This document shows positions 1-43,403 of a DNA stretch of 43,403 bases, in pieces (positions within the stretch are counted from its first letter, which is position 1; each line of letters opens with the position of its first letter). Source of the DNA: Lachnospiraceae bacterium (GTDB lineage Bacteria > Bacillota > Clostridia > Lachnospirales > Lachnospiraceae); NCBI GenBank assembly GCA_024691015.1, contig JAILOD010000093.1:1-43403 (forward strand), read 5' to 3'. Below the pieces are notes generated by a model that saw only the letters and a list, made by a program, of their open reading frames with translations, made no database searches and was not told where the DNA came from. Position numbers and translations under genes: made by a program.

Positions 1-1348
1 GGTCAAAGCTGAAGGTCCAGTTTTCTATGTAATACAGGTCAAATTCAACCCTCTTAAGGATCGATGTGTCACCTCTGTAACCGTTAACCTGTGCCCAACC
101 CGTAAGTCCTGGACGTACCTGATGCTTGACCATGTAGCGCGGGATCTCTTCCTTGAATTTCTCAACAAACTGAGGCCTCTCAGGTCGCGGTCCGACTATA
201 CTCATCTCTCCCTTAAGCACATTGAAAAGCTGAGGAAGCTCGTCCATACTGGTACCTCTCAAAACCTTACCGACACCTGTAACTCTCGGATCCTCCGGTG
301 TTGTCCAGCTGTTTTTCTCATCTTCCTTTTTCTGAACCACCATGGTTCTGAATTTATACATTTTGAATTCCTTATTGTGAAGGCCGACCCTCGTCTGCTT
401 GAAGATCACAGGTCCCGGCGAAGACAGCTTTACCGCTATTGCCGAAGCCAGCATGATCGGCGAAAACACGATCATCATAAGAATGGCACAGACAATGTCA
501 AACACCCTCTTGATAAAGATATTCAAGGGATTTGTAAGCGGCACATGGCGGATATTTATGACAGGAAGACCGTCCAGATCCTCCATATACGGTCTCGACG
601 GTATAACCCTGTTGTAATCGGGCACAAACTGTGTATGAACACCACTCTTTTCACAAAGTGCAACAATGCGCTCAAGCTTGCCGTATTCCGACAGATCAAG
701 AGTGATAGCTATCTCATCCAGCTTATTCTCCGGAAGGATGTAATCGAGATTTCCTATACGTCCCAGAACCTTCACTCCCTTAAAGGTCGTACCGGCCTTA
801 ACGTTATCATCCAGTATCCCTCTTATAACATATCCCCACTGCGGATTTCTAATTATCCTTCTTATATAGTTTTCGGCAGATTCGGAATACCCGACCAGCA
901 GGATATATTTCCTGTTAAAGCCTTTTTTCCTGAAATAACGCAAAATAAGCCTTATCACATTTCGCTCTGCCGTACACATAAACACATTCAGAGCGAAGAA
1001 GATAAAGATCAGGGATCTGGCAAAATGCGGCTGATGGATTATATACAGCACAACGATAAATGCTATAAGTCCGGTGACATTAGCCTTTATGATATTGTAT
1101 AATTCCCTTTTTCTTCCCGAAACCCTCTTCGAACTGTACAGATCAAACTGATAGTATAAAAACAGATAACCTATAACCAGAAAGGGTATGGCCATAAAAT
1201 ATACATCGTATGGAAGGTGATATACCAAAGGGTCATTTATCGGCGTCATAAATCTGATGGCCACAGCCAGCGAATAGGATATCGCTACAACTATGGCATC
1301 CAGGATAAAATGCAACCTGTTAAATAACCGTTGATTATCCTTGATCAA
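1..1348 (-). CDS. Undecaprenyl-phosphate sugar phosphotransferase (polyprenyl glycosylphosphotransferase), 3' end outside window
   Basis: Read by hand on the minus strand: TTG start at 1348 with GGAGG upstream, overlapping the previous stop (TTGA). Translation MIKDNQRLFNRLHFILDAIVVAISYSLAVAIRF... ends in the typical bacterial sugar transferase motifs FKQTRVGLHNKEFKMYKFRTM...DELPQLFNVLKGEMSIVGPRPERP...RPGLTGWAQVNGYRGDT. Missing from the ORF track because the stop lies outside the window. Confidence 0.93.
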   Translation of the reverse strand, partial: MIKDNQRLFNRLHFILDAIVVAISYSLAVAIRFMTPINDPLVYHLPYDVYFMAIPFLVIGYLFLYYQFDLYSSKRVSGRKRELYNIIKANVTGLIAFIVVLYIIHQPHFARSLIFIFFALNVFMCTAERNVIRLILRYFRKKGFNRKYILLVGYSESAENYIRRIIRNPQWGYVIRGILDDNVKAGTTFKGVKVLGRIGNLDYILPENKLDEIAITLDLSEYGKLERIVALCEKSGVHTQFVPDYNRVIPSRPYMEDLDGLPVINIRHVPLTNPLNIFIKRVFDIVCAILMMIVFSPIMLASAIAVKLSSPGPVIFKQTRVGLHNKEFKMYKFRTMVVQKKEDEKNSWTTPEDPRVTGVGKVLRGTSMDELPQLFNVLKGEMSIVGPRPERPQFVEKFKEEIPRYMVKHQVRPGLTGWAQVNGYRGDTSILKRVEFDLYYIENWTFSFD

Positions 1349-2310
1349 AATATAACCTCCGCAAATCTTTTAAACATGTTCAAATACAATTCAAGCTGAA
1401 TTTTCACATAATTCTTGAAATTCCTGCCCGAATACGGATATTTTCTTCCTTCCCTGCATAAAAGATATCCTCTTTTGATCCCGGAAAGGTAGGCTCTTCC
1501 GTAACCCGTGATTATAAAATACAATGCCTTGATACCGAAACCTATTATAAAGAACGGCAGATTCAGGATTATCTGCAGGGTAGGCATATTCTTCATGATT
1601 ATATACATATTGTTCCTTGCCGAAAGCCTCACCTTGAAATCATTGTGTCTGGACCCGGAAACTCCCGAACCCATATGATATACTATAGCCTCCGGCTCGT
1701 AGATGTTTATATATCCCATTATTCTGGCCCTGTATCCCATATCCACATCCTCAAGATATGCAAAATGGAATTCATCAAACCAGCCTATCTCATCGAGGAT
1801 CCGTCTTCTGTAGATGGCAGCACCTCCGCAGGAAGCAAAAACCCTGCACTTTTTCGTATATCTGTCCCTCTTCTTATCCTTACCCCTTGCAAAGGCCCAT
1901 CCGAGGCAGCAGTAAAGGTCTCCGGCACCGTCTATCCTGTCCGGACGCTGCAATTGCAGCATTTTGGACGCAACCGAAAAAATCCTGTCATCTTCAACTA
2001 TGCTTTCATGAAGCTTCCTGACAAAGCTTTTGTCTGCAACGGTATCGTTGTTCAGCAGGATAACATATTCCGCCTCCGATCTCTTAAGACCCTCATTCAC
2101 AGCCCTTGAAAAACCGAAATTCTGCTCCAGACGTACAAGACGCACCTCAGGATAGGAGTTCTCGACAATATCGGCACTTTTGTCTTCGGAAGCATTGTCA
2201 ACAACAATGACCTCAAAATCTTCAAAGTCCTGTTTCTTAAGAGAATCAAGGCAGTCCGCTATGTAGTTTTTCCCCTGATAATTGGGAATTATAACCGAAA
2301 TCTTTTTCAT
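1345..2310 (-). CDS. Glycosyltransferase family 2 (rhamnosyltransferase-like)
   Basis: KKISVIIPNYQGKNYIADCLDSL, VVDNASEDKS, LLNNDT motif, YLEDVDMGYRAR; 4-nt overlaps on both sides. Confidence 0.92.
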   Translation of the reverse strand: MKKISVIIPNYQGKNYIADCLDSLKKQDFEDFEVIVVDNASEDKSADIVENSYPEVRLVRLEQNFGFSRAVNEGLKRSEAEYVILLNNDTVADKSFVRKLHESIVEDDRIFSVASKMLQLQRPDRIDGAGDLYCCLGWAFARGKDKKRDRYTKKCRVFASCGGAAIYRRRILDEIGWFDEFHFAYLEDVDMGYRARIMGYINIYEPEAIVYHMGSGVSGSRHNDFKVRLSARNNMYIIMKNMPTLQIILNLPFFIIGFGIKALYFIITGYGRAYLSGIKRGYLLCREGRKYPYSGRNFKNYVKIQLELYLNMFKRFAEVIF

Positions 2311-3653
2311 CTTCTGAATACTATCTCCGGATCCATAATGATCCTGTATCCCATTTCCCTTATATTTTTAAACAATTCTCCCGGGCTCATATCATCATCC
2401 GTCAACAGCGAACTTCTGATAAGACAGATATCCATTGACAGTGCATCCACATCCTGCTGCATCGAAGCTCGATGCATGTAGCCCGAATAATAACGGTTCA
2501 TGCCGGTATAAAGCTGTTTCATTCTTCCGTCCGGCAAAACCCTTGTACCACTGTATAATATTTTATCCCAGCCGTCCACTATCCGTGCACCGACCGCACC
2601 TATGTCCTCCCTTTCAAGATATGAGGCCATAAGTGATTCATATTCCGCCTGCAGGGGCTTCAGATCTTCGCTGATAAACACAGTATATTCCTTATCGGAA
2701 AGATCCGTGGAATATTCTATCCTGTAAAAGCCCAGATGTGCACTGTCCTTAACCGTACCCTTAAGAGAATTTCTCTTAAGATAATCCTCCAGCGCCCTTT
2801 TACCGCTCTCATAGGCATATAGCTTGGCGGCCGGATTTCCCGCGGTTGAATCGGGATGCACACGCCAGTGATACAGTACCTTCTTTACATGGCCGATATT
2901 CTTACCCTTTACGGCTTCTATACATCTTAAAATAAAATCATAATCCTGCGCTCCGTCAAATTCCTTTCTAAAAAGACCGGCCTTAAGTGCTACGGCCTTT
3001 TCAACGGTAAAAAGATGACATATATAATTATTGCTCAGAAACAGATCCTTATTATAATCCGGTTTAAAATTCGGTGCAAAATATCTGTCGGATGATCCGT
3101 CATACTTATCTTCATCCGTATATACAAGCCTTGCTCCCTTTGATATAGCTCTGGCACTTTCAAGAAGAGCATCACTCTCCAGAAAATCATCGTGATCGAC
3201 AAAGGTAAGATAATTCCCCCGCGCCGCCTTTATCCCGGCATTTGTGTTCTCAGATATGCCCTTGTTTTCTTCCAGCTTAAGATATCTTATTCTTCCGTCG
3301 TTGTAAACTGACAATGTATCAAACACCGTTCTGCTTTTACTTCCGTCAACTATCAGAAGCTCAAATTCCCCGTAGCTTTGGCCCAGGACACTGTCGATCA
3401 GCCTTTTTAAATAGATCGCATTGCTTTCATAGGTCGGAACGATTACGGAAAATTTTATCCCCGCACCCGAAAGCACAGCCTCTTCAAAACGGGTTCTGTC
3501 CCGCTTCGCCCTTTCTCTGTGCATAAGAGCATTGTATTTGTCATCTCTTTTTCTGTCCTTAACATATTCAACGGACCTGCAGGCAGCTCTTCTTAATCCG
3601 TTTCTCTTTATAAAGCTTCCTGCCTTTAAAAGCTCTATTCCCAAAGACTTCAT
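2307..3653 (-). CDS. Glycosyltransferase family 2 with intact first domain and truncated second GT2-like module
   Basis: SVIVPTYESNAIYLKRLIDSV, FVDHDDFLES, EFDGAQDYDFILR; the C-terminus resembles only the distal half of a second GT2 domain (REDIGAVGARIVDG). Confidence 0.88.
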   Translation of the reverse strand: MKSLGIELLKAGSFIKRNGLRRAACRSVEYVKDRKRDDKYNALMHRERAKRDRTRFEEAVLSGAGIKFSVIVPTYESNAIYLKRLIDSVLGQSYGEFELLIVDGSKSRTVFDTLSVYNDGRIRYLKLEENKGISENTNAGIKAARGNYLTFVDHDDFLESDALLESARAISKGARLVYTDEDKYDGSSDRYFAPNFKPDYNKDLFLSNNYICHLFTVEKAVALKAGLFRKEFDGAQDYDFILRCIEAVKGKNIGHVKKVLYHWRVHPDSTAGNPAAKLYAYESGKRALEDYLKRNSLKGTVKDSAHLGFYRIEYSTDLSDKEYTVFISEDLKPLQAEYESLMASYLEREDIGAVGARIVDGWDKILYSGTRVLPDGRMKQLYTGMNRYYSGYMHRASMQQDVDALSMDICLIRSSLLTDDDMSPGELFKNIREMGYRIIMDPEIVFRR

Positions 3654-5080
3654 ACCGTCCTCATCACCCCTTCAGTCTCACGGAGTATCCTTATCGCATT
3701 TAAAATAAAGGCCATCACCTTCTGCGGCCTGTCAATATGGAGCGGCAGCATCGACAGGAAAAGCGAGCATTCAAACAAACGTACCTTCCCGTAATCAAAA
3801 CCTGCTTCCTCAAGATGACGTCTGAATATATCCTTGTACACCTTCATATCCGCATCAAAAACCAGCTCCGCTTCCATGTTTTCGTTTATCCTTATCTCAT
3901 AACGTGCACTGTTGATCAGATCATAATTTCCGCAAACTGAATGCGAAAGCTTTGCCACATCATAATATGGGTCCGTATAAATATCCGCCTCAGAGGATGC
4001 CCCCTTGGGATCGATAAGTCTTATCATATCGCAATCAGGCTGGTACAGGATGTTTGAAAAACAAAGATCCCCGTGACCTATAGCATGATAGAGCTTTTCA
4101 TTTCCCTTTGAGATCTCTTTATCATACAGCTTCTCATATTCGGCTACTATATCGTCAATGGAAGAATAGGGCGTTCCGGCTGCTATAAAATCCGCTATCT
4201 TCTTATATTCTTCTTTTTTCTTAAGACTCTCTATCCTGTCTTCAACCTTGGTTATATATAGCTCTTTTTTCTTCAGATAATAGGTATCCCAATCCACCTC
4301 TGTTCTTTTTCTCACGGAAAGAAAACGGAACAGGTTTTTCATGAGATATTCGAACTCCTCCGTATCCACAGCCCCATGTATATATCGAATGGCAACGTCC
4401 GTCATATGCTGTCTTTCCATGGTATAGGATGCCCCGTTTTCCGTCTCGGTATAATTATAGGGCATTACAAAATAGCTCTTCATTTCATCCGGTAAAAACC
4501 TGTAAAAGTCGTATTCGGCCCTGATCTTTTTAATATCGGATGAACGCTTTACAACGGTATGCTCGTCACCGTCAAGCCTGTTAAAGAAGCGGGCCTCAAA
4601 GCCTCCCGTAATAAAGCTTAAGAAGCTGTCCCTCTCATAAATATCCATAAAGGCATCGGATTCGACTTCGGCAAATCCCGATGCCGCCTTGTTAATTTTC
4701 GCAAATGTATCGTTTTCCGAAACAAATTCCTTCCAGCTCTTAAAATCCGAAAAGACCAGAGCACTGATCCTATCCCCGTTCGTAATTCTGTAATTATTTC
4801 GGGCGAAGGCCGTCTTTTTCAGCAGGATTTCAAACTCCTGCCTGTCTTTTATAACACAGTGCGAGAAAATATGCAGAACGCAGCCATCCGACACTTCCTC
4901 AGGTTTAATATCTCCGGTCTGCTTTAATATAACGATCTCCTTATCATAAAAGGTCGCCATCAGTTCGGAAAGTGTTTTTCTCTTATATATTATCTCCCCG
5001 AAGCTCTTGCTTCCGGTCAGCTGCTTAAGTTTGCCCTCCGGCATAAACCGGTCGTCGTAAAAAACAGAAATATTCTTCAT
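3650..5080 (-). CDS. APH/choline-kinase-like phosphotransferase associated with polysaccharide synthesis
   Basis: HAIGHGDLCFSNILYQPDCDMIRLIDPKG kinase catalytic and metal-binding motifs; upstream VVKRSSDIKKIRAEYDFYRFLP resembles a Lys/Glu N-lobe. Confidence 0.75.
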   Translation of the reverse strand: MKNISVFYDDRFMPEGKLKQLTGSKSFGEIIYKRKTLSELMATFYDKEIVILKQTGDIKPEEVSDGCVLHIFSHCVIKDRQEFEILLKKTAFARNNYRITNGDRISALVFSDFKSWKEFVSENDTFAKINKAASGFAEVESDAFMDIYERDSFLSFITGGFEARFFNRLDGDEHTVVKRSSDIKKIRAEYDFYRFLPDEMKSYFVMPYNYTETENGASYTMERQHMTDVAIRYIHGAVDTEEFEYLMKNLFRFLSVRKRTEVDWDTYYLKKKELYITKVEDRIESLKKKEEYKKIADFIAAGTPYSSIDDIVAEYEKLYDKEISKGNEKLYHAIGHGDLCFSNILYQPDCDMIRLIDPKGASSEADIYTDPYYDVAKLSHSVCGNYDLINSARYEIRINENMEAELVFDADMKVYKDIFRRHLEEAGFDYGKVRLFECSLFLSMLPLHIDRPQKVMAFILNAIRILRETEGVMRTV

Positions 5081-5862
5081 TTTTTATTCTCCCCGGGATT
5101 TCTTCCCTTTTCAGCGTTCCAGATCAAAAGCGAAATAATAGTTGCCACACAGATTATTATCGATGCGATCACTCCGTAATATTCCGAAACCCTTATCTTT
5201 TCTCCGGCACCGAAGATTGAATTAATGTAATTATCAAAATCGTATATATCGAAGCCTTCATGAAGACCTGCTGCCAGCGCCTTTATGGCAAATATCTCAA
5301 AAACCCATCCTGCGAGGGAAGACAGTATCATAAGGGCACTTCTTCCGTGCACCAGCGACCTGACATAATTATGCCATTCTCCCGCCATATCCAGTCCTGA
5401 CAGAACTCCCATCGCTCTTCCTGATTTTTTGAACCGGATAATATAATTGTTTAAATATTGATATGAGGGCTCAAAGAAAATATAGATCAAAAGCAGGAGG
5501 ATCAATCCGGCAAAGAGAATGACCGGGATCACATTCACCTGTCTTATAAAGATCAGCTCGCAGGGGATCAGAATACAAAGAAGGGAAACCGTATCGAAGA
5601 ATCTGTCCACTATAACTCCGCAGATACCGACTTCTTTTCTCCCGGTAACTCTTGTGACTGCAATTATCCTGTATATTTCACCGAGCTTAAAGGGGATGAT
5701 AAGATTTACCAGCGTTGTACGCATGTACAGAAACAGAAATTCCGTAAATGGTATCCTCGTTTCTATAAGCACCAGATAAAGTCTCACCATCTTAAATATA
5801 TGTGCGGCCAGAAACAGTACTATGAAGATAAGGAAAAAGCAATTCGCAAATAAAAAAAACAT
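5077..5862 (-). CDS. Lysylphosphatidylglycerol synthase TM region/AglD-like flippase-family membrane protein
   Basis: Polytopic hydrophobic protein; RTTLVNLIIPFKLGEIYRI...VDRFFDTVSLL pattern of the LPG_synthase_TM family; start overlaps the upstream stop (TAATG). Confidence 0.72.
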   Translation of the reverse strand: MFFLFANCFFLIFIVLFLAAHIFKMVRLYLVLIETRIPFTEFLFLYMRTTLVNLIIPFKLGEIYRIIAVTRVTGRKEVGICGVIVDRFFDTVSLLCILIPCELIFIRQVNVIPVILFAGLILLLLIYIFFEPSYQYLNNYIIRFKKSGRAMGVLSGLDMAGEWHNYVRSLVHGRSALMILSSLAGWVFEIFAIKALAAGLHEGFDIYDFDNYINSIFGAGEKIRVSEYYGVIASIIICVATIISLLIWNAEKGRNPGENKK

Positions 5863-6662
5863 TATCTGATTTCCTCTGCCAAATAACTCTCGATCTTCTT
5901 TTCCCTGTAATCCGTTTTAATGGTTTCTCTGTTTTTCATATATTTAAACAGCATTTTCAGGACATTGACGGCCTGACTTCCCATTTTGACATTGGAAACC
6001 TGATCCGTCTCCTTCCAGGTAACAGGATAAAAACGTTCTTTCTGCCCGTAATAATCAAGAGCCATTACCATACAGTAATTAAAGGTAAGATTATCGGGAA
6101 ACTTCTGATAAAATCTGTTTTCCAGCATACGTGTCGAATACAGGTTAAGACCGGAACCCAGATCGAATATCCTTCTTCGGGTAACCATTGCGAACAGGAA
6201 ATTATAAACAATATTACCAAAGGTTCTGAAAAGCGAATATCCGAAAAGCTTTGATCCGAACATGAATCTGGCACCCAGCACGCAATCGTATTTTTTATAT
6301 ATACCCTTTTTCAGCATGGGTATAAAATCATTAAAATTACCCTGATCATCTCCGTGAAGCACTATACAATAATCATAGCCCTTACGGATCGCATATTCAA
6401 AGGCCACCTTATGAGACCCTCCAAGCCCGTAGTTCTCGTCATTTCTTAATACCTTCAACGGAAAATCCCTGTTCTCCTCCTTATATATAAGTGCGGCCTC
6501 TTCGGTTTTATCCGTGCTCCGGTTATTGATCACAAGAACCGTATCTATATATGACAACGCCTCGCCCTTTAAGCTTTCCAGCACTCGCGGCAGCTGGTTT
6601 TCACAGTTGTAGGCAGGTATAAACAATAATATCTTATCCTTCATAACTTTGTTCCTTTTCAA
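5862..6662 (-). CDS. GT2 (dolichol-phosphate mannosyltransferase-like)
   Basis: KILLFIPAYNCENQLPRVLESL, VINNRSTDKTEE, LHGDDQGNF. Confidence 0.88.
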   Translation of the reverse strand: MKRNKVMKDKILLFIPAYNCENQLPRVLESLKGEALSYIDTVLVINNRSTDKTEEAALIYKEENRDFPLKVLRNDENYGLGGSHKVAFEYAIRKGYDYCIVLHGDDQGNFNDFIPMLKKGIYKKYDCVLGARFMFGSKLFGYSLFRTFGNIVYNFLFAMVTRRRIFDLGSGLNLYSTRMLENRFYQKFPDNLTFNYCMVMALDYYGQKERFYPVTWKETDQVSNVKMGSQAVNVLKMLFKYMKNRETIKTDYREKKIESYLAEEIR

Positions 6663-7135
6663 TCCTTTTTCTCTATGAAAATTTTACGAGTAACAAAATT
6701 ATATACCATAACTATTCCGGTAGCTATTATCTTGCCGACCCATTCCTTATAATCATAAAGGATACCGGATTTGAATATTTCCAGCGGAACAGACTTATAA
6801 TACGCAAGTACACCCATTATTATGGCCTCGTTCAGGCCAAGCCCTATAAGACTTAAAATGGCGAATATGGTAAATTCCTTTCGTCTGTCCATATTTTCAT
6901 CGTGACGGAAGACAAATTTCATACTGGTCAAGTAATTAAAAATAAGGGAAATGGTAAAACCGAAAAAGGCCGCCGCCATAACCGTGATATTATATAAGCC
7001 CTCATCCATCCCGTCACGGACAAATATCACTATTATAAGCGAGTAGATGGCAAAATCTATCACAGAGGATAAACCGCCTACGACCGCAAATTTCATGATC
7101 TGCTGCAGTAATGCTTGTTTTTTGTTATTTTCCAT
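6659..7135 (-). CDS. GtrA family membrane protein
   Basis: MKFAVVGGLSSVIDFAIYSLI...FNYLTSMKFVF...NFVTRKIFIEKK is characteristic of GtrA/DPMS family proteins. Confidence 0.9.
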   Translation of the reverse strand: MENNKKQALLQQIMKFAVVGGLSSVIDFAIYSLIIVIFVRDGMDEGLYNITVMAAAFFGFTISLIFNYLTSMKFVFRHDENMDRRKEFTIFAILSLIGLGLNEAIIMGVLAYYKSVPLEIFKSGILYDYKEWVGKIIATGIVMVYNFVTRKIFIEKKD

Positions 7136-7147
7136 TTTTCTCCTCTT

Positions 7148-7876
7148 TTATTCGGCCGGAGTTTCGTTTATTTTCCTGTTCAGCTTTATAAACTGGCTTA
7201 AGGAAGTTCGGCCGATCTTAAATATTCTCTTCATATTGATCGAGTTTACACCACCCTGCCTTGGCCTGAAGGTTATCGGCATAAACCTGATCTTTCTTTT
7301 ATGCTTTGTATATATTACCGTAAGTAAAACATTGGCCAGAAAGAAATCCTTCGGCACCAGCTTGAGCTCACGTGACAGAGTAGAAGCATTCATAAGCCTG
7401 AAGGGTGTATTTGCATCGGTTACCACTACCTGAAAACATATTGCCACCACCAGCTTCAGTACCTTTGTTACAAAGATCCTCGAAAGCCCGTCCTGTCTTC
7501 CCTTGCGGTATCCGACTACCATATCGTAATGCTTCCTCATCCTCCAGAATTCGGGGAATTCGTCTGCTCTGGTCTGGCCGTCGGAATCCGTCTGGAACAC
7601 GTAATCGGCCCCCTCTTTTAACGCATAATAGTAACCGTACAACACAGTCGGACCATGTCCCGAATTATCCTTATGCAGGGCAATAAGCTGTTCTCTCTTT
7701 TCGGTTTCCTTTTTTATTACAGCATAGGTTGAATCCTTACTGCCATCATCGATTATGACCAGTCTGCTTTCTGTACCGGCCATAACCACCATGGGATACC
7801 ATTCATCTATAACGGTTTTGATGGTTGCTTCTTCGTTATATGCCGGAATGACAATATAGAGCTTATCCATCTTCAA
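7148..7876 (-). CDS. GT2, GtrB/DPM1-like polyprenyl-phosphate glycosyltransferase
   Basis: KLYIVIPAYNEEATIKTVIDEW, IIDDGSKDST, QTDSDGQT. Confidence 0.9.
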   Translation of the reverse strand: MKMDKLYIVIPAYNEEATIKTVIDEWYPMVVMAGTESRLVIIDDGSKDSTYAVIKKETEKREQLIALHKDNSGHGPTVLYGYYYALKEGADYVFQTDSDGQTRADEFPEFWRMRKHYDMVVGYRKGRQDGLSRIFVTKVLKLVVAICFQVVVTDANTPFRLMNASTLSRELKLVPKDFFLANVLLTVIYTKHKRKIRFMPITFRPRQGGVNSINMKRIFKIGRTSLSQFIKLNRKINETPAE

Positions 7877-9102
7877 GCTTCTCCTCTTTTTCCCGTATTG
7901 CCGCTTAGCTTGCGGGATTTATAATAAACAAGATTTTCAAATATAACTGCGCATATAAACAGCACCAGGAACAGATAATAAATAATACCGCCTGCAGCAA
8001 GTGCCGCTTTTCCTTCGTGAAAAATACGAAGACCAAAATACATATATAACAGCATTATCCAATACAGTGCCTCCAACGCCTTACCGGCCTTGTCCGACCT
8101 TTCGGCAAGCATATCCGAAAGAATATATACGCCCGGCATAGCAGCTGTCAGCACAAAATAATCATAGCTTCGGTGATAGGTAATTATAAGCGATACCAGC
8201 ACGGTGAAGGCAAAAAACTCCTTATCGCCCTTCGGTTTCATCAAGAAGGATAAAACTATCATCCCCGCAAATAAAAGAGCCGTGATGATAAGCGAAATCG
8301 CTCCTCCTCCGCTTATGGCACCCACATCAAGACTCCCTTCACCGGACAGAGCCATTGAGACCTTAAGTGGTTCTATAATAAGATATATGGGACTCTTATT
8401 TAAAACTGCCGCACATACCCCTGTACAGATCAAGTGAGGTATTACGGATACAATGAGCTCCTTCCATCTTCTTTTATATACAAAATACAGGCAGAGCGGA
8501 ACGGTCAGCGTATATTTAAAGTAACATACAGCCATCATAAGTCCTGCCCATACGGCTTTTCCCTTATCTGATAAATACACGGCAAGCAAAAATGCCGCAA
8601 ACGAAAACAAGGTATGCTGCCCCACACCCAGCTGATTTCTGTAGGGTGTACCCGCGATCATAAGAAGAGCAGCAAGTGCAAAATAAAAATCGGGAGTTTC
8701 CTTAAAAAACGTCTTTCTCAAAAGAATAACTATCCCAAAGGTAAATATGATATTCAGGATCATCCAGACCACAACAGCCGTCCTGTACGGCATAAGCGTT
8801 AAGGGTGCAAGGATATACAAAAGAGATGGAAACTGATTTGCTTCCATTTTCTGCGGCGCATCGATACCTGTAAAGTATTCGTGAAAATCCTTAAGCTCTT
8901 CTATGTCGGCTTTCCCGCCGTTTACAAGGCTCAGCTCATAGGGATCGTAACCCAAAACAAGAGCCTTTGCGGCATCGTACTGAAAATCCTGACTGAAACG
9001 GTATCCGTTTTTTATGCCTCCGAGAAGAGACACTATAGCAATAAGGGAAAGCAGCGCCAACAAAAGGCGCTGCCCGATCCCCATATTTTTAATATCTATC
9101 AT
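7873..9102 (-). CDS. GT87 (DUF2029)-like polytopic glycosyltransferase
   Basis: Multi-TM protein with FSQDFQYDAAKALVLGYDPYE near the N-terminus and ANQFPSLLYILAPLTLMPYRTA...; GT-C type layout. Confidence 0.78.
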   Translation of the reverse strand: MIDIKNMGIGQRLLLALLSLIAIVSLLGGIKNGYRFSQDFQYDAAKALVLGYDPYELSLVNGGKADIEELKDFHEYFTGIDAPQKMEANQFPSLLYILAPLTLMPYRTAVVVWMILNIIFTFGIVILLRKTFFKETPDFYFALAALLMIAGTPYRNQLGVGQHTLFSFAAFLLAVYLSDKGKAVWAGLMMAVCYFKYTLTVPLCLYFVYKRRWKELIVSVIPHLICTGVCAAVLNKSPIYLIIEPLKVSMALSGEGSLDVGAISGGGAISLIITALLFAGMIVLSFLMKPKGDKEFFAFTVLVSLIITYHRSYDYFVLTAAMPGVYILSDMLAERSDKAGKALEALYWIMLLYMYFGLRIFHEGKAALAAGGIIYYLFLVLFICAVIFENLVYYKSRKLSGNTGKRGEA

Positions 9103-10823
9103 GCCAGACTTTTAATTACTTCTGCTTTCAAAGACTCAAGCTTCTTCTCGGCATCCTCCAGTGAGCTGCCCTTAACACCCATGTAGAATTTGATCTTGGG
9201 CTCTGTACCTGAAGGCCTTACACAGCACCAGGAATTATTCTCAAGATCAAAGTACAGAACGTTTGACTTCGGAAGTCCGGTCTTACCCTTCTCTCCGGTC
9301 TCGTTATTTATGGTAACATCGGCATCATAATCCCTGAATTCCTTAACCTTAAGCTCTCCGAATGCCTTAGGAGGATTATTTCTTGCCTTGTCCATAATAG
9401 CCTTTATCTGCTCGGCTCCGTCTATACCCTTTAAGGTAACGGTGTGGATTCCCTCCTTAAAGTATCCGTATTTATCGTAAATGCGGATCATCTCATCCCA
9501 GAGGGTACGCCCGTTCTTCTTTGCAAAGGCAGCAGCCTCGGCAAGACACATAACCGCAACGATGGCATCCTTATCACGAGCATGTGTACCTACAAGACAA
9601 CCGTAGGACTCTTCAAGACCGAATACATATTCATTGCTTCCTGTCTGCTCAAACAGCTTGATCTGCTCTCCGATATATTTAAATCCCGTAAGAACCTCGA
9701 TAAGCTTTAAGCCGTAATCCTCAGCAATAGGATCTGCAAGATTTGTGGTAACTATGGTCTTAACCAGCGCTCCGTTTGAAGGAAGCTTTCCTGCAGCCTT
9801 AAGCTCCTTCATTCTGTATTCACCGATCAGCATTCCGGACATATTTCCGGTAAAGCCGATATATTCTCCGCTCTTTGTATCATATGCGTAAACACCGAGA
9901 CGGTCGGCATCGGGATCCGTTGCCATAACAATGTCGGCCTTCTTCTCTTTAGCGAGATTGAGCGCATATGTGAATGCCTTGGGATCCTCGGGGTTGGGAT
10001 ATTCAAGAGTTGTAAACTTGGGATCCGGCTCCTCCTGCTCGGGAACAACAAAAACATTCTTAAAGCCGAGCTCCTTTAATATCCTCTGAACAGGCACATT
10101 ACCGGTGCCGTGGAAAGGCGTATAAACGATGGTGATCTTTTCTGCCATTTCCTGGATAACATCCGGATGAAGGATAAGCTTTTTGAGCTCTGCCATGTAC
10201 TTGTCATCAATATCCTTTCCGATAACCTCATACAGGCCCTTTTTCATTGCTTCATCCTTGTCCATGGTTTTTGCGTCGGAATACTTCTCAACCGCATTAA
10301 CCTCATTTATGATGGCTGTATCTCTGGGAGAAGCTACCTGAGCTCCGTCTTCCCAATAAACTTTATAGCCGTTGTATTCAGGGGGATTATGAGATGCCGT
10401 AACTACGATACCCGCTGTACATCCCAATGTACGAAGAGCAAATGACAGCTCCGGTGTAGGACGAAGTGAATCAAATACATATGCTTTAATACCGTTTGCC
10501 GCAAGGCAGAGAGCTGCCACATCGGCGAATTCGGGACTCATAAAACGACAGTCATATGCAATTGCAACACCCTTGGCCTGAGTACCTTCTTTAAGGATGT
10601 AATTTGCAAGACCCTGAGTAGCACGACGAACGGTATATATATTCATACGGTTGGACCCGGCAGCGATGATTCCTCTAAGTCCGCCTGTTCCAAATTCAAG
10701 ATCTTTGTAAAACCTTTCCTGGATCTCATTGTCATCATCCTTAATAGCCGCAAGCTCCGCCTTTGTCTCGGCATCAAAATAAGGATCATTCAGCCAATAA
10801 TCGTAGTTTTCCTTGTATCCCAT
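9099..10823 (-). CDS. pgcA: Phospho-sugar mutase (phosphoglucomutase/phosphomannomutase, PgcA type)
   Basis: GTGGLRGIIAAGSNRMN, VVTASHNPPEYNGYKVY, ATDPDADRLG, RPSGTEPKIKFY. Confidence 0.93.
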   Translation of the reverse strand: MGYKENYDYWLNDPYFDAETKAELAAIKDDDNEIQERFYKDLEFGTGGLRGIIAAGSNRMNIYTVRRATQGLANYILKEGTQAKGVAIAYDCRFMSPEFADVAALCLAANGIKAYVFDSLRPTPELSFALRTLGCTAGIVVTASHNPPEYNGYKVYWEDGAQVASPRDTAIINEVNAVEKYSDAKTMDKDEAMKKGLYEVIGKDIDDKYMAELKKLILHPDVIQEMAEKITIVYTPFHGTGNVPVQRILKELGFKNVFVVPEQEEPDPKFTTLEYPNPEDPKAFTYALNLAKEKKADIVMATDPDADRLGVYAYDTKSGEYIGFTGNMSGMLIGEYRMKELKAAGKLPSNGALVKTIVTTNLADPIAEDYGLKLIEVLTGFKYIGEQIKLFEQTGSNEYVFGLEESYGCLVGTHARDKDAIVAVMCLAEAAAFAKKNGRTLWDEMIRIYDKYGYFKEGIHTVTLKGIDGAEQIKAIMDKARNNPPKAFGELKVKEFRDYDADVTINNETGEKGKTGLPKSNVLYFDLENNSWCCVRPSGTEPKIKFYMGVKGSSLEDAEKKLESLKAEVIKSLA

Positions 10824-10919
10824 AACTCAACCTCCAATATTTTTTTATTTCCTGCTTTTAAAGCAGCTTTAAGGTTTATATGTGAATAAACCCTAACGTT
10901 TATTATAACATAACAGCCC

Positions 10920-12956
10920 TTAATCCGAAACCATGGCCACATTACTTTTTAGAGTGTAATTGCTGTGATCAAGAGAAAAATTCGGATTGAAATACGGATC
11001 TCCCTTTTCCAGGTCCTCCTTCCATTTATCCCTGAACCTTGCAGCCTCTTCGTCATATCTCTTCGCCTTCGCCGAATCGCTTCCGTCAACATCATTTCCT
11101 CTTGAAGCAGATTCGTAATGGAAGAGCTCTGCAAAGGGAGTAAATACATTCAACAGCCCCTGATGCCTCAGCTTCAGGCAGAAGTCAACATCGTTTAAAG
11201 CCACGGCAAAGTCTTCGTCAAAGCCTCCGACTCTGTTAAAATCTTCTCTGGATACCATAAGAGCGGCTCCCGTTACCGCCGAAACGTCCTGGGCATACAT
11301 AAGCCTTCCCATATAACCGAGATTATCTCTGGACAATCCGTAATGAGTATGTCCCGCTGTTCTGTGGGCACCGAGACCTATAACTATTCCTGCATGCTGG
11401 ATCGTGTAATCTTCATAATAGAGCTTTGCTCCTACGGCACCTACATCCCTCCTCTGGGCATACATAAGAAGCTCTTCCATCCAGGTTCTGGTGATCACCT
11501 CCGTGTCGTTATTTAAGAGCAGCAGATAATCACCGTCTGAATTTGCAACACCAAAGTTTATGAGTGCCGAGAAATTAAAGCCCTCTTTATCGTATTTTAC
11601 AACCTTTACAACCGGAACACTTTCCAGCTCCTTATAATAATCAAAGGTTGCTGCGTCTTTACTGTTGTTTTCCACCACGACTATCTCATAGTTTTCATAG
11701 GACGAACGCGTGATCACAGAATCAATGCATCGTTTCAGGTCGTCCCTGTGATCCGAACTGGGTATTATGATGCTTATTTTCTTTTTTTCAGTGATCGCAT
11801 AGCGGATCCTGAAAATAGTCGCAAACGCCTTTGTGCTTTCCACCTCAAAATCTTTAAAGCCCTTGGATTTAAGATAGGCCGAAACCGTTCCCTTTGCCGC
11901 GTTTATGGCATAGGTCTTGGCGTTTATGTCGGCCGCCGTAGAACCGGCGTGGCTTCTCCAGTAATAAAAGATATGCGGTACATGCTTTATAAGATGTGCC
12001 TTATCCGTCAGACGCAATATCATATCATGATCCTGGCTTCCGTCAAATTCGCGTCTGAAGCGTCCCGCCCTCTCGGAGAGTTCCCTTGTGAAGGCCGAAA
12101 AATGGCAGATATAATTGTTTGCGCAAAGGTTATCTATGGCAAATTCCGGTTTGAAATGCAGGGTGATCATATTGTTAATGCTCTCTCCCTGAAATGTTGC
12201 CTCATCACAATAAAGAAAATCAGCTCCGCTTTTCTCTATCTCCTTCATGTAATAAAAGAGCACCGAGGGATGCAGAAGATCATCATGATCCAAAAGAGCA
12301 ATGTAATCTCCCTTTGCCAGTTCAAAGCACTCATTGGTATTATCGGAAATACCCATATTCTTTATTCTCTTGTAGCTTATACGACTCTCTCCGGTCGGAC
12401 TTATTTCCCTGTCCTTTTTGATATATTCGTCAACTATCTCTCCGACATAGATATGCTCCTTATCGGACCCGTCGGCAAGACAAAGCTGCCAGTATGAATA
12501 TGTCTGCGCCGTTACGGACTCTATCATCTCTCTTAAAAACTTTTCCGGAGTATTATACAGAGGCACAAGTATCGAAAAAACATGTTTTTCCTTAAAAACG
12601 GTATCCCGCTGCCTTGCAGCTTCCTCGGGTGAAGGAAAGCTTGCCGTACCATGAAGCTTATATGCATTTCTTTCAATCTTCTTGGACTTAAGCTTCTCTA
12701 TGACATTCTTAAGATTTCCGTAGCGTTTTACTCTGATAACCGCGTTTTTAAACCTGGCCCATAAATTTCTGACAGGCCTTATAAGCTTAAACAGGGTGCT
12801 GTTCTTTACCTTGCCCAGTTTTCTGTTCAGCTCCGCATTTTCCTCCTCAAGAGTTACGATCGCCCGGGTCAGTTCTTCGTTCTTCTTTGTTTCCTTTTCG
12901 TAAAGACCCTTGTAATACTCCTCAAGGTTCATTCCTTCGTTGTTTTTATCCGACAT
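10920..12956 (-). CDS. Bi-domain GT2 glycosyltransferase with N-terminal coiled coil
   Basis: Two complete GT2 domains: FSILVPLYNTPEKFLREMIESV...LLDHDDLLHPS and ISIIIPSSDHRDDLKRCIDSV...LLLNNDTEV...GGFDEDFAVALNDVDFCLKL. Confidence 0.92.
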   Translation of the reverse strand: MSDKNNEGMNLEEYYKGLYEKETKKNEELTRAIVTLEEENAELNRKLGKVKNSTLFKLIRPVRNLWARFKNAVIRVKRYGNLKNVIEKLKSKKIERNAYKLHGTASFPSPEEAARQRDTVFKEKHVFSILVPLYNTPEKFLREMIESVTAQTYSYWQLCLADGSDKEHIYVGEIVDEYIKKDREISPTGESRISYKRIKNMGISDNTNECFELAKGDYIALLDHDDLLHPSVLFYYMKEIEKSGADFLYCDEATFQGESINNMITLHFKPEFAIDNLCANNYICHFSAFTRELSERAGRFRREFDGSQDHDMILRLTDKAHLIKHVPHIFYYWRSHAGSTAADINAKTYAINAAKGTVSAYLKSKGFKDFEVESTKAFATIFRIRYAITEKKKISIIIPSSDHRDDLKRCIDSVITRSSYENYEIVVVENNSKDAATFDYYKELESVPVVKVVKYDKEGFNFSALINFGVANSDGDYLLLLNNDTEVITRTWMEELLMYAQRRDVGAVGAKLYYEDYTIQHAGIVIGLGAHRTAGHTHYGLSRDNLGYMGRLMYAQDVSAVTGAALMVSREDFNRVGGFDEDFAVALNDVDFCLKLRHQGLLNVFTPFAELFHYESASRGNDVDGSDSAKAKRYDEEAARFRDKWKEDLEKGDPYFNPNFSLDHSNYTLKSNVAMVSD

Positions 12957-14761
12957 ACATTCTCCTTGATAAAGCCCTTTATTTTACCTTCGCCAGAACC
13001 GCTCACAAAGGCCAGGCTTATCATATATTCCTTTGCCTCGTCAAAAAGACGTGCATCAATATGCGCTTCATATCCGCAAAAATCTATACCCTTCTTTTTC
13101 GAAAAGACTTCCGTAACGTCCTTTCTGTATATATCGCTTACACTCACCCGGAAAGCGTTGTCCCCGTCCTCTATTATAAGTTCTCTTCTGTATTTATCCG
13201 CGAATAATACGTTTAAAAAGCTCCAGCCCCGGATCAGATAATAGTTCTCCTGCCCGTTGGCATCACTTATGACATATTCCGTGCTCTCGGCGGAAAAGTT
13301 CAGCTCCTTATCCGACAGCTCCTTAAGATTACTCTTATGATCACAGCGACTAAGCTTATCAGTCAAAGGTATATCCTCCCCGGGTCTTATATAGTTAATA
13401 TCATAATCAAGTCCGGTTTCGGTAAGATTATCACTGTAATACGGATCCCCTTTTTTCAGAAATTCTTCGTGTTTCCCGTAAAAATATTCCTTTTCTTTTA
13501 TAAGCCTTTCATATGCAACCCGGTCTTTAAGGTCGTTTCCCCTCGAAATGCTTTCATGATGAATAAGATGCCTGCTGTTGAGACATACCGAACGAAAACC
13601 CTTTTCAACCAGATCCAGGCAAAGATCGGTATCCGTATATGATACGGCCAGCTCTTCATCAAAACCGCCTATCGATATAAACTTCTTCTTTTCGACCATA
13701 AGCGCGGCCCCGGTAACTGCCAACACATTTATATCTCTTCTGTTTACACCATGATAATAGACCTCACTATCGGGATAACCGTTCAGCTTATGTGAAGGCC
13801 CGCTCTTTAACAAACTTATGCCCGCATGCTGTATAAGCTCCTCGCCCGGATACAAAAGCTTTATCCCTACGGCTCCCACATCATCCTTTAACGCCTTATG
13901 AGCCATCCTCTTAAGAAAGCTTACCTTTCCGGGTATCTCAATATCGTCGTTTAAAAACAGCAGGATGTCACCCGCTGCCTCTTTGGCACCGATATTGTTC
14001 ATGACAGAATATAAAAAGGGCATTTCCCTGTATATATATTTAAACCCGTATTCCCCGGCCTGCTCTGAGTATTCCTTCTTATTACCCGGATCGCTGCCGT
14101 TGTCTACAACGATTATCTCCAGGTCTGTCTCTTCCTTTTCTGCCAGCTTCTTAAGTCCGCTTATACATCTCTTAAGAAGTCCGGGATGATCCTTTGACAG
14201 AATAATGGCGGAAACCTTACAGCTCTCATCCTTGTGTGTGTCATTATCCCTTACGGAATACTCTATATCACGTCCGTCATATGCAGAAAACAGCACCTCA
14301 GGAATGTGAACGATCTCTTTTTCCCTTTTCACCGCCTCCCTGAAGCACTCCTTGAGATACTCCGGAGACGAAGGACTGTAGGCATAATTTTTTCTTACAA
14401 AAAGCTCAATTTCCTTATCAACAAGAGTTAATGCTCCCGGATAATAAAAGCTCTTTAATGTATCCGGTGAATAGTCCGGCTTGAAAAAGGGATCCTTCCT
14501 TCCCGCTCCCCTGTCATAGACGTCTTCATCAAAATAAATGATCCCGGGACGCTCTTCTCCGATAACGTTAAGTATACGTCCCGCAAAATGCTCCGCTCTT
14601 TCTCCGTCCTTTAAAACACAGAATACATAATCCTTTTCCAGATCCTTCATTGCAGTATTTTCATTCAAAAGACCCGAAAAATTTTCGTTTTCCTTTATCC
14701 AGTATTTATAGGGATTTTCCCATTTATCCTTGGCAAGCTTTACAGCCTTTTTATCTATCAA
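12929..14761 (-). CDS. GT2 glycosyltransferase: degenerate first module, intact second GT2 domain, C-terminal beta-rich domain
   Basis: KVSAIILSKDHPGLLKRCISGL, VVDNGSDPGN, LFLNDDIEI, GGFDEELAVSYTDTDLCLDL; the N-terminus aligns only with the distal part of a GT2 domain (IIYFDEDVYD...FFKPDYSPD). Confidence 0.88.
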   Translation of the reverse strand: MIDKKAVKLAKDKWENPYKYWIKENENFSGLLNENTAMKDLEKDYVFCVLKDGERAEHFAGRILNVIGEERPGIIYFDEDVYDRGAGRKDPFFKPDYSPDTLKSFYYPGALTLVDKEIELFVRKNYAYSPSSPEYLKECFREAVKREKEIVHIPEVLFSAYDGRDIEYSVRDNDTHKDESCKVSAIILSKDHPGLLKRCISGLKKLAEKEETDLEIIVVDNGSDPGNKKEYSEQAGEYGFKYIYREMPFLYSVMNNIGAKEAAGDILLFLNDDIEIPGKVSFLKRMAHKALKDDVGAVGIKLLYPGEELIQHAGISLLKSGPSHKLNGYPDSEVYYHGVNRRDINVLAVTGAALMVEKKKFISIGGFDEELAVSYTDTDLCLDLVEKGFRSVCLNSRHLIHHESISRGNDLKDRVAYERLIKEKEYFYGKHEEFLKKGDPYYSDNLTETGLDYDINYIRPGEDIPLTDKLSRCDHKSNLKELSDKELNFSAESTEYVISDANGQENYYLIRGWSFLNVLFADKYRRELIIEDGDNAFRVSVSDIYRKDVTEVFSKKKGIDFCGYEAHIDARLFDEAKEYMISLAFVSGSGEGKIKGFIKENVCRIKTTKE

Positions 14762-14770
14762 AATTTAACC

Positions 14771-16975
14771 TCAAAGTTTGATCCAGGAATAGGGATCCGA
14801 ATCCCTTCCCGCGATCTTATTGAACAGACTCTTTCTCTGCTCTCTCTTTTCATATACCAGATGGTCTACGGGCCGTCTGTACTTCTCTTCAATGGTACCG
14901 ATCTCGTATTCCATATGTACCTTATTACCCGACCAGGTGTTTTCTATAAGAAGCTGCGGGTCGTTTGTATCGAAATAAACTATTCCATGCCCCATAACCT
15001 CACCATTACACATGATCGGCGTCTCCTTACCGTTTATCCTGCACTTGATAAGCTTTATCTGACAATGATAATCCGCAGGATCTATGCGCAGTGAAACACA
15101 TTTGGGCGGAATAACGGTATCTAATATGACCCTGTCACCATCCTCCAATCCTGCCGTAACATAGCAGGTATTTTCCTCATCAAAGCCGTTACCGTAATCC
15201 ATATAGAGCTTTACTCTTTCCGGCCTCTTAAGTGCTCTCGAGAGACGATATGCCCTCTCAAAGCTTATGTTGTTCCTTCCGAAGATCGAATACAGCTTTA
15301 ACAGAGAGAAGCTGTCCCCGGCAATATAATGCTGGAAGGACGACTCCATTCTGGCAAAGATCCTCATCTCTTCCTCTTTGATACCCGCCATTTCATACGG
15401 TTTTGTATCACCTAAGGTATCCAGCCCCATTTCTCTCATATAATAAAATATAGCCCTGTACATCACATATTTTATGGGAACGGGGAAATCAAAGGACCAT
15501 TCATAATCTATGATATTCCACTCACTGCTTATTATTATATTTGAAAAAATAAGGTCAATGTTTGTGATCTTTAAGGATTTTTCACCGTCAGGCAGCTTTG
15601 CATCCCCGAAAACCTTTTTAAACTCATCGGTAACAACAAAAGTCTCCGTCGCAAGAGAGTTCAGGATATTTATATATTTCTGCACAATAACTTCCGCACC
15701 GGTCTGATTCCCGATATCCAGAAGTCCGTCTATGGCCTCGGCCAGAGTCGTTCCTTTGATATATTCAAACTCCAGTCCTTTAAAGTCATCCCCTTGTGTG
15801 ACACTCTTACATACATTGGGCTTAAACTCCGTGCCCTCAAACTGCTCGCACTGTTTTTTGTAAAGGTTCTCCATCTGTTTAAGATGCTGTTTCGCACCCT
15901 CTGAATAGGGATATTTGAACACACTTCTGTTTCCGTCCTCATCCTCGGTGATATCGGTACGGATACAGAGCTCCGGCCTTCTCTCGTTTGAATGCTTCGA
16001 AAAAATGACCTTCGTTTCCTTTTTGTTGTTATTATCGTTTTTCTTAAGCTCAACCCAGAAGGAATTGGCAAACATCGGGAAGGTTCCGCTTTGAGCCGCT
16101 TCTTCAAGTGCTTTGTTTTCACTGAACAGCGTCAGTCTTTCACCGTCGAAATTCAGATTTTTCATGTTCAGCTCGCCGCTCCCGGGCAGCCTGTCATCCG
16201 AAAACAACGTGCAAGGCAGCTTGTAATCCGGATACGGATACATAAATCTGAATTCGTAGCCGTTACGGTTAAACAGAGCCTCCAGCTCCGGCTTTGAAAA
16301 GGTTCTGACTTCGGTCGTTTCCCTGTATCCTTCTATTCCATCAAAGAATTTACCTGTGTGATCCTCTCTTGCACCCGCAAAATATTTGATCCCGTATTTA
16401 TTCTCAATTGCTATTATGATCTTACCGTTTTCCTTAAGATGCTCTCCCATCCTCTCAAGCATGGCATCATAAGGATTATCATCATCCACATAGGCTCCGG
16501 AATATTCCAGCACACCTATCAAAAGGATATAGTCATATTTTTCCTTAAGATTTTTTTCTATATCCATAAAATTACCGATCTTGATCTCGATATTTTCATA
16601 ATTGTTTCTTGTGGCATTTATAAGGCTTCTTTTAGCGGAAAGCTCTATACAGGTAACACGCCCGGCCTTTTTTGCAAGTGTTCCCGTTATCGCACCGCAG
16701 CCGGCACCCACCTCCAGAACGCTGTCATTTTTTGTAAGCGGCAGAAAATCAACTATATTGCCTCTTATATGTGAAAGATGATATAAGGTATTCCAGCTTC
16801 CGCTCTCGGCTATCGCTCTGTTGTATTCCTCTGCAGGCCTGTTTCTTACGATCTTTAAAAGCTCGTCCTCGGCCGAACCTTCGGAATACATATCCTTCCC
16901 GAAATAATAGGTTTTATCAAGCGTTACCTTGCCGTCATATTGTTCTTTGTTTTTATCCTTATTTTTCTCTTCCAT
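14771..16975 (-). CDS. Class I SAM methyltransferase fused to a protein-kinase-like domain and a C-terminal beta-rich domain (WbdD-like architecture)
   Basis: SAM motif I SVLEVGAGCGAITGTLAKK; kinase-like SVFKYPYSEGAKQHLKQMENLY, GLEFEYIKGTTLAEAI, NIDLIFSNIIISSEWNIIDYEW; overlaps wzt by 17 nt. Confidence 0.82.
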   Translation of the reverse strand: MEEKNKDKNKEQYDGKVTLDKTYYFGKDMYSEGSAEDELLKIVRNRPAEEYNRAIAESGSWNTLYHLSHIRGNIVDFLPLTKNDSVLEVGAGCGAITGTLAKKAGRVTCIELSAKRSLINATRNNYENIEIKIGNFMDIEKNLKEKYDYILLIGVLEYSGAYVDDDNPYDAMLERMGEHLKENGKIIIAIENKYGIKYFAGAREDHTGKFFDGIEGYRETTEVRTFSKPELEALFNRNGYEFRFMYPYPDYKLPCTLFSDDRLPGSGELNMKNLNFDGERLTLFSENKALEEAAQSGTFPMFANSFWVELKKNDNNNKKETKVIFSKHSNERRPELCIRTDITEDEDGNRSVFKYPYSEGAKQHLKQMENLYKKQCEQFEGTEFKPNVCKSVTQGDDFKGLEFEYIKGTTLAEAIDGLLDIGNQTGAEVIVQKYINILNSLATETFVVTDEFKKVFGDAKLPDGEKSLKITNIDLIFSNIIISSEWNIIDYEWSFDFPVPIKYVMYRAIFYYMREMGLDTLGDTKPYEMAGIKEEEMRIFARMESSFQHYIAGDSFSLLKLYSIFGRNNISFERAYRLSRALKRPERVKLYMDYGNGFDEENTCYVTAGLEDGDRVILDTVIPPKCVSLRIDPADYHCQIKLIKCRINGKETPIMCNGEVMGHGIVYFDTNDPQLLIENTWSGNKVHMEYEIGTIEEKYRRPVDHLVYEKREQRKSLFNKIAGRDSDPYSWIKL

Positions 16976-18263
16976 TCTTTTCCTTCTTCTCTATTACTAC
17001 TTCACTTCCGCAATCATAATATCCTACCGTATCATGAGATGAAACGACGGTTATATTGAACACATCATACATCCTGCTGTAGACCGTAAATTCACCTTCC
17101 CTGTAACCGGTGCACCCAAGCGAAATAAGGTATTCGCCTCCCTGAAGTGTCATTTCCTGGGTAAAGGTGACTATAAGCTCGTCCCCGTCCTGCTCGGTTC
17201 CGGTACTGAGCTTTTCAAACATGGTATTCGTTCCCGTGATCTCCACTCCGTAGCGGTTCTTAAAGGACAATGCAACTATGGGCTCGTTTACCGTTGCATG
17301 AAAGGCCACTCTGACCTTTACGGTAAAGGTATCACCCTTTATTATCGTATTGGTGATGATACCGCTGTTATCTATACAGCAGAAATCTACTATATCCGCA
17401 AGCCCGGAGCCGTAAACATCGGCCGACGGACTGAGCACCATCTTATCCTTCCAAAGACCACCGTTTTTCCCGGCTGTTCCCGTAACGTTACCGCTATCGA
17501 GAAGATCACTCCTGTCTGAATCTATCTGATGTACAAGAACCTTCTTGTACATATCTATCATGTCCTTAGGTGTCCCTTCCGCAAGCTTCACACCCTTGTC
17601 TAAGAGCACCACCCTGTCACAGTATTTATTGATACTCGAAAGATCGTGACTTACAAATATTATGGTCTTTCCGTTAGCCTTAAACTCCTCAAATTTGTGG
17701 TAGCACTTATTCTGAAAGAAAACATCCCCGACAGAAAGAGCCTCGTCAACTATCAATATCTCGGGATCTATATTTATAGCCACCGCAAAGGCAAGGCGCA
17801 CGAACATACCGCTCGAATAGGTCTTCACCTTCTGATCGATAAACTCTCCTATATCCGCAAAATCCAGAATGTCCTGCAGTCTCTCATCTATCTCCGCTTT
17901 GGAAAAGCCTATCATGGTTCCGTTGAGATATATGTTTTCCAGTCCCGTAAACTCCATGTTGAACCCGGCCCCCAGCTCCAGAAGAGCCGATATACGTCCG
18001 TTTATCTCAACATTTCCGTCGGTAGGCGATAGAACTCCTGTTATTATCTTTAAGATGGTTGATTTACCCGATCCGTTTGTTCCGATTATGCCAACGGTTT
18101 CACCCTTATCAACGTTAAGTGAAACATCCCTCAGGGCATAATGCTCCCTGTACAGCTTCTTTTTCGAAAGACCGAGCGCATCTATTATGCGATGTCTTTT
18201 GTGATCGTACAGCTTATACATTTTATCCAGGTGTTCAACCTTTATAACCGTTTCAGCCATCAA
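16959..18263 (-). CDS. wzt: Polysaccharide ABC exporter ATP-binding protein with C-terminal Wzt_C-like domain
   Basis: Walker A GTNGSGKST, signature YSSGMFVRLAFAVA, Walker B EILIVDEALSVGD; about 180-aa C-terminal beta domain (FKNRYGVEITGTNT...GGEYLISLGC). Confidence 0.93.
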   Translation of the reverse strand: MMAETVIKVEHLDKMYKLYDHKRHRIIDALGLSKKKLYREHYALRDVSLNVDKGETVGIIGTNGSGKSTILKIITGVLSPTDGNVEINGRISALLELGAGFNMEFTGLENIYLNGTMIGFSKAEIDERLQDILDFADIGEFIDQKVKTYSSGMFVRLAFAVAINIDPEILIVDEALSVGDVFFQNKCYHKFEEFKANGKTIIFVSHDLSSINKYCDRVVLLDKGVKLAEGTPKDMIDMYKKVLVHQIDSDRSDLLDSGNVTGTAGKNGGLWKDKMVLSPSADVYGSGLADIVDFCCIDNSGIITNTIIKGDTFTVKVRVAFHATVNEPIVALSFKNRYGVEITGTNTMFEKLSTGTEQDGDELIVTFTQEMTLQGGEYLISLGCTGYREGEFTVYSRMYDVFNITVVSSHDTVGYYDCGSEVVIEKKEKNGREK

Positions 18264-18274
18264 ACTTTTCTCCG

Positions 18275-19249
18275 TTACAGAACATCCGCAAAATGAACCT
18301 TCAGTCTCTTAAAGACCAATGCTCCGAAAATAAACATAAACGCGGTAAATATCCAAAAATAGGCCGTCGAATAAAAATGCTCCCAAAACCACATCTTATC
18401 CAGAAGCGCCATCCTGAAGCCGTCTACAACATAGTATACGGGATTCAGCTTAAACAATATCTGCATGGGACGGCTTAAGAAATCCAGATGCCACATGATG
18501 GGCGTGATCCATACTCCGACCTGAAGCGCAATACTGATTATCTGCCCAAGATCCCTGAAAAATACCACGATGGAACAGGTGATATAACTCATACCCAGCA
18601 CCAGTAAGAAAGTGCAGAGACTGAAATACGGTAACTGTATCCAGTAAATCGTCGGATAGAAGCCGTTTAAGATCAGTAAGATCAGGGTAACAGCACATAA
18701 AAACAGATGAATAAAGAGTGAAGAAAGCACCTTTATTATCGGCAGTATGCTTATTTTAAATACGACCTTTTTTACCAGGAATTCATAGGATAAAAGGGCA
18801 CTTGTTCCCTGTCCGAGAGCATCCGAAAAGAAGAACCAGGGCACTATACCGCAGATAAGCCAAAGGACAAAGGGATAGGTAGTTTCACCCGTCATATCCG
18901 TTCGCGCGCCAACCGTAAACACGAACCAGTAAACAAGAACCGTTACCACAGGCTGGATGAAGGCCCAGACTATGCCCAGATATGAGCCGGCATATTTGGA
19001 TTTGAAATCGTTTTTTGCCAGCTTCCAGATCAGCTCCCTGTTCTGATACAATTCAACCGGGAGCACAACTATTTTGTCATATCCCAAAATAAACCCTATA
19101 TAGGCAGAATCAAAAAGACAACAGGAAATTATCTTTTTCAACACTTCCTGAAAAGGATCCGCTAACGGGTTATGATGTAGGATTATATAAAGATTTGCAG
19201 CTGCCAGGATAACAAAAAGCACCAGCAGCACTTTACTTTTTCTGCTCAT
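18275..19249 (-). CDS. wzm: Polysaccharide ABC exporter permease with N-terminal extension
   Basis: WKLAKNDFKSKYAGSYLGIVWAFIQPVVTVLVYWFVF is typical of the ABC2 polysaccharide export permease; an extra hydrophobic N-terminal segment precedes it. The start codon is uncertain because no clear SD is visible. Confidence 0.88.
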   Translation of the reverse strand: MSRKSKVLLVLFVILAAANLYIILHHNPLADPFQEVLKKIISCCLFDSAYIGFILGYDKIVVLPVELYQNRELIWKLAKNDFKSKYAGSYLGIVWAFIQPVVTVLVYWFVFTVGARTDMTGETTYPFVLWLICGIVPWFFFSDALGQGTSALLSYEFLVKKVVFKISILPIIKVLSSLFIHLFLCAVTLILLILNGFYPTIYWIQLPYFSLCTFLLVLGMSYITCSIVVFFRDLGQIISIALQVGVWITPIMWHLDFLSRPMQILFKLNPVYYVVDGFRMALLDKMWFWEHFYSTAYFWIFTAFMFIFGALVFKRLKVHFADVL

Positions 19250-19252
19250 CTA

Positions 19253-19816
19253 TTAAGCATTCTCCGCCCTGTATTCCGCGAAAGAAGGCCAGTTACGGTC
19301 CCTTTCGTTTATATTCATATCCTCTTCCTTAATGGAATCGGGCCATTTTATCCCAAGCTCGGGATCGTTATATTTAAGCCCCCCATCGTCTCCGGGATGA
19401 TAAAAATCTGTACACTTGTATGCAAATTCGGCTATATCCGAAAGAACCAGAAAACCATGTGCAAAGCCCTTGGGAATATAAAACATCTTTTTATTTTCTT
19501 CGCTCAAAGTAACTCCGAACCATTTCCCGAAGGTTTTGCTGCCCTTTCTTAAGTCAACGGCTACATCGTAAACCTCACCCTTAATAACTCTGACCAGCTT
19601 TCCCTGGGGGAAGTTTATCTGAAAATGCATTCCTCTCAAAACACCCCTTGACGAAGAAGACTGATTGTCCTGAACAAACTTGTCGTCGATACCCTCGGCG
19701 GCAAAATCGTTATAGTTATAGGTCTCCATAAAATAGCCTCTTTCGTCTCCGAAAACCGTCGGTGTAATTACCGCAAGACCTTCAATTTCACATCTTTCAA
19801 CACTGATCTTTCCCAT
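19253..19816 (-). CDS. rfbC: dTDP-4-dehydrorhamnose 3,5-epimerase
   Basis: VFGDERGYFMETYN, FVQDNQSSSSRGVLRGMHFQ, GEVYDVAVDLRKGSKTFG, YIPKGFAHGFLVLSD. Confidence 0.95.
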   Translation of the reverse strand: MGKISVERCEIEGLAVITPTVFGDERGYFMETYNYNDFAAEGIDDKFVQDNQSSSSRGVLRGMHFQINFPQGKLVRVIKGEVYDVAVDLRKGSKTFGKWFGVTLSEENKKMFYIPKGFAHGFLVLSDIAEFAYKCTDFYHPGDDGGLKYNDPELGIKWPDSIKEEDMNINERDRNWPSFAEYRAENA

Positions 19817-19831
19817 TTTATCATCCTTCTT

Positions 19832-21163
19832 TTATTTCTTATTAAGATCCAGACTGTAATTGACATCCAGATCCACATTTCCGACTATTCCGTCAACACT
19901 TCCCTTTGAAGTGTACTGCCAGGCATCGCAGGCCATTCCGGGCTCATCTGCCTTATACCGCGCAAGCCAGATATTCCAGTTACCGAGAGCCGACATATCT
20001 ATCCTGCTTTCAAACCAGCGCTTATTGGCATATACTCCGGCACCGTACCCGGAATTGGTAAGGGTGCGGCAGAAGGCGTTTATTACTTCTGTCCTTGTGG
20101 CTATGTCTAAAGAATCGGCCCTGCCTCCGGAGGTTTCCACATCTATAAATACCGGAAGCTCAAGCTCCGATGCCTGAACCATCTGAATAACCGCGCTGGC
20201 CTCCTCCACTGCTTCCACGGCATTTATCGCCTGTGTGAAGAAATAGACTCCGGTCTTAAGCCCGGCTGCCCTTGCGCCCTCTATATTCTTCTTGAAATAA
20301 GGATCCACAACCAGAACACCCGATGAAGATCCCCTGTAGCCTATTCTTATGATCGCATAATCTATACCGGAAGCCTTTACCGCCTTCCAGTCGATATCCT
20401 TATTATACTTCGAAACATCAACACCTATACTGCCGGGCTTTGTCTTGTCAACGGTAACACTTTCCGTACTGCCTTCCTCTATGACAGCCTCATCAAAGAT
20501 ACCCGTATCCTCCGCCTCGACATCTATCTCATCCTCCGAATATATCTCCAGTGTTATCGATTCAAGAGGTGTATAGGAGATTTCTCCCCTGACATTAACT
20601 CCCATGGGAATGCCTATGTTTTTCCCGCTCGGATCCTTAAGCTGCACCGTATAGTATCCGCTTACAATATCCGCGGTATAAAGAACCCCGTCCTTATCAA
20701 AGTCTTCACAGGAAAAGGTTTCATCCGGCCCCACTACCTCAGCCATAAAGCCCATTCCCCGAACAAGCTCTCCGGTAGCATCCAGGATCATCATCTTTAT
20801 ATCATGATCCACACTCGAAAGAAGCAGATTGAATCCGTTCGAAGAATTTTCACTGACCTCTTCATCTCCGGACCCGGGCCCTGATTGAAGCTCTGACCCG
20901 GATTCAGAACTTTTTTCAAATTCCTTTAACGGATCATCATCAGGCTCTGCCGTCTCCTGATATTCTGTGTTTTCATCCGAAAGCTCTGTCTCTTTACCGA
21001 CGGCTTGGGAACCTGACTGTTCAACAGACTGTTCGCCGGCCGCCTCATCCTTATTGCCGATAAATCCGGCAAGATAAAGCATCAGGAAAACACCACCGCA
21101 TAATACAAGTGCAGATATGGCTATTACCGTATTCCTGAATATCTTATAATCCATTTGCCACAT
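19832..21163 (-). CDS. Membrane-anchored GH25 (muramidase-like) hydrolase
   Basis: N-terminal TM, acidic Ser/Glu-rich linker, C-terminal [35 protein letters not shown]...VFIDVETSG...[22 protein letters not shown]. Start may be 21163 (MWQ) or 21154 (MDY). Confidence 0.9.
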
Positions 21164-22013
21164 CGACCAGATACTGGCCGTATGCTGTCTTTAAAAGAGG
21201 CTTTGAAAGCTCCAGAAGCTGTTCTTTATTGATAAAGCCTCTCTTATATGCAATTTCTTCTATACAGGAGATATAAAGCCCCTGTCTCTTCTGGAAAGCC
21301 GATACAAAGTCTGCCGCATCCAGAAGCGAATCATGACTGCCGGTATCTAGCCAGGCAAAGCCACGCCCAAGCTTCTCGACATAAAGCTCTCCGCGTCTTA
21401 AATATTCGTTGTTAACCGCGGTGATCTCAAGCTCTCCTCTTGCGGAGGGTTTAACATTTTTTGCTATCTCAACAACCTGATTGTCGTAGAAATAAAGGCC
21501 CGGTACCGCATAATTGGACTTCGGTTTTTCAGGCTTCTCCTCGATAGAGACAGCCTTTGAATCCGCATCAAATTCCACAACTCCGTAATCTCTCGGATTT
21601 TTTACGAAGTATCCGAAAATAGTTGCTCCCTTTTCTCTCGACTCTGCCTCCTTAAGCACCCTGGAAAAATCATGGCCATAGAAGATATTGTCTCCAAGTA
21701 CCATTGCAACCCTGTCGCTTCCTATGAATTCTTCTCCGATAATGAATGCTTCCGCAAGCCCGTTGGGCTGTGCCTGCTCGGCATAGGAAATATTCAGTCC
21801 CAGCTCACTTCCGTCCTGTAAAAGAGACTTAAACCCCGGAAGATCCCTGGGCGTGGAAATGATCAGAATATCCCTTATATTCGCAAGCATAAGCGTTGAC
21901 AGCGGATAGTAGATCATCGGCTTGTCGTAAACCGGCATCATCTGTTTTGAAACTGCCTTCGTCAAAGGATACAGCCTTGTGCCGCTTCCTCCGGCAAGAA
22001 TTATACCTTTCAT
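21144..22013 (-). CDS. rfbA: Glucose-1-phosphate thymidylyltransferase
   Basis: [44 protein letters not shown]. Confidence 0.97.
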
Positions 22014-22042
22014 TTAAAGTTACTCCTTATTTTTATTTCAAG

Positions 22043-23125
22043 TCACCTTCCGGTGTACATCTTGTCATAGTATTTCTGATAATCACCGCTTGTTACACCC
22101 TTAAACCATTTTTCGTTTTCAAGATACCACTTGACGGTCTTTTTAATGCCTTCACTGAACATTGTCTCCGGCTCCCATCCAAGCTCCGCCTTTATCTTAT
22201 CGGGTGCTATCGCGTATCTCCTGTCGTGTCCCTTTCTGTCGGTAACGAAGGTGATAAGCTCTTCGCTGACATTCTTCTTTCTGGGATCGCTATCGTCCAG
22301 AAGCTCATTTAAGGTATCAAGAATAATATGTATGATCTCTATATTCTGCTTTTCGTTGTGTCCGCCGATATTGTATTTCTCACCGATACGACCGCCGTTT
22401 ATGACCATATCTATTCCCTTTGCATGGTCTTCAACATACAGCCAGTCACGTACATTCTTACCGTCTCCGTATACCGGAAGCTTTTCTCCCTTAAGTGCAT
22501 TATTGATAATGAGCGGTATCAGCTTTTCAGGGAACTGGTAAGGCCCGTAATTGTTTGAACAGTTCGTGATAAATGCCGGGAATTTATATGTATCCACATA
22601 GGATTTTACCAGAAAATCGGAAGAAGCCTTACTTGCCGAATAGGGACTGTGGGGATCATAAGGAGTGGTCTCGTAAAAATAATCCGTGAGATTATTCAGT
22701 GACCCGTATACCTCATCCGTTGAAACATGGAGAAATCTGCAGCCTTCCTTATAGCTTCCGTCTTCCTTTTCCCAGGCCCTCTTTGCTTCATTCAGCATTA
22801 CAAGAGTTCCCAGAACATTTGTCTCCACAAAGATCTCGGGATTTTCTATGCTTCTGTCAACGTGACTCTCGGCCGCAAAATTTACAACATAGTCAATTTC
22901 GTTATTCTCGAAGACCTTTCTTACGGCCTCTTTATCCCTTATATCCGCCTTCACAAAGGTATAGTTTTCCCTGCCTTCTATATCTTCAAGATTTTCGAGA
23001 TTTCCCGCATATGTCAGCACATCCAGATTAATGATACGAATATCGTTATCATATTTTTTAAACATGTAATGAATGAAATTGGACCCTATAAATCCGGCTC
23101 CTCCCGTAACAAGATATGTCTTCAT
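22043..23125 (-). CDS. rfbB: dTDP-glucose 4,6-dehydratase
   Basis: YLVTGGAGFIGSNFIHYMF, NFAAESHVDRSI, STDEVYGSL, YSASKASSDFLV. Confidence 0.97.
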   Translation of the reverse strand: MKTYLVTGGAGFIGSNFIHYMFKKYDNDIRIINLDVLTYAGNLENLEDIEGRENYTFVKADIRDKEAVRKVFENNEIDYVVNFAAESHVDRSIENPEIFVETNVLGTLVMLNEAKRAWEKEDGSYKEGCRFLHVSTDEVYGSLNNLTDYFYETTPYDPHSPYSASKASSDFLVKSYVDTYKFPAFITNCSNNYGPYQFPEKLIPLIINNALKGEKLPVYGDGKNVRDWLYVEDHAKGIDMVINGGRIGEKYNIGGHNEKQNIEIIHIILDTLNELLDDSDPRKKNVSEELITFVTDRKGHDRRYAIAPDKIKAELGWEPETMFSEGIKKTVKWYLENEKWFKGVTSGDYQKYYDKMYTGR

Positions 23126-23185
23126 CTTATTTTCCTTCCCTGATGTGTATTTTTAAAGCATTTTAAGCTTCACATAAGTATCAAA

Positions 23186-23214
23186 ATTATACCACAATTA
23201 ACAAGGTGATACAA
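23186..23214 (-). promoter_or_regulatory. Sigma-A type promoter for the rfbB-led polysaccharide cluster
   Basis: Minus strand TTGTAT (23214-23209), 17-nt spacer, TATAAT (23191-23186) with extended TG (TGGTATAAT). Confidence 0.75.
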
Positions 23215-23237
23215 ATTTAAGAACTTTTCTTTTTTTG

Positions 23238-23267
23238 TTGTTAATAATGGTCAAAATGCCTTATAAT
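23238..23267 (+). promoter_or_regulatory. Sigma-A type promoter for the divergent GT2 gene
   Basis: TTGTTA (23238-23243), 18-nt spacer, TATAAT (23262-23267); AGGAGG precedes the ATG at 23326. Confidence 0.65.
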
Positions 23268-23325
23268 TGTTATAAATAGTGTAGAATAAAACAGATTTAT
23301 CATCGTCTGTTCAGGAGGTAGATAT

Positions 23326-24336
23326 ATGGTCAGTATCAGTCTTTGCATGATAGTCAAAAACGAGGAATCCATCCTTGGTCGTTGTCTGGACGGTTTTATT
23401 AAACTTGTTGATGAGATAGTCATTGTAGACACAGGCTCTACGGATCGCACTAAAGCCATCGCCTCCCTTTACACAAAAAACATCTACGATTTCGAATGGG
23501 GTGACGATTTCGCCGAGGCAAGAAATTTCGCCTTCTCAAAATGCACAAAAGACTATATTCTCTCTGTTGATGCAGACGAAGTCATCGACTACGAAAACAA
23601 GGAAAAATTCAAGATATTAAAGGAGGCTCTGCTTCCCGAGATCGACATTGTACAGATGATCTACACCAATCAGCTATACCTTAACACCACCTACAATTTT
23701 GACGAAGAGCTACGTCCCAAGCTGTACAAAAGAGTACGCTCCTTCTTCTGGGAAGATCCCATCCATGAAAGCGTCCGTCTCTCGCCTGTTATCTACGATT
23801 CAGACATAAAGATAAAACACATGCCCGAGGGTGCTCACCAGAGCCGCGACTTTGCAATCTTTAAAAAGCTCACATCGGACGGCTCGGTTCTTTCAAACAA
23901 GCTTCATAAAATGTATGCCAGAGAGCTCTTTATCTCCGGTTCTGACGAGGATTTTATCGATGCCATGGAGTATTTTAAAACAGCAATGGATCGTGACAGT
24001 GACCGCGATATGATCCTTATGGACTCTGCAGTATGTACTAAAGCTGCCCGTCTTTCAGATGACAAAGACCTTATGCTAAAAGCCGTATCCCGCGGCTTAG
24101 CCTGCGAAAACCCGCCCTCCGAAATAGTCTTCGAGCTTGGAGAATACTACAGAAGCAAACGCGACTACCACGAGGCTGTCATGTGGTATTACAATGCGGC
24201 CTTCGAAACAGAAAGCCTTTTAAACCGCAAATACCACGACTCCTTCCCCTTCATCGGTCTTCACATTTCCTTTGTTATTCTGGGAGACATTGAGAACGCG
24301 GCAAAATATGCAGCATTAGCAAAAGAGAGAGGCTAA
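23326..24336 (+). CDS. GT2 glycosyltransferase with TPR-like C-terminus (SunS-like)
   Basis: SLCMIVKNEESILGRCLDGFIKLVDEIVIVDTGSTDRTKAIA...FAEARNFAFSKCTKDYILSVDADEVID; helical repeats follow. Confidence 0.87.
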   Translation: MVSISLCMIVKNEESILGRCLDGFIKLVDEIVIVDTGSTDRTKAIASLYTKNIYDFEWGDDFAEARNFAFSKCTKDYILSVDADEVIDYENKEKFKILKEALLPEIDIVQMIYTNQLYLNTTYNFDEELRPKLYKRVRSFFWEDPIHESVRLSPVIYDSDIKIKHMPEGAHQSRDFAIFKKLTSDGSVLSNKLHKMYARELFISGSDEDFIDAMEYFKTAMDRDSDRDMILMDSAVCTKAARLSDDKDLMLKAVSRGLACENPPSEIVFELGEYYRSKRDYHEAVMWYYNAAFETESLLNRKYHDSFPFIGLHISFVILGDIENAAKYAALAKERG

Positions 24337-24350
24337 CCTCTCTCTTTTTT
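24321..24350 (+). terminator. Rho-independent terminator overlapping the 3' end of the GT2 gene
   Basis: AAAAGAGAGAGG-CTAA-CCTCTCTCTTTT followed by TT: 12-bp perfect stem, 4-nt loop, U tract. The stop codon TAA (24334-24336) is in the loop. Confidence 0.9.
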
Positions 24351-24394
24351 CATCGCTTAACAAGCAGGGTGCGATTGCATCTTCCCTACTCGAT

Positions 24395-25552
24395 TCATTC
24401 GTAATGAGCCGCTACCTTTTTCAGATTTTCTATGATGGGCAGATGCTGCGGGCAAACCTTTTCGCACTGACCGCAGCCGATACAATCGCTTGCCTTTCCG
24501 AATTCCTTATTTAACAACTGATAATTTGTAAAGTTAATTGTCCAGCCCTTTTCGGCAAGATTCTCACGCATATCCTCGTTATAGATTGAAAAATACTTAG
24601 GGATCGCGATCTTTTTCGGACAGCCTCCCATGCAGTATTCACAGGCCGTACAGGGAATTGCCGTATTGCTGTTAATGATCTTTGCCGCCTTGAAGCAGAG
24701 CGCCTTTTCCTCTTCCGTCAGAGGCTTGAAATCACTCATATATCCGGTATTATCCTCTAACTGTTCAAGACTGCTCATTCCCGAAAGAACCACCATAACA
24801 TTGGGGAGCGATGCCACAAAACGGATCGCCCAGCTTGGCACGGAAGCGTCAGGGTCTGCATCCTTAAAGAGCTTTTCTACATCCTCGGGAACATTTGCAA
24901 GCGTTCCTCCCTTAACGGGCTCCATAACTATGATCTGCTTACCGTGCTTTACGGCAACATCATAGCACTTTTTCGACTGTATCCACTCGCTCTCCCAGTC
25001 CAGATAGTTGATCTGAAGCTGTACAAATTCCATCTCAGGATATTTGTTTAAAAGCTCATCCAGAAGCTCGGGGGTATCATGGAACGAAAAGCCTGCGTGC
25101 TTTACAAGCCCTGCCTTCTTCTTTTCAAGTACCCACCTGAAGCAATCGCACTTTTCGTACATTGGGAGCATGTCCGATTCAACGCCATGCACCAGGTAAT
25201 AATCAAAATACTCAAGACCTGTACGGTTTAACTGCGCCTTAAATATTTCTTCCATCTCTTCTTTTGACTTAAAGAAGGCTGCGTGCATCTTTGTAGCAAC
25301 GGTAAATTTCTCTCTCGGATAACGTGAACTTAAGACCTTCTTCACGACCGATTCGCTCACACCACCGTTGTACATAAGGGCTGTATCAAAATAGGTAAAC
25401 CCTCTGTCGATAAATGTATCAACCATTTTACACATCTGTTCAATGTCGACATCACTTGCGTCATTCGGGTTATTAAGCGGCATTCTCATCATTCCGAAGC
25501 CAAGCTTCTTTTTCGGCATAAAATCCATATAATTTCCTCCTACAGAAATCAT
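24395..25552 (-). CDS. Aldo/keto reductase with C-terminal 4Fe-4S domain
   Basis: GFGMMRMPLNN, FTYFDTALMYNGG, YYLVHGVESD; CTACEYCMGGCP and CIGCGQCEKVCPQHLPI. Confidence 0.93.
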   Translation of the reverse strand: MISVGGNYMDFMPKKKLGFGMMRMPLNNPNDASDVDIEQMCKMVDTFIDRGFTYFDTALMYNGGVSESVVKKVLSSRYPREKFTVATKMHAAFFKSKEEMEEIFKAQLNRTGLEYFDYYLVHGVESDMLPMYEKCDCFRWVLEKKKAGLVKHAGFSFHDTPELLDELLNKYPEMEFVQLQINYLDWESEWIQSKKCYDVAVKHGKQIIVMEPVKGGTLANVPEDVEKLFKDADPDASVPSWAIRFVASLPNVMVVLSGMSSLEQLEDNTGYMSDFKPLTEEEKALCFKAAKIINSNTAIPCTACEYCMGGCPKKIAIPKYFSIYNEDMRENLAEKGWTINFTNYQLLNKEFGKASDCIGCGQCEKVCPQHLPIIENLKKVAAHYE

Positions 25553-25578
25553 TTTATTCAGTTGTCGTGTGTCTTGTT

Positions 25579-27081
25579 TTATGAGAAAGCGCTGAGGTCC
25601 AGCTTATCGAAGCCATCGAGCAAGCCCTTAACCTCATTCTCTATCCCGGCAAGCCCTCCGGGGTTTCTGCTTTCTATGTTAAGAGGCATGTTGGGATCGT
25701 GGAGAGACATACGGAGCAGGGCCCAGCCGTTGTCAAAAACAAGTCTCACACCCTCGAACGAAGGAGAAGCGATCTTTATGCCCTTGTCCTTAGCCCTCTT
25801 CTCAAACTCTTTAAGCACATCGTTTCCGTAATCCTTAAAGCCCTCTTCCATCCTTATATACAGACGATACTCTTTAGACTCAGCCGGGCTCTTAAGCTTT
25901 GCAATAAGAGATGCAAGGTCTCCGCCCTTCTTTCTCTGTCTTGCAGCTGCTATCAAAAGCTTCACGGCAAGGTATGCACCATCATCGAGATAATAGTTCT
26001 CGCTTAAGGCACCATGCCCGCTGGTCTCGATAGCAAGCGGAGAAACCTCTCCGGCCTTGTTCATCCTGATACACTCATTTATAACATTCTTATAGCCTCT
26101 CATAAACCTGTGATGCTTAAGATGAAGTTCATTCGTTAAAAATTCGGTAAGCTCATCGGAGGTAACGGAATCGGTGATTATCGTGCTTCCGGGATAATCA
26201 GGCGCCAGTATGGCTGCTATAAGACCAATAAGGGCATTTCTGTTTACCTCTTCTCCATCCGATAAAACCGCACTCATCCTGTCAACATCCGTATCGAATA
26301 TAAGACCCAGATCGGCTTTGGAATCCAGCACGGCCTTTCTTATGGCATTCATTGCATCCTTATTCTCCGGATTGGGAATATGATTCGGAAAATGTCCGTC
26401 AGGCTCCAGAAACTGGCTGCCCGTTGTATCTGCTCCCAATTCATCCAGAACCTTATATGCGAAAAATCCTCCGTCTCCGTTTCCCGCATCCACAACTATA
26501 TGCATACCCGAAAGCGGTTTGTCACCGTTATTTAAAGCATCCTTTATCTTATCACAGAGAAATGCCGAATAACGTCCCAGAAGGTCATACTTCTGAACGG
26601 ATGATATATCCGCCTTCACTTCCTGTGCTTCATAGGCATATTCAAGTATCTCGGTAATATCCTCGTGCTCTGCTCCTCCGTCTTTTGTAAAAAACTTCAT
26701 ACCGTTTCTGTTAAACGGAAGATGGCTTGCGGTTACCATTACCGCTCCGTCTGCCTTTGTCTCATCAAAAACCGTGGACATAAACATTGCCGGTGTGGAC
26801 GCAAGATCACAATCTATGGTCTTTGCTCCGGAATTGACAAACGCATTTTTGATCTCGCTCATCATCATATCGGCCGATATTCTGGAATCGTGACCCACAG
26901 TAAGCGTAAGCTCCGAAGCCTTTTTATTTGTACGTTTCTCCAGAAATCTGACAAAGCCGGTAGCTATACGGTTTACCGCTTCGGGAAAAAGATTTACCTT
27001 TTCTCCCTCAACTCCGTCAACAGCTATTCCTCTGACGTCACTTCCGTTTTGCAGTTTCATAAGGTCTTTTTTTTCAACCAT
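25579..27081 (-). CDS. Phosphomannomutase/phosphoglucomutase family protein
   Basis: NGSDVRGIAVDG, MVTASHLPFNRNGMKFF, DTDVDRMSAV, ETSGHGALSENYYLDDGAYLAVK. Confidence 0.9.
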   Translation of the reverse strand: MVEKKDLMKLQNGSDVRGIAVDGVEGEKVNLFPEAVNRIATGFVRFLEKRTNKKASELTLTVGHDSRISADMMMSEIKNAFVNSGAKTIDCDLASTPAMFMSTVFDETKADGAVMVTASHLPFNRNGMKFFTKDGGAEHEDITEILEYAYEAQEVKADISSVQKYDLLGRYSAFLCDKIKDALNNGDKPLSGMHIVVDAGNGDGGFFAYKVLDELGADTTGSQFLEPDGHFPNHIPNPENKDAMNAIRKAVLDSKADLGLIFDTDVDRMSAVLSDGEEVNRNALIGLIAAILAPDYPGSTIITDSVTSDELTEFLTNELHLKHHRFMRGYKNVINECIRMNKAGEVSPLAIETSGHGALSENYYLDDGAYLAVKLLIAAARQRKKGGDLASLIAKLKSPAESKEYRLYIRMEEGFKDYGNDVLKEFEKRAKDKGIKIASPSFEGVRLVFDNGWALLRMSLHDPNMPLNIESRNPGGLAGIENEVKGLLDGFDKLDLSAFS

Positions 27082-27099
27082 GATTTCTATATCCTCCGA

Positions 27100-27975
27100 T
27101 CATAAAGATTTTCCGGTCAGCAGTGTAAATGCTTCTTTGTATTTATCTATGGTCTTATCAATAACGTCCTGCGGCAGATTATAATCACTCTCGGGATTTG
27201 CCTTCAGCCAGTCACGTACAAACTGTTTATCAAAGGACGGCTGGCTCTTTCCCTCTTCATATCCCTCAAGCGGCCAGAAGCGCGAGCTGTCGGGAGTAAG
27301 CATTTCATCGGCAAGAACCACATTTCCTTCATCATCCAGACCGAACTCAAATTTTGTATCTGCAATTATGATGCCTTTTGTAAGCGCATAATCCGCACAT
27401 TTCTTATAAAGGGCTATCGTTGCATCCTTTATCTTTTCACCGTACTCTTTTCCGTGACCGGGATAAGCCTTTTCCAGCACCTCTATACTCTTCTCAAAGC
27501 TTATGTTCTCATCATGGTCACCGATCTCCGCCTTTGTTGAAGGTGTGTAAATGGGTTCAGGCAGCTTGGAACATTCTTTCAGGCCCTCGGGAAGAGTAAT
27601 GCCGCAAACCGTTCCGTTTTTCTTATAGCTTTCCCATCCGCTTCCGGTAATGTAACCGCGAACTATACATTCGATAGGGAGCATACTGAGTTTCTTAACC
27701 AGCATGCTGTTTCCGTCAAATTCAGCCTTACGGAAAAACTCGGGCATATCGGAAACATTTGTGCTTATCATATGGTTTGGAATGATGTCCTTTGTAAGAT
27801 CAAACCAGAACTCACTCATAAGAGTCAGAACGGTTCCCTTTTTCTCTACCTTGTTCTTTAAGATAACGTCAAAGGCGGATATTCTGTCCGTAGCCACCAT
27901 AATAAGTGCATCGCCTATATCGTATATCTCTCTGACCTTACCCTCTTTTACGGGCTTATATTCTTTTACTGCCAT
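27100..27975 (-). CDS. purC: Phosphoribosylaminoimidazole-succinocarboxamide synthase
   Basis: GKVREIYDIGDALIMVATDRISAFDVIL, ECIVRGYITGSGWESY, SRFWPLEGYEEGKSQPSFDKQFVRDWL. Confidence 0.96.
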   Translation of the reverse strand: MAVKEYKPVKEGKVREIYDIGDALIMVATDRISAFDVILKNKVEKKGTVLTLMSEFWFDLTKDIIPNHMISTNVSDMPEFFRKAEFDGNSMLVKKLSMLPIECIVRGYITGSGWESYKKNGTVCGITLPEGLKECSKLPEPIYTPSTKAEIGDHDENISFEKSIEVLEKAYPGHGKEYGEKIKDATIALYKKCADYALTKGIIIADTKFEFGLDDEGNVVLADEMLTPDSSRFWPLEGYEEGKSQPSFDKQFVRDWLKANPESDYNLPQDVIDKTIDKYKEAFTLLTGKSL

Positions 27976-28043
27976 AATGATCCCTCTTTCTTTAAAAAAT
28001 TTCTTTTATTTCAGCTCTTTTATTTTATCATTTACAGGTCAAT

Positions 28044-28976
28044 TCATAAACGGGAAATTTCAACCTGACCGTAAATCTTTTCCATATCCTCTTTAACGTA
28101 AAAGCCGGTCTCCTCTCTAAGTGCCGCAGCACCCGATATCGCACTGGCAAGCCTTAAGGTCTCCTCCATCGGAAGTCCTCTCTCCAGACCGACCGCAAAG
28201 CCCGCAACCATTGAATCTCCGCAACCTACCGTATTAACAGGCTTGTTTCTGGGAACCTTTGCCCTGAAGACTCCCTCATCGCATACAACAAAGGATCCGT
28301 CAATTCCCATCGAACAGACAACTATCTTAACTCCCTTGTCGTGAACCTTTTTAGCGGCAGCCAGCTTATCCTCAAAATTCGAACAGTCAGAACCCGTAAG
28401 CATGCTTATCTCATCCGTGTTTGGTTTTATCATCGTAGGAAGAGCCTCTATTCCGGTAAGAAGCGCCTGACCCGAGGTATCCATGATAACACTCTTTCCG
28501 GCCTCCTTACATATGCCGACAAGAGTCTTATAGGCCTCTCCTCCGTCAATGCCCTTAGGAGCGCTGCCGCTCATTGCAACTACCTCGGCATCCTTTACCA
28601 GCGCCCTGAATTTGTCCAGGAATTTTTCGTAATCCTCCCTTTCAAGGGTAAATCCGGGCTCTAAGAACTCGGTTTCTCTCTGATTCTTTTCATCCCATAT
28701 ATTTATACAGGATCTGCTCTCACCCTTTACGTGATAAAAGGCACTTACTATATTAAATTCGGAAAGTCCCTCCTCAATATATGCCCCGGCGTGTCCGCCG
28801 ACAAAACCGGTTGCCACAACCTTAGAACCTGCTATCGAAGCGGGCTTCGAAACATTCAGTCCCTTTCCTCCGGGCGTATAAGAGCATTCTCTTACCCTGT
28901 TAACCCTTCCCTCGATAAATTCATCCACTATGTATCTCTTATCAATGGATGCGTTCAATGTGACTGTAAGTATCAT
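28044..28976 (-). CDS. fruK: 1-phosphofructokinase / PfkB family hexose kinase
   Basis: MILTVTLNASIDKRYIVDEF, SYTPGGKGLNVSKPASIAG, NTVGCGDSMVAGFAVGLERG. Confidence 0.88.
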   Translation of the reverse strand: MILTVTLNASIDKRYIVDEFIEGRVNRVRECSYTPGGKGLNVSKPASIAGSKVVATGFVGGHAGAYIEEGLSEFNIVSAFYHVKGESRSCINIWDEKNQRETEFLEPGFTLEREDYEKFLDKFRALVKDAEVVAMSGSAPKGIDGGEAYKTLVGICKEAGKSVIMDTSGQALLTGIEALPTMIKPNTDEISMLTGSDCSNFEDKLAAAKKVHDKGVKIVVCSMGIDGSFVVCDEGVFRAKVPRNKPVNTVGCGDSMVAGFAVGLERGLPMEETLRLASAISGAAALREETGFYVKEDMEKIYGQVEISRL

Positions 28977-29001
28977 ACTGTCCTCCTTTTGGGTTTGGCC
29001 C

Positions 29002-30690
29002 CTATCTTACTATGTTTTTATAATATTGCCGTTTGCTTTCATACATTCTCTTATCCGCAAGCATAAATACCGCATGCGAATCCTCACCGGGACAATCATG
29101 CCTGAAAGCAAGGCCATAAGATACCGAATAATAAATTCCGTCGTTCTCTGAATTTAAATCATTTATCTGAAGCTTCATATCATTGATAAGGGAGTTTATC
29201 GATCTTTCATCCCCCTTTTCCACAAAGGCGGTAAACTCATCTCCTCCTATACGACAGACCGTGGCTTTGTCCGAAAAGACCTCTCCTAAAACTCCGGCAA
29301 CGTTTTTCAGCAGTATATCACCCTTCGCATGTCCCATTTCATCATTCACCCTTTTCAGGCCGTTTACGTCAATGCTGATTATACAATAATCCTCGCTGCT
29401 GTGATCCATATCGTCCATCTTTTTATCGCTCATTGCACGATTATAAAGCTCTGTCATTTCATCAATATAAGCCAGCCTTGCAAGTGATGCGTATTCTCTT
29501 TTGCGGGCATAGGATTCCGTAATAAACAGCATAAAATTCAGCAATATCGCCATTGCAAAAAGCATGGCTCCGATCGGGATTATCATATCCGAAATACTTC
29601 CGCCTATACTTCCGCTCTTTTTTGTAATATAAAACGGAATGGAAAGAACCGTCGCCCCGCCGAGCGCCGTAAGTCCCAGAGTCTGCACGATCTCCGAACC
29701 CGAATAGCCCCCGTGCCTGAAGAATTTAATGTCGTTATACACCATAAATATCAGACAGGCCGCACTCATAATATGGCATACAAAAATAAATGCGCGTATA
29801 TGAATGATATTGTTGACATGCAGGAAAAGAATAAAGATCAAAAAAATTATATCCACAACCGCAATGATCCTGTACAGTTTTCTTAAATTACTGCGATCAA
29901 CAGTCGACAGCATAAGAAAACCGACCGCGGGGATCAGAATGATCAGTATAAATTCCCATAATGTGGAATAGCTGTTAAAGACAAAAATATATGCCAGATT
30001 ATTACTGAAGAGTATCCAAAGTCCCATTAAAATACAAAGCAGAGAGCTTACTATCTGGCTTATTATCTCCCGGCTGTATGAAGAAAAAACAGTACTGATT
30101 ATAAAGAAAACAAGTCCGAAACAGACAAGATATATGGAAGAGGCTATTACAAAAATATTGCTGTGCAGCAAACCGGATTCAAGATCGTGATAGTCTCCTA
30201 TCATGGGAGCCAGAATACCTTTATACGCCTTATTCTCGGCAGCATACAGCTTTATCGAAAGCTTTTTCCCGGTGCTGTCCGAAGGCAGTGTAACATAATG
30301 GTATCCGCAGCCTACAAAATTACCATGAGCATAATCCATAAGATATTGCTCCTCTACCATTTTGTCATCTATGTAGACCTGATATGCACAATACTGGGTT
30401 TTAAAAAGAAGGGTAGGAAAGTCCAGCCCGCTGATATCATATATTTCATGTGACAACGTCAAAAGATCGCCCCTCATTATATTCCCGGGTAAAATGGTAC
30501 CTATATCATTTATATTAAAGCCCTCGTACTTTACACCCTTGTACTCCGCACTCCAGCCACCGTTTAAGACGGTCACTTCATCATCCGGATCAAAGGTGAT
30601 ATTGATTTTAAGCACACTGACAATTGCCCACAAAAGAACCAGTGTGAGCAATACACAGAGCATAAGCCTTTGATTCTTCCTGCTTATCAT
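29002..30690 (-). CDS. Membrane GGDEF protein (putative diguanylate cyclase) with extracytoplasmic beta domain and 7TMR-DISM-like TM region
   Basis: DEMTELYNRAMSDKKM...CRIGGDEFTAF; N-terminal TM, beta-rich segment, multi-TM block. Confidence 0.9.
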   Translation of the reverse strand: MISRKNQRLMLCVLLTLVLLWAIVSVLKINITFDPDDEVTVLNGGWSAEYKGVKYEGFNINDIGTILPGNIMRGDLLTLSHEIYDISGLDFPTLLFKTQYCAYQVYIDDKMVEEQYLMDYAHGNFVGCGYHYVTLPSDSTGKKLSIKLYAAENKAYKGILAPMIGDYHDLESGLLHSNIFVIASSIYLVCFGLVFFIISTVFSSYSREIISQIVSSLLCILMGLWILFSNNLAYIFVFNSYSTLWEFILIILIPAVGFLMLSTVDRSNLRKLYRIIAVVDIIFLIFILFLHVNNIIHIRAFIFVCHIMSAACLIFMVYNDIKFFRHGGYSGSEIVQTLGLTALGGATVLSIPFYITKKSGSIGGSISDMIIPIGAMLFAMAILLNFMLFITESYARKREYASLARLAYIDEMTELYNRAMSDKKMDDMDHSSEDYCIISIDVNGLKRVNDEMGHAKGDILLKNVAGVLGEVFSDKATVCRIGGDEFTAFVEKGDERSINSLINDMKLQINDLNSENDGIYYSVSYGLAFRHDCPGEDSHAVFMLADKRMYESKRQYYKNIVR

Positions 30691-32369
30691 ACCTTACCGC
30701 CTTCATGGTGAATTTCCTTCATCATATACATTCTGCTGTCCGCCATAAGAAAGACTTCATGGGCCGTTGTCCCCTTAACCTCACTGTTTTTTGCGAAGCC
30801 ATAGGAAAAATCATATTTTCCCTTAAGCTCCTCCTGGAAGCTCTCCAGTCTTTTTTCCAGCGTATTCCAGCGTATACTGCCCATTATCACTATAAATTCG
30901 TCGCCGCCCATTCTTCCGACTATCTTTGCATCATAAAAAGCGTTGGACAGCTCATTTGCGAAGCCCCTCAAAAGTCTGTCTCCCTCCAGATGTCCTTTTG
31001 TATCGTTTATCTCCTTTAAATGATCCAGGTCGATGTTAATGATCACATATTCGTTTTTGTCCTGTTCAAGTCTGACCAGCTCCATTTCGCTTCTCGCTCG
31101 GTTTGATATACGTGTAAGCGGGTCGGTATATGCAACACCCATAAGCTTCTTACGCACATCATCGGCATTGTAATGGCTTATGGTATGGAAGAAATAATTC
31201 ATTACCATTGCTATTACAAACACAAGAGCACCGTATGTTACAAAGCTGAAATTATAGATCCTGCGATTGGAATTCAGCGCTGCGATAATGACATACTTTA
31301 ATACATCAGCAAGCGCAGATACAACAAATACAACCATGCCGGCCAGAAGGCAGTTGTCACTCAGCCACAGGGCTGCATCGTGGAGTTCCTCCATTCTGTT
31401 CTGTCTGAAGGTTTTTACAGCCACATACAGCACATAAAAGCTTTGTATAATGGAGAAGCCCTGTATATACCTGATAACCATATTAATATGCAGGATATTA
31501 AGGACATGCAGTACAATGAGAACCGCGACCACCAGGATGTTTGCACAAGCCAGGACAGCCGTAACACGCTTAAGTCTGTCCCTTTGAACGGTATACAGGA
31601 AAACGAGTATCAAAACCGAAACCATATATACAGATACATATTCACCCACCGTAGACATCTCCAGATTATCCGAAAACATCAGCAGAAGATCGTAATAGCA
31701 AAGAGCATAATAGCCCATCATAAATGCCATAAGTCCGCATATGGCAATCCCCAGATCATTGTTTCCGTATAACAACAGGTAAGGCGAAAGTAAGATCAGA
31801 CATATACCGAACACGGCAAGGAATACAGAAAGCACCAGCACTCCCCTCTTCGTTCCTATCACATATCTGACCAGTTCTGCCCTGTTGCCCAGATAAACAT
31901 TGGACAGAGCGGAATGAATATTATCCTCCGAATAATTGATTATTATCCTTACGGTTTTTCCTCCGAACTGTTCGGGTAAGGGAATGTAATTTGCTTTTTT
32001 GGGTATCAGTTTTCCATTTTGGGCATAATCCTTTCCATAGGTATATATCATGCCTCCGTCAATGGTAACCGTGAGCGCACAAAGCCCGCTCCTTAAGTAA
32101 ATGGCAGGTGTATGTATCCTCTCATGAGGAAGCTCGTGGGTTAAGATCAGTACGTTACCGTCCTTTCTTATACCCACATCAATATCATGGATATTAACGT
32201 CTTCTCTTACCTCATCTCCGTCTATAACAGTCCAGCCATCGTTTAAGTCGATCACGGGATATTCATATTTCTGGTCAATAAAAGACATGGCCACAAAAAT
32301 AAATGAGGCCAGCACAATGACCAGTATGAGTTTTACTATTATCAGATATTTTTTTCCGATAGAATTCAT
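30687..32369 (-). CDS. Membrane GGDEF protein, paralogue of the adjacent gene
   Basis: DPLTRISNRARSEMELVRLEQ...GRMGGDEFIVIMG; same layout as the downstream gene, 4-nt overlap. Confidence 0.9.
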   Translation of the reverse strand: MNSIGKKYLIIVKLILVIVLASFIFVAMSFIDQKYEYPVIDLNDGWTVIDGDEVREDVNIHDIDVGIRKDGNVLILTHELPHERIHTPAIYLRSGLCALTVTIDGGMIYTYGKDYAQNGKLIPKKANYIPLPEQFGGKTVRIIINYSEDNIHSALSNVYLGNRAELVRYVIGTKRGVLVLSVFLAVFGICLILLSPYLLLYGNNDLGIAICGLMAFMMGYYALCYYDLLLMFSDNLEMSTVGEYVSVYMVSVLILVFLYTVQRDRLKRVTAVLACANILVVAVLIVLHVLNILHINMVIRYIQGFSIIQSFYVLYVAVKTFRQNRMEELHDAALWLSDNCLLAGMVVFVVSALADVLKYVIIAALNSNRRIYNFSFVTYGALVFVIAMVMNYFFHTISHYNADDVRKKLMGVAYTDPLTRISNRARSEMELVRLEQDKNEYVIINIDLDHLKEINDTKGHLEGDRLLRGFANELSNAFYDAKIVGRMGGDEFIVIMGSIRWNTLEKRLESFQEELKGKYDFSYGFAKNSEVKGTTAHEVFLMADSRMYMMKEIHHEGGKV

Positions 32370-32374
32370 GGAAT

Positions 32375-33859
32375 TTACCTGTGGAAAAGCTTTTCGGTCT
32401 GGTACTGGGGCTCACAGGTCAGGTTTACGCCAAGCTTCTGGAAGGTATTCTCATCCGTGGATGAAAGGATAACAGAAGAATGAACCTCACACCCCTTTAA
32501 TTTTTCCAACTGCTCCATTGCCAGCTCCGCCTTGGGATCATCAGAGGCACAGATAGTAAGCGCTATCAGGATTTCGTTTATATGCAGATGGGGATTGTGA
32601 TTACCCAAATGCGATACCTTAAGATGCTGTATAGGCTCTATGATGGTCGGCGCAATAAGCTTCAATTCGTCACCTAAACCGGCCAGAGTCTTTAACGCAT
32701 TGAGCAGCATTGCCGAGGAAGCTCCCATAAGAGGAGTTGTCTTTCCGGTAATGATCTTTCCGTCGGGAAGCTCTATTGCCGCTGCAGGTGCACCGGTTAT
32801 TTCGGCCTTTAAATTGGCAGCCGCCACCACCGGCCTGTCGGCAACGCTTATATCGGCCTTCTTCATTAACAGCTCCAGCTTATTGACACTGTTTTCGTTG
32901 CCGTTACCCTTACGAAGCTCGTCCTGCTCTTTGTAATATCGTCTTATTATTTCCTGATTTGCCGCATTGCATACAGCCTCATCATCAAAAATACAGTTAC
33001 CGGCCATATTTACACCCATATCTGTCGGTGATTTGTAAGGGCTTTCTCCGCTTATTTCTTTAAACATTGCATTAAGTACGGGGAATACCTCGACATCTCT
33101 GTTGTAATTGACCGTTGATATGCCGTAAGCATCGAGATGATAAGGATCTATCATATTAAGATCGTTAAGATCAGCCGTAGCCGCTTCATACGCAAGATTT
33201 ACGGGATGCTTTAACGGAATATTCCAGATGGGGAAGGTCTCAAACTTTGCATATCCGGCCTTCACCCCGTGCTTGTTCTCGTTATACAGCTGTGACAGAC
33301 ACACCGCCATTTTACCGCTTCCGGGCCCCGGTGCCGTAACCACCACCAGTGAATGCTTTGTCTCGATATAATCATTTCTGCCGAAGCCTTCATCACTTAT
33401 GATAAGCGGAACATTATTGGGATATCCGGCTATGGGATAATGCCTGTAAACCTTTACTCCCAGGCTTTCAAGCTTTTTCTGATATGCAACTGCACTTTCC
33501 TGTCCTTCAAAACGTGTGAGCACAACGCTTCCCACAAAAAGCCCGTAGCCTCTGAAGGCATCTATAAGACGGAGCACATCCATATCGTATGTGATACCCA
33601 GATCCCCTCTGACCTTGTTCTTCTCTATATCTCCTGAATTGATGACCAGCACAATTTCTACATCTTCTTTTAACTGAAGCAGCATGTTGATCTTACTGTC
33701 AGGCTTAAATCCCGGCAAAACCCTTGAGGCATGATAATCGTCGAAAAGCTTTCCGCCGAATTCCAGATATAGCTTTCCTCCAAATTTTCCGATCCTGTCT
33801 CTGATATGTTCGGATTGTATTTTCAGATATTTGTCATTATCAAACCCTTGTTTTGTCAT
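32375..33859 (-). CDS. DUF1846 (UPF0371) family protein of unknown function
   Basis: GFDNDKYLKIQSEHIRDRIGKFGGKLYLEFGGKLFDDYHASRVLPGF is the typical start of this family; Walker-A-like VVTAPGPGSGKMA. Confidence 0.88.
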   Translation of the reverse strand: MTKQGFDNDKYLKIQSEHIRDRIGKFGGKLYLEFGGKLFDDYHASRVLPGFKPDSKINMLLQLKEDVEIVLVINSGDIEKNKVRGDLGITYDMDVLRLIDAFRGYGLFVGSVVLTRFEGQESAVAYQKKLESLGVKVYRHYPIAGYPNNVPLIISDEGFGRNDYIETKHSLVVVTAPGPGSGKMAVCLSQLYNENKHGVKAGYAKFETFPIWNIPLKHPVNLAYEAATADLNDLNMIDPYHLDAYGISTVNYNRDVEVFPVLNAMFKEISGESPYKSPTDMGVNMAGNCIFDDEAVCNAANQEIIRRYYKEQDELRKGNGNENSVNKLELLMKKADISVADRPVVAAANLKAEITGAPAAAIELPDGKIITGKTTPLMGASSAMLLNALKTLAGLGDELKLIAPTIIEPIQHLKVSHLGNHNPHLHINEILIALTICASDDPKAELAMEQLEKLKGCEVHSSVILSSTDENTFQKLGVNLTCEPQYQTEKLFHR

Positions 33860-34451
33860 TTCTAACTTCTCCTATTATCATCTTTATCTTTTCGGGATCC
33901 TTCATCCCGTTTGTTTCCGCACCGCTGCTTATATCCACGATCTCAGGTGAAAACCTCTTTATCGCATCAGCCACATTCTTCTCATTAAGGCCTCCCGCAA
34001 GAGCAAATGGCCTTCCGATATCGCGTATCAGCGTCCAGTCAAAGGTCTGCCCGCTGCCCGTTCCGTTATCAAGCATAACCATATCCGCAGTGCTTTGTTG
34101 CGCCCACTTGATATCCTGCTCGTTCTTAATCTGAAAAGCCTTAAAGATCGGAGCATCGGTAAGCCCTCTCAATATCCTTATATAACCCTCATCCTCGTGT
34201 CCATGAAGCTGGATTATATCAATTATCCCATCTTCCACATAGGATGCCGCTTCGTCCGGAGGAGTATCCACAAAAACCCCTACCGCTTTTATCCGATCAT
34301 CCAGCAGACTCTTCATATGCTTTGCGGCTTCCCTTGAAACATATCTCCTGAACGGTCTTGATAAAACAAAACCGCAATAATCAGGCAGATACTCATTTAC
34401 CGCATCGATGTCCGAAGTCCTCATCATCCCGCAAATCTTAATCTTTGTCAT
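33840..34451 (-). CDS. trpF: Phosphoribosylanthranilate isomerase
   Basis: KIKICGMMRTSDIDAVN, FVLSRPFRRYVS, IQLHGHEDEGYI, PFALAGGLNEKNV, VDISSGAETNGMKDPEKI. Confidence 0.94.
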   Translation of the reverse strand: MTKIKICGMMRTSDIDAVNEYLPDYCGFVLSRPFRRYVSREAAKHMKSLLDDRIKAVGVFVDTPPDEAASYVEDGIIDIIQLHGHEDEGYIRILRGLTDAPIFKAFQIKNEQDIKWAQQSTADMVMLDNGTGSGQTFDWTLIRDIGRPFALAGGLNEKNVADAIKRFSPEIVDISSGAETNGMKDPEKIKMIIGEVRNDKTRV

Positions 34452-34479
34452 TTGTCCCTCCTAAGTGCTTTCCCCAATA

Positions 34480-37400
34480 TTATCTACTGTTTTTCAAAAA
34501 CAGCTGAAGCTCTTTAACAACCTCTGCATAAAGCTTCATCATATGGCCGTAGCCCTTATGTATTTTTTCTTCATCCTCAGCCTTTCCGGCCTTTTCCATC
34601 TCATATGCCAGATCCGCAAGCTCATTTAGGCCCAGGGTCCTCGAAGAACTCTTCAGTGCATGTGCTTCAACCGAGAAATCCTTCCAATTCCTGTTCTTAT
34701 AATGCGTTTTCAGCATTTCGGTTTTTTCCGGAGCATCCTCTGTATACACCTCTGCGATAGTCACCACAAATTCCTTGTCACCGCCGCAATATGTCATGGC
34801 ATCTTCCATGTTCATATGCACGGGAACGTAGTTTACGTTCTCTTCAGCTGTTTCTTTATCAGACTCTGTTTTTTTGATATCTTCAGCCTTATTATCCCCG
34901 GAACTCAGCTTGTCCTCCGGAAGGAATTTATTCAGAACCGTTTCCAGATCCTTGCCCGTTACGGGCTTTGAAAGATAATCCGAAAATCCTGCTTCTATAT
35001 ATTTTTCCCGCATACCGGATATTGCATTTGCTGTAAGCGCTATTACCGGAGTATCGTTACAAAGATGTTTGTGATTCCTTATACGTTCCAGTGTCTCCAT
35101 TCCATCCATCTCGGGCATCATATGATCCAGAAGGATAACATCATAGTGCTTCAAGGTGATCTTATCCAGACATTCAGAACCGCTGTGGGCAGTATCGATC
35201 TGAATTCCGGTTGTCTTAAGCAGACCCTTTACCACTTCCAGATTCAGGTTATTATCATCCACGACCAGAATGACGGCATCTTGCGCACTAAATACAGGCT
35301 CATATTTTATATTCTTTTCAACCGGTTTTGATTCGGTAACTATATGTCCTATTGGCTTTGATTCAACTATCTTCTGTTTAAGGGTAAATGAGAAGGTTGA
35401 TCCCTGTCCGTATTTACTCTCCACCTGAACATCACTTCCCATAAGGATCAACAGCTGCCTGGTAATATTGAGTCCCAGTCCGGTTCCCTGTATATGGGCG
35501 TTCCTTCTCTCATCCAGCCTCTCAAAGCTTGTGAATATCTTATCCAGATCTCCTTCCCTGATACCCATTCCCGTATCGGTCACCTTATAGGTGATAAAGG
35601 CTTCATCTCCGTCCACATGGTTAATATGTACCGAGAAGGTGATCGTTCCTTCGTCGGTATACTTCACCGCATTGCTTAGGATGTTTAACAGCACCTGAGA
35701 TATCCTGACATCATCGCCGAAAAGTACGGAAGGTATATCTTCGCCGAAATCGGTTATAAAATCCAGATCCTTTGCCTCGGCATTGACATGCGTCATCTTG
35801 CAGACTTCCTTCAACAGCCTTTCAACCCCGTAGTCTCTTTCAACAATATTCATACGTCCGGATTCAATTTTGGAAATATCCAGAATGTCATTTATGATGG
35901 ATAGCAAAGAAACACTCGCATTATGAATATCGTTGGCATAGCCTCGTACCTCATCACTCACGTCTTCCCTTAAGATCAGCTCATCCATACCCATAATGGT
36001 ATTAATAGGTGTTCTTATCTCGTGCGACATGTTGGCAAGAAATCTGCTCTTGGCCTGGTTTGCCTTATCCGCATCCTCCTTGGCATCCCTTATCTGGTCA
36101 TACTGATCCCTGATCACGGAAATGCTTCCGTATTTTGCTATCAGCCAGGTAAAGCTGAATACCGCAAGAACAAGTACAAAGAACATATATGCCTTAAAGT
36201 AAAACTGTTCATATAAATGCGCTTCTTTTGTTATGGGAACAATAAGATCCCTTATCATCCTGTTTGTGGCCGCATCGATGATCTGTAAATGAAAGTTATA
36301 GCTGCCGGTCGGAATATTGGTATATGTAACGCTGTCACACTCGCTCTGCAGCATGGTTACACCCTCATCATCAAAGCCTTCCAGATACATGTGTACGATC
36401 GGATCCGTAAGTGTATAGTTTAAGATCGCCGGCTCTATCTCGACTCTTCTGGCATTTATCGGCAGAAGATAATTACCGTCACGGCTTACAGGCACAAGAT
36501 CCTCCCCATCAGCCGTTATCCGGTAGATCATAACATTGTAGTCGTTCTGTATTCTGTCATAATCGTTCAGGGATATTCTTCTTACCCCGTTCGCAAGACA
36601 TATGTAGAGATTTCTCCCCGCGTCCTTATAATCCCAGGAATTTGAATTGTGATTGCCGTCCAGACCGTCCTGCCTGTTTAATAATCTCCAGCCGTAATCT
36701 TCATTTTTTATAAGCTCCCGAATGTTTACGATATAGATTCCGGCACTGGACATTATCCAGGCCTCTTCACCGTTTATGCTGATGTCATAATTATTGCTGT
36801 AGGGAAACTTGTCCAGTTTTATTATGGTATTATTCTTTTCGTAGAATAATGCCGAACTTGTAACATAGAAAAATCCGCTGTCATAGGGTACTATTCTCAT
36901 AACCACAAGCGATTTGAGCCCGTCATCCTCATCTATGACATCAACCACCTTATCATCCTTTATGACATAAACTCCGCCTCCGTCACTTCCGGCCATTATG
37001 GTCCCATCCTTCTTCTGGTAGAGAGATAAGATCTGCGGCATTGTAATCCCTTCATTTTCCCCGAGTGTTTTTTCAACTCTCTCGTTTTTTATAAAGGTAA
37101 GTCCGGTTGTACTTGCCAGTAGAATTCTTCCGTCCGAAAGCTCGATAGCGGACCTGAAGCGGTTTCCAAGGGTCTGGTCTTCACTTTCCGTATAGGTCGT
37201 TATCGCATCATCCGCAGAAACATGTACCTCACCCATTCCGTTATAGGTGGATATCCAAAGACCGTTGTTACTGTCCTTTAATATATGCCTGATCCTTTCT
37301 CCGGCCAGCGCTCTGGTAAGACGGTTTCTTACCTCATAATATTTTTCACTGTTAACAATATACAGACCGTCATCCGTGCCGATATACAAAAGCCCTTCTC

Positions 37401-39099
37401 TCTCGGCTACAACATTTACAACATGTTCCTTTATCCCCGCCTTCGTGAAAATATCCACGAAAGGATTCTTCGACATTTTACATACACCCAGCTTACTCGA
37501 TGTGATCCAGATATTCCCCTGTTTATCTCTGATCATATCCGAAATAGAACTGTCAAAGCCCGCGGTTTCCACCTTCCGGTAATTACCCTCGTTATCCAGG
37601 ATTCCTATTCCTTTATCTGCGCATACGAATATCTTTTCACTCAGATTATCTGCTTTCATTGTGTTTACGGCACCTATATTCTCATCATCGGTGTCGTTAA
37701 GCACTACCAGATTACTGCCTACAAGCTTTACTCTTCTTATGATGTGTTTCGATGTACCTATAAGAAATTCGCCGTTATATCCCTCACTGATGGATGTATA
37801 TTCCCTGTCATCCATATCAAATGCTTCTTTATATATCACTCTGCCGTGGCGCATAAAAAACACAATACCGTTATTTGTAACACCGGCAACGGTATCGGTA
37901 GCTTTTGAATAAATGAGCGATTTAACCACACTTATATCGGCAAGGGACGAGAACACGGTCACCTTACCGGTTACGGGAGATATCATCGCCATATCCGTAG
38001 CGGTTCCGACATAAATATTATGATCTTTATCCTCCGCGATACAGCGTACCGAATTTGAAGGAAGACCGCGTTCCACGTCATAACAGCTTACCTCACCCGT
38101 CGGCATCTCATAACAAAAAATCCCTCCGTCGTTGGTTGCGATCCACATATTTCCCTGCGAATCCGAATACAGGTCCTTGACATTCTTTATCCGGTTATCA
38201 ATGTGTTCTTCCTCAAACTCTTTCCCGTCAAAACGATAAAGCCCGGAATAGCTTCCGACCCATATATATTCATCAGAGGTCTGTTCTACAACATTTATCT
38301 CCTCACAATTCATGCCTGTTTCGGAATTGTATATAACCCGGTTATATTCCGAATTGAGATCCTCTTTCTCATAAATATTCAACTTGTCATCGGATGCCGC
38401 ATATACCGGATGCACCAGCGAAAACAGAATGGCTGCAGTCAGCAGAGGGATGAAAAAAGCATAATAGGAATTGATACTGTCATCTTCCTTTTTCTCTTCC
38501 TTCTTTTTCTCCTCTACATCCTCCTTTGCAAAAAGACCGCCCATTTCATGGGACTTTCTGATAATAAATATGATTCCGGAGGCTAAGAACATCACAAGGA
38601 CCTTATCCGGAAAATCCACGAACAACTCGGCAAAAAATGCACTGATCCCTTTGCCCGCTCCGGTATTGGAGAGCATGTCAAACATTGCGTCTCCCCACAT
38701 ATTTCCCGTGCGGCCGTCCATGAAAACATAATTTACGGGTATTGACAGAACCGTAGAAACTATACAGGAAACTATGGAAGTTCCGACTATGGAAAAAACA
38801 TCATATTTTCTGGGATATACATAACTGACAACAAATGCCACGCCTACTCCGGCAATGGAACAGAATACATAATGGACCCCGATGGGTATCTGCAAAACTC
38901 CGGAAATGATCGCAACCAATGAGCCCGCAAGAGGTCCTAAGATACAGGAAGATACAACGGTACCTGTGCTATCCAGCCAAAAAGGCATATTGAGAGCAAT
39001 GCTCACAAATTTCCCGACAAGATTTATGACCACGCAAAAGACTATATATAATAAACTTTCTACATTTAACGTAAATTTTAATTTATCTGTAAACTTCAT
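34480..39099 (-). CDS. Hybrid sensor histidine kinase: N-terminal multi-TM (ECF-S-like) module, extracytoplasmic Reg_prop propeller/Y_Y_Y, HisKA-HATPase, REC, Hpt
   Basis: H-box FLANMSHEIRTPINTIMGM; HATPase DTGMGIREGDLDKIFTSF and GTGLGLNI; REC VILVVDDNNLNLEVV...VILLDHMMPEMDG; Hpt VEAHALKSSSRTLG; propeller repeats such as DSQGNMWIATNDGGIFCY. Confidence 0.93.
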   Translation of the reverse strand: MKFTDKLKFTLNVESLLYIVFCVVINLVGKFVSIALNMPFWLDSTGTVVSSCILGPLAGSLVAIISGVLQIPIGVHYVFCSIAGVGVAFVVSYVYPRKYDVFSIVGTSIVSCIVSTVLSIPVNYVFMDGRTGNMWGDAMFDMLSNTGAGKGISAFFAELFVDFPDKVLVMFLASGIIFIIRKSHEMGGLFAKEDVEEKKKEEKKEDDSINSYYAFFIPLLTAAILFSLVHPVYAASDDKLNIYEKEDLNSEYNRVIYNSETGMNCEEINVVEQTSDEYIWVGSYSGLYRFDGKEFEEEHIDNRIKNVKDLYSDSQGNMWIATNDGGIFCYEMPTGEVSCYDVERGLPSNSVRCIAEDKDHNIYVGTATDMAMISPVTGKVTVFSSLADISVVKSLIYSKATDTVAGVTNNGIVFFMRHGRVIYKEAFDMDDREYTSISEGYNGEFLIGTSKHIIRRVKLVGSNLVVLNDTDDENIGAVNTMKADNLSEKIFVCADKGIGILDNEGNYRKVETAGFDSSISDMIRDKQGNIWITSSKLGVCKMSKNPFVDIFTKAGIKEHVVNVVAEREGLLYIGTDDGLYIVNSEKYYEVRNRLTRALAGERIRHILKDSNNGLWISTYNGMGEVHVSADDAITTYTESEDQTLGNRFRSAIELSDGRILLASTTGLTFIKNERVEKTLGENEGITMPQILSLYQKKDGTIMAGSDGGGVYVIKDDKVVDVIDEDDGLKSLVVMRIVPYDSGFFYVTSSALFYEKNNTIIKLDKFPYSNNYDISINGEEAWIMSSAGIYIVNIRELIKNEDYGWRLLNRQDGLDGNHNSNSWDYKDAGRNLYICLANGVRRISLNDYDRIQNDYNVMIYRITADGEDLVPVSRDGNYLLPINARRVEIEPAILNYTLTDPIVHMYLEGFDDEGVTMLQSECDSVTYTNIPTGSYNFHLQIIDAATNRMIRDLIVPITKEAHLYEQFYFKAYMFFVLVLAVFSFTWLIAKYGSISVIRDQYDQIRDAKEDADKANQAKSRFLANMSHEIRTPINTIMGMDELILREDVSDEVRGYANDIHNASVSLLSIINDILDISKIESGRMNIVERDYGVERLLKEVCKMTHVNAEAKDLDFITDFGEDIPSVLFGDDVRISQVLLNILSNAVKYTDEGTITFSVHINHVDGDEAFITYKVTDTGMGIREGDLDKIFTSFERLDERRNAHIQGTGLGLNITRQLLILMGSDVQVESKYGQGSTFSFTLKQKIVESKPIGHIVTESKPVEKNIKYEPVFSAQDAVILVVDDNNLNLEVVKGLLKTTGIQIDTAHSGSECLDKITLKHYDVILLDHMMPEMDGMETLERIRNHKHLCNDTPVIALTANAISGMREKYIEAGFSDYLSKPVTGKDLETVLNKFLPEDKLSSGDNKAEDIKKTESDKETAEENVNYVPVHMNMEDAMTYCGGDKEFVVTIAEVYTEDAPEKTEMLKTHYKNRNWKDFSVEAHALKSSSRTLGLNELADLAYEMEKAGKAEDEEKIHKGYGHMMKLYAEVVKELQLFLKNSR

Positions 39100-39270
39100 T
39101 CTTAACCTCTGTTTTATACTGGAAAAACAATTTTTATAATAACATAATTTTACTGATTTTGATATATGCCGCAGAGGTTATATTGTTACAATTCAGCAGT
39201 CAGCCGGGCCAATAAATTGCAACGTTATATTTCATTTCCATTCCCGGGCAGGAAAGTCGACATCGTGTAT

Positions 39271-39303
39271 AAAAAAATCCCGACCGTTAAACGATCGGGA
39301 TTT
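39271..39303 (-). terminator. Rho-independent terminator downstream of tRNA-Arg
   Basis: Minus strand AATCCCGATCG-TTTAA-CGGTCGGGATT followed by TTTTT; 11-bp stem with one G-U pair. Confidence 0.88.
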
Positions 39304-39306
39304 GCC

Positions 39307-39380
39307 TGCGTGAGACAAGATTCGAACTCGCGACCTTCTGGTCCGTAGCCAGACGCTCTATCCAGCTGAGCTACTCACGC
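39307..39380 (-). tRNA. tRNA-Arg (anticodon ACG)
   Basis: Minus strand GCGTGAGTAGCTCAGCTGGATAGAGCGTCTGGCTACGGACCAGAAGGTCGCGAGTTCGAATCTTGTCTCACGCA: 7-bp acceptor GCGTGAG/CTCACGC, anticodon stem TCTGG/CCAGA, loop CTACGGA, T-loop TTCGAAT. CCA is not encoded. Confidence 0.96.
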
Positions 39381-39396
39381 ATTTTCAGCAAATGAT

Positions 39397-39425
39397 ATCT
39401 TACACAAAATATGCTTTATTGTCAA
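39397..39425 (-). promoter_or_regulatory. Sigma-A promoter for tRNA-Arg
   Basis: Minus strand TTGACA (39425-39420), 17-nt spacer, TAAGAT (39402-39397), 16 nt before the tRNA 5' end. Confidence 0.8.
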
Positions 39426-39428
39426 GGT

Positions 39429-40217
39429 TTATCGGTCGGATTTCTTTTTTATGAATAGCTCGCTCCACGCCGGAACGTATCCTGCCGACAATGCAGTCCT
39501 TTTTGAAATGATATTTCCTATGTTTGTGCCATAATAGGGAAGCTCCCCGTTCTTAAGAAGCATTACCGTAAGCCGCTGGACAAGCTCCGCCCCCAGCCCA
39601 AGATTTCGAAAGGACGGCAGAACATCGACACCTATCTGCCACAGAACACGTCCTTCTTTATACGCACCGGCCACTCCGCAGACCTCCCCCTGAGGAGAAA
39701 GAAGCGCCATCCCCTTCTTGGGTTTTTCATAATCGCCTTCCACAAGAGCGTGCGGAAATCTGTCTTCGTTTTTTATCTTTTTAAACAGAATTCCGTCCAG
39801 TTCTCTGAAATCATACCCTTCACCGTCGTCCTCGGTATATCTGAATTCAGGCGCTATATGCCCGTCCTCATCCATAAAAATATAAATGTCGGGCGTAAAA
39901 CATTCCTGTATCTCCGCGATCACATATCCGTCATCTTCAAGAATTTTTTCAAGCTCTTTTATATTCGGGTACTTAAACATCAGCTCGGGTTTTCTGTTGC
40001 CGTATAATTCCCTGATACGATCAAGACTTTCACTCCCGGCACAGATATAAGCATCATCACCGTACACTATGAACTTGTACTCTTCGGCTATTCCCTTGTA
40101 TCTGCGAGCGTCCGACGAGAAATTGCCCGCTTGTGCAATATGTACCGGAAATTCCTCTCCGGAAGGAACACAGGTATCGATTTCAAATTGTCTTCTTAAT
40201 ATCTCATCTATATCCAT
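39429..40217 (-). CDS. GNAT family N-acetyltransferase
   Basis: GVAGAYKEGRVLWQIGVDVLPSFRNLGLGAELVQRLTVMLLKNGELPYYGTNIGNIISKRTALSAGYVPAWSELF fits the GNAT acetyl-CoA binding core. Confidence 0.8.
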   Translation of the reverse strand: MDIDEILRRQFEIDTCVPSGEEFPVHIAQAGNFSSDARRYKGIAEEYKFIVYGDDAYICAGSESLDRIRELYGNRKPELMFKYPNIKELEKILEDDGYVIAEIQECFTPDIYIFMDEDGHIAPEFRYTEDDGEGYDFRELDGILFKKIKNEDRFPHALVEGDYEKPKKGMALLSPQGEVCGVAGAYKEGRVLWQIGVDVLPSFRNLGLGAELVQRLTVMLLKNGELPYYGTNIGNIISKRTALSAGYVPAWSELFIKKKSDR

Positions 40218-40218
40218 C

Positions 40219-41355
40219 TTAATACATCCTTCCGTCGATAAGCTCCTCTGTAAGCAAAGTAACGCTCTGCGTCAGCGATTCGATCCTCACCTCGGTTATG
40301 GATTTATGCGCCGAAAACATGGTTTCCTCGATATACTGATCATGCGGAACAACCTTACCGTTATTCAGGTCCATAACAATCTGCGTAAGCTTCGGTCCGT
40401 AATCGGGATTACATTCCACATTTAACGCTATTTTCCCGTCAAGCGTTTTTAACAGACCCGATCTTGTGGCATCAAAGGAAATTACCATTATCTCTCCGCC
40501 TCTGATATTTTTACCGGCCGTTTTTCCCGCCGCCTCGATGGCCTCTATTGCACCGAAGGCCTCGTTATCGTTCTCGCAATATACAACATTTATAGAATCG
40601 CCATAGGTTCTGAGCATCTGCTCCATTACTTCTTTTCCCTTGGCCTGTGTAAATTCTCCGGATTTACTGCTAATTATCTTCCAGTTTGAATTTTTCCTGC
40701 AGGCTTCCTCAAGTGCTGCCGTTCTGCCAAGCTGTGCCGAAGAATCATAAGTCCCCTGAATATGAGCAATATTAACACGTCCCTTTATGTTCTTTTCATC
40801 CAGAAAAGTCTTAAGCCAGGCACAGGCTCTGTCCCCTTCCATCCTGAAATCCGAACCGATCCAGGCAGTATAAAGACTTCTGTCAGAAACCGAAACATTT
40901 CTGTCAACGATTATGACAGGTATCCCGGCTTCCTGTGCCTCCTCAAGCGTATTGTCCCAGCCGTATTCGGTTATGGGATCGATTATGATATAATCCACAT
41001 TCTGGTCGATGAATTCTCTGACCGCCTTTATCTGGTTTTCCTGTTTCTGCTGTGCATTGTCATATATAAGATTATAGCCGTATTTGGTCGAAAAAGCATT
41101 GGTTACGGATTTATTTGCCGCAAGTCTCCAGTCCGATTCTTCTCCAACCTGTGAAAATCCGATAGTCAGTTCATTTCCGTGGTTTACGGCGATACCGGCC
41201 TGTTCGGCCTGCTCCTCCGTCTTTTTGTCGGATTTATGCGCGGATGCTTCTTTTTTTATACTCTGCCTGACAGACGTAACCCGCCCGCAGGAAGAAAGGA
41301 CAAAACATAACAATATCGCCATCAGAATAAACAAAACCGTTTTCTTTTTAGTCAC
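40219..41355 (-). CDS. Sugar ABC transporter substrate-binding lipoprotein (YtfQ-like)
   Basis: GTG start at 41355 with AAAGGAGG upstream; lipobox LSSC; TIGFSQVGEESDWRLAANKS, QQKQENQIKAVREFIDQNVDYIIIDPI, SGEFTQAKGKEVMEQML resemble E. coli YtfQ. Confidence 0.88.
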   Translation of the reverse strand: MTKKKTVLFILMAILLCFVLSSCGRVTSVRQSIKKEASAHKSDKKTEEQAEQAGIAVNHGNELTIGFSQVGEESDWRLAANKSVTNAFSTKYGYNLIYDNAQQKQENQIKAVREFIDQNVDYIIIDPITEYGWDNTLEEAQEAGIPVIIVDRNVSVSDRSLYTAWIGSDFRMEGDRACAWLKTFLDEKNIKGRVNIAHIQGTYDSSAQLGRTAALEEACRKNSNWKIISSKSGEFTQAKGKEVMEQMLRTYGDSINVVYCENDNEAFGAIEAIEAAGKTAGKNIRGGEIMVISFDATRSGLLKTLDGKIALNVECNPDYGPKLTQIVMDLNNGKVVPHDQYIEETMFSAHKSITEVRIESLTQSVTLLTEELIDGRMY

Positions 41356-41399
41356 ATCCGCACCTCCTTTCGCTGATCTTTTCTCCATAGTCGAAAGCA

Positions 41400-41429
41400 G
41401 GACGGCACCGGCTATAGCCGATGTCGTCC
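41400..41429 (-). other. Strong intergenic RNA hairpin between permease and binding-protein genes
   Basis: Minus strand GGACGACATCGGC-TATA-GCCGGTGCCGTCC: 13 opposed positions with 1 mismatch and 1 G-U. No U tract follows. Confidence 0.8.
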
Positions 41430-41460
41430 CCTCCCTCATATTAGATCAGATCTTTATAAA

Positions 41461-42480
41461 TTACTTATTCTTTGCTCTTGCAGCTGCAAAAATACTCTGA
41501 ATAACTATAAACAGGAATAACAGAGCCGCCGTTAAGATATTGGGCCAGGAGCTTGCAAGCTTACCGTTTGTCTTAACTATGGATGAAATGGTACCGTTTA
41601 TAAGAACACCGAAAAAGGTACCGATAACATTTCCTACACCACCTGTCAGCAGCGTTCCACCGATAACGGCCGACGAGATCGCATCCATTTCAAAGACCAA
41701 TGCCTGCTGAACGGAGCCGCTCATTGTATTAAGACAGAAGCATATACCGCCTATGGAAGTAAGTACAGATGAAAGCACATATGCAAGCATCTTTGTTTTC
41801 TTAACGTTAAGTCCCATCATTATAGCAGATTGCTCGCTGCCGCCGATAGCATAAAGCGCACGGCCGAACTTTGTATAGCGGAGCATAAGGAAGATTATAA
41901 GAAGCACCAGAAGAGCGATTATAACCTCTATTCTTAAGAAGGGTGCCATATATTTTCCCTTATTGTTTGTATATCCTCCAAAGGGAAGCTTGATCTTTAA
42001 ATTAGCCCACGCATAGAACATTGCGTTCATATCCTGAGTGATCGAAACCTGCTTTGAGCAGATAACGGCAGTCATACCTCTTCCGAAGAACATTCCTGCC
42101 ATTGTTACTATGAAAGGCTGAATGTTTAAGTATCCGATAAGGAAGCCCTGAACCAGACCGAAAACGATACCTGTAAGGATGACCAGAAGACACATGGGAA
42201 CCGCGCCGATACCCTTCTCCATACCAACCGCAAGCATCATACAGTCCATAGCTACCAGTGAACCAACCGAAATATCGATACCTGCCGTAAGCATTACAAC
42301 CGTAAGTCCGCAGGCAACGCAGATAAGTCCGGCATTGGTGATAAGAATGTTCAAAAATGTCTGTAAGTGTGTAAAACCTTTTGCATTGTATGCAATACAG
42401 CCTCCTGCGTAAAGAACAAAGAACAGAGCTATTGTTATCAGAAGGAGCACTGTGTTTGAATTCATCTTCTTTGATTTCAT
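41461..42480 (-). CDS. Sugar ABC transporter permease (YjfF/RbsC family)
   Basis: GLTVVMLTAGIDISVGSLVAMDC...GYLNIQPFIVTMAGMFFGRGM...GGVGNVIGTFFGVLINGTI. Confidence 0.9.
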   Translation of the reverse strand: MKSKKMNSNTVLLLITIALFFVLYAGGCIAYNAKGFTHLQTFLNILITNAGLICVACGLTVVMLTAGIDISVGSLVAMDCMMLAVGMEKGIGAVPMCLLVILTGIVFGLVQGFLIGYLNIQPFIVTMAGMFFGRGMTAVICSKQVSITQDMNAMFYAWANLKIKLPFGGYTNNKGKYMAPFLRIEVIIALLVLLIIFLMLRYTKFGRALYAIGGSEQSAIMMGLNVKKTKMLAYVLSSVLTSIGGICFCLNTMSGSVQQALVFEMDAISSAVIGGTLLTGGVGNVIGTFFGVLINGTISSIVKTNGKLASSWPNILTAALLFLFIVIQSIFAAARAKNK

Positions 42481-43403
42481 GCCTTTGCTACCCCCTTCTC
42501 CAATGATCTCTTTCTCATATAAGCCTTAATGGGCGGTGCCTGGATCGCAACGATTATGATAACGATGATGGCCTTAAACACGGGAGCCTGGTCGGTTGAA
42601 ACACCGAGAGCATAAAGTGTTGTTGTAATGGCCTGGATCGTATAAGCACCGATAATAGAACCTGCCAGATTGAATTTACCTCCGCCAAGGCTGTTTCCGC
42701 CGAGCGCAACAGCCAGGATGGCATCCATTTCGTAATAAAGACCTATGTTGTTTGAGTCAGCAGATGTAATTCTGGATGAATTAACCAATCCTGCAACACC
42801 CGCAAACAAACCGCAGATAAGATAGGTTAAGAAGATGATCTTCTTGGAATTAAGACCTGCTATACGGCTTGCCTTTGCGTTAATACCAACAGACTGTATA
42901 TACATACCCATTGATGTTTTGCTGAGTACTATTGCCACAATAGCTATGCAGACAGCTGCCATTACGATAGGTGTTGGTATGGGTCCCATAAATCCACCGA
43001 AAAATCCGAAGGAATCATTTCTTACATAAACAATAAGGTCGTTACAAAGAAGAAGACCTATTGCTCTTGCCGCAGAAAACAGGATCAGTGTCGCAACCAT
43101 CGGCTGAATACCCAGATAGGCCACCAGAGTTCCGTTGAAGGCACCGCATAAGGCTCCCATTGCGAAGGCTGCAAGAACGCCCACGATAAGGGGAACAGCC
43201 AGCTCGTTTGTTGATGAAACTCCGTAACCTGCAAGAAGCATACAACAGAAAGCAGATGAGAGACTCATTACAGATCCTACCGAAATATCGGTTCCTGCCG
43301 ATGAAGAAACAACCAGTGTCATACCGAGGGCAAGGATCGCTACCTCACTTCCTCTGTTTAAGATATCGATTATACGGCCGTAGAGAATGGTTCCGTTACT
43401 TGT
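42477..43403 (-). CDS. Sugar ABC transporter permease (YtfT/RbsC family), 5' end outside window
   Basis: Open frame continues to the window edge (TSNGTILYGRIIDILNRGSEVAILALGMTLVVSSSAGTDISVGSVMSL...), so the ORF-track start at 43322 is not the true start. Confidence 0.9.
   Translation of the reverse strand, partial: TSNGTILYGRIIDILNRGSEVAILALGMTLVVSSSAGTDISVGSVMSLSSAFCCMLLAGYGVSSTNELAVPLIVGVLAAFAMGALCGAFNGTLVAYLGIQPMVATLILFSAARAIGLLLCNDLIVYVRNDSFGFFGGFMGPIPTPIVMAAVCIAIVAIVLSKTSMGMYIQSVGINAKASRIAGLNSKKIIFLTYLICGLFAGVAGLVNSSRITSADSNNIGLYYEMDAILAVALGGNSLGGGKFNLAGSIIGAYTIQAITTTLYALGVSTDQAPVFKAIIVIIIVAIQAPPIKAYMRKRSLEKGVAKA

Follow-up and report, generated by a model that had tools for sequence, protein, structure and literature searches.

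A predicted signal peptidase junction between an ECF S-component-like module and a propeller sensor kinase in Lachnospiraceae

Introduction

The window analysed here, a stretch of 43,403 nucleotides from a Lachnospiraceae bacterium, contains a gene whose product carries a membrane module resembling the small-molecule S components of ECF transporters in front of a propeller sensor kinase, with what looks like a Sec signal peptide at the junction. The question raised by this locus is whether the product is one polypeptide, in which a transporter-like module tunes the kinase, or a polyprotein that is cut into two parts. Partipilo and Slotboom (2024, PMC11109136) showed that 5TMR-LYT sensor kinases have the fold of S components, and left open how this fold moved from transport to signalling. 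The answer that we favour, with reasonable but not high confidence, is a two-part polyprotein with a predicted signal peptidase I cut after VYA234, giving an S-like subunit and a propeller sensor kinase.

Gene and domain organization

The gene occupies positions 34480–39099 of the minus strand, on which all of its features lie, and encodes an ORF of 1539 amino acids with an ATG start; each sequence stretch quoted in the earlier note was found in it letter for letter. The product begins with a six-helix S-like module (residues 1–185; 38545–39099), followed by the charged, predicted cytosolic linker KEDVEEKKKEEKKEDD (residues 186–209; 38473–38544), the hydrophobic h-region of the signal-peptide-like segment (residues 210–229; 38413–38472) and a c-region with the predicted signal peptidase I site HPVYA↓A (residues 230–234 and 235; 38395–38412). 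The span 38398–39099 corresponds exactly to residues 1–234, the part N-terminal to the proposed cut, and the codon of Ala235 begins at 38397. There follow a predicted extracellular double propeller with a YYY domain (residues 256–958; 36226–38334), a transmembrane helix, TM8, that would anchor the kinase part (residues 966–990; 36130–36204), and the HisKA and HATPase_c kinase core (35371–36054), receiver (34933–35271) and Hpt (34558–34755) domains assigned by Pfam. The propeller was recognized by Reg_prop in Pfam (E = 9.5e-27), and the YYY domain scored 21.7 bits, which is below its cut-off of 26.6. The model of the ectodomain was best matched in Foldseek by the ectodomains of BT3049 (target-normalized TM-score 0.80) and BT4663.

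An assembly artefact or a chance gene fusion was considered and rejected, because the S-propeller fusion is carried by 75 separate contigs of many genera of one family, with no internal stops. Just upstream of the gene, at 39275–39425, lies a tRNA-Arg(acg) gene accompanied by sequences that resemble a promoter and a terminator, and the sensor gene therefore probably has its own promoter. On the same strand it is followed by genes for a DUF1846 protein and a TrpF-like PRA isomerase (32375–34451), which have no obvious link to sensing, and by two adjacent genes with a 4-base overlap (29002–32369) for GGDEF proteins of about 560 residues, the N-terminal parts of which have no Pfam match.

The S-component-like module

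Residues 1–185 match the profile NF045596 (ECF_S_CD3073) with E = 2.4e-13 and 50 bits, a score below the curated cut-off of 180; the stand-alone relatives encoded in ECF operons likewise score under this cut-off. The matches to TIGR02359 (thiW) and to Pfam ECF_trnsprt (E = 0.09) are weak. An AlphaFold model of the module, built from an alignment of 82 relatives, has a mean pLDDT of 87.6 and shows the six-helix S-component fold. When this model was compared with the PDB using Foldseek, the first 12 matches were all S components or ECF transporter structures, among them Thermotoga RibU, ThiT, Staphylococcus RibU and PanT. The probabilities were 0.87–1.00 and the target-normalized TM-scores reached 0.66, with a best E value of 0.017 and none below 0.001. 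A sequence profile of the module finds RibU in the PDB at E = 0.01, and phmmer with the module as query gave no useful match there. Helix 1 has no literal AXXXA, the EcfT-contact motif, and the ECF-operon relatives have the same small-xxx-N and GxxxA/S pattern, so that this feature does not discriminate.

The resemblance to S components proposed in the earlier note, and the fold comparison that it suggested, are thus borne out. Taken together, the profile match, the fold and the genomic context of the stand-alone relatives give good support for homology of the module to ECF S components.

Anatomy of the junction

In the model, residues 186–244 have no confident structure (pLDDT < 50) and are flanked by two well folded parts. 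The segment that joins the S module to the propeller is unconserved across 75 propeller fusions, except for a short hydrophobic run and a small-x-Ala site 6–8 residues further on. A loose signal peptidase motif was found in 73 of the 75 junctions, compared with 60.9 expected from shuffling. This null is weak because the junction segment is rich in alanine, and a strict motif with matched-helix controls was used instead. The strict motif, [AVI]xA after the hydrophobic core, is present in 60 of the 75 junctions, compared with 27.2 expected after shuffling within each segment; the largest count in 20,000 simulations was 42. Applied to control helices, the same rule picked out 1 of 21 at the equivalent position of the propeller-less S fusions, 5 of 75 for TM6, and 0 of 68 on one side and 7 of 68 on the other side of TM8. 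The frequency of alanine at −1 is partly selected, as sites were picked for alanine there and it is not independent evidence; the claim rests on the matched controls.

Other features of the junction point in the same direction. In the aligned sites position −3 is valine or alanine, with an information content of 2.4 bits compared with less than 1.4 bits for those neighbouring positions that do not belong to the hydrophobic run, and −2 is often large or charged. Proline, which is known to block signal peptidase when substituted at +1 (PMC11898559), never occurs there in 74 aligned sites. The hydrophobic run has a median length of 16 residues in the propeller fusions, compared with 21 for TM8 and 24 for the helix of the non-propeller S fusions. 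The linker of the window protein is net acidic (six Lys/Arg and nine Asp/Glu over residues 186–212) and would make a poor n-region, compared with a family median of +4, and a few members of the propeller-fusion family (L126, L165 and L134) have no clear cleavage site. The genome encodes three S26 signal peptidases. The earlier description of a signal-peptide-like junction ending in VYA↓ASDD thus agrees with the family as a whole, and the converse that it allowed for, a plain transmembrane helix in all homologues with no A-x-A-like motif, is contradicted by them.

A separate route to two proteins, an internal translation start, was rejected. An in-frame ATG, GTG or TTG between the S module and the h-region occurs in 52 of 74 members and is preceded by a Shine–Dalgarno-like sequence in only six; in the window gene, the linker sequence AAAGGAGG has no in-frame start 5–12 nt downstream.

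The segment could also act as an uncleaved signal anchor. The product would then be one polypeptide with two sensors, with a small molecule bound by the S module within the membrane, a second cue read outside by the propeller, and the kinase tuned by both. The topology is equally workable, kinases with a covalently attached S-fold domain are established (Partipilo and Slotboom, PMC11109136), and in the S-HD-GYP fusions of these genomes the helix seems to be an ordinary, uncleaved one. However, an anchor predicts neither small residues conserved at −3 and −1, nor the shortened hydrophobic run, nor the contrast with the non-propeller fusions, and we regard it as rather unlikely. We favour the polyprotein over a single polypeptide because the motif is kept in almost all of the propeller fusions and is virtually absent from the other S fusions.

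If the segment is cut, the cut might itself be the signal, as in RsiV, where signal peptidase cleaves after a transmembrane segment and is gated by ligand binding (PMC6066255). Here the site would become reachable only when a ligand binds to the S module or to the propeller. RsiV has a conserved protective amphipathic stretch after its site, whereas positions +1 to +12 of the propeller fusions are variable (0.4–1.4 bits) and no protector was seen in them, which makes conditional cleavage decidedly improbable.

Co-inheritance and origin of the junction

Propeller sensors which lack the S module were found in the same genome and in relatives, and their N-termini are ordinary signal peptides, such as ...LTVSA↓DET and ...FCVYA↓KEV. 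When the N-terminal signal peptides of 20 such sensors were scored in the same way, 12 had the strict motif and 18 the loose motif, and the median run was 17 residues. As judged from their sequences, the internal segments resemble signal peptides no less than these real N-terminal ones do. Because similar signal peptides stand at the N-termini of the S-less paralogues, the junction segment very likely descends from the signal peptide of a propeller gene, and the best reading is that an S module became joined to the N-terminal side of an already complete signal peptide.

Distances between the S modules are strongly correlated with those between the propellers (Mantel r = 0.91 for 75 proteins, reached by 0 of 999 permutations), and the median identity among the 75 fusions is 32% for the S module and 35% for the propeller. 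On these comparisons the two parts have long travelled together, and the fusion is old and co-inherited. The same paralogues that point to the origin of the segment would also fit a non-functional relic, carried in with the propeller gene at fusion and kept by no function. We consider this extremely unlikely: in a fusion of this age only −3 and −1 are conserved while the rest of the segment has drifted, and with median identities as low as those given above a relic site would have decayed, yet these two positions are kept. Cleavage by signal peptidase I is the simplest selected function that would account for the pattern.

Distribution and layouts in the family

A close match to the S module was found in 103 of 397 genomes sampled from the same family, in four layouts. 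The first comprises the S-propeller fusions, of about 1150–1690 residues, in which the output domain differs (hybrid kinase, HD-GYP or GGDEF) and the junction stays. In the second, S fusions of about 711 residues end in HD-GYP, and the stretch between TM7 and the output domain looks Cache-like, on a weak Pfam match in one member only. The third (L063) is a hybrid kinase with a fused S module and no propeller, and the fourth is formed by stand-alone S proteins of about 200 residues. A class-wide sample yielded, outside the family, stand-alone forms and forms of about 700 residues and no propeller fusion; two named records with genes of these kinds are Lachnospiraceae.

In several genomes a non-propeller S fusion, which is an S-HD-GYP protein of about 711 residues where complete, lies downstream of an S-propeller gene, often overlapping it or a few bases apart, so that two types of S module adjoin (L047:6463, L050:6104, L051:1-919, L056:8332, L133:4171, L142:1-1089 and L154:4004). 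The genome from which the window derives has, on contig C159 (L061:2237-8688), an S-HD-GYP gene followed after 65 bp by a gene for an S-less propeller hybrid kinase with an ordinary N-terminal signal peptide.

Stand-alone relatives and a possible ligand

The search for stand-alone versions of each part that was called for at the outset found both: S-less propeller sensors, as described above, and stand-alone S proteins. The closest of the latter share a mean of 33% identity with the fused modules, which is about as near as the fused ones are among themselves; the non-propeller fusions share 22%. The motifs P-x-W-L-D-S-x-G-T, G-x-T-G-N-x-W-G-D and D-K are common to the propeller-fused and stand-alone modules, and the middle one is absent from the non-propeller fusions. 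The closest stand-alone relatives are encoded in S-EcfT-EcfA operons. Stand-alone CD3073-type S genes (L065–L071, L073 and L209–L228) recur in such operons, which often hold an enzyme of the PNP/uridine phosphorylase family, an isochorismatase-family hydrolase, a 3H/HTH_11 regulator or an IU nucleoside hydrolase. The domain layout of this regulator is that of NiaR. As a lead only, the set of genes would be consistent with import of nicotinamide riboside or some other nucleoside, and we note these S genes as candidates for ECF transporters of such compounds. A natural split, with a stand-alone S gene beside a propeller gene with a signal peptide, was not seen in 20 stand-alone S loci; L043 stops at a contig edge and is uninformative on this point.

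Proposed processing of the product

The sequence of events that we consider most consistent with these data is as follows. The S-component-fold module would be inserted into the membrane with its N-terminus and C-terminus both cytoplasmic. The charged linker and the complete Sec signal peptide would then re-target the chain, restart export and send the propeller across the membrane, after which signal peptidase I would cut after VYA234. The step from signal-peptide anatomy to a cut is one that we infer, and we judge it somewhat better than evenly balanced. On the sequence evidence, the product is probably split in this way into an S-like subunit (residues 1–234), with the spent signal peptide left as its tail, and a type I propeller sensor kinase (residues 235–1539). 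The latter would have one membrane span and a HisKA-REC-Hpt phosphorelay, and would work like a hybrid two-component sensor of Bacteroides. The two parts would be made in a 1:1 ratio. The S subunit would most likely be a separately folded ligand subunit for a small molecule (a vitamin or a nucleoside-like compound), and may partner the sensor or dock on an ECF module.

A more specific proposal is that the cut is constitutive and releases a working ECF-type S subunit which still docks on an ECF module for import of its ligand, together with a propeller sensor with kinase, HD-GYP or GGDEF output, so that the uptake of one nutrient and the sensing of a different one are held in a fixed ratio. Two EcfT-type genes are present elsewhere in the genome, and neither EcfT nor EcfA is encoded beside the window gene. 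We offer this version tentatively and think it unlikely to hold in full.

If cleavage does take place, a large set of sensors annotated as single proteins in Lachnospiraceae would each be two, both the models and the domain annotation of these hybrid kinases would have to be corrected, and signal peptidase would be added to the enzymes known to shape two-component sensors. The presence in one genome of related S modules that have the site and others that lack it offers a clean natural contrast for the move of the S fold from transport to signalling.

Comparison with known systems

S-fold kinases and propeller hybrid kinases are both already known; the polyprotein layout of the window protein was not found described, and a literature search that combined the two domain names returned no paper. 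The hybrid two-component sensors of Bacteroides, such as BT3049 and BT4663, similarly have a double propeller and YYY ectodomain, a transmembrane helix and HisKA-HATPase-REC in one chain (PMC3243724). The window protein differs from them in having an S module and an internal signal peptide in front, and an Hpt domain at the C-terminus, where Pfam did not find an HTH DNA-binding domain.

The window protein resembles the 5TMR-LYT sensor kinases (PMC11109136) in being a signalling protein that begins with a membrane domain of the S-component fold. On the two features compared, it does not belong to this group: its PF07694 score is 16.3 bits, below the curated cut-off of 24.6, and it lacks the N-terminal H0 helix, since in the models the first transmembrane helix starts at residue 12–13 and is preceded only by a four-residue turn at 3–6. 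Its module is closer in sequence to the CD3073 ECF S components, and leads to a second, extracellular sensor through an internal signal peptide rather than running directly into cytosolic domains.

With the CD3073-family S components (NF045596) the module shares sequence similarity and the motif residues of the stand-alone proteins of S-EcfT-EcfA operons. In contrast to these it is fused, falls below the curated cut-off and adjoins no EcfT or EcfA gene.

For a polyprotein of this kind Bradyrhizobium fbcH, the cytochrome b/c1 polyprotein, is a close precedent. In Staphylococcus aureus LtaS, SpsB cuts after the transmembrane domain between Ala217 and Ser218 (PMC11898559). LtaS and the window protein both have a multi-helix membrane part and an extracellular part in one polypeptide with a signal peptidase Ala site between them, which for the window protein is predicted. 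In the window protein, however, the exported part would keep a C-terminal transmembrane helix and a cytosolic kinase, and the junction takes the form of a full signal peptide placed after a linker.
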